From: Telmatactis stephensoni
Lineage: Eukaryota > Cnidaria > Anthozoa > Actiniaria > Isophelliidae
Direction: 5' to 3'
Length of the DNA: 64,000 bases
Assembly (NCBI GenBank): GCA_029948255.1
Contig: JALIZF010001417.1
Span: forward strand, 124,001-188,000
The position numbers and the translations under genes were made by a program. This document shows, piece by piece, positions 1-64,000 of the stretch. Numbering within the stretch: the first letter of the stretch is position 1; each line of letters starts with the position of its first letter. The notes beneath the pieces were generated by a model, which saw nothing but the letters and a program-made list of their open reading frames with translations, did no database searches and was not told the DNA's origin.

Positions 1-562
1 ATAGATCTCAAATCATTTTAACTCTACTTATTTTCTTCATGTTGACGATGACGACATTATATACAATTTTGAGACACTGACAAACGAGTTGCAACGTCTT
101 GGTTTGGGGCTATTTTTACTGCAAAAACAAACTACGTATCAAATACATATTGTAGGATATATTTCTAGGTACAAACAACTTCAGCGACTTTCTATCACGG
201 AAAGAGCAATTTGAAACCGCCACATCCTACCCAAACACTGCATGTCATTCGCAGTTAAGCTCAGTCCACGTATCGCGGACTGAAAAACTGTCTTAAGTTC
301 GTCGGCGCTGACCAGGAGGAACTTCAAAATTCTTAAGAATTTCTATCCGTCTCCTCTAAATAAGAAGAAAATGTTGCTTCATGGTGATAGTTGGGACCAT
401 AATTGTCGGTGTGATTGAGTTTCAAGTCATTTTCATTCGTTATAAATTAATTTTCATCCAAGAGCTCCTTTGAATAATGGCGGCCGATAAAAGCAGAGGA
501 AAATAGCTCCTTTTGAGGATGTTCTTTTCATCGTACGACAAAATCGCTTTGACATGTTAATA

Positions 563-725
563 TGAAGGATTTTAGGTCAGAAATCAAATTTCTACTAATT
601 TTTAAATAATATTGTAACCAATATTCTATACACTTATTCTCTTTCTGCTAGGTGGTTATTTCGGCAGTTTATTCCTGGGAGCCTCGCTATCATGCTAAGA
701 ATCTTGATATCTCGAACATGGCCAT
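563..725 (+). repeat. dispersed repeat family A, copy 1
   Basis: A block running from a TTTTAGGTCAGAAA segment through TTCTCTTTCTGCTAGG to CGAACATGGCC. It recurs at 1104-1260 in the same orientation and again as a facing pair at 26649-27024. No coding capacity is visible, so it is probably a non-autonomous transposon or a piece of one. Confidence 0.7.
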
Positions 726-1103
726 ATTCTAAGCGAATGCGCAGAAAACATCAATACGAAATTGAATATTATTTTAGCATCTAAACGCTATTGTTCTCTT
801 AGGTTTTAAACACAAATTTCTCCGTGATAATGTGCTTAAAATGCATTTTTTTGGCGGAGAGTAGTAAGTTATTCAGCTATATTCACCTTCTGATAAAAAA
901 TAATCACTTTTCACTTTTCATCAATTTGACCTTTCCGCCAAAGTGCCAGATGGATTAATGGCGGTTCCCAATTTATTTTAACATCGGATTTCTATTTTGC
1001 TCAACTAATATTTTGATTATTAATCCGAAAAATCGTCTTTCAAACGGTCAAGATTTCATCGTCGTCCCACTTTAATAATTGGAATAAAAAGCGACACATT
1101 ATT

Positions 1104-1260
1104 CGTGATTTTAGGTCAGAAAACTAGTTTCTACTAATTTCTAAATAATTTCCAATATCCTATACACTTATTCTCTTTCTGCTAGGGGGTATTTCGGCAG
1201 TTTACTCCTGTGAGCCTCGCTATCATGCTAGGAATCTTCATTGATATCTCGAACGTGGCC
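1104..1260 (+). repeat. dispersed repeat family A, copy 2
   Basis: Direct repeat of 563-725 with the same internal landmarks (TTTTAGGTCAGAAA, TTCTCTTTCTGCTAGG, GAACGTGGCC). The preceding segment at about 1050-1103 (GATTTCATCGTCGTCCCAC) is also shared with 26837-26880, so the repeat unit is longer than the core. Confidence 0.7.
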
Positions 1261-1889
1261 AATTGTAAATTCAATGAAATTGAAATTTTCTTTTTCATTT
1301 TCATATACATTAAGTATATTAAGTCACATTAAGTCATAGTGCTAAAACACTAGTTTCTAGTCTAGTTTCTTGTGTAATGAAAATTTAACTTTTCAGGTAA
1401 ATCGACAATGGGATTTTGCAGTTTAAAACGGGAGAAATTATCAAATTATTCTATCACGTCACCGGAAGCTTTCTTCATCCCGGAAATGAAATCTAATCAT
1501 AACTGAGAAAGGCCTCGAGTAGCAATAAACTTTTTTCTTTGGAAAATTAATGTCTTTATTGAATTTCAAAATTCTTGTTTTCCTGTTTAATGTGAGTGAG
1601 CTCACAACTTAATTCAACAAAAGTGATTTTTTTCATTTCAATACATAAAAACATGACTGGTGCTAAAACGTTTAGTTTCCTGGCGTGACTTTCCAAATAA
1701 GTGTAATAATAACAACTTTCATTATGACGAACATTTCTTTTTCATTTTTTATATGTAGAAAACATAGATAAACTTCCTGCGTAATGACAATTTAGCTAAT
1801 TGAATTTTAAATTAATTAATTTTCAATTTCGTCTTGGGCATTTGCTGCATGTATTCACAATCCAGTTCTGGCTGGAAATTGTGGCTGCG

Positions 1890-1938
1890 ATGGCAAGATT
1901 TTTGTTCTTCTTCCTCCTCGTTTTGCTGATGATCAAAG
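1890..1938 (+). CDS. signal-peptide exon of the SRCR/FN3 gene
   Basis: ATG in a good context (G at -3 and +4) followed by a 16-residue hydrophobic leader (MARFLFFFLLVLLMIK) and a donor AAAG/GTAAGC, ending in phase 1. The first SRCR exon, 11 kb downstream, begins in the complementary phase after a good TTTCTTTCAG acceptor. No earlier in-frame ATG is visible. Confidence 0.7.
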
Positions 1939-4900
1939 GTAAGCTGATAATGAACGTCTCAGTGTTGATAGATTTTCTAAACTCTCTGAACTGTGAACTT
2001 TAAAACGGAATCGGTTATAAACGATAGAATAGTTTCATTCTGACGGGTACGTTTCATGGCTAAACTATCTTGGTTTTTGCTTCAACATTTTCTACCAGTG
2101 AATTAAGGTTAATTTTCGGAAGCATTGTTACCCAACAGACCTAATTAAGAATTACTTCTTAAAGGGGTACGTACTTGGATGAAAATAAATTAAAATTGGA
2201 AATGACTTGAAACTTGGTAAATCGATGGTAAACCTTATCTGTACGACTACCAATAATGCCACAAAAAGCAACATTTTCTTTTCATTCAGACGAGACGAAC
2301 AGAAATTGTCAAGTATTTTAGTATTTAAGTTGTAAGTAAATGACGTCATTTACTCAGCCCTATTGTTCTTTAATTTAGACTTTACATCAAAAATTATCTT
2401 TGAAAATGAGCTTGAAATGTGGATTTTGCAATGGGCAGAGGATAGCTAGCTATTTGACTACATTCATCTTCAAATAGAAATAATCCGTTTCTAATTTTCG
2501 TTGATTTTCTTCCAAATTGGCTTTTAAACACCCCAAACGATACCACTGTAAGACCGAAATTCTAGATTTCAAATTCAACACCCTTACCTATACAGTTTAT
2601 CGCTTACCTTAAAGATAACACGAGCACCACCGATGTTTTTGTATAGGAGTTCCAACCCCACCCCAAGGACTACAAAATTAAACTACCTAAGTATCAGATT
2701 TCCAGGGAGCATCGTGGAAATATAAATGTATTTGCTCTTGATGCCTAGTTTGGTCAAATATCAAGATGTCCAAACCTTGTTATGTCATTTTTGAGAGAAA
2801 ATGTATTCCTTCAACCCCCCGGGGGGGGGGGGGGGGACTCCATTGTAAAAGGATCGGGTATGCTCGTCGGAAATTTTCAAAAATACTCCTAAAAGATACC
2901 GGAAGTCTTTTAAGAAGGGTGTGGCTGGACGATTTTTAACCCCTAAGAGATACCAGCGATAACAAATTAAGCTAATGAACATAAAATTGGTTGATCGACA
3001 CACTTTTGTTGGGCATGCAAATTCCTTCCATTTGAGAACAAGATAAGCAATGGGCTGTTTTGACACCCTAAAAGAGACCAGGACATGCAAAACTCTAAAC
3101 TTCAATTTAAACACCCTAAAAGATACCAAATCGCTGATTTTTACCCCTAAGAGATACGACGAGCATACCCGATCCTTTATCAATGGAGTCCCCCCCCCCC
3201 CCCCCCCCCGGGCTTCAACCATCATAGAAAAAGGTCATCATCCATTAATTCTTTAGCAGTGGGTTCAGTCGCTAGTAACCAAGTTAACACTTCATTCAGT
3301 ATTGTTATATAATCTTAATTTAAAAAAAATGCATATTAAAAATCAAAAGTAATAGTTTGATTGTGCTCTTCTTTTTCCTAATTTGTTGTAGTATTATAAT
3401 CCAATGAAGAATCGCATTTTACATTAGTAATTGACATATGTCACGTTATATTATCAGGTTATGATCTATAAACGGTTTTCGGTGTACGTATATATAAAAC
3501 ACTGAGAATTTTTCTTTGGCTGACTTTTGCGCACATCACGCTATGTGGGCGTCTTGTCCTTTATACTAAATTACAAACAATAAAGAGATTTCTACCTTTT
3601 TGCTTATCTTTTTACCATTTTGCTTATCTTTGTACATTAACAATGCATCGCTCAACTGTTGATTGTTGCTCAAGGAGGAAGAACCGGAGAGCCCGGAGAA
3701 CCCTTGTGGCATGGTAGAGACACTCAATTCACATATGATCCGATGCCCGAGCCGGGAATCGACCCGGACCGCAGCGGTGAAAGGCCGGTGATCTCATCAC
3801 TCGGCCAAGATGCCAATAATAAAGTGCCAATGGCAAAATAGAATATCAACCAATATGTAAAATGCTCTAGAATTCCTTCTCAAGAATGCTACTACATGAT
3901 GGCAAGTTGTATTGAACGAGTAAGCTTACATTGGGATATGATGGGCTTTTTCGCTCACCAGTTGACAACATTTGATCAAGAGATTAACGGTGCGACTACT
4001 CCAACCAAGGCCATGCACCCAAACAAATTTTCAGACAAATTTTCAAGGTGCATTTTTTATGCTTAAAAATAGATTTGTTGCGATTTTCAACACTCTACAG
4101 ACTAAGATGCTTCTTGTTCAATCTTGATGTAGTTCGTACACATCCAAAGCAAATTATATTCATTTTAAGGATGCACTGACATATATCGTTGCTGTGCAAC
4201 GGTTGCTATGCAAAATCGGGTCTTGTTTTGGCCGACAAAATTGAGCAGGCGCACGCGAGCGCGTTTTTGGCGGGAATCAGTTGACTTCCAGTACGGTAGA
4301 ATGATACACACCTGACAAAAAGGACTCATCGTTCTTATTGCGCATGCGCGGTATACTTCACTTGTTTCTTTCTGGGTCTATAGTATGTTCTTTATATCCA
4401 TAACAGAAAGTGTTGCTTAACATTTGAGCTATTTCCGTTGTTTGGTTTTCGATTTATCAGAGGTAAAAATCCCGTCACGCAATAATGTCACGCGTATTAA
4501 CATGCGTGAAACAGACAAATTTGCAACAAACTAGCACATTTGGCTTAGTCTATGAATTTATTTTTTTATTTATTTATAAAGCCTTAGCCACTTCAACACT
4601 GGAGTGGCATGGCCCTCACAACAGAGCGAGGGTCCATTAATAGTGAGGCCGGAGAATGAAACTTTTGTTTAGAAGACATCCGTAAAAAGTAAACGATTTA
4701 ACTTATGCGCGCGCTGTTTGAGAGTGGTCACGCTAAAATCTTGTCCAGATTTTGGTTATTTTTTCATGCTGCAAATGTGAAGACTGCGACCTAAAACTTA
4801 TACAACCTGTTGGTAAAGATCAAGTCTTCACATTGGTGGGATTTTCAGGAACAGAGATCCAAGATTTCAACTTTGAAGAAGAACTCTATTCGTAACTCGA

Positions 4901-7900
4901 TCGACTATTCACTACAATCAAAATACTGGACGGTTGAAACAACTTCAGATTGTGTTATCCGCGAGAGCAACAATTTGACCTAGACCAACAAGACTAGAAA
5001 GACCAAAGTCCTTTATAACAGCTACAGCGCGCGCTCACCACTCAACTGCTACAGCACGCTCAATGCCCGTATCTGACGTGGGCCTACAAAACCAAAAATA
5101 TCCGCGCGCTGAACACCTGTTTATGAGTCATAAATTTTTGTGCAAAGCACATGAACATTCTTCTGGATTCTTCTGAAATGGCTAAAATACGAGAACTGCA
5201 AGTTTGCCAAGAACACAGGAATATGTCACGAGCCAAGAAAACCGAAACAAGAAAACTATGCAAGAAACAATCAAAATAATGAGAAAAACAAAAACGTCGA
5301 AGCTCTAGATTTTGACATTGTGATTTCTCTCTATATAGACATGATAGATGTTTATATATTTTCTTTTATTTATTATGAGTTCAGATTATTATTATTAAAA
5401 TTGATAAGCCGGTATATTGCTATACGGGCCATTTCATCCCCCTCACAGTACCTCTCAATTCTTGTTTAGTATGGGAGATCTAGGCTAACAAAATTTGGCA
5501 GCCCATTATAATAGTTATAACAGTAACTGATATCTTACTCTGCTTGTACTAGACCGCTTATTGTTTTCCTTAAAATGCTTTCACTTTCAAATAGCACGGT
5601 CTTTAACATTTCATTAGATATTTGTCTTCCTTTCTTCTCATCTACGATTATTTGATGGACTTGCCTTGTCGCTCTCTCCATTCCACCACCAACACAACCT
5701 ATCACAATCGGGAGTATTTTAACCTCATATCCAGGCCTTCTTTCTCTAAGTTCAAAAGCTAACTGTTGGTATTTCTGGAGCTTCTCCCGATGTTTCTCAT
5801 CCACATTATACTCACTTGGGCATGCCATATCTATAAGCAGTATCCTTTTCTCCACCTTTATTTCCATTATAACATCAGGCCTTCTCGCTGATGTCGTCTT
5901 TCTTAAGTTGTATTCAAAATCCCAACATAGTTTACTATCATCATTTTCAATCACTTTCCCTCTGTTCCATTTTTCTTTATACCACTTAGTGCTTTCTGAA
6001 ATAAGTCCTTGCTGTATAGCCCATGCAACACATAACACCATTAACGCATTATTGTGTGTTCTGAGATATTCTGTGGCTGCAAGCACTCTACACCCAGATA
6101 TTATATGTATCACAGTCTCTTTGGCCTCTCCACAGAGTCGGCATTTATCACTCTCCAACTCTATACCTCGATTTACTTTCCATCCTTTGGTTTCCACCAT
6201 CTGCTCTTGCATTTGTATTATAGATGCAGCTTTTGAGGGTTCTACATTACAATTTAACCACCCATACTATGCGCCGAACTTTTTTTCTTTTGAAAACAAA
6301 ACTCCTCTTTTTCTCATCTTGTAGTCTTCCAACATTCAACATTCATGTAATGACGTCACGCAATGACGTCACAAAATGTTAAAGTCCCCTCCAGGAAGAC
6401 AAACTATAAAATATTTTGAAATGCATAGTTGAAATACTTCAGGGCACTGTCAGCAGGTACTGCTAGAGTCAAAGGAAGTCGTACGTCCTAAATATGTTTT
6501 GATAAATGTGGTCAACGATTTGAGAAACTCCAGTTGTATCTCGGTGGGAATCTTGCAGCTATGTCCGCCAACGCTATTTGAACCACTTCCATTAACGTCG
6601 CCTGAACCGGTACCATTTCCGCTTTTAAAGATCGAATCAAGTACGCCAGACGTGTCCAAGCCGAAGCTTTCCTCGATACCGTTGAATGCTCGCCAACCTT
6701 TGAAGATCGAACCAAGTCCCTTTGTGGTTAAACCCGTCTCACGCTTTCAAAGACGACCTTGAACTGTCACCTGTCTTCAAAGATGACCATGAGCTGCTTA
6801 TTAAGATAACTTTGAACCGGCCACCTAAACGCGCGATTCCTACGCTGGCCAAAGATGCATTTGTACAGTTAGTGGAGAAAAAAATTCAGTTAACGGAGAT
6901 TTTAGCCCAGCAACATCAACAAAGTCTTCTGCCACGTCTTCATTTATCAAAGTTTACTAACGATCCATTGGACTTCAATAAATTTATCCGCAATTTCAAG
7001 TCACAAGTGGAAACAAAAACACAATCATTCCAGTGATGAACATTCGCCTTCAATATATCTGCTGCAGTACTTGGAAGGAGAAGCTAAAGATCTAAACAAA
7101 GTATATATACACAATGAAACTGGTCACGGTTATCCTCAAGCCATGGATCTGCTGAAAGAAAGATATGGAGATCCTTATTATAAAGTTTCTAACGCCTACA
7201 TAAAGAAAGTTAACGATAGGCCCATCTTAAAATCTGGCGATGATAGTTCTTTAGAACGCCTTGCCAACTTCTTGACACATTGCGTCTCTGCTATGGAGTC
7301 ATTATCCTACCTAAGTATACTGGATCATCCGCATAATCTTCAAAATCTGGTGTTGAAATTACCCATCTACTTACAGGATCGCTGGCGTCGGCAAGCTGAT
7401 CAAGTTGAGAAAACCCAACGAAAGTTTCCCAAACTTCAAGCATTTAGCTGAATTCATCAAGTCTGAAGCAAAGATAGCAGCCGACCCAGCATTTTCAAGA
7501 GAAGTGCTGAAAAGAATTGGCCGAGAAGATAATGTTAAATCTAAGCCCCCACAGAGCAGATCGAGTTCAAGCTACAGAATAACTAGTCATGTGACCTCAG
7601 AAACAAGCTCTCCCTCAGGAAACAAACATGCATGACCAACCCAGTACCGCAAGAAATGAAAAAGACCACCGTCTATAATTATAAGACTACGTTCTCTGCA
7701 ATGGCAAACATGACTTGGATGACTGTAAAGACTCCTTAACGGAGACAATAGCAGCTAGAAGGTCATTTCTTCTTGATAAAGGACTTTGCTACGCTTGCTA
7801 CGAGACCGGTCACAGATCACGTGGATGCACTGCAAAGCGACGATGTAAAGTTTGTCTTAACTGTCCTCCTACTGCCCTACACGACTACAATTTTTGTCAA

Positions 7901-10900
7901 TCGCAAAGAAACGATAAACTATATAGCCAGTTCGAAGCCCTTAGAATTTCAAGAGTGATCGTCATTAATTATTCGGGAGGAATCTTTGGTCAGATATTTA
8001 CCCATTTTATTATAATGAAAGTATTGACTAATAGTTATGCATAAACGGATAGTTTCTATAACATTTCAAATAATTCCTCTCTGGTCAACGAGTTAGCTAG
8101 TGGCTCAGTGGTAAGCGATAGATATTAGTAAGTTTGTGGTTAGGAGTTCGAATCTCGGTACCTGTTATAATGAAAATATTTCAGTAGTCTTTTAACGCTT
8201 TAAAATGATAATGTAGATAATGAACTATGTTTTTCTGAGCTAATATTTCTAAGAGTCACTATAGAAAGCGGTTACCAAAGTACATTTATGATATAATATA
8301 GATCAGTGGAATAAAACACCCCAGGATTGTCTGGAAATTATTTCCAAGTACTTTGAAATCATTTCAAAGTACTTCAGTGCAGACTTTGAAATCATTTCAA
8401 AGCTACTATAGAGCGGACTTTAAAATCATTTCAAAGTACTTTAGAGCGGACTTTCCGGGGTTTCAAAGTTCATCATGTGACCTAATTTGAGACACCTGGT
8501 TGGTTTATTACCTCATGAATAATTAATGAGTTTGAGAAGGGTACTAAACACCTTGATACCAAGTAATAACAGGACTCTTTGTCTCGGATGTTGATGGCAA
8601 GAATTCCATATAGAGCTTCCAAAGACTTTCACACGAGATCAGTGATATACCAGCAACTGAAGAAGAGAAATTAAACGATTCCTCGACCTGAATTGGCAAG
8701 AGAAAGTGGCAACACCTCAAGTTAGTAGCTGATAAAATGCCACCCTACATACCTGGAGTTAAAGTTCGTCTGCTCAATGGCACTAATTTTCCGAGATCTA
8801 GAGCAATTCAACCGAAAGACTTTATCGCTGGTAAAGATGATGGTCCATATGCTGTACTAACTTTTGCAGGATGGACAATAGTTGGTCCCCTCCATGTGGC
8901 TGGTGGTCGTATACGAATAACCTTAGTAGTTGTAACAGAATCATGGCAACAGACATGTGCAACAAACAGTCTCCAAAGTTTCATTACAAGATTGTTAACA
9001 GCGTGAAAGAAATTATATCGCCAGAGACACTGAACACTTTGCTCGATTCAGAGTTAGCGAAATGTCAATGGAACGCAACAACCGGAAGAAGTTCTCAATA
9101 GAAGATAGCCTCTTTCTTAAGAAGATTGGACAAGGTGTAAGACACGTCAATGGCCACTACGAAAATTCCATTACCATTTCGAGATGAAAACGTTCTGCAG
9201 ATGCCTCAAAATAAAGATCAAGTGATCCGGAAAGCTGAATTTTTGAAGAAAAAGCTTCTCTACGACACACAACTCTCACAAGATTACAACAACTTCATGA
9301 ACGACATAATCGAGAAAGACTACGCAAGAAAAGTACCGTCACACCTTCTAACGTCAGAGCCAGGAAAGACATGGTACTTACCTCACCACGGGGTCTATCA
9401 TCCTCATAAACCAGATAAAATACGCGTGGTCTTCAACTGTAGTGCAAAATTTTCTGGTGTTTCCTTGAATGATATGCTTCTCCAAGGCCCTGACCTAATC
9501 AGCTCTCTTGTTGGCGTACTCAACAGATTTCGACAGAGACCTGTGGCATTCATGGGAGACATCGATTCCATGTTTCACCAAGTGCGAGTTACAGAACATC
9601 ATCGTGACTTTCTACGTTTTCTATGGTGGACGGACGGTGACTTCTCACGTGAGCCCGAAGAGTATCAAATGAACGTTCACTAAATTATTTGGTTCAGTAT
9701 CTTCGCCAAGCTACGCTAACTTTGCTGTCAAAAGAACTGCAGACTATTTTCAAGATGAAGTAGGATAAGAAACTGCTAATGTTTCAAGACAAAATTTCTA
9801 CGTAGCTATAGACGACTGCCTGCGCTCTGAAGACTCCGAAGAAGCTGCGATAGAACGAGTCCACAGTGTGATGAAGATCTGCGCAAAGGTTTGGTTCTCT
9901 TTAAGCAAGATCACCAGCAACAGCAAAATGTTGTTGGAAACAATACCAAAAGAGAAAAGATCCAAGACAGTGAAGACTATCGATCTTAGCCATGATGATC
10001 TGCCCATAGAACGTGCCCTGGGTGTTCACTGGTACATAAAAAGCGACGAACTTGGCTTCAGAATCGTCCTTAAAGATAAACCACTTACTCGCAGAGGTAT
10101 CCTTGCTACCATCAGCTCAGTGTACGATCCGATTGGAATGGCTGACGATCCTTCAGGAATTGTGTCAAAAGAAAACCAATTGGGACTACGACATTCCTGA
10201 TGAATACAAGCTCAGATGGGAGAAAGAAGAAAAGAATTACCATTTTTGGAGAACTTCAAAGTACAAAGATGTCTCAAGCCTCAGAATTTTGGCACGGTGG
10301 TCAAAGTGGAAATCCATAGTTTCTGGCCGACGCGAGCCTTTCTGGTTATGGTTTCATATCTCAGACAAGTTAGTGAGAAAGGTGCTATTGTGCGTTCTTA
10401 ATGGCAAAAGCTCGACTTGCACCACTGAAAGTATTAACCGTTCCACGTTTCGAGTTCACCGCTGGCGTATTATCTGTACGAATTGGGACGGTGCTTGAAT
10501 CTGAACCACAATTAACAACATAGATGACCACACCTATTGGACAAACAGTACAACCGTTCTGAAGTATCTCAACAACAGTCAAAACCATTACAAAGTCTTC
10601 GTCGCCAACAGAGTACAGACTATCAAAGATAATACGAGTCCAAATCAGTGGAAATTTGTTGATGGTACTGCCAATCCAGCAGACGATGCGTCCCGTGAGC
10701 TAGACGCGAAACACTTCACAGATCAACAACGTTTGATCATAGGACCAGATTTTCTTTGGAAATCTAAAGAGCATGGCCATAACGCCTCGTTGATGTCAAG
10801 CTGTTACAAGAAAATCCCGAAGTTAAAGGAGTACTAGATTATGCTGCTGCTGTTGTAAACGAATGTAAAGACCTCTTGGAACGTTTCAGTCATTTCTCAC

Positions 10901-13900
10901 AGTGGTACAAACGTTGAAACACAGTAGCCCTACTGATGAAACTTCAATTAAAGTATCACTTGTTGTTGATGATAAACGTCTCGAGGAAGTAAGTTCCTTT
11001 AAGTATTTAGGGGTTGTTATTAATAATCATTTAAGCTGGCAAGATCATATTGATCATATATGCTGTAAGATAAATAGGAAGCTGGGTCTTCTTAGACGTA
11101 TACGATCATGTTTACCCTTAGAAGCTAGATTAATGTTTTTTAATAGTTATATCTTACCCATATTTGATTATGCAGATATCATATGGGGTGACAGGGGTAA
11201 TTCAGCCTTAATGTCTAAACTCCAGGTTTTACATAATAAAGCTGCTCGAATTATTTTAGATTTACCCCCTCGTTCATCTGGCTCAGAGGCCTTAAATAAA
11301 CTTAAGTGGAAATCTCTTGTTAGAAGGAGATCTGAACATCGGTCAATTTTCATATATAATTGTTTGAATAATTTATTTACACATAATTTTAGTATTGAAT
11401 TTAATAAGGATTAACACTATTATAATACTAGATCAAAGGATAATATTCGTAAGACAACTTCCAATAGGAACTGGGGCCTATGGACCTCAACAAACTTTGC
11501 AGCTTTAGTACGCGACTACGGACACGTACGCTCTAAATGACGAAGTCTTCAGAACCTTTCTAACAACGACCCAATCTCACAAGACCGCTGACACCAAGTC
11601 ATTTGTTAACACTAAAGTCCAAGGTAGTCTTACCACCACCGGGAGAGTTTCAACGAGAGTATATGTATCTTCGAGAACAATAGAGAAGAGTCCAGTACTT
11701 GGCTGAATGTCCGTATGAAAACACTTACAGTTATGCAAGAGATTCAACCAAATTTCGATTTTTGAAAAATCTCCTTGATTTGTCAACTGATATCCTTCAA
11801 ACTTCACAGTTTTACTGATTTTGATATGCTTTTTCCAGCTATGGCAATTGTTCTTAAGTTTGGGAACTTTTGGAATTACATGAAAAAGCCGTTAGTATGA
11901 AATGACTGTAGCAATTCACAAAACACGTCTTACACGTATAAGATTGCAGAACACGTCTTGGTAACAGTCATATTCGCATTCAGCATGAAAAATCGGTTTA
12001 GAATAGTTATGTTACCAGCCTCTACCCCAAAATGCCTCCAGGTATCTGATTTCTCGAAAATGCGCCTTGTCTAGTATATATTTTTAAAGACCGTAACGCA
12101 AAACGACGAGTTCAAACTTTGTTGTCTTTATATCAAAATGTAACGCCAACCGCTACAGCAGTTAAAACAAAAAGTATATAAATGTATTAATAAACAAAAA
12201 ACATTGCGATTGAGAACATTAACTCTATTATAGATGTAGATAAAAAGCTTCTCACTAGAGAAGCTTATTGGACCGCTCAACTCCATACGTTACGCCCCTA
12301 TGGCCTTAATAAAAGGCAGGAGTTTAGGTCCAAAAATAGAGTTATTTTTTTAATTTGAATTTTAGCTCCCTTTGCAAAGTAAGTGGTTCATTCCCACGTT
12401 GTTTTTTTGAAATTGAATATTAATAACTTAAATAGTATAAATAGACCTTGCATTTTGTGCCATTCACCATCCCCTTCTTTTACCTTGTACATATTTTTTA
12501 ATAGTTTTATTTTACCTTTAATTTTACTTTTACTGAAGAAGACCGAAGGTCGAAACGTCTTTATTAAAGCGTTTTTGGACATTAGAAGTTGCCTGCCTTC
12601 TCTTTCAATTAAATTCAAGATATTTGTTTGAAGTGCAGACTGTAAATCCTGAAGGATCCTTTTACTGGGAGTACATCGTTGGACAACACCTCTTTACTTA
12701 TTCTCTCTAAATGTATTAATAAACAGATATATAAGGTATTCAGAGCAAAAATACTGTTATTATTCCAGAGCAAGGGAACAACGTATTTTCGAGTATATAA
12801 ATGTAGCTAATAGTACCCCCAAAACTGATTCAATTGACGTTACATTTGAAAAACGTGAAACAAATATGTTTTAGAAAGATCTGTTAATTTAAATCTAGTC
12901 ATGGAAAAGCGAATAAAACATTAACTTTAATCTTTTCTTTCAGAGAAAAAAGGCATTAAAGTTCGTCTGACGGGAACCAATGTAAACTACGCTGGTCAAG
13001 TGGAAATCCAGTACAAAGGAACCTGGGGAGCAGTCTGTGATGATCTCTGGGATATAAAGGATGCTAACGTAGTCTGTCGAATGCTTGGTTACAAAGCAGC
13101 TGAAAGGTCAATTTTTCGTATTGAAGGAAAGCAAAACTTTCCTATCCACTTGGATAATGTTCGATGTACTGGAAATGAAACGTCGATTGTAGAATGTACT
13201 CACAATGGATGGTCAAATCATGACTGTTACAATAACGAACACGCTGGTGTGGTGTGTCAGGTGGATAAAGGTGAGGACCTCTGAATTAATTTTACTGTAC
13301 ACACACACAAACCCCGCTTCATCATTTCATGAGTACTAATAATCATTATCAACCAAAAAGTAAATAACAGTATATTTAGTTAAAAACATTTCTTACACAA
13401 AAATGAATTTCGTTTTTTACACGCAGGAATGGAATCTAATACTGCAGAAATTCGTTTAGTGGACGGGAAAACTCCATACGATGGTCGTGTAGAAGTAAGA
13501 GCAAATGGCGGTCCATGGAAAACAATCTGTGGAAACAACTTTGACTTGTTAGACGCACATGTAGTGTGTCGCATGTTGAACTACCCCAAGGCAGTGTCAG
13601 CTGGTACTACTAAAGTCAAAGGATCTCATTCTTTTTATCCCAAATATTTGGAGTGCCATGGAATTGAAACTTCTATTGAGGAGTGTTTTCAATATCCTTA
13701 TAGCGCCTGTAATTCTAATGGAGTTGCTGCTTCAGTTGTATGTGGAAATCTCACTCAAGGTGATCATGAAAATGAAATAATTACACAAATAATTTGAATG
13801 TAAGATAGATTCGATGAAACATTGTCTGATAATTGTCTAATTGTTTCAGAGGAAAAAGCCTTTAAAGTTCGTCTGACGGGAACAAATGTAAGCCATGTTG

Positions 13901-16900
13901 GTCAAGTGGAAATCCAGTACAATGGAACCTGGGGAGCAGTCTGTAATGATTTCTGGGATATAAAAGATGCTCACGTGATTTGTCGAATGCTTGGCTACAA
14001 AGCAGCTGAAAGGCCAATTTTGACCATTGCGGGAGACACCAATTTTCCAATCTTTTTGGATAATGTTGGATGTACTGGAAAGGAAACGTCAATTGTAGAA
14101 TGTGCTCACAGGGGATGGTCGACCGTAGAGGATTGTAACAATGATAAGCATGTTGGTGTGGTTTGTCAAGTGGATAAAGGTGAGCAGTTCAGAAGTAAAT
14201 TGATATATTCAGTTTTAAATAGTCAACTGAGGTTTACTATTTCATATACAGCGCCTCCACCAGTTCAAGTTCGTTTAGCTGAGAGAACGCTACCCAATTC
14301 TGGTCGAGTTGAAGTCAGGTACCATGGTGTGTGGGGTACTGCATGTGGCTTTGGATGGGACAGGAACGACGCTGAGGTGGTTTGTCGTATGCTTGGGTAC
14401 TCTGGAGTACAAGATCTTAAGCAAAGAAACTTTAAAACTTTCAAGGGCATAGTGTGGTTAAGTGGTCTTGCTTGTACTGGTAGAGAGGTGTCCATTGCCA
14501 GTTGTAGTCATAATGGATGGGGATATACAAGGTGTCAGAGGGGTGATATTAACATTGGTGTTACTTGCAAGATTGGTAAGTTTCAAAGAAACACAATTTA
14601 TTAAATATATCTCAATTCAATTTCGATTGTCAAACTGTCAAATTACCATCAAAACTTGCAGATATCGTATAGCGGGATGAAACACATCGCGGTTATAATT
14701 AACTTAGAAATATATAGCTTTTCGGCTGCTTTTCGGTAAACAGGAAACCAAATAGTAGAAGCCCGCACGAACAGGAAGCCCGCACCAATGGCAAAATATG
14801 TTTGAAATGATTTTATTCTTGACATATGTTTCGGCATGTTCAAATGCCATCTTCAGGAGATTTATTTCGTATTTATAAAGAATTATTATAACTTGTTGCT
14901 TGTCTTGCTTTTTGCAGTCGCTGCTCCTCAATTTACAGTACTGATAAGCAATAAATTGGTTGGACTGGCTTGTACTGCTGAACTTGTCATTATTTTTAAT
15001 GCTTGGACTGGAATTGAAAGGAATTTGATAAAGTGAGTCACGTACTATAGATCAAATGCAAACGTTGCTAATTGTGATATTGTTTAAACCGTCCATCTCA
15101 TTGGTTAAAACGTGAAAATCTGCCATAACTTCAAACGTCAGCACATTTGCTTACATATGTATCTATAATATAGTATTTATTATAACATAGCTGCAATAAA
15201 GCGCGCGCTCTGATTGGCTAATTTACCCGGTGAACCATTTCACGATGGACGCACGCTAAGCGTGAACCATTTCTTTAATATCTGATTCCCTATTAATGAA
15301 AGCTTTCCTGGGTTTTCATATATAGCAAAATTTCTATGTGGGGAACATAGCAAATTGGAGGTGTCTCCTATCTATTGTTTTGTGCGCTTATGATTGGACG
15401 AGTTCTTTTAGTACTTACTGAAGAAACATTTTAAGAGGAGATTTTTTTAATGACGAGCAATAATGGCGAAAAGCGCCAAATACTAGACATTGGTGCAAAT
15501 TTTAATCCAAATTTTCGTTCTGGATTAACACTCAAATCCTTTTTCTAACATATAGCAAATTAGCAAATGAAGGCCTAAAACTCATTTTCGATCAAAATTT
15601 TTGCTCTGGATTAACACTTTGACTCAACTTTCATCGGCCAAAACTACTTACAAACAACTAAAACTTTCGGACAGAAATGATTTTAGTTTTGTACAACAGC
15701 TATTCTTCAACTCAGGAGATTTTGTCGTTCACTGTTCAAACTTGAAAAAAATCCCGTCTTAATACAAAAGAAGCACTTTATTTTTAAAATGTGTTACCCA
15801 TAGATTGATATATTGTAAGTCTGAAAATCGCAAGACATTTTCATGTACGTAGGGAAGTTGAAGTTGAATAAAAATAGAGAGTTCCCTAGTCTGTACGTGC
15901 ATTGTTACTCAAAAGAAGGAGTTTTTTTCATAGGTCTTACGAAATACAAATCAATAAACGTGGAAACTCAAACTCTTGGACATTGTTTTTTGATCCACTT
16001 GTTTCCAACTCGTTTACCATTGGAGATGGTAAGAAGTACAAAGGTCACAACAACAAACCCTTGGAACCTGGTACTACGTACAATATTAGAGTGAGAGCTG
16101 TGACCAAGGCACAAAATGGGGTGAGTAATTAATTCTAATTCAATCCACGTTTTTTCCGCTGGAAGTGTTCTTTTCTTCTCTGTTTGGAAGTTAGAGGAAA
16201 AGGAGACGGTAACTACCAGCTAGGGGCATGCATTAAGTGGAACTCACTTTGCTTCATTTACGATGCAGGGCAGTGGATATGGACAGATGGAAAAGAAAAC
16301 GTTTACCACAAGAAGTGACTGTACGAATGAGAAAGGTAATAAGAATATAGAGCAGATTTCGTATGAGTGTGAAACGGACCGCGCCGTGCCGTAACCGTGG
16401 CAGTGCCGTGTTGTCTATAAAAACATTCGAAATTGCTGTCGTAACCGTGCCGTAACCGTGCGGTGCCGTTTTCACAGTCATACGAAATGTACACTATGTA
16501 ACCATGTAATGACGCGCCCAGCATGTATACAATTTGTCTGCGCATGTCTGTGTTTTGGGCTTGAAATTCATTTGCATATCGAATGCAAGAAATTTTATGT
16601 TGACACGGAATATTTGGCTGGCTATCTCGTTCATCAAAATTATGTTCAACTACCGAAATACTGAGACAACTGAAACATGAGCAGTTTTCCTACCGCTAGT
16701 GCGCTGTGGATAACTATCCAGATCGAAGGCACCCCAGATGGGAAAAAATCACGCGTCAAAGTCAGTAGAAAGTTGTGAGAAGGACCAGAACTCCGCACTT
16801 TCGAGTTATAATGTTGGCGTTGAATTCATGTATAAGGTAAATTTAGTAATGGATGTCATTACCAACATGGTACTCTGTGAGTTGAAACCAATAAGAGTAC

Positions 16901-19900
16901 TCTGGACTTCATTGATTGTTGAATAATTAGCCATGTTTACTGGAATCTCGTACTTTTTCGCGCAAAATTCTTGCAATTCATTCTGAACATTTTACATCTT
17001 TGACGGCGCCCCCCAGCAAAATTATTTAATAATACGCTTTTTCCATGCTTCGTTCTTGTAAAACAGAGCTTTCTTGGTGGAAACTCCTGGTCCCTCCATG
17101 TGATTTCAAGTAATGTTTACAGCCGGGTTCAATCCTCGTTAAAATTGACTAAATTCGGTATAGCCTATATTTTATAATCTGCAACATTTATCTAGAAGTT
17201 AATGAACTGTTTTTATACATGGTGAGGCATACAGTTTGTGCCGTATGAAGCAGCGTTTTATACTTTATAAAAGAGCAAAAAATTCATCGCTGAAATTTGC
17301 ATGCAAACAACGTGCTTGGAAACACATTCACAAAAATGCTTTAGATCACATGTAGGGACCACGAGTTTGGACTAAAAAAGCTCAGTTTTGCAAGAAAGAA
17401 ACGTGGAAAAAGCGAATTACTAAATAAATTTGCTGGGGGGCGCAGTCTCAGATGTCAAATTTTGAAAGTGAATTGCAAGAATTTTGAGCGAAAAAGTACG
17501 ACATTCCAGTAAACATGGCTAATTAAATATTAAACGATCGATGCCGGAGTCTAAAATACCCTTATCTAATCTACACAGTAACTTGTTATTAATGGCTTCC
17601 ACTGCTTAACGTACCTTACATATATATTTAGCGCCCACAATCATATTACTCGAAAGTGCGGAGTTCTGGTCCTTCTCACAACTTTCTACTGACTTTGACG
17701 CGCGATATTTTCCAATCTGGAGGGCCTTCAGTTTGGATAATTATCCACAGCGCACTAGCGGTAGGTAGACTGCTCATGTTTTAGTTGTCTTGGTATTTCG
17801 GTAGTTGAACAAAATTTTGAAGAACGAGATAGCCAGCCAAATATTCCGTGTCAACATAAAATTTCTTGCATTCGATATGCAAATGAATTTCAAGCCCAAA
17901 ACGCAGACATGCGCAGACAAATTGTATATATGCTGACGCGCCCTCTAATTGGCTTTGGTTTCATAAACGATAGGTAGGATAGGGTAGTATAGGATAGGGT
18001 AGCTAGGATACGGTAGAGTTGGGTAGGATATGGGAAAGGAAGGAAAAACGAGGGGGGAGGGGGAGGGAGAGGGGGAGGGGGTGGGGGAGGCTCAGGGGAG
18101 GTGCCATTCTTCCCTGGCCAGAGATTGGTAGGTTTCAAAGAAACACAATTTATTAAATATATTTCAATTCAATTTCGATTGTCAAACTGTCAAATTACCA
18201 TCAAAACTTGCAGATATCGTAGCGGGATGAAACACATCGCGGTGATAATTAGCTTAGAAACCTAGCTTTTCGGCTGCTTTTCGGTAAACAGGAAGCGGCC
18301 AAATAGTAGAAACACAGGAAGCCCACACGAACGGCACAATATGTTTGAAATGATTTTATTCTTGACATATGTTTCGGCATGTTCAAATGCCATCTTCAGA
18401 AGATTTGTTTCGTATTTATAAAGATTGTTTTAAAAAATTATAATAGCTTGTTGCTTGTCTTGCTTTTTGCAGTCGCTGCTCCTCAATTTACAGTAATAAA
18501 CAATACACTGGTTGGACTGGCTTGTACTGTTAAACTTGACATTATTTTTAATGCTTGGACTGGAATTGAAAGGAATTTAATAAAGTAAGTCACGTACTAT
18601 AGATCAAATGCAAAAGTTGCTAATTGTGATATTGTTTAAACCGTTCATCTCATTGGTTAAAACGTGAAAATCTGCCATAACTTCAAACGTCAGCACATTT
18701 GCTTATATATGTATCTATAATGTAGCAAAGGGTTATTAACCGAGCGCGAGGTCTGTATGGGAAAATATCAGACTCGAGGTCTTGACAGTACGGACCGAGC
18801 GCAGCGAGGTCTGTACATAAAGACCAAAGTCTGATATTTTCCCATACAGACCGAGCAAACGAGGTTAATAACATATTTATTATATGGCTTTGAGAAGTCC
18901 CGCCAAAACAATTTCCAAACGTTAACGTAAACTTTTCTTTTCATCCAGGACAGCGGTCCTGATATGGCAAATTATCATATACTTACTTCGATATCAACAC
19001 AATAGAGCGCGCAAATATAGAGGGTATCGGCCATTGATATCATTCACATGTGATGATATCAAAAACAACCAATCAGAGCGCAGGATTTTGATATCATCAC
19101 ATGTGATGATATCAGGTTGATTTTCCCGCCATTCAAGCTACTACGTACTCGTTGTAACAACATGGCAGAACAAGGAGAAAACTCTCGTTTTTCAACTGTA
19201 GAATCTATTGACGAACTTATAGACGGTCAGGAAAATGCTAATACAAGAAGAAAAACAAGAAGCGATATGTTGGTGTTGGAAGAATTTCTGAAAATCGTGA
19301 AATTCGAGACAAGAGAAAACATAGAAAACAGCATAGAAAACGTAGAAAACATACCAGCAACAGAGCTAAACGCTTACTTGAGCGAGTTCATTCTCAGCGT
19401 AAGAAAGAAACAAAATAATGACGAATACGAGCCCTGCACTCTTAAATCCTTCATCTCAAGCTTCGAACGCTATTTGAAAAGTAAAGGTTATGGCTGGAGT
19501 ATCCTTAATGATGCCGAATTTGAGCGTACAAGCAAAGCACTGCAGTCAAAACAACGAGATCTCCAAAAACAAGGGAAAGGCAACAAACCACATGCCTCGA
19601 CGGCTTTGACTGAAAACCAAATCAAATGCTTGTATGAAAAACACTTTCTGGGACTCTCTTCGCCCGAAAGTCTACTGAATACTATTTGGTTAAATAATAC
19701 TTTGCACTTTGGCCTTCGAGGCTGCAAAGAACACCGACTTATGTGCTGGGGAGACGTAAAGCTTCGACAAAACGAAAGTGGGGACGAGTATCTCGAATTT
19801 AACGAACGTCAAACAAAGACTCGGACCGGTGATAATTTAAGAGACATTAGGAAAATCACTCCTAAAATGTTTGCTGTTCCAGGCTGCGAGAAATGTCCTG

Positions 19901-22900
19901 TTACTGCCTATAAGTTTTATGCAAAGAAATGACATGAATGGAGACGACGCGCCTTTCTATTTAGCAACCAACACTTGTTCAGATTATTCTAGTGGAAAAC
20001 CTTGGTTCAAGAAAGCCCCTGTTGGTCAATACAAACTGAACGCACTTATGAAAACCATGGCAGAAAAAGCCTCCCTTGGTCCAAATATTACGAATCACAG
20101 CGGACGAAAAACTATGATGCAAGCGCTTACAATCAATAACATTCCGCCGACAGATATCATTCAGCTTTCTGGGCACAAAAACCTACAAAGCGTCACAAAC
20201 TACACTGTAGTCTCTGAAAGCCAACAATTTCAAATGTCCAACACGCTTAGTCGTCATACAACTGGAGAATCTAATTCAAAAAAACAAGAAATTCTGACTG
20301 AAAGTCAAGAAAGTTTAGCGGCGAACAACAAACATGGCCAGCAAACATTGGCACTTTTTCAAGGAGCTGTGATTCATGGTGGACAGATATCGATATCTGT
20401 CAACAGTCTAAACCAATCACCTACCATTCAAACCACAGGAAGAAAAGAAGAAAATCAAGAAGGAAAAAGAAAATACAAACGACTAAAAGTACTGTCGGAT
20501 TCAGAGGATTCGCTAGATTAGATTAGAACATGTCCTGTTGACAAGCGACCACAAGCTCGCTTCGATAATTCATTTTCATCGATCTTCGCAATTTGTAATA
20601 TTATCACTTTTAATATTATCATATTTATTATAACATAGCTACAATAAAGCGCGCGCTCTGATTGGCTAATTTACCGTGAACCATTTCACGATGGACGCAC
20701 GCTAAGCGAAGCGTGAACCATTTCTTTAATATCTGATTCCCTTTTAATGAAAGCTTTCCTGGGTGTTCATATATATAGCAAAATTTCTATGTGGGGAAAA
20801 ATAGCAAATTGGAGGTGTCTCCTATCTATTGTTTTGAGCGCTTATGATTGGACGAGTACTAACTGAAGAAACTTTTTAGGAGGAGTTTTTTTTCAATGAC
20901 GAGCAATAATGGCGACAAGCGCCAAAAACTAGACATTGGTGCAAATTTTAATCCAAATTTTCGTTCTGGATTAACACTCAAATCCTTTTTCTAACATATA
21001 GCAAATGAACAAATGAAGGCCTAAAACTCATTTTCGATCCAAGTTTTCGCTCTGGATTAATATAACGCTTTGATTCAACTTTGATCGGCCAAAACTACTT
21101 ACAAACAACTGAAACTTTCTAGAGCGATAACACTAAAACCGTGAAATAACTTAGCAACTAAATAGAGACAAATAGTAGCAAAACCCTTTGTTTTCTATTG
21201 TTTCATTAGTACTATTTGTACTGTTTAGTTAGTACTTGTTTCACGGTTTTAGTGTTATCGCTCTAGTGACAGAAATGATTTTCGTTTTGTACAACAGCTA
21301 TTCTTCAACTCAGGAGTTTTTGTCGTTCACTGCTCGAACTTGAAAAAAAAATCTCCTCTTAATACAAAAGAAACACTTTATCTTTAAAATGTGTTACCCA
21401 TAGATTGATATATTGTCAGTCTGAAAACCGCAAGACATTTTCATGTACGTAGGGAAGTTGAAGTTGAATAAAAATAGAGAGTTCCCTAGTCTGTACGTGC
21501 ATTGTTACTCAAAAGAAGGAGTTTTTTCACAGGTCTTACGAAATACAAATCAATAAACGTGGAAGCTCAAACTCTTGGACCTTGTTTTTTGATCCACTTG
21601 TTTCCAACTCGTTTACCATTGGAGATGGTAAGAAGTACAAAGGTCACCACAACAAACCTTTGGAACCTGGTACTACGTACAATATTAGAGTGAGAGCTGT
21701 GACCAAGGCACAGAATGGGGTGAGTACTTAATTTTAGATCAATCCACGTTTTTTTCCGCTGGAAGTGTTCACTTTTTCTCTGTTGGGAACTTAGAGGAAA
21801 AGGAGACATTAACTGCCAGCTATAGTTAGGGGCGTGCATTGGGTGGAACTCACTTTGCTTCATTTCCGATGCAGGGCAGTGGATATGGAGAGATGGAAAC
21901 TAAAACGTTTACCACAAGAAGTGACTGTACGAATAAGAAAGGTAATAAGAATAGAGCAGATTTCGTATGAGTGTGAAACGGACCGCGCCGTGCCGTAACC
22001 GTGGCACTGCCGTTTTGTCTATAAAAACATTCGAAATTGCTGTCGTAACCGTGCCGTGACCGTGCGGTGCCGTTTTCATAGACATACGAAATGTACACTA
22101 TGTAACCATGTAATGACGCGCCCTCTAATTGGCTTTGGTTTCATAAACGATAGGTAGGATAGGGTAGTATAGGATAGGGTAGCTAGGATACGGTAGAGTT
22201 GGGTAGGATATGGGAAAGGAAGGAAAAACGAGGGGGGAGGGGAGGGAGAGGGGGAGGGGGTGGGGGAGGCTCAGGGGGAGGTGCCATTCTTCCCTGGCCA
22301 GAGATTGGCAGGTTTGAAAGAAACACAATTTATTAAATATATTTCAATTCAATTTCGATTGTCAAACTGTCAAATTACCATCAAAACTTGCAGATATCGT
22401 AGCGGGATGAAACACATCGCGGTGATAATTAGCTTAGAAACCTAGGCAGTTTCGGCTGCTTTTCGGTAAACAGGAAACCAAGTAGTAGAAACACAGGAAG
22501 CCCACACGAACGGCAAAATATGTTTGAAATGATTTTATTCTTGACATATGTTTCGGCATGTTCAAATGCCATCTTCAGAAGATTTGTTTCGTATTTATAA
22601 AGATTGTTTTAAAAAATTATAATAGCTTTTTGCTTGTCTTGCTTTTTGCAGTCGCTGCTCCTCAATTTACAGTAATAAACAATACATTGGTTGGACTGGC
22701 TTGTACTGTTAAACTTGACATTATTTTTAATGCTTGCAATTGGACTGGAATTGAAAGGAATTTAATAAAGTAAGTCACGTACTATAGATCAAATGCAAAA
22801 GTTGCTAATTGTGATATTGTTTAAACCGTTCATCTCATTGGTTAAAACGTGAAAATCTGCCATAACTTCAAACGTCAGCACATTTGCTTATATATGTATC

Positions 22901-24374
22901 TATAATGTAGCAAAGGGTTATTAACCGAGCGCGAGGTCTGTATGGGAAAATATCAGACTCGAGGTCTTGACAGTACGGACCGAGCGCAGCGATGTCTGTA
23001 CAAAAAGACCTGAAGTCTGATATTTTCCCATACAGACCGAGCAAACGAGGTTAATAACTTATTTATTATATGGCTTTGAGAAGTCCCGCCAAAACAATTT
23101 CCAAACGTAAACTTTTCTTTTCATCTGGGACAGCGGTCCTGATATGGCAAAATACAGACCATGCGTTAGCCAATCAGAATTCAAGAAATTATCTAGCCAT
23201 ATAATAATATTTATTATAACATAGCTACAATAAAGCGCGCGCTCTGATTGGCTAATTTACCGTGAACCATTTCACGATGGACGCACGCTAAGCGTGAACC
23301 ATTTCTTTAATATCTGATTCCCTATTAATGAAAGCTTTCCTGGGTTTTCATATATAGCAAAATTTCTATGTGGGGAACATAGCAAATTGGAGGTGTCTCC
23401 TATCTATTGTTTTCAGCGCTTATGATTGGACGAGTACTAACTGAAGAAACTTTTTAAGAGGAGTTTTTTTCAATGACGAGCAATAATGGCGACAAGCGCC
23501 AAAAACTAGACATTGGTGCAAATTTTAATCCAAATTTTCGTTCTGGATTAACACTCAAATCCTTTTTCTAACATATAGCAAATGAGCAAATGAAGGCCTA
23601 AAACTCATTTTCGATCCAAGTTTTCGCTCTGGATTAATATAACGCTTTGATTCAACTTTCATCGGCCAAAACTACTTACAAACAACTAAAACTTTCTGAC
23701 AGAAATGATTTTAGTTTTGTACAACAGCTATTCTTCAACTCAGGAGTTTTTGTCGTTCACTGCTCGAACTTGAAAAAAAAATCCCCTCTTAATACAAAAG
23801 AAACACTTTATTTTTAAAATGTGTTACCCATAGATTGATATATAGTCAGTCTGAAAACCGCAAGACATTTTCATGTACGTAGGGAAGTTGAAGTTGAATA
23901 AAAATAGAGAGTTCCCTAGTCTGTACGTGCATTGTTACTCAAAAGAAGGATTTTTAAATTTTTCATAGGTCTTACGAAATACAAATTAATAAACGTGGAA
24001 GCTCAAACTCTTGGACCTTGTTTTTTGATCCACTTGTTTCCAACTCGTTTACGATTGGAGATGGTAAGAAGTACAAAGGTCACAACAACAAACCCTTGGA
24101 ACCTGGTACTACGTACAATATTAGAGTGAGAGCTGTGACCAAGGCACAGAATGGGGTGAGTAATTAATTCTAATTCAATCCACGTTTTTTCCGCTGGAAG
24201 TGTTCTTTTCTTCTCTGTTTGGAAGTTAGAGGAAAAGGAGACGGTAACTACCAGCTAGGGGCATGCATTAAGTGGAACTCACTTAATTTGCTTCATTTAC
24301 GATGCAGGGCAGTGGATATGGACAGATGGAAAATAAAGCGTTTACCACAAGAAGTGACTGTACGAATGAGAAAG
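1890..24374 (+). CDS. SRCR x4 - FN3 x3 secreted or cell-surface receptor (spliced, 3' end unresolved)
   Basis: Predicted spliced gene. Exons seen: 1890-1938, 12944-13270, 13427-13759, 13850-14179, 14252-14575, then three FN3 cassettes (14918-15032/15934-16120/16269-16335; 18473-18584/21533-21719/21875-21941; 22652-22769/23969-24155/24308-24374). All junctions have GT/AG and agree in phase, giving about 823 codons. Domains in order: signal peptide (residues 1-16), SRCR domains at about 17-125, 126-236, 237-346 and 347-454, and FN3-like modules at about 455-577, 578-699 and 700-823. SRCR proteins in animals act in ligand or microbe binding at the cell surface or outside the cell; the ligand here is unknown. 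The last exon and any membrane segment or cytoplasmic domain were not found with confidence. The gene family is known; this architecture is inferred from the exon chain. Confidence 0.75.
2510..3215. mobile_element. foldback MITE with poly-G/C ends and internal ACCCCTAAGAGATACC motifs
   Basis: The left arm (from about 2816, a G run then ACTCCATTGTAAAAGGATCG and GGGTATGCTCGTCG) is inverted at the right arm, ending about 3212 in a C run. Between them a short motif close to ACCCCTAAGAGATACC occurs at least five times in two orientations; looser copies extend leftward to about 2520. The long open frames here on both strands follow from the repeats and are not genes. Confidence 0.6.
3745..3813 (-). 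repeat. tRNA-like (Ser/Leu-type) SINE fragment
   Basis: Read on the minus strand it has a TGGCCGAGTG A-box-like segment and a GGGTCGATTCCC B box about 45 bases later, the layout of a tRNA-derived RNA polymerase III promoter. The fold is not a clean cloverleaf, so a SINE head or tRNA pseudogene is more likely than a working tRNA gene. Confidence 0.45.
3841..5534. other. intronic or intergenic sequence without recognisable genes
   Basis: I see no exon, RNA gene or clear inverted repeat here. It lies within the long first intron of the SRCR/FN3 gene and has patches of GCGCGC-containing sequence (about 4240-4360 and 5020-5110) typical of old repeats. Confidence 0.4.
5535..6245 (-). pseudogene. 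3' fragment of an R2/NeSL-like non-LTR retrotransposon (zinc knuckle + restriction-like endonuclease)
   Basis: An uninterrupted frame of about 225 codons on the minus strand (ATG at 6212; frame open to about 6239, then a stop). It starts in the region following the reverse transcriptase. It contains a CRLCGEAKETVIHIISGC zinc-binding motif (C-x2-C-x8-H-x4-C), then RRPDVIM...RILLIDMACPSE, matching the RPD...D core of the restriction-like endonuclease at the C-terminus of R2, NeSL and related LINEs. The endonuclease nicks target DNA to prime reverse transcription in that family. The reverse transcriptase is absent, so this is a 5'-truncated insertion, the usual fate of such elements. It lies in antisense orientation within the first intron of the SRCR/FN3 gene. 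Confidence 0.75.
7961..8600. repeat. insertion inside the BEL/Pao remnant with tandem palindromes
   Basis: Non-coding segment between the zinc-knuckle and protease parts. At about 8340-8465 the near-palindrome ACTTTGAAATCATTTCAAAG is repeated three times with spacers of 20-25 bases, two preceded by GAGCGGACTTT-like sequence. A tRNA-like block lies at 8093-8165. Confidence 0.5.
8093..8165 (+). repeat. tRNA-like SINE head or tRNA pseudogene
   Basis: Contains an A-box-like TGGCTCAGTGG and a B box GGAGTTCGAATCTC about 40 bases downstream on the plus strand. The intervening arm is AU-rich and does not give a clear anticodon stem. It sits in an insertion within a dead BEL/Pao element, which favours a SINE origin. 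Confidence 0.45.
10930..11480 (+). pseudogene. LINE reverse transcriptase C-terminal fragment
   Basis: Frame of about 160 codons ending at 11414, with FKYLGVVINNHLSWQDHI, a LLRRIRSCLP stretch and YILPIFDYADIIWGD, the thumb and C-terminal signature of CR1/Jockey-like LINE reverse transcriptases. After the stop a shifted frame continues the usual YNTRSKDNIRKT tail. It is 5'-truncated and joins the BEL/Pao remnant without a visible target duplication. Confidence 0.75.
11481..12340. other. intronic sequence, no recognised gene
   Basis: Short frames only. A 76-codon minus-strand frame at 11577-11807 has no motif I recognise. Position between two retroelement fragments suggests old transposon debris. 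Confidence 0.35.
12345..12700 (+). repeat. retroelement 3' region with hammerhead-like core
   Basis: AT-rich tract followed at 12533-12556 by CTGAAGA, a GACC-GAA-GGTC stem-loop and GAAAC, then CTTTATTAAAG that can close a further stem. The layout resembles a hammerhead ribozyme core (CUGAUGA-stem II-GAAA) with one change in the first conserved box. Very similar segments occur at the ends of many animal retroelements, some Penelope-like elements carrying true hammerheads. Element identity and activity are unproven. Confidence 0.4.
12944..13270 (+). CDS. SRCR domain 1 exon
   Basis: Symmetric phase 1-1 exon of 327 bases after a polypyrimidine/CAG acceptor and before a GTGAGG donor. It encodes one complete SRCR domain: VRLTGTN, then GTWGAVCDDLWD, ANVVCRMLGY, VRCTGNETSIVEC and AGVVCQ. 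Six cysteines are present, as in group A SRCR domains, although a single exon per domain is the gene layout usual for group B. Confidence 0.9.
13427..13759 (+). CDS. SRCR domain 2 exon
   Basis: Symmetric phase 1-1 exon of 333 bases. It encodes IRLVDGKTPYDGRVEV, a divergent GGPWKTICGNNFD where the canonical motif is GxWGTVCDD, AHVVCRMLNY, LECHGIETSIEEC and a final VVCG. Six cysteines are kept. This is the most divergent of the four SRCR domains. Confidence 0.9.
13850..14179 (+). CDS. SRCR domain 3 exon
   Basis: Symmetric phase 1-1 exon of 330 bases, closely similar to domain 1 (shared VEIQYxGTWGAVC, WDIKDA, CRMLGYKAAER, STVED replaced between), so domains 1 and 3 are probably products of a local duplication. 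The following 72-base intron has no stop in frame, so reading-frame searches fuse it to domain 4. Confidence 0.9.
14252..14575 (+). CDS. SRCR domain 4 exon
   Basis: Symmetric phase 1-1 exon of 324 bases with VRLAERTLPNSGRVEV, GVWGTACGFGWD, AEVVCRMLGYSG, LACTGREVSIASC and VTCK. Its 3' splice-donor neighbourhood (GATTGGTAAGTTTC) is where the tandem duplication unit downstream begins: copies 2 and 3 start with the equivalent GATTGGTAGGTTTC and GATTGGCAGGTTTG at about 18122 and 22304. Confidence 0.9.
14918..16335 (+). CDS. FN3 cassette A (three exons)
   Basis: Exons 14918-15032, 15934-16120 and 16269-16335, in phases 1-2, 2-0 and 0-1, so the cassette as a whole is phase 1-1 and can be duplicated without breaking frame. 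It encodes an FN3-like module: AAPQFTV at the start, SYEIQINKRG, SFTIGDGKKYKG, then KPLEPGTTYNIRVRAVT and a final GYGQMEKKTFTT strand. The NKPL.PGT.Y..RA.T pattern resembles FN3 domains of receptor-type tyrosine phosphatases, though no phosphatase domain is seen in the window. Confidence 0.75.
16358..16487. mobile_element. MITE family B (TTTCGTATGA ends), copy 1
   Basis: About 130 bases with inverted ends reading TTCGTATGAGTGTGAAACGG on the left and its near complement on the right. The GC-rich middle is made of CCGTGCCGTAACCGTG-type repeats. Copies occur at 21961-22091, 24394-24519, 53558-53690 (degenerate) and 61002-61132. Confidence 0.7.
16520..17934. mobile_element. non-autonomous foldback element, Mutator-like by its 9-bp target duplication
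   Basis: A 1415-base insertion in FN3-cassette copy 1, absent from the matching position of copies 2 and 3. It is flanked by a 9-base direct repeat GACGCGCCC (16511-16519 and 17935-17943). The ends are inverted repeats starting AGCATATATACAATTTGTCT and complementarity continues for most of the element, so the whole can fold back. No transposase frame is present. Long inverted repeats with a 9-base duplication fit Mutator-like elements, but the superfamily is inferred only from structure. Confidence 0.8.
18473..21941 (+). CDS. FN3 cassette B (three exons)
   Basis: Exons 18473-18584, 21533-21719 and 21875-21941 with intact splice sites and the same phases as cassette A. The first exon lacks one codon relative to A (VINN in place of VLISN). 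The 2.9 kb intron between its first two exons holds a hairpin element, a Crypton and a small MITE. All three frames are open, so the cassette could still be spliced in. Confidence 0.75.
18721..18975. mobile_element. hairpin MITE family C, copy interrupted by Crypton
   Basis: Opens GGGTTATTAACCGAGCGCGA. A left arm through GTATGGGAAAATATCAGACT is complemented by a right arm ending in GAGGTTAATAAC at about 18870. The same element is complete at about 22910-23207 and missing from cassette copy 1. About 70 bases of its right end are absent here, where the Crypton begins. Confidence 0.75.
18971..20624 (+). mobile_element. Crypton DNA transposon (tyrosine recombinase)
   Basis: Element of about 1.65 kb in the intron of FN3 cassette B, with one recombinase gene and no long inverted ends. 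The 10-base string ATTATCATAT occurs at both junctions (18971-18980 and 20615-20624), a possible recombination or target repeat. A pair of long palindromes centred on CACATGTG (19036-19060 and 19090-19113) precedes the gene. Cryptons insert by site-specific recombination of a circular intermediate. Confidence 0.75.
19162..20521 (+). pseudogene. Crypton tyrosine recombinase (one frameshift)
   Basis: ATG at 19162; first frame runs to a stop at 19930-19932, the second frame resumes around 19919 and ends at 20521, so a single indel at about 19920-19930 separates them. Domains: acidic N-terminus, a core-binding-like helical region (about residues 30-150), then the DUF3504/KIAA1958-like catalytic domain. 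Catalytic residues visible: first Arg in FGLRGCKEHR, Lys in RQTKTRTGD, H-x-x-R in NHSGRKT, then LSGHKNLQSVTNYT with His and Tyr nine residues apart. A Lys/Arg-rich tail precedes the stop. All catalytic residues are kept, so the copy is young or the frameshift is an assembly error. Confidence 0.8.
21121..21266. mobile_element. short MITE family D with empty-site evidence
   Basis: Perfect terminal inverted repeats (TAGAGCGATAACACTAAAAC and complement) around about 95 bases that include CCCTTTGTTTTCTATTGTTT. Cassette copies 1 and 3 have uninterrupted sequence at this point, which defines the insertion exactly. A diverged relative lies at about 27034-27150, and 62614-62756 has similar ends. Confidence 0.8.
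21961..22091. mobile_element. MITE family B, copy 2
   Basis: Same TTTCGTATGAG...CATACGAAA element as 16358-16487, carried along in cassette copy 2. Confidence 0.7.
22652..24374 (+). CDS. FN3 cassette C (three exons)
   Basis: Exons 22652-22769, 23969-24155 and 24308-24374, same phases as cassettes A and B and all splice sites intact. The first exon has six extra bases (two codons) before the WTGIERNLIK stretch, creating an additional Cys. The acceptor before the second exon follows a slightly altered TTTTTAAATTTTTCATAG tract. Confidence 0.75.
22910..23207. mobile_element. hairpin MITE family C, complete copy
   Basis: About 298 bases between sequences that are continuous in cassette copy 1 (CTATAAT...TATTTATTATAACATAGC). 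Two large complementary arms lie at about 22918-22970 and 23008-23058; the remainder extends to CTAGCCATATAATAA. No coding capacity. Confidence 0.75.
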
Positions 24375-24393
24375 GTAATAAGAATAGAGCAGA

Positions 24394-24519
24394 TTTAGTA
24401 TGAGTGTGAAACGGACCGCGCCGTGCCTTAACCGTGTCAGTGCCGTGTTGTCTATAAAAACATTCGAAATTGCTGTCGTAACCGTGCCGTGCGGTGCCGT
24501 TTTCACAGTCATACGAAAT
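24394..24519. mobile_element. MITE family B, copy 3
   Basis: Third cassette copy of the TTCGTATGA element, with a mutated left end (TTTAGTATGAG). Confidence 0.65.
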
Positions 24520-24710
24520 GTACACTATGTAACCATGTAATGACGCGCCCTCTAATTGGCTTTGGTTTCATAAACGATAGGTAGGATAGGGTAGTATAGG
24601 ATAGGGTAGCTAGGATATGGGAAAGGAAGGAAAAACGAGGGGGGAGGGGGAGGGAGAGTGGGAGGGGGTGGGGGAGGCTCAGGGGGAGGTGCCATTCTTC
24701 CCTGGCCAGA

Positions 24711-25195
24711 GAAAAAAAAGGAATTCCAACAGTTGCGTGCGGAGCAGGCCAGAGTGATTTAATTGATTGAAAAAGTGAAGAACTAATGGGGAAGTTACCG
24801 CTGAGCTTGGAAACGACCAGTCCGCAAGGAACGACGAACAGCATCAGTAATTTCAAAGCGCTTACTACCAGCAGTAGCCAAGCTCTCTTGATGTCTGCTA
24901 ACCTGTGGAAGCTAGAAGGTACTGTACTTTTGAATAATTCAGCTTAACATTGCACATGCATAGTGAACCTTTTGAAGTGGAACATCTGTTCTACTAATTG
25001 TTCTTTTGTTCAAGAAAAATCTCTTTCCGACGTATTTTTGTCATCCTGATTACGACAATGACGCGTGGGCCAGTGCAACGTGCTTTTTATCTATGCTTTA
25101 GCTGATCTGTGTTTTTTAGCTTTTTTTCAGTCTTAGATGCGGCAAGTCTGAGAGTCGTCAATGGTATAGCCCAGCTGCAAGTGGCTGCGATGACA
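24711..25195 (+). other. unresolved coding-like fragments after the FN3 array
   Basis: Two stretches look exon-like without forming a secure model. From about 24719 a plus frame reads EFQQLRAEQARV with coiled-coil character and then breaks. At 25131-25195 a good TTTTTTTCAG acceptor leads into VLDAASLRVVNGIAQLQVAA and a GTAAGA donor, phase-compatible with the FN3 cassettes. Either this is the next part of the receptor gene or a decayed pseudogene fragment. Confidence 0.25.
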
Positions 25196-25475
25196 GTAAG
25201 AGCCCGTCCACACGAGAGAGGGTGCCCCTATGTAATAGGGATAAATCTTTTGTTTTGTGTCCCCAGGGAAAAGAAAACAAAAGAGTTATCCCTACTACAT
25301 AGGGGCATCTTCTCTCGTGTGAACAGGCCCTTCGAGCCCGTTCCATGAAGGCGAGTTGTCCCTTATATAGCAGGGATAACTCTTTTGTTTTCTTTTCCCT
25401 GGGGGCTATGCAAAAAAAAAAAAAAAAGAAGAGTTATCAGAGTTATCCCTGCTACCAGGGACAACTAACCTTCAG
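25196..25475. repeat. two linked hairpin repeats
   Basis: The segment CCCCTATGTAATAGGGATAA at about 25223 is complemented by sequence ending at about 25307. A second hairpin from GTCCCTTATATAGCAGGGAT (about 25358) pairs with GATTATCCCTGC-like sequence near 25445. Both carry CTTTTGTTTTCTTTTCCC, so they are two divergent copies of one element. Confidence 0.55.
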
Positions 25476-26640
25476 TTGAACGGACTGGCCTAAGCTCCAC
25501 GGTGACATGACGCTTCAAGGCATTTTATGTCCATCGGCATTGCCCTTAAAAAGCAGCAAAGAACCGCTAACAATGGCCGTGCTGGAATCTTTGGTGTCGA
25601 AATTAAAAAGATAAGTTCGAATGAATGTGTTTTGATGTGCATCGCTGAGTGTACTTGGTTGGTTGTTCAGGCCTTGTGTGCTTGAGTGGACTTTGCTTAA
25701 TTGCTTGATTCAATGCTGTGAGATTAATTTTTGTTTTTTCTCTCCGTCTTTTTTTTCCATGTTCATCGAGTCATCAAAAAGGGAGACTGAGGAGCTGCTC
25801 AAAGGCGCAGGCCTGATATCCTTGACAAGAACAGATGGCGATGTCTTTGGAAGAGTACGAAGATGTGGTCCTAAAATTACCATGCGTGCAGTTGCCTGAT
25901 AGAGTACAACTTCCCCGGTAGCCGAGATGATATCACAAAGAAGAAGTTTCCAAAAGACATCCCAGACGGTGGAGCTTGTTTAAAAAAGCAGAGACGTTCG
26001 TTAGATCTAGCGAGAACGCTTCATAAACTAATGCTGTGAACAATTTTATTTCAATTGAACAATTGTTAGCTTGACCGAGCCCAGCAGGTCATGATCTATA
26101 GGGGTGCGATTCACAGGGCTGGGATTTTTCCCTTGGCTAACGCTGCGAGTGCGTTGAGGGTTTTTTCATCCTGTGAAACTCGCTCGTATCCTCTGTATTT
26201 GTTCTATGAAACTCGACGTATACAAATATTTAACAAGAGGAAGTCATATATTCATGAACCTTAGAACCTTGATGAACAGTGCACACTACAACTCATTTTT
26301 AGCACAATGCTTTACCTCTCCGCCTGGCTGGACTTAAAAAACACCTTATCATCTGTAAAAAATAAAAGCAGTATCTCTTGACACTGTATCAATTATAGGT
26401 TTTTTAAATCTAATAATTAAAACTATATACCTTATCTAGTGCTTTATTCGTGTCTGTGAATTTGAACGAAAAGCTCTCCATGCACCTTATTTTGTTGTTG
26501 TTGTTTTTTAGTTGTTTTGAAAAACGCCCCCTGACCTTATATGATTGAGGCTCGAGCACGCCTTCTAAAATGTCTTTCTGCATTGAAACAATGAATAAAG
26601 CTGTGTATCATATCATTCTATATAATGCGTTATTACCTCT
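25476..26640. other. region without a secure gene; possible 3' end of the receptor gene
   Basis: A short plus frame at about 25832-25918 (MAMSLEEYEDVVLKLPCVQL then a stop) and an AATAAA at about 26593 could mark a terminal exon and poly(A) site, but no splice chain links them to the FN3 cassettes. Nothing else recognisable. Confidence 0.25.
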
Positions 26641-26648
26641 GTTACAAT

Positions 26649-27024
26649 AGGCCACGTTCAAGATATCAAGATTCCCAGCATGATAGCGAGACTCACAGGA
26701 GTAAACTGCCGAAATAACCGCCTAGCAGAAAGAGAATAAGTGTATACGATATTAGAAATTATTTAGAAATTAGTAGAAATTTAATTTCTGACCTAAAATC
26801 ACAAATAATGTGACATTGGATCGAAAGGTAATTTCGATTTCATCGTCGTCCCACTTTAATAATTAGAATAAAAAGCGATACATTTGTGATTTTAGCTCAA
26901 AAAACTAGTTCCTACTAATTTCTACATAATTTCCAATATCGTATACACTTATTCTCTTTCTGCTAGGCGGTTATTTCGGCAGTTTACTCCTGTGAGCCTC
27001 GCTATCATGATAGGAATCTTGAGT
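26649..27024. repeat. dispersed repeat family A, copies 3 and 4 as an inverted pair
   Basis: Copy 3 (26649-26810, minus) and copy 4 (26880-27024, plus) face each other around a 70-base centre that includes CATCGTCGTCCCACTTTAAT, which is also found beside copy 2 at about 1050. This suggests the full element is a foldback with these arms as ends, and that the 0.5-1.3 kb region holds a rearranged version. Confidence 0.65.
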
Positions 27025-27033
27025 GATCGTAAA

Positions 27034-27150
27034 AAGTACAAAATCAAAATAGCAAAAAGTCCTTTGTTTTCCATTGTTTATTAGTGCAGACAGCTACTTT
27101 GCACTGTTTTGCTAGTACAATTTCACGGTTTAAGTGCAATCACTCTAAAT
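27034..27150. repeat. diverged MITE family D relative
   Basis: Shares AGTCCTTTGTTTTCCATTGT, TTTCACGGTTT and a CACTCTA end with the element at 21121-21266, but with several substitutions. Confidence 0.5.
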
Positions 27151-28560
27151 AATAAACAATTTCAGTAAGGTATTCCAACCCCCCCCCCCCCAATTTTTTT
27201 TTTGACAGACACCCGGCCAATGACATCGTATCACTGAGCACTGCACCCAGTGCACTGAAAGAAATATAAGTAGTCGAGTTTACTCCATCTCCTATGCCTT
27301 CTTTGGTTTCCAATGTTGTTAGCAAGCAGGTTGTGAAAAGTAGGTACGGATGGTCTAGAAATCAATAAGAAGTTGCGAAACTTCAAAATAAAAATACCTA
27401 CAATCTTGGACATAAATGTTAAGAAAAAAAGTGGCATTTTCATGTCCAATTCAAAATAGAAGCGTCTCCCACTACGATACTGTACGCCTTCTTCCCCCCT
27501 ACCCCCTGGATCAATGTTGCAGGGGGCTGACGGGAAGCATCTGGGCCCCCAGATGATCAACATTGTGTTGGGTAGGGGAGGGGGAGGGGTGATTTTGGCT
27601 CCAAATGTGAGGTGACGCACGCATTTCTTCAAAAACAGGAAAATTCTTAACCCTTTTTTGTCCAAGATACGAGCGGCTGCATAGGAGGCTAAAAAATACC
27701 GTACAGATGATTTACAGATGCTGTAAATCAGTCTTGGAGCGCAGAACGCAAGGAATTAAGGAACTGCGTTTTGAGAGATTTGTGCTGCGTTTAAAAGGAA
27801 AGGGAAAGATGAATTAAATAACTTTCGAAACTATTGCAATGAAATGAGAAAGGAAAAATGGGATTAAACGACTGTCTGGAAAATATTTGTGTAAAAAAAG
27901 GAAAAGTGGTCAGAGTTTTGTACACGTCTAAGTTACAAATTTGGCTAAGGGACCTGTGCAATATTTATCGGGAGTGGGGGGTTTCTAAAATGAGCAAAGT
28001 AGGCCTTAAAATGAAGTTAAGCCCCCCTTGTACTAAATGTAAAATAACTTTTTAGCCCCCCCCCCCCCCTCCCCTTTTTAAGACTTCAGATTCACTTGAA
28101 GTATCCTCACTGGACATGTTTTCATCTTCTTCCTGGATATCTTCATAATGCATTTCAATTTCGTATGTCCCAGTACCACCGGCATGCACAAGTACTCGTT
28201 CAATTAATTGCGGCCGCGGTTTGTTTCCAGATAAACTGAGCTCCATGCTTAAGAAATTAACATCTAGCCCCCCCCCCCCCCCCCCCCCATCCTAAACTTT
28301 AACTTTTGCCCCCTCCCCCCATTAGATTTCAAAAACCCTCCATGCAGATAAATATTGAACAGTCCCTAAATGTATGATTGAAAAAGATGGGGGAAAAGAT
28401 GAACGGTGCTAAAAGGATAAGAACTACCCGTGTTAATTTGGCGCTAATGGCACCACACAGTGAATATGGAAAAACGAAAACACTCAAGAAATCTTGTTTG
28501 TGTCTAACATGATACAAGTTTACTAACCATGGTAATTGATCTGCCTACCATTTTTCGTTG
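27151..28560. other. C/G-tract-rich non-coding region
   Basis: Long C runs at about 27179-27190, 28055-28070 and 28267-28288 dominate. A possible inverted repeat lies at about 27495-27580 (CTACCCCCTGGATCAATGTT with its partial complement). A minus-strand frame at 28072-28246 encodes an acidic peptide (HYEDIQEEDENMSSEDTS) that I cannot place; it may be a decayed coding fragment. Confidence 0.35.
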
Positions 28561-28579
28561 GTTGTTACTTTCAAAATCC

Positions 28580-28775
28580 TAGATCTCTTCATAACCACAA
28601 CACTCGTTTACGATCAGCTGGAAACTTATATTCATCTAAGCAGAGACTAAGTTACGACAAATTTGGTCTGAAATATGCGGCAGCAAAAGTATGAAACTCT
28701 ATACCAGCCGAGATAAAGAAAAATTCTTCCAATAGTATTTTCAAATATTATAAAAAACACATATTATCATAATCG
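28580..28775 (+). pseudogene. LINE reverse transcriptase C-terminal remnant
   Basis: Plus-strand translation reads HNTRLRSAGN-like sequence, then LSYDKFGLKYAAAKV, a stop where LINEs have Trp, NSIPAEIKKNS and FKYYKKHILS. This is the conserved tail (NTR...KIWNSIP...FK..YK..LL) of CR1/RTE-like LINE polyproteins. Too short and broken to function. Confidence 0.6.
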
Positions 28776-29040
28776 AAATTAGCTCATCATTCTCTAGTCC
28801 TATCACTATCAAATTATACTATCAACCTACAAGAGTATTATTTCTGGCTATTATTTTATTTCATAATAAGTAGCAGTACACAGTCGACCATTCCTATATA
28901 TAAGACATACATTTATAATGAAATTCCTGAAAAGGAACGCGTCGTGTTTAACTTTTATGGTTTGTGACGCCGGCGTTCCTTTCCATCTCACTAGAAACTA
29001 CTGAAATAATCGGGTACAATAATATCTGTACATATATATA

Positions 29041-29239
29041 CAGCTATTTCAAAAAAGTTGAATACTGAATTCTGCATACTGAATAGTGCATTCCAAGACT
29101 TACAAATTGCAGTTTTGATCATTTCCGTTGTCGTTTTGCCCACTCATCTCCAAAACCAACTGAACTACAAGGCATTTTGGTATTTGAATGCGCTATTCAG
29201 TATGCAGAATGCAGTATTCAAAGTTTTTTGAAATAGCTG
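29041..29239. mobile_element. 199-bp MITE with TA target duplication
   Basis: Inverted ends CAGCTATTTCAAAAAAGTTG / complement, extended by an imperfect match over about 60 bases (GAATACTGAATTCTGCATAC). Flanking TA on both sides fits a Tc1/mariner-type non-autonomous element. Confidence 0.75.
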
Positions 29240-29758
29240 TATAATACTATTATTGAAATGTGAGATATGAAAAAATAAAACAATCTTAAATTGAATCTCG
29301 AATCTCGTGAGGTCAAATTCACAGTAAATGTATGGAGTGACATTGGATGGTGACAATTAATTATCGGTTCAGATAATCTGATTATTATAGAGGACTTTCA
29401 GCGTATCGATTAAGAGCATTTTCTCTGTTTTAGAAAATGCATGTCACATGCATTCTATAAAGCTAATAAGGGCGGGCGATGTGTTAGTTTGTCAATCTCT
29501 ATCAAATTGAAAGTTGTCCACCTTGGTATGTATTTGTATTGATATCCGGGATGGAAGCGGAATTATCTACGATATTCTGAATCAGAGATCTCCGCGTCCG
29601 CGTTGCCTTCTTTTCTTTTCCTAATTTCTTTCTTTCTGTCCATTTCTCTTGTTTTCCTTCTGTCTCCATTGGTCAGCGGTATTACCCACTAGTGGTACCC
29701 AAGCCACTCTACCTAAATTCACACGTAAGTTGAAGCAAGTTGGTCCTTGAGTTTAGCA

Positions 29759-30223
29759 ATGGATATCGAGAAACTTTCTCCAGTACTAAAGTCAATCTGT
29801 GTCGCAGCTAATGGAGCATTTGTTGGAGCTTCGTTGTACGTGTTATCCGTTGAATTTCCCTCTCTAGATGAACATTCTTATGGCTGCGTTCTCAAGATCC
29901 TTCGACTCAAGCATCGTCACCATAGAAGAATGGCCATGGGTCTGACCATTGCTACTGGCTTATCAGGAGTTAGCCTTTACTTTATCGATAAAGACAAGAA
30001 TCTGCCATTTGTCGTGGCTGGGTCGATGATGCTCTTAGCAATTCCATTCGGTGCCCTAGCTATGGGTCCCACGATGTTGCCTTTGGTCAAACCAGGAGCC
30101 AAGGACGAAATGCAGGAGTCTGAGGTGAGAGACAAGATAAAGAAACTTCGTTGGTTGGCGAGTATTCGATTTATTGCCTCTTTGTCCATTTTTGGATACC
30201 TGGTTTATCATCTAACTGCTTAG
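29759..30223 (+). CDS. DUF1772-like four-helix membrane protein (intronless)
   Basis: ATG at 29759 in a good context (GCA ATG G), 154 codons, one exon. The protein matches the DUF1772 family pattern: an N-terminal segment GAFVGASLYVLSVEFPS (about residues 18-34), a basic loop LKHRHHRRMAMG, then hydrophobic segments at about 62-77, 84-107 and 130-150, giving four predicted membrane helices. Members include fungal anthrone-oxygenase-like proteins and uncharacterised animal proteins; the reaction here is not known. A CCAAT-type ATTGG and a pyrimidine-rich tract lie 80-150 bases upstream, and AATAAA at 30373-30378 is a plausible poly(A) signal. Longer open frame upstream lacks an ATG. It is convergent with the cysteine-rich gene at 31471-33406. 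Confidence 0.85.
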   Translation: MDIEKLSPVLKSICVAANGAFVGASLYVLSVEFPSLDEHSYGCVLKILRLKHRHHRRMAMGLTIATGLSGVSLYFIDKDKNLPFVVAGSMMLLAIPFGALAMGPTMLPLVKPGAKDEMQESEVRDKIKKLRWLASIRFIASLSIFGYLVYHLTA

Positions 30224-30239
30224 AGTAGATTAAAAAGAC

Positions 30240-31470
30240 AAAGGAAATTAATCCACAAGATTATCAACATTGTGTTCATGTTACTGTTCCGCTTGTATTT
30301 CTTCGTTACTTAACGTAACGAAGGATTTAAAAAAAAATTATAACGGATTGTTTTTCTTGGCTGAGGTGATAAAATAAATGCAATGGTTTTACAAGATATC
30401 AAAAAGAAAGTTTATTCTTAATATACAGCAGTCTATCTTTCTTTCTTTTTTTACTGTTGTTTTACCATAATTCATTTCAATATGATATATGGACAGATTA
30501 ATACATTAAAGCCAAATGACCACATACAATTCAGTGACTTACACGTAAATGTTGCACTGAATCAACATTAAATATGCATGTGTTTGATGCCTATGCTTAT
30601 GTATGCATATTATTATACATATGCTACACTTATGTTCTTTCTTCACTTGTCAGCTTGAAATGGATAATATTCAATTGATGGCCTGAGTGAGAGGGCCAAA
30701 TGGAAAAATATTTGGCTCATGCAAGGTTATGACTGAGTATTGACCAAGACAATGACCAAGAGCCAGATATTTTCCCATCTGGCCCAACCCAACTCAGTCA
30801 ATAAGCATTTTATCATATGACTTGTTTTTGGTTATAAAAAGTGCTAAAAACACTCTCAAATACAAACAGAAATATAGCCAGCGGAAACAAGCAGGGCTGT
30901 ATGTTTTTTTTACGGCCCACTTGAGCAAAGCTGTATGGCCCTGATCACATCATCTTTTTCAAAGGTTTTATCAAGAGTGTGCGAGCAGGGAAATACAGGT
31001 CATATGATTCCATGTAATGGAACTAGCCGACCAGAACAGTTAGTTTTAATGCTTACATGCCAGTACTTCTTAGTATTAGCCAGAACCAGACACTCATAAG
31101 TTTCTGCCAGAACAAACTGGCCATTATCTGGCTGGCTGTTTTGTACAGTTGATGTAAATTGTTCATTAGCAAGCTAGGCTTGTCTTTTTACACTTTTTAG
31201 ATTGATAAGACATCTATTTTACTTATTATTACCCAAGTCACTAATGTGCATGCCTTCTGATTTTGGCAGGAAAAAAAAAACCTAGATAGCATAGCTTCAT
31301 TTCTTTGAAAAGCTTTTAGTTTCTGTGTTTCTTTGGTGAAAATTATATTCATGAGCCAAATAGAATTCGAAGAGTGCAAAATATACTTTAAGATATTGCT
31401 ATTTTTGGCTTAAATTAATAACATGTTATAACAGATTATTATAAATATATTGGATCCAATATATTTACAC
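30240..31470. other. intergenic region between convergent genes
   Basis: Holds the poly(A) signal of the DUF1772 gene and probably the 3' UTR of the minus-strand gene. An imperfect inverted repeat at about 30683-30800 (TGAGAGGGCCAAATGGAAAA paired with TTTTCCCATCTGGCCCA-type sequence) looks like a small MITE. No exon seen. Confidence 0.4.
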
Positions 31471-33406
31471 CTATTTTGCCATGGCAAGCATTATCACAAC
31501 TGAAAGCAAGCCTGTCACTGCAAAATGTACTCCTGTAGATGTCCGTGGAGCATTGGATTTTGGGCAGAGTTTCATTGTTTCTTCTTTCATGCATTTATTA
31601 GATTCATCGTAACTCCTGAGAAGCAACAAACAATAATTACTCATTTTAAAGGCCAATTTACATGGTACGATTGTCGCTCATGACTTGACATATACAACAC
31701 ATCTTAGAACAAAGTTGTGTCATGTGAATGCCCCTACGACAAGTTTTGGGTCACGCGCGACTGTCTTAGAGAAGTCGTAGGGGCATTCACACGGCACAAC
31801 GTGTTGTATACGTCAAGTCGCGTGCAATAATCGTACCATGTAAATCAGCCTTAATATAGAGGGCCTGGCTAAATAGACATGTCCCATTCACAACAGGGGC
31901 GGATCCAGGGGGTGTCCATAGGTACACTGGACCCCCCTGCCCTAGTGCTGTACTTATTCTTATGCAAAACCAAATTTGTGACATCATCAGATTCCATTGT
32001 TAGGAGGCCGCCATCTTGGATGCGGCAAGCTACCATGAGGCAAGTAAGGCAGTTGCCTTGGTAAAATTTCAGATATTATTATCTTTTTAGTTTTCTTGAT
32101 GTCACAAACGAGTTTGTGTCAAGCAATGACCACCACTTTGACAAGGACTTTTAGCAAGGATTAGATATTAAAGATATTTTCTATACTATCTCATATCAGA
32201 TATGCCTTTTCTCTTAATAAATCATACAGTCATAAATGCCTCTCAAAATGCTGGAAATTGCATTTCTGAGGGTCTGAATTTCAATTTTTTGGGAGAACAT
32301 GTATGTCTCTGAATCACTGCAGTTGCTCCCACCTTTAATCAGTGGTCAATTGCCTTGGTAAGCATTTTAGTCTAGCTTACAGCCCTGTAGTTAAACCACT
32401 TTTAAACATATTTTTAACTTGTGGTGTGAATGGGGCATTATTCTGTAAGTTGGTCTGTTCACTCAGTTGAATCACACAAAAAGTACACAATACAGTGAAA
32501 ATGATGATGATGATGATGATGATCATTGATCATCAGGATGCTGAGAATCAAATCAAGTGATTTCTCTGTAAGTACCTGTAGATTGCATCACTGTCTTTAG
32601 CCACTTTATGCAAGTTAGTTCTGAAATCTTTACTGCATGAGGTTTCATTCATGACAGCTATATCCTGACAAGAAAGCTTTTCTCTGATAGCAGGAGCAAC
32701 ATTTGACCACTTAGGTGTAACTGTCTTGGAACTTGAACAGTAAAAGTCCATAGCTTGGAGCTGTTTCATCCCAATTGAAACCATCAGTTTGATAATTTTC
32801 TCCTCGACACTTGGGTAGCATTCTTTAGACAATTTGGAAAGACAACTGTGCATTTTGTCAATTTGAGCACTATGGAATTTAAGATATTTGATAGTTTGAA
32901 AAATAAGCTATAAAGCAAGCGACTGATATTTGATTACCTGCAATTTGCGTTGACATTCTTAGCCATGGCATCAACGAAAGCTTTCTCGCATTTTTGTATC
33001 TCGGTATTTTGATGGTCACTCGTGCACGCACCAGCGATTCCATCGACGAGAACTGTGAAAACAAGTTACAATTAAAGCGAAAAAGTTCAACAAAACTTGG
33101 CAAAAAAACTCTGTAAAACTCCTTGTACAAAAATTAAAGTCACTTCATTTAGGTATTATAAATAAAATGGAAAGATCGTCTTGAAAATTTGGGTTTTTGA
33201 GATTCTGATTTTGCACGCCGCAACAACAACACTGGGCAGGACGCGCAGTCCGGACTCGATCTTGCAAGGTCGTAAAACTTCAGGACAAAGTTTGATGAAT
33301 ACCAAATACTAAACATATTCACAGATCCATAACACAATTACTAGATATTTATATACTCACCAAAGATTACAATCAACGCTGCAAAAGGACAAGTTTTGGA
33401 TGACAT
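31471..33406 (-). CDS. small cysteine-rich, probably GPI-anchored secreted protein (four exons)
   Basis: Exons in transcription order: 33361-33406, 32938-33052, 32576-32869, 31471-31615. All junctions are GT/AG and phases agree (1, 2, 2), giving 199 residues. The first exon encodes a signal peptide (MSSKTCPFAALIVIF...). The mature region has ten cysteines in an alternating spacing (ACTSD, QKCEK, NANC, HSCL, KECY, FYCS, LSCQD, TSCSK, NKCMK, KLCPK), consistent with five disulfides. The C-terminus is a hydrophobic stretch TGLLSVVIMLAMAK directly before the stop, preceded by small residues (NAPRTSTG), the pattern of a GPI-anchor signal. Spacing is loosely like DUF19/T20D4.11-type extracellular domains, but I do not recognise a family. 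Separated by 0.9 kb from the divergent WD40 gene. Confidence 0.7.
31648..31855. mobile_element. TTAA-flanked MITE in the third intron of the cysteine-rich gene
   Basis: Left end TTAAAGGCCAATTTACATGG and right end complementing TTAAGGCTGATTTACATGG, with a second inverted pair inside (GTAGGGGCATTCACA). TTAA at both borders suggests a piggyBac-like non-autonomous element. Confidence 0.6.
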
Positions 33407-34305
33407 TTTGGTGCTCAGGCTCTGATCTGATCGATTATGTAACAGACTACCATGGGAGGGGAGGGTGATTAAATGGTTATTAGTTCAAAACTCTTAACTT
33501 ATTTATATTAATGATTTTTACTGATATTGCTTTTATGGTTGTCCGTACAACAATAACATATGCATGTTTCTCTAGCATTTTATGGAAACTGCAATAAAAG
33601 AAAATTTTTAATAGTAATCAAAACACTCACGGGGGAGGGGATGGGCAAGATTTTTGTTCGCATAGCAACAAGTGGTTGAACGCGGGCAATATCAATCGAA
33701 GGTTTCAGAAGAAATCAACGAAAATTGCTTATTTATTGGAAATAATACTTTATTATTGGTATCAATAGTTCATTACTGATCAGTGGACGCTTAAAATCAA
33801 TATTATCTCGATTAGGAGTTAAGGATATGAGTTCTTTGGCAAGCGAAAGTCGATGACAAATTGCAGGACTTCGTGTTGACTCAAGATTTCAAGTGAACGT
33901 AATTCCACAGCGATGATTAGCAACTTGAATCTCTCTGTTCAAAGGATTTGTAATACATCATAAAAGAAGGAATACAATCTAGCAATTGCAACTCAAAGAC
34001 GAGCTGAACATGTTCAAATTACTGTTTACAATCTTGAGAAAAGTTTTCAAGTTTGATTGCTGCTCGCTCATTTGCTTTTGGAGAAATCACAGAAAAGAAT
34101 TCAATCAAAATTAAACTTAACTCGTACAGGAATTTGACTTGGCTTCTCTACCTAGATGTTGAAATTAGAAGAACAATGAGTTATAGAAGAATTTAACTGC
34201 AGGAACTCAAATTACAATCGACAACAGTGGCATTTTGGCGGGGTTTTCAAAATATTCCATGACACAGAGAATGTTGAAACGTGAACACTAGTTTTTCTTT
34301 CAATT
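33407..34305. promoter_or_regulatory. bidirectional intergenic region with an imperfect RFX X-box
   Basis: Divides the minus-strand cysteine-rich gene from the plus-strand WD40 gene. At 33657-33670 GTTCGCATAGCAAC has a perfect right half (AGCAAC) and imperfect left half of the RFX X-box. X-boxes drive ciliary genes, which would fit the tentative axonemal character of the WD40 gene. No TATA box is clear for either gene. Confidence 0.35.
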
Positions 34306-34564
34306 ATGGAAAGTCCAGAGAGCCCTAGTGGCGATACAGAGAGCCATGATCCTTTTCTAAAGGAACCTTTTCTGGAAATGAATGAAGAAGAGAATCTTAC
34401 TAAAGAAGAAGGTGAAAGATCATCAAGCAGTAATGGAACATTGTCTGTGAGTGACGATGGAGAGGGAATCAGCAAAGCAAAAGGCTCATATTTTCATGTT
34501 CCATATGGGTTTCAAAGTCTTGGTTCGTATAAACATGCCTCAAAGAACTGTGAGATTGGAGGAG
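34306..34564 (+). CDS. WD40 gene exon 1 (start)
   Basis: ATG at 34306 with A at -3 and G at +4. Encodes 86 residues: an acidic Ser/Glu-rich segment (SPSGDTESHDPF, EENLTKEEGERSSSS) then YFHVPYGFQSLGSYKHA. Donor GGAG/GTATAG, phase 1. Confidence 0.7.
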
Positions 34565-35785
34565 GTATAGTACAATTTATATTAGCTTATATAATTGTAC
34601 ATATTAAGAAATTGGGACAGGAGGTGGAAGGGAACTCGCATACCAGTAGCATACAGTGGACCCAGGATTTTTCCAAGGGGGGTTCCATTTCTTAAACCCA
34701 GCTGTGTATAATACTCTATTCTTTGGTCAATGTTTGACAAAAAAAGCTTAAAACCCTCAAGGGGGGGCTCCATGGACCCCTTTGACCCCCCCCCCCCTGG
34801 ATCCACCACTGCATACAATATATGTTGGACAGTAATGATTGTCTTACTATGTAGGGGTCAAAATCATGGGCCTTGGGTGTCTTTTAGAGTGCTTACGGTT
34901 AGAGGCTGGAACATTTATGGAAAATAGTGGTTTTGTTGGTACCTTTTTGGTGGCAAAAAATAACTTGATCATATCAAACAATTGTCAATAAAAAGTTGTC
35001 ATTCGCTCGGCAGTCAACTCTATTCCATATTTGGGCAGGCATTACCTTATTTGGAAGTCGCGTTGATCCATTTTTGCTGATTTTTCGGCAAAACAGTCGA
35101 AAATTTGACCAAAACTTGCAGAAATTGTAGCTACGAAACACATCACATTGTCCACCATCTTGAAAATTACTTAGAAACCTCGCTTTTCAATAAACAGGAA
35201 ACCCAATGGTAAATACACAGGGAGCCCGCGAAAGGCAACAATTGTTTGATATGTTGGTCAATTTTGGCATAATAATTGTTAGAGGTGAAAATAAAAAAAA
35301 CAGTCATGTTTTGACCATTATCCTTGATCAAAATATATGCTGTCTCTGGGCTTTTCAGGTTTCAGGTGAGAGCCTCCCCATGGATTTGATTTTTAACAAA
35401 ATTATTTTACTTATTTCTGCAGTGACCTACAACTATCGATTCAGACAGTTTGTCATTCTGGACTCTAGAGGAATCACAAGCTGGTCCCATGAAAGTGTCT
35501 ATAGTACAGGTATGACTTGATGCTGATCAATGAATAGGTGAGGATGATGATGATGAGGAGGAGGATGATGATGAGGAGGAGGAGGGTGGATCCACAATTA
35601 TCTTCAGGAGGGAGGCAGCATTACAGAAATCAGAAACTATCTGGAAGATTCAGAAGGTATTTTGGATCAAAAGAAAGGAGACCAAAGAGAAAGGAGACCA
35701 AAGTCATTTTAGGATGTAATAGCATCACTCCCCTAAATCTGCCCTTGATGGTGATGGCAATGATAGTGGTAGTCATGGTGTTGGT

Positions 35786-35822
<37 letters not shown>

Positions 35823-38800
35823 AATGACCATTTCCCTAAGGTCATTGTTCCTTTTTTTTGCACGCGTTTTTGCCTGACAAGGAATCAAAGTTTCTTGCTC
35901 ATTTTAGTCACGTAATCAAAAGACCAAAAATATCCATTCATTTATCCAAAAAGCTAGATTCTAAAATTTGATTCATTCAATTTACCTGTCGTTTTTACTA
36001 ATTACTGTTCCCTTTTAAAGGAACAGTAGTAAATAGGACTACATATACATATAGGACCATCATTTAGAAGTACCGAACTACGTACGATGACAATTACTCT
36101 TCAAACTTTCTTCTGTCATAATGAAATATGGGAACACATTGACAAAAGTGGATAGACTCCAGCATATCCACCGCAGCCATGTTATCCGTTCTAATGTACA
36201 CTAGTTTATAAGACCAGAGAACTTACAGATCTATATCGAGGAATTTCCAAGTAGAATGTTAATGGGTCTTCACTAAAGACTCTTTGTTATCGTAATGGAA
36301 TAAAGGGATACATCGGCAAAAGTGGATAGACTCCAGCATATCCACCACAGCCATGTTATCCGTTCTAATTCACAGTAGTTTATAAGACCAGAGAACTTAC
36401 AGATCTATATCGAGGAATTTCCAAGTAGAATGTTAATGGGTCTTCACTAAAGACTCTTTGTTATCGTAATGGAATATATGGATACATCGGCACAAGTGGA
36501 TAGACGCCAGCATATCTACTACAGTCATGTTATCCATCTTAATACATTGTAGTTTGTAAGATCAGAGAAATAACAGATCTATATAAGAACCTTCCAAATA
36601 GTATGACAATGAGCCTTCACTAAAAACTCTCTTCTATCATAATGGAATATCTGGATACATTGGAAAAGGTGGATATATACATTCCATGTTATCCGTAATA
36701 TCCCTTATATCCTCTATAACAAATATGATAAGATATGATAGATAGATATCAGAGGATATAAGTTAGTAAACCTTTAAAAGTCTTATTTATACTAATGGAA
36801 TATCTGGATACATTGGAAAAGGTGGATATATACATTCCATGTTATCCGCGTAATATCCTTTATATCCTCTATAATAAATATATGATAAGATATGATAGAT
36901 AGATAGATATATGTTAGGATATTAGTAAACCTTTAAAAGTCTTATTTATACTAATGGAATATCTGGATACATTGGAAAAGGTGGATATATACATTCCATG
37001 TTATCCGTAATATCCTTTATATCCTCTATAATAAATATGATAAGATATGATAGATAGATAGATATATGTTAGGATGTTAGTAAACCTTTAAAAGTCTTAT
37101 TTATACTAATGGAATAATTGGATACATTGGAAAAGGTGGATATATACATTCCATGTTATCCGTAATATCCTTTATATCCTCTATAATGAATATGATAAGA
37201 TATGATAGATAGATAGATATATGTTAGGATGTTAGTAAACCTATAAAAGTCTTATTTATACTAATGGAATATCTGGATACATTGGAAAAGGTGGATATAT
37301 ACATTCCATGTTATCCGTAATATCCTTTATATCCTCTATAATAAATATGATAAGATATGATAGATAGATAGATATATGTTAGGATATTAGTAAACCTTTA
37401 AAAGTCTTATTTATACTAATGGAATAATTGGATACATTGGAAAAGGTGGATATATACATTCCATGTTATCCGTAATATCCTTTATATCCTCTATAATAAA
37501 TATGATAAGATATGATAGATAGATAGATATATGTTAGGATGTTAGTAAACCTTTAAAAGTCTTATTTATACTAATGGAATATCTGGATACATTGGAAAAG
37601 GTGGATATATACATTCCATGTTATCCGTAATATCCTTTATATCCTCTATAATAAATATGATAAGATATGATAGATAGATAGATATATGTTAGGATATTAG
37701 TAAACCTTTAAAAGTCTTATTTATACTAATGGAATAATTGGATACATTGGAAAAGGTGGATATATACATTCCATGTTATCCGTAATATCCTTTATATCCT
37801 CTATAATAAATATGATAAGATATGATTGATAGATAGATAGATATATGTTAGGATGTTAGTAAACCTTTAAAAGTCTTATTTATACTAATGGAATAATTGG
37901 ATACATTGGAAAAGGTGGATATATACATTCCATGTTATCCGTAATATCCTTTATATCCTCTATAATAAATATGATAAGATATGATTGATAGATAGATAGA
38001 TATATGTTAGGATGTTAGTAAACCTTTAAAAGTCTTATTTATACTAATGGAATAATTGGATACATTGGAAAAGGTGGATATATACATTCCATGTTATCCG
38101 TAATATCCTTTATATCCTCTATAATAAATATGATAAGATATGATAGATAGATAGATATATGAAAGGATGTTAGTAAACCTATAAAAGTCTTCTATATACT
38201 AAATAATGGAATATGTGGATACACTGGAAAAGATGGATATATAGATTCCATGTTATCCGTAATATCCCTTATATCCTCTATGATAAAAAACGAATCTTCT
38301 CTCTTGATACTTACTGTTATAAACAGTTAGATATCTTAGAGTATATGTCAATCAACCTATAAAAGTCTTCTATATACTAATGGAATATGTGGATACACTG
38401 GAAAAGATGGATATATAGATTCCATGTTATCCGTAATATCCCTTATATCCTCTATGATAAAAAACGAATCTTCTCTCTTGATACTTACTGTTATAAACAG
38501 TTAGATATCTTAGAGTATATGTCAATCAACCTATAAAAGTCTTCTATATACTAATGGAATATGTGGATACACTGGAAAAGATGGATATATAGATTCCATG
38601 TTATCCGTAATATCCCTTATATCCTCTATGATAAAAAACGAATCTTCTCTCTTGATACTTACTGTTATAAACAGTTAGATATTTTAGAGTATATGTCAAT
38701 CAACCTATAAAAGTCTTCTACATACTAATGGAATATCTGGATGCACTGGAAAAGATGGATATATAGATTCCATGTTATCCGTAATATCCCTTATATCCTC

Positions 38801-41800
38801 TATGATAAAAAACGAATCTTCTCTCTTGATACTTACTGTTATAAACAGTTAGATATTTTAGAGTATATGTCAATCAACCTATAAAAGTCTTCTACATACT
38901 AATGGAATATCTGGATGCACTGGAAAAGATGGATATATAGATTCCATGCTATCCGTAATATCCCTTATATCCTCTATGATAAAAAACGAATCTTCTCTCT
39001 TGATACTTACTGTTATAAACAGTTAGATATCTTAGAGTATATGTCAATCAACCTATAAAAGTCTTCTATATACTAATGGAATATGTGGATACACTGGAAA
39101 AGATGGATATATAGATTCCATGTTATCCGTAATATCCCTTATATCCTCTATGATAAAAAACGAATCTTCTCTCTTGATACTTACTGTTATAAACAGTTAG
39201 ATATTTTAGAGTATATGTCAATCAACCTATAAAAGTCTTCTATATACTAATGGAATATGTGGATACACTGGAAAAGATGGATATATAGATTCCATGTTAT
39301 CCGTAATATCCCTTATATCCTCTATGATAAAAAACGAATCTTCTCTCTTGATACTTACTGTTATAAACAGTTAGATATTTTAGAGTATATGTCAATCAAC
39401 CTATAAAAGTCTTCTACATACTAATGGAATATCTGGATGCACTGGAAAAGATGGATATATAGATTCCATGCTATCCGTAATATCCCTTATATCCTCTATG
39501 ATAAAAAACGAATCTTCTCTCTTGATACTTACTGTTATAAACAAATAGATATCTTAAAGTATATGCGAATCAACCTATAAAAGTCTTCTATATACTAATG
39601 GAATATCTGGATGCACTGGAAAAGATGGATATATAGATTCCATGTTATCCGTGAGAAATTTTGAGTCGTATTGTTGTATGACAATTGCCAAAAAACTTGC
39701 AATTAGCTAAGGTTCCTAAAGTCAATCCTAAAGTTCATTGTGCCTGATTGAAATGTTCTCTAATGATTCCATGAGTTTTAACACAGAGGCGGGCCTTTAC
39801 AACGTTTGTGCCCTTATAAGGCCTTGTTGTTCCGTTTTCTATCAGATTTATTCATCTCACATTCGGCCCAGTTAGGCCATAAAAAGGGAACTGTACAGTT
39901 CATTCTCTTGCAATTAGCTTCCTTTCGGCCCAGTTAGGCCATAAAAAGGGAACTGTACAGTTCATTCTCTTGCAATTAGCTTCCTTTAGTCAATTTTCTA
40001 TTGTGCTTGATTAGAATGTTCTCGAATGATTCCTACGGGAAGCGTTTTCCACAAGTTTCAACACAGAGGCGGGCCTTTAAAACATTTGTGCCCTTATAAG
40101 GCCTTGCTGTTCCGTTTTCCGTCAGATTTATTCATCTCACATTCGGCCCAGTTAGGTCATAAAAGAGAACTGTAGTACAGTTCATTCTCTTCATTCAAGA
40201 TGAACCGTTCAAGAGCACGGAACCCTTGCAGGCAGCTAAACAGCGAAGCCATCAAGAGTGCTGCATTTTGCTATCTCAGTCCAATTATATCAGGAAAATG
40301 TAGCATAATTAGTGCCAAGTGTGTCTGTGACACGAAGAGACTTGGAAAATCCTGGATAGAAATTTGTAAAAAGCGGGACCAGTGTGATGAAACATTGACA
40401 GGTAAATTGCTATTCAATTGCCAGTAAATTTATATTTTTTTCTCGGATGACGCTCAATTTCATTCAATGTTCTAGGTATCCGGAACGTGGCTTTTTATTT
40501 TAGTGCAATAAGTACACATGGAAAACCGAAAAGCAAAAAAACGGCCACTAATAACAGCGAAGATGAAGAGTGCGACGAAGAAGAGCCTTTGTTAGACAGC
40601 GACGACAGTGACATGACGAGTCAAGGGTGGGTGGAGAAAAACGAGACTATCGTTAAAAAAGGCTTACTGCCAGCCATTGGATATTGGATTGCCTTAACAA
40701 CGCCAAATGGTGCCCCGGCGAACCCCCTGCCAATCTATCAAGCTCTACTGGAATGTGGTGTTACTACCATTGCTAATCAGGTATTAACTTGTGTTTGGAG
40801 TTAGATGAATGAATCGTCATTAAACGATTTTTGTTTTTCCTCCTCTTTTTGACAGGTCAAGTTTCAAGAGAGCAAGGAATGCCCTGCCATGAAAGAACTG
40901 TACAAAATTCTCAAAGATCACAAGAACGGTTTCATGCAAAACCTGGTGAACAGTTCTTATCAGCAGAGTTTGAAAGACGAGGCCTCGCAACTGATCACCG
41001 ACAGTTACTGGGACGATATCGATGAAAGTGCCACGGAAAATGTAGTTCGAGTAAAAGTTGTAAATAAGTCCTTTCAACCTGCTCTTTTGGCAGCCATCTC
41101 AAAACTTGAAGACGCCAAATTGAACATAGACAGATTTGGATTTGAGTTGATTGACGCAGATCAAAGCACTGACGTTGAAGCACAAAGAGAAATTACCACT
41201 AAAAAGCAAGAGGAATGTCAACGACTGTCAGACAATTTGACTGTCTTAATTAATGACGTAGGAATAGCCATGAAAAAACTGGAGTACGCCATACACAGGG
41301 GAAAAGTATACAAAAGACATCCCAAAGCCAAATTTACTTACACCTTCAAGTGTGAACCCAGAGCATTTGTGAATAGTCTGGCGGCAAATGTGTTTTTCAA
41401 AGGTCGGTTGTTGAAAGATATGAAGAAAGTGATAGACATTCTTTCCGACCCATACTGTGAGGTTATTCGCCCGATTGTGATCGATTACGATTTGATAGAA
41501 GTCCAAAGAGGCCAATGTTGGTCCATCAAAGAGCGGCGTTTTGTGCCATGCCCAATCAAGGATGAAGATGTCGGTTTATTAACACCCCGGGCGTATTGTG
41601 AGTACGATCCAATGAAGACACCTGAGCCCAAATACTTCCGTGAAATTCTTGAAAATAGTCTCAGTGACGAAGAGCTTGAAACCTTCTGTGACGATTTCCT
41701 CAAGCTTCTAAAGCATCACAAAAAAGAACACAAAGACCAAGTGCCTTGTTTGGTAGGCGATACCAATAGTGGAAAAACCAGCCTTTTCCTTCCTATTCTG

Positions 41801-44800
41801 GGCATTGTGCATCACAGCAATGTAGCAACAGTTACCAAACAACGCGTATTCAACAAAGCCATGATCAATAAATCCACAGAAGTCATCTTCATTGACGAAG
41901 CCACTCCCACCACCTTGGACATAGATGACTGGAAAATCCTCACACAAGGTGGATACGCAGCCTATGATGTAAAATACCAAACGGCCAAGTCCTTCATCAA
42001 CAAATGTCCAATGCTGATAACATCTCAAGCCAAGCTAAAATTTGAGTCCGAAGATCAAGACGCCATGGATCGCCGACTCCGAACCTATGTCTTCAAAAGC
42101 CTGCCTAATCCCCAAAAGGGTGCAGCGGTGTGGTTGAAAAAAAATCCCATGGATTGTATTGTTTGGGCAGCTTCAAAAGCCCGCAGAGCAGAGGAATCGA
42201 GTGATGCAGAAAACCACGAAGACACAGAAAGTGAGCCAGAAGATGGGGTACTTCAACAGCTGGAAAAAGACGAATTGCGATCTTTACAGCTTACAGAATT
42301 GCTTGCTAGCCAAATACCAGCAGAACACACCGAACAAGACATGGACAGCAACACAGAAGATGACGGTGGTGATACCGAAAACCAAGAACTTCGGCCAGAA
42401 AATGACCAACCAGAGGAACAACAAGAAACAGAAGAGCGCATAAGTGCTCTGAGAAAAGCAATGAAGAAATGTACTCCTGGTTCACTAAAGCATCGGCAGA
42501 TTGAAAGTCTTTTGCAGGTAATCGCATTTATATCGTTATCGCTAATTATTTCGATCATTCAAAATGTTTTTTGTTTGTCTGTTTGTTTCACTCAAGGTTC
42601 AGATACAGAGAAAACAAGAAGAAAAAGAACAAGCAGAACATCATTACAAAAAGCGACAACGGTTACTTCTCTCCAAAGGAGTCAGTCCAGAACACGTGCA
42701 ACTACTCCCAAGAGATGATCACGTTCCTTTACCCCTGCCCATTGTCCAAGATTTGGACAGATTCCACTTGCAATTACTGGAACAAAACAAAGCGAAAATG
42801 AAAGAAAAGTTGACGATTGTGTTTGACAAGAAATGGCTCCAAAATATTGAAAAAGATATGCACAACTGCCACTCTCAGCTTTGTGACGCCATCTTAAGCA
42901 CCTCCATGCCTCAAGAGAAAAGATCTTCCCTAAAGAGTTACAGGGACCTCCTGTCCCAAAAGTTGAAAATGTTTTATGAACATTTCAAATTAAATGGCTG
43001 CGAAGAAGCGATAATGGAGAGACGCAAGAAATGTATTGAGTGGGGACTTGTTGAACGTGCACAGGCGCAGTTGATTAAGTCTTTACACGAGCCACTACCC
43101 CTTGCCCAAGATTCTGAACCTTCCACAAGTCAAGCACAGTCCTCTGCTGAACCTCTGGCCATTGCAGACAAAGATCCTGAGAGAGACACCGAGAGTACCG
43201 ACGACGAAGGTTTCATCACGCCGGAAGAAGACTCAAGCAGTCAGTCAGTCCTACCATCCACTTCCATGAAGAGAAAGGCCATTTCTCAAGACATCTTAGA
43301 TGATGAAGAGTAGTGTTGATTGAGATAAAAGGATGACGTTCAATTATGTGTGGAATATTATGTTATCATGAATTCAAGTTAATAAAACAAGTGAAACAGG
43401 TTCTATATTTTTCTCTCTTTATTTAAATTTCCTCATTGCACGGTTTAGTAAAGAATTTCCCGTTCTTCCTTTTTGAAACTTGTATCTTGAATCCTTCAAA
43501 ATAGCAGACCACTGTCCATACCCATGTCTTTTTATACCGGCTTTTAAGTATGCATCTTCTTCTGGGGTAAACAACAATATTTTTCTTTTTTGGGCAGTTC
43601 TATCATTTGTAGTGGGTTGATCCGGTTTATTGACGCTATCGTCCTGGGTGTCGCTCGGTGAATCTTTTTCCGGAGAAGTGTTTGGACTATCTGAAAGTCG
43701 AGATGAAACTTCCCCTTCCAATTGGGATCCCTTTTCACCATGCAATTTCTTCAAACACTCGTGAGCTTTCGTGGCTACATCGCGAGATCGTCGTTTCTGA
43801 TAATGTACTTTGGCCACCACGGAACTGTGTTTTTGATCCTCGGTGATCGATTCTTGTTCGCTACTGATAAGTTGTTGATGACTTGCAGTCTCGACGATTT
43901 GACGATACCTCGTGGGATGAATAAATTTGCCAGTAGCTTCAAACACCATTCTGCTCATGAGCTGGCCAATCTTGGTGTGTTGTTGTCCTTTTAGCGTGAC
44001 GAGAACATACTCGCAGGTGGGCTTCAAAAGAGGACGAACATGCGCAATGTAAGAATCCAAAACCTGCATGCTAGCTTGCGACAGATATAGGGAGTCAAAT
44101 CCAAATCGTGCTGTCGTTTTAAACTTTTTCTGGTCGATAAAACCATCATTGTCCTTTGCTGTCTTAACCATGTCAACGGTCAGATACTGATAGGTCATTG
44201 GACGCGATCCTTTGACTTTGATGAATAAATAAACGGCGACAAATCTGGTAGCAAACGACAAGTCTGAAGGAGTGGCTTTGTTGGGTTTTTCTTTGCACAA
44301 TTTGGACACTGTGTCGTAACGCGGAAGGTGATACGTCACCACGTGCAAAAGTTCATCTAGTGTCGCCCAGTGTCCCTTAGATTCTAACGTATCAATATCT
44401 AGATCGCTAGTCCACTGCAATCTCATCATTTTAGAAACTGTTTTGCGTGCGCGTTTCAAATAAACTTCAGTAGACGTTAGATTTCGTAAAACACTTTCGG
44501 AAGTAATACCAATAACTTTTCGAAAATCGATCAAGTCACTAATTGAGTCCAAGTAGGCAATTCGACCAGAATGTCCAAGTCCCCAATCGGTCTGCATGGC
44601 GTCAACAAACTTAAAGAGAAAATTTGGCGAACTTAAACTGAAATCAACTAGATCCCAAGTCAAATCTTCTTCTTCATCGCCATCACAGCAGAACTTGAGA
44701 TACTTAAAACTTCTTCGTACAATTTGTTGCGTTTGTCTCTGACTTTTACATCCACCCCCACTGCCAGTTAACCATTTTTCAAATTGCGTACCAATCGTAG

Positions 44801-47800
44801 AATTAATATCAAATGAAGCAACGTATCTTGTCAAACACTGTTCTCTTTTTTCCGATTCGTGTTGGTTTGGGTCACTAGTTTGTTTGCTTGTACAGGGCTT
44901 AGAATCAAAGTAATAAAACCAGGCATGCTTGTTTTTGACGTGCTTTCTGCATCCTCTTTGAGATGAAAATCCTTCTTCGTGTGAACATTTTTCAACTGGA
45001 CAGTGAAATAAACCGTCCTTTTCGTCTGCTTCTAAGTGTAATCTCTTTGGTTTTGGCGAGGCGCCATCCTGCTCGGACCAGTCAATGTTACCCCTGGCCC
45101 GTTTACTCATACTGAACAGCAAGTGCACGAGATATAATTTTATGTACTTAGTCTCTAGGGACTAGATAATCTAGAGGAGCCAATCACAACTGCGCAAACT
45201 AAGGCATGTTCAAACATGTCTGACTTTTTTGCTGAAAGAGCACGTTCAGAAATGTATAGGCACGTTTCAAAGTGAACGTGGGCATGTTCAAACAAGAATG
45301 GACATGTTTAAACAAGAATGGACATGTTTAAATATGAATGGGCAAGTTTAAACATGAATGGGCAAGTTTGAACAAGAACGGGCAAGTTTGAACAAGAACG
45401 GGCAAGTTTGAACAACAATGGGCAAGTTTGAACAAGAACGGGCAAGTTTGAACAAGAACGGGCAAGTTTGAACAACAATGGGCAAATTTAAACGTGTCCA
45501 TGCATGTCCAGACATGTTTACACTTGTATAATCCTGTTGAAACAAGTTTGAGTTTGTTTAAGCCTAAAACATTCAAAAGGAACGATCGTTCCCTTTCACT
45601 CATTCCTATCACGTTCCTATCATGAAAAAGGAACATTCGTTATAAAGGAACAAGTGTTCCTATTCAATACGGGAACAAACGTTCCTAATCAGAACAGGAA
45701 CAAACGTTCCTATCATCTAAGAAGGAACAAACGTTCCTATCTACATGAAAAAGGAACAATAGTTCCATTTTACGCAAATGGGAACTGTTTACGTAGCAAT
45801 TAGGAACAATAGGTCCGATTTTGACCAAACAGGAACAAAAGCGTTCCGATAACCGATTTTTAAGTTCCTCTTTTAGGTTTTTGTAGGACCAAATTTGACG
45901 TTCCGATTTACCTTAAAGGAACTAAAACAAAAACTCGCGGAACGTTCCTTAAATGCTAAAATGATTATCACACTTCTGAAACTAAACAGAAAAACTTTAT
46001 AACACCAGAAGCATGACTCTAAAACTCAAAACAAGCCGTCGATTCAGTTTTAAAGTAAAGCATGTTGCGAAGCGCGAAAAAACGACTATCATTGATTTAG
46101 GGAAATGGCGATGATGATGATATAGTGTTAATCATATAAATCTGTTCAGTTGATGATTACATTTTAAAATTCACTTTCAGTGACCAGACACCTCAATTAC
46201 CCAGCATATCAATTCAATGTTTTGAGGATGATCATATTTTCCAGAAAATTTAATGTCTATTTTGCTCTCTCCAAAGATTATGCTTTGAAGGTATGCTTTT
46301 CAATTTTTAGTGTAGCTAGCATACTGGGTCGGGTTGGATGAAGATGGATTAGCAGCCCAGGTGGAAATTCTTATTAAGATCTTATAAGATTCTTATTAAG
46401 ATTCTTATAAGATCTTATTAAGATCTTAATAAGATCTTAAACATCTTACTTTATGAAAAATCTTACAAGATTTAATAATAAGATCTTATTTAAGATTGTG
46501 AATCTTATCAAGATCTTAATAAGAAATCAAATCTTGTAAGATTCTTATAAGATCTTATAAGATCTTGTAAGATCTTACAAAGTTTTCCACCTGGGAGTAT
46601 TTACAGGGGTAAAATTGAAGGTTTTCTTTAGACTTATAATCAACCCAAGGCTAGCACCCATCTTTGAACAACTAGACTCTGGATGTATACTCGGGACCAC
46701 TAGGCCCACATTTTACAAAGTGTGCATAACAGAGCAGAAATTTTGAATGTTTTATAGGCATGGCACTGACAATGTCACGGAACTGTGCAGCTTGTTGCAC
46801 ACTTACATGGAAACTGCTTTATGTACATACAGTCATTTCTTTTTCACTCTAAATCTTATTAAACTCATTGCCACTGATAAGGTTGGCTTGTGGCCATAAT
46901 GCCGCCATGAGGAATATTCACCTGTCTGTGGCAACAAAGGTCAGGTTAAACCATTCATGGTTCAGGACCTAGTAGCACCCATCACACTGATACTAGGTAC
47001 TATCAGTGGAAAGTATATTTGCAAACCTACCATACTTACTAGAGAGAGGAGGGTGAGGCCAAAAGCAATTGAGCAGCCATGATCAAGCAAGCTATGGATC
47101 TTCTACGATCAGCAAGAAAGATGGATCCACAATTATCTACAAGAATGATAGATCTGCTATGATGCACATGTATAACCACAAGTGAGGGTAGCCTGAGTTG
47201 CTGGTGGTCTGCGGTTTGCAGCGCCAGCAACACAGGCTAAAGTGAGGGCCCCTGTATGACTTAGGGTCCCCCTACACATTCATGCAAAAGACTGCTGGCC
47301 TGCAGCATGCCTCTTTAATGCTTAAATTTCATTTAGCCTCAATAATTTCTGTTAACAGTTTTTGCTTTTTGCATCTAAAACTCTAAAACGTTATTGGCTT
47401 TGTGTTTCAGGTGTTTAACCTTAACTTCCATGAAGTGATTTCGGTATCTGCTGAGATGCATTCAGTATTGTGTATGGTGTTTAACCCTGGTAGGAATGAG
47501 CTTATTACTGGTGGTACTGGAGGCATGAAGGTAGGTTCTTTAGCCTGCTCTGAAGGCATGTTTTTCCTTGTGGGATTCCTTTGGAAGGAGGAGCGACTGT
47601 AGAGAGTAGCAAAGAAATATATGAAAGAAGGGGGAAGAGGGCCATTTTTACCACAGGAACCCCAACTTTGAGAATTGTCCATGGAGAAGGCTAGCAAGTG
47701 ATATTGAGAGAAAAGGTGCATAGTGACATCATAATGTTGTCATGGTAACATTTATCAACTGAATGAATGTAATATTTGATATGATATAGTTGTCATTTCA

Positions 47801-50800
47801 CAAGTTTGCTACACTGTGAATCTACTGTATCTATTTATATATCCATGTGATTTATAAGGCACGTTATTGGAGCCCAGCTCTTTTGCATGTCCCTCCTCAC
47901 CTTTATATATTTTTTATTTGTATTTATTTTATTTATATTTTTATTTGTTGTTTTAATTTGGTGAAAGTTTAGTAAATAAATATAGATTATATATGTTGTG
48001 ACAGTCAGTTTTGAAATGACTGAAAATTTTATGTCAATGCATTTTGATTGGTCAGAGTTGATATATGTCTTATTCAAAAAAGAAAGGCATGGCACAGTAC
48101 AGATTTTCTCATAGGCATGCAAAAGCAACTCTCTTACCATAAGAAGCCATGATTGCACAGTAGAATTTTCACTTCATTGCACTGCATTTTTAGTTCTGGA
48201 GATTTGGTGAGCTGTCAAAAGACAAGAGAAAGTCATGGCATAATGAGTCAAGACCAATGGCTAATTATGGACTTGTACTTAGGTTAGTCAAAGATGTATA
48301 AAAGCATTCAAGAAGGCAACAGATTGTAGGATTTCTCTCATGTGACAGTCAGAAAACATCTTTTGTCCCATGATGTCACAAACTGATTCTTACTGGTTTT
48401 ATAATTATAGAATACTGAATTTATTGTCAGCTGGTCACAGACCAACAGCACAGATTTGCCCAGTTGGTTGAGTGTTGGTTTTGGGGATACATGTAGACTC
48501 CCAGCCGGACCAACACCCATGGTCTTTAAATAACTAAGGAGAAGGTGCTGCCTTTGTAAATTACATTCTGCAGTTGTTTAGACCTTCACATCTTCTTGGA
48601 TAAGGAATTGTTACACTGTAGGCCATGTCTTGTCCACTACACATTACCCTTGAATTGAAGGGACCCACACCACTATTTGGGGAGAGTAGGCCATGAAGTT
48701 GCTGGTGTGTGTGGTTTGTCCTATAACACTACAAGGCCCACAGTAATCAACTGTCCAAGCTGTTGTGGTGTCCCTGCCTTCATTGGAGGGAATAAGATTG
48801 TAAATAAATAAATTTCCACAGTACTGTTACTTCATGAAATTGCTCTGACTAGTAATGAGTACTACCTCATGCATGCACTCAGGAGCAGTTTTCACTGCAA
48901 TGCACCACCATCACCTAAATGTCATTGCATTACCACTGTGTGCATAATTACGCGTCCAGCCAGACTAAAGTCTTGATTGGGATTTGGTCAATAGGCTACC
49001 GGGAAGCCAGCAAAGTGTACAGACATTGTATAGAAAACTCCGCCTCTGTCTGGATTTTTGGTAGCCTATTGACCAAATTCCCAACAGCGACTTGAATCTG
49101 GCAGGACGCGTAGTTTTGCACATGGTGGTAAGTCTCTTGATTTTTCACTTAGTATTATGCTAACTTGTAAGCGGTCAAGAGTGCACTCTGGAATACCTCA
49201 AGGATTGGTAGTAGTTCCCAGAAATGTCATGCAATAACTAAGGCTTGCCTATTACTAATTGAGAGTTCCCATATATTTTAGGGCTTCTTATCCAAAGATG
49301 GGCGGCAGTTGGGTCAAACATGTGGAACTTGATGTTGCAATGCAGGTACAGTAACTCCCTTTCCAACCACCTCTTGTATGTGACCATGCACCTCTCCTTG
49401 GGGACCATGCAGTTTTCCAATGTACAAAAACTGTGGCACCTTCTTTGTGTACCAGATACAATTTACATAGTTCAGTACAATGTAGACAAACAAAAGGCTC
49501 CAAGTGAGAACAATAGAACAAAGCTACAGTAATAAAGAATATATTATTTAATAATGGTTCTGGTACACAGAGAGACCTAAACTGAATTTCCCATTCAAAT
49601 TCTTGATACCTCTCATACATGTAGGTAATCATCTCCTACAAGTGATCACCTAGAATTGAAATTTTGGATTCTTTCTTATAGGAAGTTTGACTGTTTGCAA
49701 GTTAGGCCCCTTTTATCCTGAAATATTGGGAGATTTTTGCTACTTTTGAATTGCATCTTATTTTTATTTTTTTATGTTGCTTTTTTCCAGAGATTATATT
49801 GTTTGTCAGAGCGTAATGTGGTAGCATATGACATGATTGGCAATGAGTTATTTCAAGTTAAAAAGTAAGCATTTTTCCTTTCTCTCCTTTCATTCTGTCC
49901 TCCTTCCCTATTTCTCATTTTGCTGTTATTTGTCCCTCCTTTTCCCCCTTTTTCTTTGCTTTCTTGCTTTCTTGCTTCCTTCCCTTCTTTCCCCTTTCTC
50001 GCCCTCCCTTCCTCCCTCCCTCCTTCCCTCCTTCCCTCCTTCCCTCCTTCCCTCCTTCCCTTCCGTTCCTTCCTTCCTTCCTTCCTTTCCTCCTTCCTTC
50101 CTTCCCCCTTCTTTCCTTAATTCATTCCATTCCTTTCTTCCCTCCCTCCTTCCTTGCTTCCTTGCTTTCTTCCTTGCTTTCTACCTTACTTCCTCCAAGT
50201 CCTTCTTACCTCCATTACAGTATTTCATCTTTCCTTCCTGCCACTCTTCACTTCATTTGTCATCTCTTTCCTTCCCAGTGCCCACAGGGGACCTGTTACA
50301 GGATGTGTATATTCAATATCTTGCAATTTACTGGTCACTGCTGGCAATGACTGTGATGGTAAGCTAGATTATTAAAATACAGTGTAGATGTTGCATGCTA
50401 TGGAAAAATTAATAATACTGTTAATTATTCTTATTCCAACAGTCAATGTGTGGAGTCGCAGTGGAGGACTTGTGCACACATTTAGCTGTCATACAAAGGT
50501 AAGTGTACCCTCGATCCCTCCCTATTGCTACAATGACTGTTTTTTGTACGTTTATTGTTCACATTATCCATATTATTATCTATTATATATATCATTAGGT
50601 TATAAGCAAGATAATGATTCATCCCGAAGCATCAGGTGTGGTCATAACTGCATCCATGGATGGGATGGTCAAAGTCTTCTCACTTGATATTATGGAGGAA
50701 ATCTACAGGTATGTGCCACCCAATAATCTCAATCTACAAATAAGGTAAGATCCTGGTGGGGTGGATTTAGGGGAGGGGTGCAGGGGGGGGGGGGTGTACC

Positions 50801-53800
50801 CCTTGCTGGGACAACTTTGGGCCCTGTTCTTCTCGATACTTTTCGATTTCTATAACCAAGAGAGCATAATACTAAGAGAGCGAAACTCGGTATCGATGTC
50901 TGTGCGGTGTTCGTGGCGGTAAGGCTATTTTTAGTAACTTCGCCATCGCGCGCAAGGCTCTTAAACTATAGAATTCAAATGCTGAAAACAAACGGCCCCG
51001 TCTGCGCGCACGTTAAAAATCAATTTCTATTGTTTAAGAGCCTTGCGTGCGCGATGGCGAAGTTACTAAAAATAGTCTTAGCCGCCGCGAACATCGCACA
51101 GACATCAATACTGAGTTTCGCTCTCTTAGTATTATGGTCTCTTGACGATACGTATGGGTCATGGGAAACCTGGAAAGTCATGGAATTTAGAATGCAGTCA
51201 TAAAAAATCATGGAAAATGGAACGAGAAAAAAATTTCGCGACATTTTAATGTTTGCTCTAAGAAATGAGAATAAATGCTTCACAAAGGAAGGCAATGCTC
51301 TCAAAGAAGCTCACAATTTGGTCATCAAAATGGAGTTTTTCATGGCTTGCTTGACTCCAGAAACTTGATTTTAATGAACTTTTTTCGACTTTGCGCGAGA
51401 AGTAAGTTTGAAGTTCATTAACGAAGTTCGTTGTCAACATCTGAGGTACGGCTTGATGTTTGAACGAACGAACCTTGGTACTCATACATAGAAAGTTACC
51501 TGAAACCAAGGAGGTGAGAAGGATGGAGATGTAACTAAATATATTACGGTGTTTGTCACGCTTGATGTACCGAGTACTTTAGACTGCGAGCAGTCCCTTT
51601 TCGCCCATTCTTTGCTCGTTCAGGTATTCTTGGCGCTCGCTTTTACTGATTCTGGAAAGAAAAGGAGGGACTGCTCGCAGTCTACGCGTACTTTGGGGCG
51701 TTGGTCACACTCGAGTCACTAAATCGAAGTTTTCTGCCGTAACGGGCTATCTGAGCTAAAATTTGAAGAAAAAACTCTTGTTCCTTCTAGAACAATTATT
51801 TAACTTTCCATCTTTATTAAAAGTAAGATAATCCGATTCTCACGCGAGAAATCCTTGAAAGCAAAAATATCCTTCATTTGCACTTAACATCAGTTTGGTT
51901 GACACTGAGTTGACAATCGATCTGAAAGCGACATTTGATATAAATTATTCAGTCGCGTCTCCATCTCTCTCTCTTGGTGATTCGCACTGTAACAACTAGT
52001 CTCACAATCTGCCTGATTTCCATCAGTTTACCAGTGTTTCACGAGGGAATCAACTGGATGGAATGCGTGTCATCCAAGATCATCTACTGTTGTTCAAAAA
52101 GACAAATCGAAGTCTTTGCACTAAATCACGTGGTTGATTTCTGGGCGTTGTCCCGATGTTGTGTTCACTCACTGTCAATTGTGACGTCACCGTCAAAGTC
52201 TTCTAGAGTAATGGCTGTTGGAAACGACAGTAGGTAAGCACTGTTTATACATCCAGGCTAGGAATATAAATTGTAGTTATCAAGTACTGGTCCAAGTAAG
52301 AAGTAGGCAAGCAAACGAAGAATGCAAAAAGATGTTAATTGTGATATTGTTTAAACATGGGTTCATTTCATTGGTTAAATCATCTCTCATAACTTCAAAG
52401 GTTAGCGCGTTTTTTTCTATTTTATTTACTATCCGATTCCTTCTTCATGAAAGCTTTCCTGAGTTTTAGTATAGCAAAATTTCTGAGTGGGAACATGGCA
52501 AATTGGAATCGTCTCTTGGCTATTGTTTTGCGCGCTTATAGTTGGAAGAGATCTTTTAGTACAAAAGAAACTTTGTTTCAAAACAGAGTTTTTGTTCATT
52601 TTATTTAAAAAATGTGTCATCCATAGGTTGATATATTATCAGTCTGAAAATCAAAACATTCTTATTTTGGGAAGTTGCAATTGGTGCAGAACAATAGAAA
52701 GCTGCCTACCTCTTACCCGGACCGTTACTTAGTTGTAAAAAGAATGATTTTTTTGTTTGTAAAGGTGCATCATCTCTCTTGCAGCATTGCACGCAACACA
52801 GTTACACCACGTGCGCACTCCTGCAATAATGTTGCGTGCGATGTTGCAATAAAGGTTCTAGACGTAGAACTCGATCCTATATCTAGCTGCAACTGTTGTG
52901 CGCAACTGTTGCAGGGCTGGAAACACAGTGCAATTCAGTGTTGCGCGCCACGTTGCAGTAAAAGTTTCGAGGAAAATTACATTGTTTGTCCGCTCATTTA
53001 GAACACCACATTCTAACCGACTTGGCCACACTTGCTCTTATATCGTTTTAACGTCGCTCCACTCTGTATCGCGTACCTTAAATCCATGTCGATGGAGCAC
53101 TAATGGAAGGATGGGCTGACGGACACACAGTCTACCCCATGCAAAATAGTTAATCCTTAAAAGTCATCCTTAAACTCATAGTACATTCTAATGTTTCTAT
53201 TTTTAGTATTCGTTTAATGTCACGTGATGGTAGAAGTCTAAGTACTGTTCTTCCACCACCGTCAATCTCACCGTTAACTCAAGTCTTGTCAGTAACGTAC
53301 AGCAGGGAGTTTAATATTATGTATCTACTGATTGATAGTCAACAAATATGGATTTATTACACAAGGTTTGTGACTTATTCTTGGGTTCCATGTGACGTCA
53401 CGGCAGCCATCTTGGATGAACTTCAACAAACGATTTCTCATTAGCGTCACTTGTTTGTTCATCCAACATGTCTACCGCTCTATTGTCTTTTGAATTCCCA
53501 AAGCAATGGATGAAACCCAGCAATATGTGTTGTGTTGTAGATATACTGTACGGCAATTTTCGTATGAGTGTGCGGAAACGCACCACGTCGTGCCGTGACC
53601 GTGTCAGTGCCGTGTTGTCTATAAAAACATTCGAAATTCCTGTTGTGAGCGTCCCCCACCGTTCCTATCATGCCCATGCCGTTACTTTAGTGTAAATGGT
53701 AGTGTAAGTGGATATAGCTGTACAAAATTAGTATTTTAGCTCTACAACCGGCAAGATCGACTATTTTAAGATCATGAAATGATTTATTTTACAGGACTAA

Positions 53801-56769
53801 TCCAGCTACCCGCTTAGAGGCGTGGCAGATAGATTACGTTGAGGACATCCACACTCTTCACTCAACTGACCACTCCCCAAAATCCGAGGACAAGTACACC
53901 ATGGACCAGGCGCTCATGATGGACAAAGGTGACTTGATAATCATTTATAATATAATCAGGATAGTACGGATGCTCTAATTGGCCAGAAAACGCTAGTGGA
54001 TGACAAATTAGAACTGATTTCGTGCAAAACGTACAGTCTGAACGTATACGGTATAGTTAGGGTTTTTAGTTCAGAAAATATACCCAATCCAGAATCAATG
54101 TTGCACTCGTACAAGCTGCTTTATAGAAGGAAGGGGAGGAAAGGGAAAGAGAAGAGGCTCAATGGTATGAAAAGGAGATTCATGAATACATTTAGAGAAG
54201 TGAAAAGATAAATGGGTGTTGCTTCTCTTCTTGATCCCTCTTCTGTCTACTATTCAAATACTTTATCTTTGCATATTAGTGGTTTATTAAGTCTCAACGA
54301 TTGCAAAACCCGACAGGACAGGACAGACACCATTTCATGGTCCCTGTTTTAGGGAGGGAAAACTTTCTAAAGCGGACAACTTGGATTGATTATTAAAGAG
54401 TCCGTCTTTTATTGAGCTCATTTTTATTTTATTTTAATGTAGCTCATTGTAATTTTTGTAGATCTCCAAGCCCAAGAACGAACTCCACGCTACCACAAAG
54501 TCCTCGCGTCACCACACCACGTGATGGAGGCAGCTTACTCTTTCCTGATTCGTCCACTCTTCAACATGACCACGTGTCAATCACGTGTCTCGGGTTGCTT
54601 TGTTCTCCTGTCATCATAGAGTCCGTGGAAGGACCTGCGTGTCCTGATGCAACGCATTTTCTATTAGCTGGAACAGAAGTAGGTGGAATTGTGATTAAAA
54701 TCAACTTTGCCTGGTGGAATATATTGCTGAGTCTGTGTATGTTGCTTGTGCTTATGCTATGTCACTAGTGAAAAGACAAGCACGGCTAATGAGCAGTACA
54801 TTGCTGAGTCTGTGTATGTTGCTTGTGCTTATGCTTATGTCACTAGTGAAAAGCCAAGCACTGCTAATGAGTAGTACATTACAGAGTCTGTATGTTGCTT
54901 GTGCTTATGCTTATGTCACTAGTGAAAAGACAAGCACTGCTAATGAGCAGTACATTACTGAGTCTCTGTATGTTGCTTATGCTTATGTCACTAGTGAAAA
55001 GACAAGCACTGCTAATAAGCAGTACATTCCTGAGTCTGTGTATGTTGCTTGTGCTTATGCTTATGTCACTAGTGAAAAGCCAAGCACTGCTAATGAGCAG
55101 TACATTACTGAGTCTGTGTATGTTGCTTGTGCTTATGCTTATGTCACTAGTGAAAAGACAAGCACTGCTAATGAGCAGTACATAACTGAGTCTGTGTATG
55201 TTGCTTGTGCTTATGCTTATGTCACTAGTGAAAAGACAAGCACTGCTAATGAGCAGTACATTACTGAGTCTGTGTATGTTGCTTGTGCTTATGCTTATGT
55301 CACTAGTGAAAAGCCAAGCACTGCTAATGAGCAGTACATTACTGAGTCTGTGTATGTTGCTTGTGCTTATGCTTATGTCACTAGTGAAAAGACAAGCACT
55401 GCTAATGAGCAGTACATTACTGAGTCTGTGTATGTTGCTTGTGCTTATGCTTATGTCACTAGTGAAAAGACAAGCACTGCTAATGAGCAGTACATAACTG
55501 AGTCTGTGTATGTTGCTTGTGCTTATGCTTATGTCACTAGTGAAAAGACAAGCACTGCTAATGAGCAGTACATTACTGAGTCTGTGTATGTTGCTTGTGC
55601 TTATGCTTACCTCACTAGTGAAAAGACAAGCACGGCTAATGAGCAGTACATAACTGAGTCTGTGTATGTTGCTTGTGCTTATGCTTATGTCACTAGTGAA
55701 AAGACAAGCACTGCTAATGAGCAGTACATTACTGAGTCTGCGTATGTTGCTTGTGCTTATGCTTATGACACTAGAGAAAAGACTAGCACTGCTAATGAGC
55801 AGTACATTACTGAGTCTGCGTATGTTGCTTGTGCTTATGCTTATGACACTAGAAAAAAGACTAGCACTGCTAATGAGCAGTACATTACAGAGTCTGTGTA
55901 TGTTGCTTGTGCTTATGCTTATGACACTAGAGAAAAGACAAGCACGGCTAATGAGCAGTACATTACTGAGTCTCTGTATGTTGCTTGTGCTTATGCTTAC
56001 CTCACTAGTGAAAAGACAAGCACGGCTAATGAGCAGTACATAACTGAGTCTGTGTATGTTGCTTGTGCTTATGCTTATGACACTAGAGAAAAGACAAGCA
56101 CTGCTAATGAGTAGTACATTACTGAGTCTGCGTAGTTGATAGTCCCCTTTACTAACTCTGACCGTACGAAAAATAACCGAGTTAAAACCCGTACCGTTTC
56201 CAGATACGAAATCTCTGTGTTATTCTTGTTTTAGGACGGTAGAGTGTTGTTCCTTCACATGTTCTGCAAAGGAATGAAGTACTCCCAGTTAAAAGTACAC
56301 AAGGGCTTGGTAAGACATCATTCTCGTATTAGTCACGTACCGATGCCTTCAATTTCGTTCGTAGGAGCAAGGCTGGCGTATTGCGGGCTAGTATTACGTT
56401 TTTCCTCATTTCTTCATTGGACGCAACGCGTATACACTTAGATTTAGAAGTGCTTAGTTACCTAAGTAAAATCATTCCCATCAAACTAGGAGCTCAAGGG
56501 CTTTCACTCGGGCGTCTGTGGCATAGACCACAGTATTAGTATTGAATGTCTTTTTGATAGACAAAAGGAAAGGTGAACACCACAGTAGCCCGAGTAACTA
56601 GGTGTTGTTTCTCCAGGTTCAGGAAGTCAAGCATGATGAAGATTCCAATACGATGGTCACCCTGTGTCGGTCTGTTGATGGCATTGATGCGCAGTTTTGG
56701 TCACTTCCTAATTTGGCTCTCCTAAGAAAGATCACGTGTGACGGTGACATCACATGTCACGTGCGAATG
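34306..56769 (+). CDS. WD40-repeat protein, WDR87/WDR97-like (16 exons seen, 3' end outside or not found)
   Basis: Exons: 34306-34564, 35423-35509, 46181-46290, 47411-47530, 48194-48282, 49282-49345, 49791-49864, 50279-50358, 50443-50498, 50599-50708, 52027-52233, 53207-53365, 53795-53928, 54443-54678, 56235-56309, 56617-56769. Every junction is GT/AG with matching phase; total 2013 bases, 671 codons. Residues 1-86 are an acidic, Ser-rich N-terminus; the rest is a beta-propeller with blades ending in GGTGGMKFW, AGNDCDGVNVW, ASMDGMVKVF, IDSQQIWIYY and AGTEDGRVLFL. Text such as QFVILDSRGITSW and FNPGRNELITGG resembles large WD40 proteins of the WDR87/WDR97 kind, which are linked to cilia and sperm flagella; that assignment is from memory and tentative. 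The donor at 56770 shows that the gene continues. Introns carry a satellite, the helicase/recombinase element and many MITEs. Confidence 0.75.
34655..34810. mobile_element. 156-bp MITE with GCATAC target duplication
   Basis: Inverted ends AGTGGACCCAGGATTTT / CCTGGATCCACCACT, flanked by GCATAC at 34649-34654 and 34811-34816. The centre has G and C runs. A fragment of the same family (GGATCCAGGGGGTGTCCATA) lies at about 31900-31945. Confidence 0.7.
35423..35509 (+). CDS. WD40 gene exon 2
   Basis: Phase 1-1 exon of 87 bases after TTATTTCTGCAG; encodes TYNYRFRQFVILDSRGITSW, a beta-strand pair typical of a propeller start. The next exon lies 10.7 kb downstream. Confidence 0.75.
35538..35826. repeat. 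GAT/GAG microsatellites
   Basis: GATGATGATGAGGAGGAG-type triplets at about 35541-35590 and a (GAT)n run at about 35788-35822. Frames across them are low-complexity artefacts. Confidence 0.8.
36120..39652. repeat. satellite array in three ordered subfamilies (174, 155-159, 174 bp)
   Basis: About 21 tandem units marked by TAATGGAATATCTGGATAC and ATTCCATGTTATCCGTAATA. Unit starts step by 176, 174, 174 (36120-36643), then 153-159 (36644-38207, with TAGATAGATAGATATATG filler), then exactly 174 (38208-39600, with AAAAACGAATCTTCTCTCTT). Inside the 155-159 block two variants (GGAATATCTGG and GGAATAATTGG) tend to alternate, and inside the last block near-identical pairs and triplets recur. The array is in the WD40 gene intron and stops abruptly at about 39652. 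Confidence 0.95.
39702..40199 (+). promoter_or_regulatory. repeated promoter region of the helicase gene
   Basis: A block containing CGGCCCAGTTAGGCCATAAAA followed by GGGAACTGTACAGTTC occurs at about 39863, 39923 and 40143. A wider segment (CACAGAGGCGGGCCTTTA to TTATTCATCTCACATTC) is present twice (about 39784-39862 and 40060-40142). The last copy places a CATAAAAG TATA-like box about 40 bases before the ATG. The GAACTGTACAGTTC palindrome echoes the GGAAC/GTTCC palindromes at the other end of the unit. Confidence 0.6.
40200..43313 (+). CDS. superfamily 3 (viral-type) DNA helicase, spliced
   Basis: Exons 40200-40401, 40476-40780, 40856-42517 and 42597-43313; short introns, GT/AG junctions, phases 1, 0, 0; 961 residues. 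SF3 helicases are hexameric motors that unwind replication origins in parvoviruses, papillomaviruses and similar small replicons. Motifs seen: Walker A GDTNSGKT (residues 470-477), Walker B VIFIDEA (512-518), motif C CPMLITSQ (553-560) and an arginine-finger-like MDRRLRTYVF (573-582). The N-terminal half has Cys-rich and acidic stretches; I see no HUH nuclease motif. The C-terminus is acidic, with a Lys/Glu-rich likely coiled coil around 725-760. AATAAA at 43381-43386 is the poly(A) signal. Frames are intact, so the gene may be active. Origin could be viral or transposon; family-level identity is uncertain. Confidence 0.8.
43381..43423. terminator. facing poly(A) signals of the two convergent genes
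   Basis: Plus-strand AATAAA at 43381-43386 serves the helicase gene. Minus-strand AATAAA at 43418-43423 overlaps the TAA stop of the recombinase gene at 43419-43421. The two genes share a 105-base gap. Confidence 0.7.
43419..45110 (-). CDS. tyrosine recombinase with C2H2 finger and Myb/SANT domain
   Basis: Single exon, 563 residues; ATG at 45110 (the frame extends upstream only through non-ATG codons). N-terminal C2H2 finger FHCPVEKCSHEEGF...HVKNKH (about residues 35-62). A tyrosine-recombinase catalytic domain follows: KGSRPMTYQYLTVD supplies the first Arg (R303), FKTTARFG a candidate Lys, HPTRYRQ the H-x-x-R (H398, R401), H428, and the nucleophile Y437 nine residues later, the spacing seen in XerD-type enzymes. 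The C-terminus (about 510-560) is a Myb/SANT-like domain: FTPEEDAYLKAGIKRHGYGQWSAIL. Such enzymes cut and rejoin DNA at specific sites; finger and Myb domains would add DNA binding. Upstream are a TATA-like ATAAAATTATAT (45132-45143) and a CCAAT box near 45180. The stop codon overlaps AATAAA. Confidence 0.85.
   Translation of the reverse strand: MSKRARGNIDWSEQDGASPKPKRLHLEADEKDGLFHCPVEKCSHEEGFSSQRGCRKHVKNKHAWFYYFDSKPCTSKQTSDPNQHESEKREQCLTRYVASFDINSTIGTQFEKWLTGSGGGCKSQRQTQQIVRRSFKYLKFCCDGDEEEDLTWDLVDFSLSSPNFLFKFVDAMQTDWGLGHSGRIAYLDSISDLIDFRKVIGITSESVLRNLTSTEVYLKRARKTVSKMMRLQWTSDLDIDTLESKGHWATLDELLHVVTYHLPRYDTVSKLCKEKPNKATPSDLSFATRFVAVYLFIKVKGSRPMTYQYLTVDMVKTAKDNDGFIDQKKFKTTARFGFDSLYLSQASMQVLDSYIAHVRPLLKPTCEYVLVTLKGQQHTKIGQLMSRMVFEATGKFIHPTRYRQIVETASHQQLISSEQESITEDQKHSSVVAKVHYQKRRSRDVATKAHECLKKLHGEKGSQLEGEVSSRLSDSPNTSPEKDSPSDTQDDSVNKPDQPTTNDRTAQKRKILLFTPEEDAYLKAGIKRHGYGQWSAILKDSRYKFQKGRTGNSLLNRAMRKFK
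45190..45560. promoter_or_regulatory. array of p53-type half-sites, 20-bp period
   Basis: At 45202-45221 AGGCATGTTCAAACATGTCT is a full p53-family consensus (two RRRCWWGYYY with no spacer). From 45280 to 45469 ten further RRRCWWGYYY decamers (GGGCATGTTC, GGACATGTTT, then GGGCAAGTTT) occur every 20 bases, alternating with decamers such as GAACAAGAAC; 45480 is degenerate. AGACATGTTT (45510) and AAACAAGTTT (45540) also match. The array lies 90-450 bases upstream of the recombinase start. It may instead be a set of iterons bound by an element protein. Confidence 0.65.
45579..45960. promoter_or_regulatory. cluster of GGAAC-N4-GTTCC palindromes
   Basis: Six exact copies start at 45579, 45647, 45672, 45697, 45724 and 45753 (for example GGAACAAACGTTCC); degenerate copies lie near 45630, 45805, 45831 and 45943. 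Spacing is mostly 25-29 bases, about 2.5 helical turns. A dyad-symmetric protein site repeated this way suits an origin or a recombinase accessory site. Confidence 0.7.
46181..46290 (+). CDS. WD40 gene exon 3
   Basis: Phase 1-0 exon after TTCACTTTCAG; encodes VTRHLNYPAYQFNVLRMIIF and RKFNVYFALSKDYALK. It supplies exactly the phase change needed between exons 2 and 4. Confidence 0.75.
46356..46595. mobile_element. MITE made of AAGATCTTA palindromes
   Basis: Ends CCCAGGTGGAAA / TTTCCACCTGGG. The 215-base interior is almost entirely overlapping copies of TTATAAGATCTTATTAAGAT-type sequence, so it can form many alternative hairpins. No target duplication is clear. Confidence 0.65.
46600..47400. 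other. intron without recognised features
   Basis: No exon or clear repeat apart from a weak inverted pair at about 47190-47235 (GCCTGAGTTGCTGG / CCAGCAACACAGGC). Confidence 0.35.
47411..47530 (+). CDS. WD40 gene exon 4
   Basis: Phase 0-0, 40 codons: VFNLNFHEVISVSAEMHSVL then FNPGRNELITGGTGGMK, ending in a WD40 blade strand that continues into exon 5. Confidence 0.8.
48194..48282 (+). CDS. WD40 gene exon 5
   Basis: Phase 0-2; encodes FWRFGELSKDKRKSWHNESR and MANYGLVLR. The FW completes the GGMKFW blade end from exon 4. Confidence 0.75.
48940..49126. mobile_element. MITE with ends TGTGCATAATTACGCGTCC
   Basis: Left arm through AGCCAGACTAAAGTC and GGGATTTGGTCAATAGGCTA is complemented on the right (TAGCCTATTGACCAAATTCC ... 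GGACGCGTAGTTTTGCACA). No coding capacity. Confidence 0.65.
49282..49864 (+). CDS. WD40 gene exons 6 and 7
   Basis: Exon 6 (49282-49345, phase 2-0) encodes ASYPKMGGSWVKHVELDVAM. Exon 7 (49791-49864, phase 0-2) encodes RLYCLSERNVVAYDMIGNEL. Donors GTACAG and GTAAGC. Confidence 0.75.
49870..50215 (+). repeat. (CCTT)n/(CTTC)n pyrimidine tract
   Basis: About 340 bases of CCTTCCCT-type tetranucleotide repeat in the intron before exon 8. Long Ser/Pro/Phe-rich open frames across it are artefacts of the repeat. Confidence 0.9.
50279..50708 (+). CDS. WD40 gene exons 8, 9 and 10
   Basis: Exons 50279-50358 (phase 2-1), 50443-50498 (1-0) and 50599-50708 (0-2). Together they encode two blades: AHRGPVTGCVYSISCNLLVT with AGNDCDGVNVW, then IMIHPEASGVVITASMDG ending KVF. 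Confidence 0.8.
50862..51145. mobile_element. MITE with about 115-bp inverted arms
   Basis: Left arm AAGAGAGCATAATACTAAGA... through AGTAACTTCGCCATCGCGCG matches the complement of the right arm to about 95 percent by eye. A short AT-rich loop contains AAACGGCCCCGTC. Confidence 0.7.
51580..51684. mobile_element. 105-bp MITE with TAGACTGCGAGCAGTCCC ends
   Basis: Perfect 18-base inverted ends around a short T-rich loop. Related ends are common in other foldback elements; here there is no open frame. Confidence 0.65.
52027..52233 (+). CDS. WD40 gene exon 11
   Basis: Phase 2-2 exon of 207 bases: LPVFHEGINWMECVSSKIIY, FALNHVVDFWALSRCC and SSRVMAVGNDSR. Rich in CACGTG- and GACGTC-type codons compared with the flanking AT-rich introns, consistent with true coding sequence. 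Confidence 0.75.
52320..52740 (+). repeat. diverged copy of FN3-cassette intron sequence
   Basis: Shares TTGTGATATTGTTTAAAC, GAAAGCTTTCCTGAGTTTT, TAGCAAAATTTCTGAGTGGG and GTTGATATATTATCAGTCTG with the introns at about 15070-15850 (and copies 2 and 3). So that intron segment is itself part of a dispersed repeat. Confidence 0.6.
53207..53928 (+). CDS. WD40 gene exons 12 and 13
   Basis: Exon 12 (53207-53365, phase 2-2): IRLMSRDGRSLSTVLPPPSI, then LLIDSQQIWIYYT. Exon 13 (53795-53928, phase 2-1): TNPATRLEAWQIDYVEDIHT, then KYTMDQALMMDK. A MITE family B relative lies between them. Confidence 0.75.
53558..53690. mobile_element. MITE family B, degenerate copy
   Basis: TTTCGTATGAGTGTGCGGAA left end and GTCAGTGCCGTGTTGTCTAT interior match 16358-16487; right end decayed. 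Confidence 0.6.
54443..54678 (+). CDS. WD40 gene exon 14
   Basis: Acceptor chosen at TTTTAATGTAG/CTCATTG because it alone matches phase 1 of exon 13; the nearer TTTTTGTAG at 54462 would break frame. Encodes CNFCRSPSPRTNSTLPQSPR, DHVSITCLGLLCSPVIIES and HFLLAGTE. The donor GAA/GTAGGT joins to DGRVLFL of exon 15, restoring a blade end. Confidence 0.75.
54715..56140 (+). repeat. 78-bp minisatellite, about 18 copies, in an intron
   Basis: Unit GAGTCTGTGTATGTTGCTTG + TGCTTATGCTTATGTCACTA + GTGAAAAGACAAGCACTGCT + AATGAGCAGTACATTACT. A few units lack six bases. Because 78 is a multiple of three, two frames stay open for hundreds of codons. The exon 14 frame itself stops at 54768, and exons 14 and 15 join across the array, so it is very likely not translated. 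Confidence 0.9.
56235..56769 (+). CDS. WD40 gene exons 15 and 16
   Basis: Exon 15 (56235-56309, phase 0-0): DGRVLFLHMFCKGMKYSQLK. Exon 16 (56617-56769, phase 0-0): VQEVKHDEDSNTMVTLCRSV, DAQFWSLPNLALLRKIT. A strong GTAAGTA donor follows at 56770, so more exons exist beyond; none was found up to 64000. Confidence 0.75.
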
Positions 56770-57388
56770 GTAAGTACGAAATAATTCTGTCTAAACTACA
56801 GTCAGTGACACATTTGCTTAGGACTGGAAGTCGAAATGAATTTTGTACGCGTGTAAAATCTGTGTTGATCCCCCTCCCCCAAGCAATGTTGTGTGTCAAG
56901 TTGAGGACGGATACGCGACCTAACTTCCATTGGCGCAACATTGCATGAGGGGAAAGGGCGCAGTACATCTCTTATTTCATACAAACACGTTTTATTGGCC
57001 ATTTAGCATTTACTTATAAAGTTTAATTTTTTCAATCAAGTGGGTTTAATGTACCAACAGTTGTGTCTATGATTGTAGACTAGAATTGCGTATAGCTAAA
57101 GTTAGTTTCTAAACAACATGGCGGCAAGTTTCTTTGCGTATCACATGTTAACCGATAATTTTTTTTAAATTTAATAGTATGAGTGTGAACGTAGCTTTTA
57201 CCAAAGCTAGTCTTCAACGGTCAAATTATAGACCTCTGGATGAAAAATAAACCCCAACATAAAATTTTCGTCGATGGATTAAGAGGATTAATCTTAGATA
57301 CTTTTAAAACTTCAAAAGGGCTCAATTTCTGTATGTGAGAAATTCACGCAATGCGCGCAATGCATGTCGGCTGATTATAGCTCTTTAA
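56770..57388. other. intron or intergenic region, no recognised feature
   Basis: No exon or RNA gene seen. A CCCCCTCCCCC tract occurs at about 56870. Confidence 0.35.
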
Positions 57389-57795
57389 AGTGCCCCTAAC
57401 CCCTAAATTGAAATTTTGATAATCGTTACTTCATGAATGGAAATGTTTAATTTGAAAATATCTCTGGATATAAAATCATCTCCTTTCAGAACATTAAGCA
57501 TTTGAAGTCGGAAAATGCAAATGAGATGACGTAAAGAAAAAGGAATTTGCATGATTTTGTCTCCAATTTTGAAACAAGTGTGTTTGAGTTAGGTGGTAAA
57601 AACATTCGCCATACTTTGTATTTTAGCAATGAAAATGTTTTGCAAATTTAAAAATAGTATAAAATTCATCTCCTACGTCATCTCATTTGTATTTTCAGAT
57701 TTCAATTTGCTTAATCCTCAGAAAGGAGATGATTTATCCTTTTCCATTCATGAAGAAACGATTATCAAAATTTCAATTTAGGGGTTAGGGGCACT
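57389..57795. mobile_element. 407-bp TTAA-flanked MITE (piggyBac-like)
   Basis: Ends AGTGCCCCTAACCCCTAAAT / complement, directly flanked by TTAA (57385-57388 and 57796-57799). Subterminal arms (AATGCAAATGAGATGACG and its complement) are also inverted. Confidence 0.75.
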
Positions 57796-57799
57796 TTAA

Positions 57800-58930
57800 G
57801 GCTTTAACGCATCTAACGCATCAATGGAGTTGCCTTTTCAAATTGATCTGGTTTATTGTGGCGTAGCGTATGTGGTTTAGAGTTTTATTGAGTATCCTAG
57901 TCCAAATCAATGTCAGATCCCCCTGTCAACAGTGACTGTTCGTGAGTGCTGATTTTATCTTTCAAGGAAGTCTAGCACTGTTTAAATCTTATGGTGTACA
58001 ATTAGATTCTATTTTTATTGAGGATATTTGATATGGGCCAAGATTATTTGATGGAAATCTTTCAAATACGTTTTGCCGACAATCCTGTATTCAGGAATGA
58101 ATTTGATTATTTTGAAGTTTTGAACCATTTCTTTTTCTATTGCTTCTTCTTATTTGAATTTTGATACTCCTTTTTTCATTTGTTTTGTTTCAACAATTTT
58201 AATACTTTTTTTTTCGTTCGTTTTATTTCAGTTTCATCGATTATTATTGTTCTATAATTCATGTTTTAATTCTTATTCAATTATTTTCCCCATCTTACTT
58301 AATTCTCATTGATATTGGCTTTCCATTAGTCCCTCTTATTTCATAAACTGATTAGGTATTTAAAATCTTATTTCTGGCTTTGTCTGGCAGCCTAATTATG
58401 CTAGTATTATATTAAATATAAAAAAATCGTCGCGACTTCGGAAAAACCTTTTTAAATTCCTCCAGAAGAAATCTTTTTTCTATTTTCCAAAGCTTTAATT
58501 AATAAAATTATAATTTGAAGATGCCGATTTTCATGTTTATTATATATATATTAAAGTGACTACCAAATGAAAGAAAATTTCGAATCAAAACCTTTGGAAA
58601 TGGGTGTGGCCGTATAGTTGGAAGCAACGTATACCGCATTGATATTTGTAGTATTGAAAAACTGTTGCGTTACGTTTGCAAATAAGTATCTTAGAACTGT
58701 TTTTCAAGTCAATATTGCTCATAGTAAAACACAGCTTTTATAAAATATCTGCTGTGCTTTGAAGTTTCAATAAATATAAATAGACTTTTCCCGAATTCGT
58801 TGCAATGACCACGGCGAGATTCAAGGCGAGGCTTGACTTTAAAGAAGACGTCCTTTAGGAGGGAGGTGGGCGTGCCTACACGTGGTTTTTGTGGTGTCCT
58901 CGTGGCTTCAATAGACAGAATACAGTAAAT
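57800..58930. other. AT-rich non-coding region
   Basis: T-rich sequence with no exon, RNA gene or clear inverted repeat. Confidence 0.35.
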
Positions 58931-59205
58931 CAGGGTTCACTCGGACATGGAAAAGTCTTGAAAAGTCCTGGCATTCAAAAAAATACCAAGGTCATGGAAA
59001 TATTATGGAATTTTAGATTTTTGCCCAAAATGTTTTAAGCTTTAGGCTAGAAATAAAGACATCTTGAAATTTTTGTCGAGCACCAAAATCTCTGAACAGC
59101 TGTCAATTTTAAAAACATGGAATTGGATTAAGTCAAGAAAAGTAGTCATGAAAAAGCTATGTAAAAATGATGAAATTTTGTGTCATATTTTCTGTGTGAA
59201 CCCTG
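58931..59205. mobile_element. hAT-like MITE with CAGGGTTCAC ends
   Basis: Left end CAGGGTTCACTCGG, right end GTGTGAACCCTG. The interior (TGGAAAAGTCTTGAAAAGTC) resembles a segment at about 51160-51230. CAGGGTTC termini are usual for hAT elements; no target duplication was confirmed. Confidence 0.55.
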
Positions 59206-60235
59206 TAGGATTTGAAAACCAGAGCTTCGACTTGGTGGGGATTTTTTGAACACAGTGCGTGACATCACCGTGATAAAAGTCACAAGGTGTGCAAAAGGTG
59301 TGCAAACTCCCACTGAATCCATTGTTACGATGTCTGTCATGAGAATTCAGAAAAGGTGTATTTCCCCACTAGTTTAATTTTGAAACTAATCCTTTAAAAA
59401 TTTAGCCTAAATACAAATTACACACCAAAAACCCCTAAACTTGACCTCAACATCTTTAATGTGACAGTTTTTGGTTTGCGAGAAGATATCATTTTTCATT
59501 GTCCTTTTATCAGAAATCTAACCATTAATCACTGTCTTTGGATCCTTGTATCTAAATAAGCCAACATAAGTATATTCTGTCAACTGCTTTTTAATGTTCT
59601 AGTACATTTGTTAGATGCATGTAGAAGTGGCTTTTTTCAAGTAGCTGGAGGGCAAGGTGTTACGAGTCTTTCCCATCTTCAGGGGTTTTTTTCTTCCTTA
59701 GAATTGACATTTTGCAGATCTTTCCATTTAGAGGAAATGTTTTAAAATGCCATGGAATTCCTTAACTTATCTCATTTTTACGATTGAATTTTAGATTTCT
59801 ATATTGATTGGAAAATGTATCTTTCACAAAACTGATTTTAATTCTTTTATGTTTGCCAAGAGGCTTTTTTTTCTTATGATTCATGTTTCATCGGGGTCCT
59901 TCAAGGGGAATGTGGGCGACCCTACACGTGGTTTTTATCGTCTCCATGTAAAAGGTCGCGAATGCTAGCTGGAAAAATGGAGCGTCGGTGTGATTCAGTG
60001 TAGTTCCTCAAGAGAGGAAGATGGGCGTGTCTACACGTGGTTTTTGATGTCTTCATGTGGAAGGTCATGATCAAGAATGCTAATTATCTTAGAGAGAAAG
60101 CATCCGTTCATTCATATTTCGTACAATCCTTTAAGGGAAGGTGGGCGTGTCTACACGTGGATTTTGGTGGCTATTTACAAGCATGAGCGAGGAGAAGCAA
60201 TTTAAACCAGTGACGACCTAGAACAAATTCAGGCC

Positions 60236-60301
60236 AGAGCGGGACTGGAACCGAGACCACCGGATTACGACACCACCACTCTGACCACTCGACAATGCTA
60301 C
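60236..60301 (-). repeat. tRNA-like fragment (SINE)
   Basis: Minus strand reads GTCGAGTGGTCAGAGTGGTG (A-box-like) and GGTTCCAGTCCC (B box) about 30 bases later. Anticodon arm not clean; probably a SINE head. Confidence 0.5.
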
Positions 60302-60821
60302 TTTTCCTCTTTTAGTAAAGGGACATTCGTGTGTTTCATATTCCGTAGTAGTCCTTCAATGGAATATGGGCGTGTCTACACGTGGTTTTGTCTTGTCCAC
60401 GTTAGCACGACGGAGTCATGTGACTTCTTGGTGTATGTTCCAATAGAGCTAAATGGAATCAGTTGATATCTAAACTAAGCTATTCGGTCGTGTACTATAA
60501 ATTGTACTACGAAACGGTCACTTGAAGCAGTGCCACACCCTAAAACAATTGGCCCTATCTCCAAAATGTTGCAATTACAGCTATCAAAACTCGATTCCAA
60601 CTAAATGGTCTAAATCCTTTAGACTAATTTCGATCTCTTTGTTCTTGCTTATTGGCACTTCCAACGGCTTTGTCTGTTTTGTTCTTGCCGTCTAAGAATT
60701 CGAGTTATCAAAGTTGACTTTGGTTCAGTGGCTACATTGATGTATTCCTATCATCACCGCTTATGATTATGATTATGATTACCACTTAAATAAGTTTATA
60801 ATGCGACAGGACGTTATGTAT

Positions 60822-60992
60822 GATGATGGTGATGATGATGATGATGATGTCGATGATGATGATGATGACGATGTCGATGATGATGATGGTGGTGGTGGTG
60901 ATGGTGATGATGACGATGATGATGATGATGATGTCGATGATGGTGGTGGTGGTGGTGGTGATGATGATGATGTTGATGATGATGTCGTGTGA
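60822..60992. repeat. (GAT)n/(GGT)n microsatellite
   Basis: About 170 bases of GAT, GTC and GGT triplets. Runs of Asp/Gly or His/Ile frames on either strand are artefacts. Confidence 0.95.
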
Positions 60993-61001
60993 TAGAGTCG
61001 A

Positions 61002-61132
61002 TTTCATATGACTGGGAAAACGGTACGGTCACTACACGGTACGGCTCTGGCAGTATTTTCAAATGTTTTTGTAGAGATTACGGCACTGACACGGTCACTG
61101 CACGGCGCAGTAACTTTCCTATTCATACGAAA
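61002..61132. mobile_element. MITE family B, fifth copy
   Basis: TTTCATATGACTGGGAAAAC left end and TTCATACGAAAA right end with an ACGGTCACTACACGG interior, directly after the GAT microsatellite. Confidence 0.6.
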
Positions 61133-61344
61133 ACTGCATGATCTAAACTTATTGATTAGTTCAAATTACAAGGTATATGTTTCAATATAGCTGGCTCCAT
61201 TTTTATCAGTTCAATCAAGATACGAGTTTATTAGATTTTCTTGGATATAGAATATTGATTACTGTCGGAAATTAGGACGAAAATACTTGATCGTAATAAA
61301 AGGAGTGGATTTGTAAGGAAATTACTGAGAAACGAAGGGCGAAT

Positions 61345-62240
61345 GAAAATTAAATGAATGAATGAATGAACAAATGAGTCAAAGACGGAACGAACTAACT
61401 AACGAACGAATGAATGAATGGATGAATGAAACAGCCCAAGCTATTGGTAAGATACGAATGAATGAATGAATGAATGAATGAATGAAATAGCCCAAGTTAT
61501 TGGTAAGATACGAATGAATCAATGAATGGATGAATGAAACAGCGCAAGTTATTGGAAAGATATTTTGGCTGTTTTCAACTATTATCTTTAAAAATTGCCA
61601 ATCTAGAACTGAATTACGAAATAATACATGAATAACCAAAAAATATATGAATGACCAAATACATGTATGATTATAGTGCTAAATAAATGGACAGATGAAT
61701 AATCGAATGAAGCTAGAAAGAAAGAAATATGATTAATGTATTAGGGTGGATTAGGCGCATTCTGACGCCGATAGAACCATACTAAACTGCAATGATTAAA
61801 TGTTGAGTGTTTGAGTCAATTTAGACTAACTGCTACTTCTATTTGGAGCGGCCTGTTAGCATTCAGCTTGCCTAAGCCAGTAGAATAATTTAGAAATAAC
61901 AACGAAAACGGCACATAGAAGCCAGGTACAAGGTACAAGTCATGCATTTAACCAATGCATCAATCATTGAACGGATGAAAGAATGTGCGAATGAATAAAT
62001 GAATGAATAAATGCGTGAACGTAAATAAATGTGGCTAAAGCAAAAATTCAAACTAATTTAGCTGAAAAGCGGCACAGCCACGAAATTGAACCCGTGTCAC
62101 ACAGGTAAGCGGCAAGCGCCCATCTCTTGCGCCCGCGCTACCCACGAACGATGGATACATGAATGAGAAAGTGAGTAAAAAATGCGTGAACGTGATATTA
62201 TGAATGAGTTGGAAGATGAATAATTGAATAAAGAAAGAAA
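61345..62240. repeat. (GAAT)n-type microsatellites
   Basis: ATGAATGAATGAATGA runs at about 61352-61540 (two near-repeats of AGCCCAAGTTATTGGTAAGATACGA-like sequence between them) and scattered at 61975-62240. Confidence 0.85.
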
Positions 62241-62244
62241 GAAA

Positions 62245-63890
62245 GGTAGAATAGAGGAGCATTTCGTCGAGGAATCATCATAATTTTGAGTGACTAAATA
62301 GTCTTATGTATATGAATAAATAACCGACGTGCTAAAAATGAACGTTTTTACCTAAATAAGAACAGACGAACTAAGCGAATTTACGAGCGAATAAATGAAA
62401 ACAAAATGAATAAATAAATAAAAAGAAAGAAAGATTATCAAGAAAGGTTGAACAAAATTTAAGAATAAAAGGGGGGAAATAGAATTTAGCAAGTATATGA
62501 ATGTAAAAATGCAATGATTAGGTTCGTAGTTCCGAGAATGCCTTTAACATAACTAGTAAACTTCTCTGCAAGCAGAGGTTCCCTGTACAGGGAACTAGTA
62601 AACTCTCTTGATAGAGTGATTATATATCATTAGCCTGTGAAAGAAAGATGGCTTTGAGTTTGTACTAGTTGATGAATAACAAAACTACAATGGATTTAGA
62701 ATCTACTACTAACTACTAAGTTTGCTAATTTTTTCACGGGCCAACGAAAATCACTCTAAACTCTCCTGAAAAAATAGTACTCACAAGAGAGAGAACTACT
62801 TTTTGTGACAGCCTCTTCATAAAACAACAACAACAACAAAAGCAACAAAACCTTCATATAATAAAAATCGTAATTCATGATTGACATTTTTAAATTATTA
62901 ATGGTCGCTCAATTCACCTTTTTCCGACATAAGTACGATGAAAAGTCTCAAAATCTCTCTTATATAGCGTTAGCAATTCTATGCTAGTTTGCTCTACTTT
63001 TGATAAAATATACGTTATTTGACATTAAAGTTAATCTACTCGTCAGACCTAGAATACTGTTTCGTGAATTCTATCAATCAATGAAATCGTTAATCATTTC
63101 TCAAAGTCAACATTCAAGCATCAATGAGGATTTGTCAGTTAAATAACAACTCGAGTACTTGGCCTATAGACGTGTGTGGTACTAATTTTTAATACATAGC
63201 AATAAAACTGTCACAGCAATAAAACTGTCACAGAAAATTCACTTCACCTGTTAGAGTACGAGGCGGAGTCCAACTGAGTGTCAACCAGCCTGAAAACCCC
63301 CTTGTGTAGATTAATTTCTGAATTGGAGCACCTAGGCGTATAAAGGTTTCATGGTAAGTGAATGATATATATATATTTTTTTCAGTTTCAATTTGATTTT
63401 ACTTCATTATTAAAATATCGGTACTTGTTCGAACGTTTTCTTTCAGAAACTCTTGCAAAGTATTGTTGGCAAAGTATTGCTCGTATTCATTAATTCACTC
63501 GTTCATTTGATCGTTCGTGCATTCATTCATTCGTTCATATGAGTGATATATCATTAACACTCTAATCATGTCAAGGTGTTGCTTCCATGCGAGGTGGTCA
63601 TGCAAGCTGTTCGTTTCTGTATTTGAGTTTTTTGTTCCAGTCGTCTCGATTTGAATCCGTTGTTCCAACCTATTCAAGTCTTAATTTATTCATTTGGTTT
63701 TTGTTTTGTTTTGTTTTTTGTTTTTGTTTTTTGAGGGGAGGGGGGTATCTCATCGCCCTTCCTTGCAGCACTGAATTGCGAAGGGCGCAGCTGAACGTGG
63801 TCGAGTCGAAGGTATATACGGAGGCGTTTTCGATCTACCTCGTTTAAGTGATTGTACACGATGGGAATCTTTTTTTTTTACCGTAAATTT
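62245..63890. other. non-coding region with weak inverted repeat
   Basis: A possible MITE at 62614-62756 (AGAGTGATT... and AATCACTCT, with CCTGTGAAA / TTTCACGGG inside) is the only structure seen. No exon recognised. Confidence 0.35.
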
Positions 63891-63907
63891 ATTTGAATTT
63901 TGCCTAT

Positions 63908-64000
63908 ATTAACAATAATAACAACAGCAGCAGCAACAATAGCAATTGCAATGACAACGAAAACAACAAAAATAATAATAACAAAGACAACAACAATAGC
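63908..64000 (+). repeat. AAC/AAT/CAG microsatellite
   Basis: AACAATAATAACAACAGCAG-type triplets running to the end of the window. Confidence 0.85.

Follow-up and report, generated by a model that had tools for sequence, protein, structure and literature searches.

For the known eukaryotic elements that carry a tyrosine recombinase, movement is believed to occur through recombination or reverse transcription. Phage satellites (SaPI/PICI, P4) pair an integrase with an SF3-type replicative helicase in elements of roughly the same size as the one described here; they are prokaryotic, with a primase domain and packaging genes. To our knowledge, the yeast 2-micron plasmid does not integrate and lacks an SF3 helicase. 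Like the circle proposed for the present element, it is a circular DNA of a eukaryote that encodes a tyrosine recombinase (PMC3212892). CryptonA elements have a tyrosine recombinase without a reverse transcriptase, and Cryptons have been proposed to move as circles by recombination between 4- or 6-bp repeats; the animal ones were described without a C-terminal domain and without terminal repeats (PMC3212892, the main text of which contains neither "helicase" nor "Myb"). Tyrosine recombinases occur in some Polinton-like viruses and virophages, several of which have an SF3 helicase (PMC4642659). Endogenous nimaviruses typically have a recombinase with a C2H2 zinc-binding domain and insert into host simple repeats (PMC10871703). 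They are, however, large viral genomes of crustaceans that target (TAACC/GGTTA)n or 28S rDNA, and our comparison with them is one of descriptions rather than of sequences.

The locus reported here, from the sea anemone Telmatactis stephensoni, is Crypton-like in its integration, whereas its combination of genes is similar to that of phage satellites. Within the window (the whole 64,000-nucleotide stretch that was analyzed), the element spans 35828–46108 (10,281 bp). These ends, which are common to copies, replace those of the initial annotation (39655 and 45965), and satellite arrays at 36136–39652 thus fall within the element. The convergent arrangement noted at the outset is borne out, with an SF3 helicase gene at 40200–43313 on the plus strand and a tyrosine recombinase gene at 45110–43419 on the minus strand. 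Unlike CryptonA, the element has a recombinase with a Myb C terminus, 12-bp inverted arms, a second gene, and a satellite array. Its TGATGA junctions would be compatible with the short direct repeats and circular intermediate proposed for Cryptons. The reverse transcriptase that is the hallmark of DIRS and Ngaro elements is absent (there are two genes only, and neither has such a Pfam match). Beyond these genes, the element contains just two ORFs of at least 90 aa that are unspliced and start with Met, one inside a 20-bp array and the other antisense to the helicase. No capsid or packaging gene was seen among the element ORFs of at least 90 aa (genes made of small exons are possible), in contrast to Polinton-like viruses and virophages, which have both. 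Phage satellites likewise have packaging genes and are prokaryotic, whereas the present element is eukaryotic and has introns; the bacterial host and the genes for packaging interference or redirection that characterize PICIs have no equivalent in this two-gene element with a spliced gene in an animal genome.

By our gene model, in which the splicing is predicted, the helicase has four exons (40200–40401, 40476–40780, 40856–42517, and 42597–43313) that encode 961 aa. Of the motifs first proposed for it, GDTNSGKTS (Walker A), VIFIDEAT (Walker B), and MLITSQ (motif C) were confirmed, and structure prediction gives an SF3 fold. The predicted fold resembles those of viral Rep, E1, and D5, with the SaPI5 helicase as the top match, tied with AAV Rep40. 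By sequence, Pfam SF3 families match weakly (at E up to 0.5, Parvo_NS1 in 12 and PPV_E1_C in seven of the 23 members), the window sequence falls below the curated cut-off, and the helicase profile found nothing among solved structures at E up to 1. Upstream of the gene is a 62-bp tandem duplication (39862–39987, plus strand), each copy of which contains the perfect palindrome GAACTGTACAGTTC (at 39888 and 39950).

The recombinase (563 aa) has an N-terminal C2H2-like motif, a catalytic R-H-R-H-Y set, and a C-terminal Myb domain, and it shows the recombinase fold. The initial numbering of its catalytic residues (R303, H398-x-x-R401, H428, and Y437) holds when counted from the Met at 45110, and all five are invariant in an alignment of 19 sequences (the window recombinase plus 18 of the best 120 among 904 relatives at E up to 1e-3). 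Pfam recombinase families matched none of 19 members at E up to 0.5. The nearest PDB entries to the Myb domain are TRF2 and TRF1. Repeat arrays reported beside the recombinase were also found, namely a 20-bp tandem array of 10.8 copies (45279–45493), present in a second subfamily too, and a 25-bp array (45644–45766). The latter is included in an array of GGAAC-N4-GTTCC palindromes (45579–45766), with six sites here and 10 in that subfamily, which is a candidate origin or a candidate set of accessory recombinase sites.

The gene pair is real, and it is part of a recent, multicopy mobile element. A helicase-side probe detected at least 11 copies in the host genome, of which eight are 100% identical across 1001 bp. 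Both genes are covered in 10 of the 11, in the same convergent order, and the eleventh (L018, on C16) is truncated by the contig end. The satellites inside other copies are of the same kind as the arrays in the window (units of 174, 155, and 174 bp, ∼3.5 kb in all). In a distinct subfamily (L050), identity is 83% for the recombinase but 37% for the helicase, and the convergent gene order and the SF3 motifs are retained. This subfamily forms an array on C182, of which four left ends, three direct junctions, and one complete unit (L050) were read. The left 1500 bp of this array is 100% identical to a dispersed copy on C4 (L034), so its units are no closer to each other there than to that copy. 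Both outcomes named at the outset as refuting the proposal are contradicted: the two genes co-occur at other loci, and the host copy count and the homologue searches for both proteins show that they are not single-copy host genes.

The element begins with the left arm CCATTTCCCTAA (35828–35839, plus strand), which is common to copies and outside of which the sequence differs. It is preceded by a (TGA)n microsatellite target (35786–35827; 14 TGA copies), which ends in the 6-bp left spacer TAATGA. The right arm TTAGGGAAATGG (46097–46108, plus strand), again an end shared across copies, is followed by the spacer CGATGA and the remainder of the TGA tract (46109–46121). A left-end search returned 30 candidates, all of which were kept: 24 lie in TGA-rich sequence (6–20 TGA per 60 bp, against a background mean of 1.2), and the remaining six directly abut another copy. 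The spacer is TGATGA in 21 of the 30, and a diverged set of 11 (L030, L031, L040–L045, and L047–L049) has the arm variant CCATTACCCTAA. Copies on different contigs have ends identical to the base, and the outside sequence is unrelated in the six right flanks and the unique left flanks that were read.

Copy–copy junctions read TTAGGG(A/T)AATGG-6 bp-CCATTTCCCTAA, with TGATGA as the spacer in five of six. The 12-bp inverted arms and the 6 bp between them conform to the usual definition of a tyrosine-recombinase site, namely two inverted repeats of 11–13 bp and a spacer of 6–8 bp (PMC3212892), and make this a candidate site for the enzyme. Head-to-tail junctions of this form fit the expected appearance of a circle junction and, together with the exact ends, are compatible with a circular intermediate. 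Of the proposal that the recombinase both excises and integrates a circle, integration is strongly supported, whereas excision is predicted. The ends, targets, junctions, gene pairing, and recent origin are read directly from the sequence. No (TTAGGG)3 tract occurs in any copy locus examined, so insertion at telomeres is unsupported. An enrichment of TTAGGG in the element was considered and rejected (three sites, with about four expected).

Insertion into an intron of a WD40 gene, as initially suggested, was not confirmed: none of five flanking pieces passes the Pfam cut-off. One piece (50599–50724) matches several WD40 or beta-propeller families at E 0.13–0.27, and exon-like ORFs lie on both sides of the element. 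Outside animals, there was no confirmed match in IMG/VR viral contigs (single queries, alignments) or in genome contigs, no PHROGs match to any of three proteins had an E value below 0.09, and the recombinase had no match in phage records. In one search, the query was limited to the N-terminal ORF of the helicase gene from L050, which does not contain the Walker motifs. Among the best 120 matches for each protein, compared by eye, three contigs of matching size (21,646, 81,048, and 2,264,954 bp) are in both lists, which suggests co-occurrence in other genomes; matching size is no proof of a shared contig, and even a shared contig of 2.26 Mb would be no sign of close linkage between the two genes.

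Our preferred interpretation, with a probability of about 0.77 for the whole model of excision, replication, and integration, is an autonomous hexacoral DNA element of 10.3 kb with the behavior of an integrative plasmid. The recombinase would pair the two ends (12-bp inverted arms with a 6-bp spacer, usually TGATGA) and excise a circle. The SF3 helicase would load on this circle, perhaps at the GGAAC-N4-GTTCC array, and host polymerases would copy it. The recombinase then probably splices circles into TGATGA repeats, inserting them into (TGA)n microsatellites by homology to the spacer or, alternatively, at the junction of a resident copy, which would give head-to-tail arrays. Its Myb domain, with telomere-repeat readers as nearest solved structures, may recognize the TTAGGG that both arms contain.

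The helicase could instead be incidental to a Crypton-like transposon that excises and reinserts, gaining copies through host replication or repair. Circular movement is, after all, what has been proposed for Cryptons. However, the same gene order persists in two subfamilies down to 37% helicase identity with the SF3 motifs kept in both, and the pairing is suggested in other genomes by the matching contig sizes, which points to a need for helicase function and leaves this reading doubtful. Somewhat less doubtful, and still unlikely, is a reduced virus or viral satellite, descended from a DNA virus with an SF3 helicase and a recombinase (e.g., a Polinton-like virus) whose capsid genes were lost or which is packaged by a helper. 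The viral character of the helicase fold, the profile matches to Parvo_NS1 and PPV_E1_C, and the gene content of some of those viruses favor such an origin; the lack of a visible capsid gene and of confirmed relatives in viral contigs or phage records speaks against it. Derivation from a papillomavirus or parvovirus specifically was rejected: the element has their helicase fold, yet none of its ORFs of at least 90 aa looks like a capsid gene.

Host segmental duplication with unequal crossing-over at microsatellites, and no transposition, would accommodate the mosaic copies and the long, easily recombining (TGA)n tracts that part some neighbors (right ends L010 and L013). It is very improbable given base-exact common ends on different contigs and unrelated sequence in the six right and the unique left flanks that were read.

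Phage satellites of bacteria and certain viruses are known to combine a recombinase with a helicase. Our literature search (titles and abstract openings, with most subscription journals, preprints, and Repbase outside its scope) found no description of this pairing as a stand-alone animal element. On balance, by a narrow margin, we favor a class of animal mobile DNA that has not been described before, namely an integrative replicon without a capsid, copied as a circle by its SF3 helicase and forming head-to-tail arrays in TGA microsatellites, with a recombinase whose captured telomere-repeat-reading Myb domain would recognize TTAGGG in the element's own arms. A stand-alone element with its own replicative helicase would correspond in animals to integrative plasmids and phage satellites, and it could plausibly connect transposons with small DNA viruses. 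The exact att site, the common trinucleotide-repeat target, and the recent identical copies lend the system to direct tests and perhaps to use as a eukaryote-evolved integrase, and the TRF-like Myb domain on the recombinase makes it possible to test whether a telomere-reading domain has been adopted for site recognition.

Both of the convergent genes named in the initial annotation were found in the window (G000:C542:124001-188000 of the 483.5-Mb host genome, GC 38%), in convergent order. The tyrosine recombinase (45110-43419, minus strand) is a single open frame of 563 aa, and its residues R303, H398, R401, H428, and Y437 do not vary in any of 19 aligned recombinases (that of the window and 18 from among the 120 relatives listed). 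The protein starts with a C2H2-like motif and carries a C-terminal Myb domain (Pfam PF00249, E 1e-6). The solved structures that best match the 19-sequence recombinase profile are TRF2 (E 2.8e-5) and TRF1 (7.4e-5). This is suggestive of a TRF-related Myb domain, although the tie is not exclusive, because Pfam also matches a CHD1-type HTH family in 19/19 members and the Myb family in 18/19. The helicase (961 aa from a four-exon model) has SF3 motifs. At E values up to 0.5, its 23-sequence alignment matches DUF5906 in 14 sequences, Parvo_NS1 in 12, and PPV_E1_C in seven; for the window protein alone, the top Pfam match is DUF5906 at 26.5 bits, slightly under the cut-off of 27.6.

The ends of the element can be defined from its copies. 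A 1,001-bp probe adjoining the helicase matched 11 places in the host genome, 10 at full length (eight of these, counting the window, 100% identical and gap-free), and the eleventh, on C16, over 718 bp running to the contig end. When ten further loci and that of the window were compared with the window, identity reached leftward into satellite and ended rightward at 46114-46130. The shared part starts with the left arm CCATTTCCCTAA and ends with the right arm TTAGGGAAATGG, giving an element of 10,281 bp (window 35828-46108), and satellite arrays with units of 174 and 155 bp (36136-39652) lie inside it. Outside 10 right ends lies a TGA tract followed by unrelated DNA (six), a TGA tract followed by another copy (two), or another copy directly (two). 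When 30 left ends were compared (10 full-length and 20 partial), another copy adjoined without any tract in six, and the remaining 24 had 6-20 TGA within 60 bp outside (the background is a mean of 1.2 per 60-mer, with five or more in 1.0% of 1,772 window 60-mers). The spacer next to the left arm is TGATGA in 21/30 and a near variant in 9/30. Just beyond the element, AT-rich palindromic repeats of the ATCTTATAAGAT type occupy 46369-46577. Farther out, a tandem repeat at 54699-56111 is probably a minisatellite; it contains a stop-free frame of 471 aa made up of repeated units.

Among close copies (L009-L019, L020-L029), the nearest relative varies by segment: left end, helicase, recombinase, and right end. 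Compared with the C160 copy, the window copy is 99.9% identical over the left 1,500 bp, has zero mismatches and one gap in the recombinase gene, and zero mismatches and 20 gap positions at the right end; its helicase gene, however, matches that of C160 at 99.1% identity and the helicase genes of L009, L010, and L012 at 100%. Judged from such sequence mosaics, the copies recombine with each other. Of 10 copies, eight have a recombinase frame of 563 aa, against 557 aa in L016 and 444 aa in L017. Helicase exon 3 is open throughout in all 10 except L011, where it is shortened, and L013, where it is split.

A distinct subfamily forms an array on C182, inside a 753-kb contig, where four left ends are spaced 9,219-9,220 bp apart. 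Its left ends and the flanks of its junctions show no differences over the 1,500 bp compared, but a dispersed copy on C4 matches the left part just as closely. One fully read unit (L050) keeps the convergent order, with 83% recombinase and 37% helicase identity to the window. Its helicase retains the SF3 motifs and, from the sequence, appears to have additional introns. The unit carries a 20-bp array as in the window, ten GGAAC-N4-GTTCC sites with a period of about 25 bp, and, at the corresponding end, a 331-bp satellite unlike the window's. Across the copies, direct head-to-tail junctions with spacer TGATGA occur at L026, L027, L036, L037, and L038. Since L026 and L027 are identical across the 1,500 bp compared per side, contigs C1367 and C441 may carry a single locus. 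At L046 (C857:1-3046), a direct head-to-tail junction near position 1500 with spacer CTATGA joins two arm variants, apparently two subfamilies in tandem. Because several other arrays lie at contig ends, the assembly probably under-represents arrays, and the copy numbers given here are minimum values.

Relatives occur in other hexacorals. The recombinase has 904 at E up to 1e-3, the best 120 of which (59-96% identity) include Actinostola, Porites, and Oculina. The best 120 of 241 helicase relatives include Oculina, Acropora, Porites, Montipora, and Desmophyllum, and the named matches listed for the L050-type helicase are from Actinostola. The similarity to Actinostola sequences suggests that the host is a sea anemone. 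Three contig sizes are common to both match sets (21,646; 81,048; and 2,264,954, with Porites lobata as the source of the last in each set), suggesting that the two genes share contigs in those genomes.

In its working principle the element most resembles an integrative plasmid or a phage satellite, while Cryptons are its nearest counterpart in integration enzyme. Two features that were tested, the inverted arms and the C-terminal Myb, keep it from being classed as an animal Crypton, and the absence of visible capsid genes keeps it from being classed as a Polinton-like virus. Among the papers listed by the literature searches, none was found to describe such an element, which is weak evidence that no description exists.

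The element's site has the layout described for tyrosine recombinases (PMC3212892, section 3), namely two inverted repeats of 11-13 bp with a spacer of 6-8 bp. Because the target is merely a TGA tract, target choice is probably steered by homology to the 6-bp spacer, in the manner of relaxed integrases. The TRF-like Myb, together with TTAGGG in both arms, suggests that this domain reads the arms; elsewhere in the element TTAGGG is not enriched (three sites in all versus about four expected). The GGAAC-N4-GTTCC palindrome array at the recombinase end, present in both subfamilies, may be an origin or may supply accessory recombinase sites. If the helicase copies a circular form of the element, this would account for the many identical copies and for the arrays.
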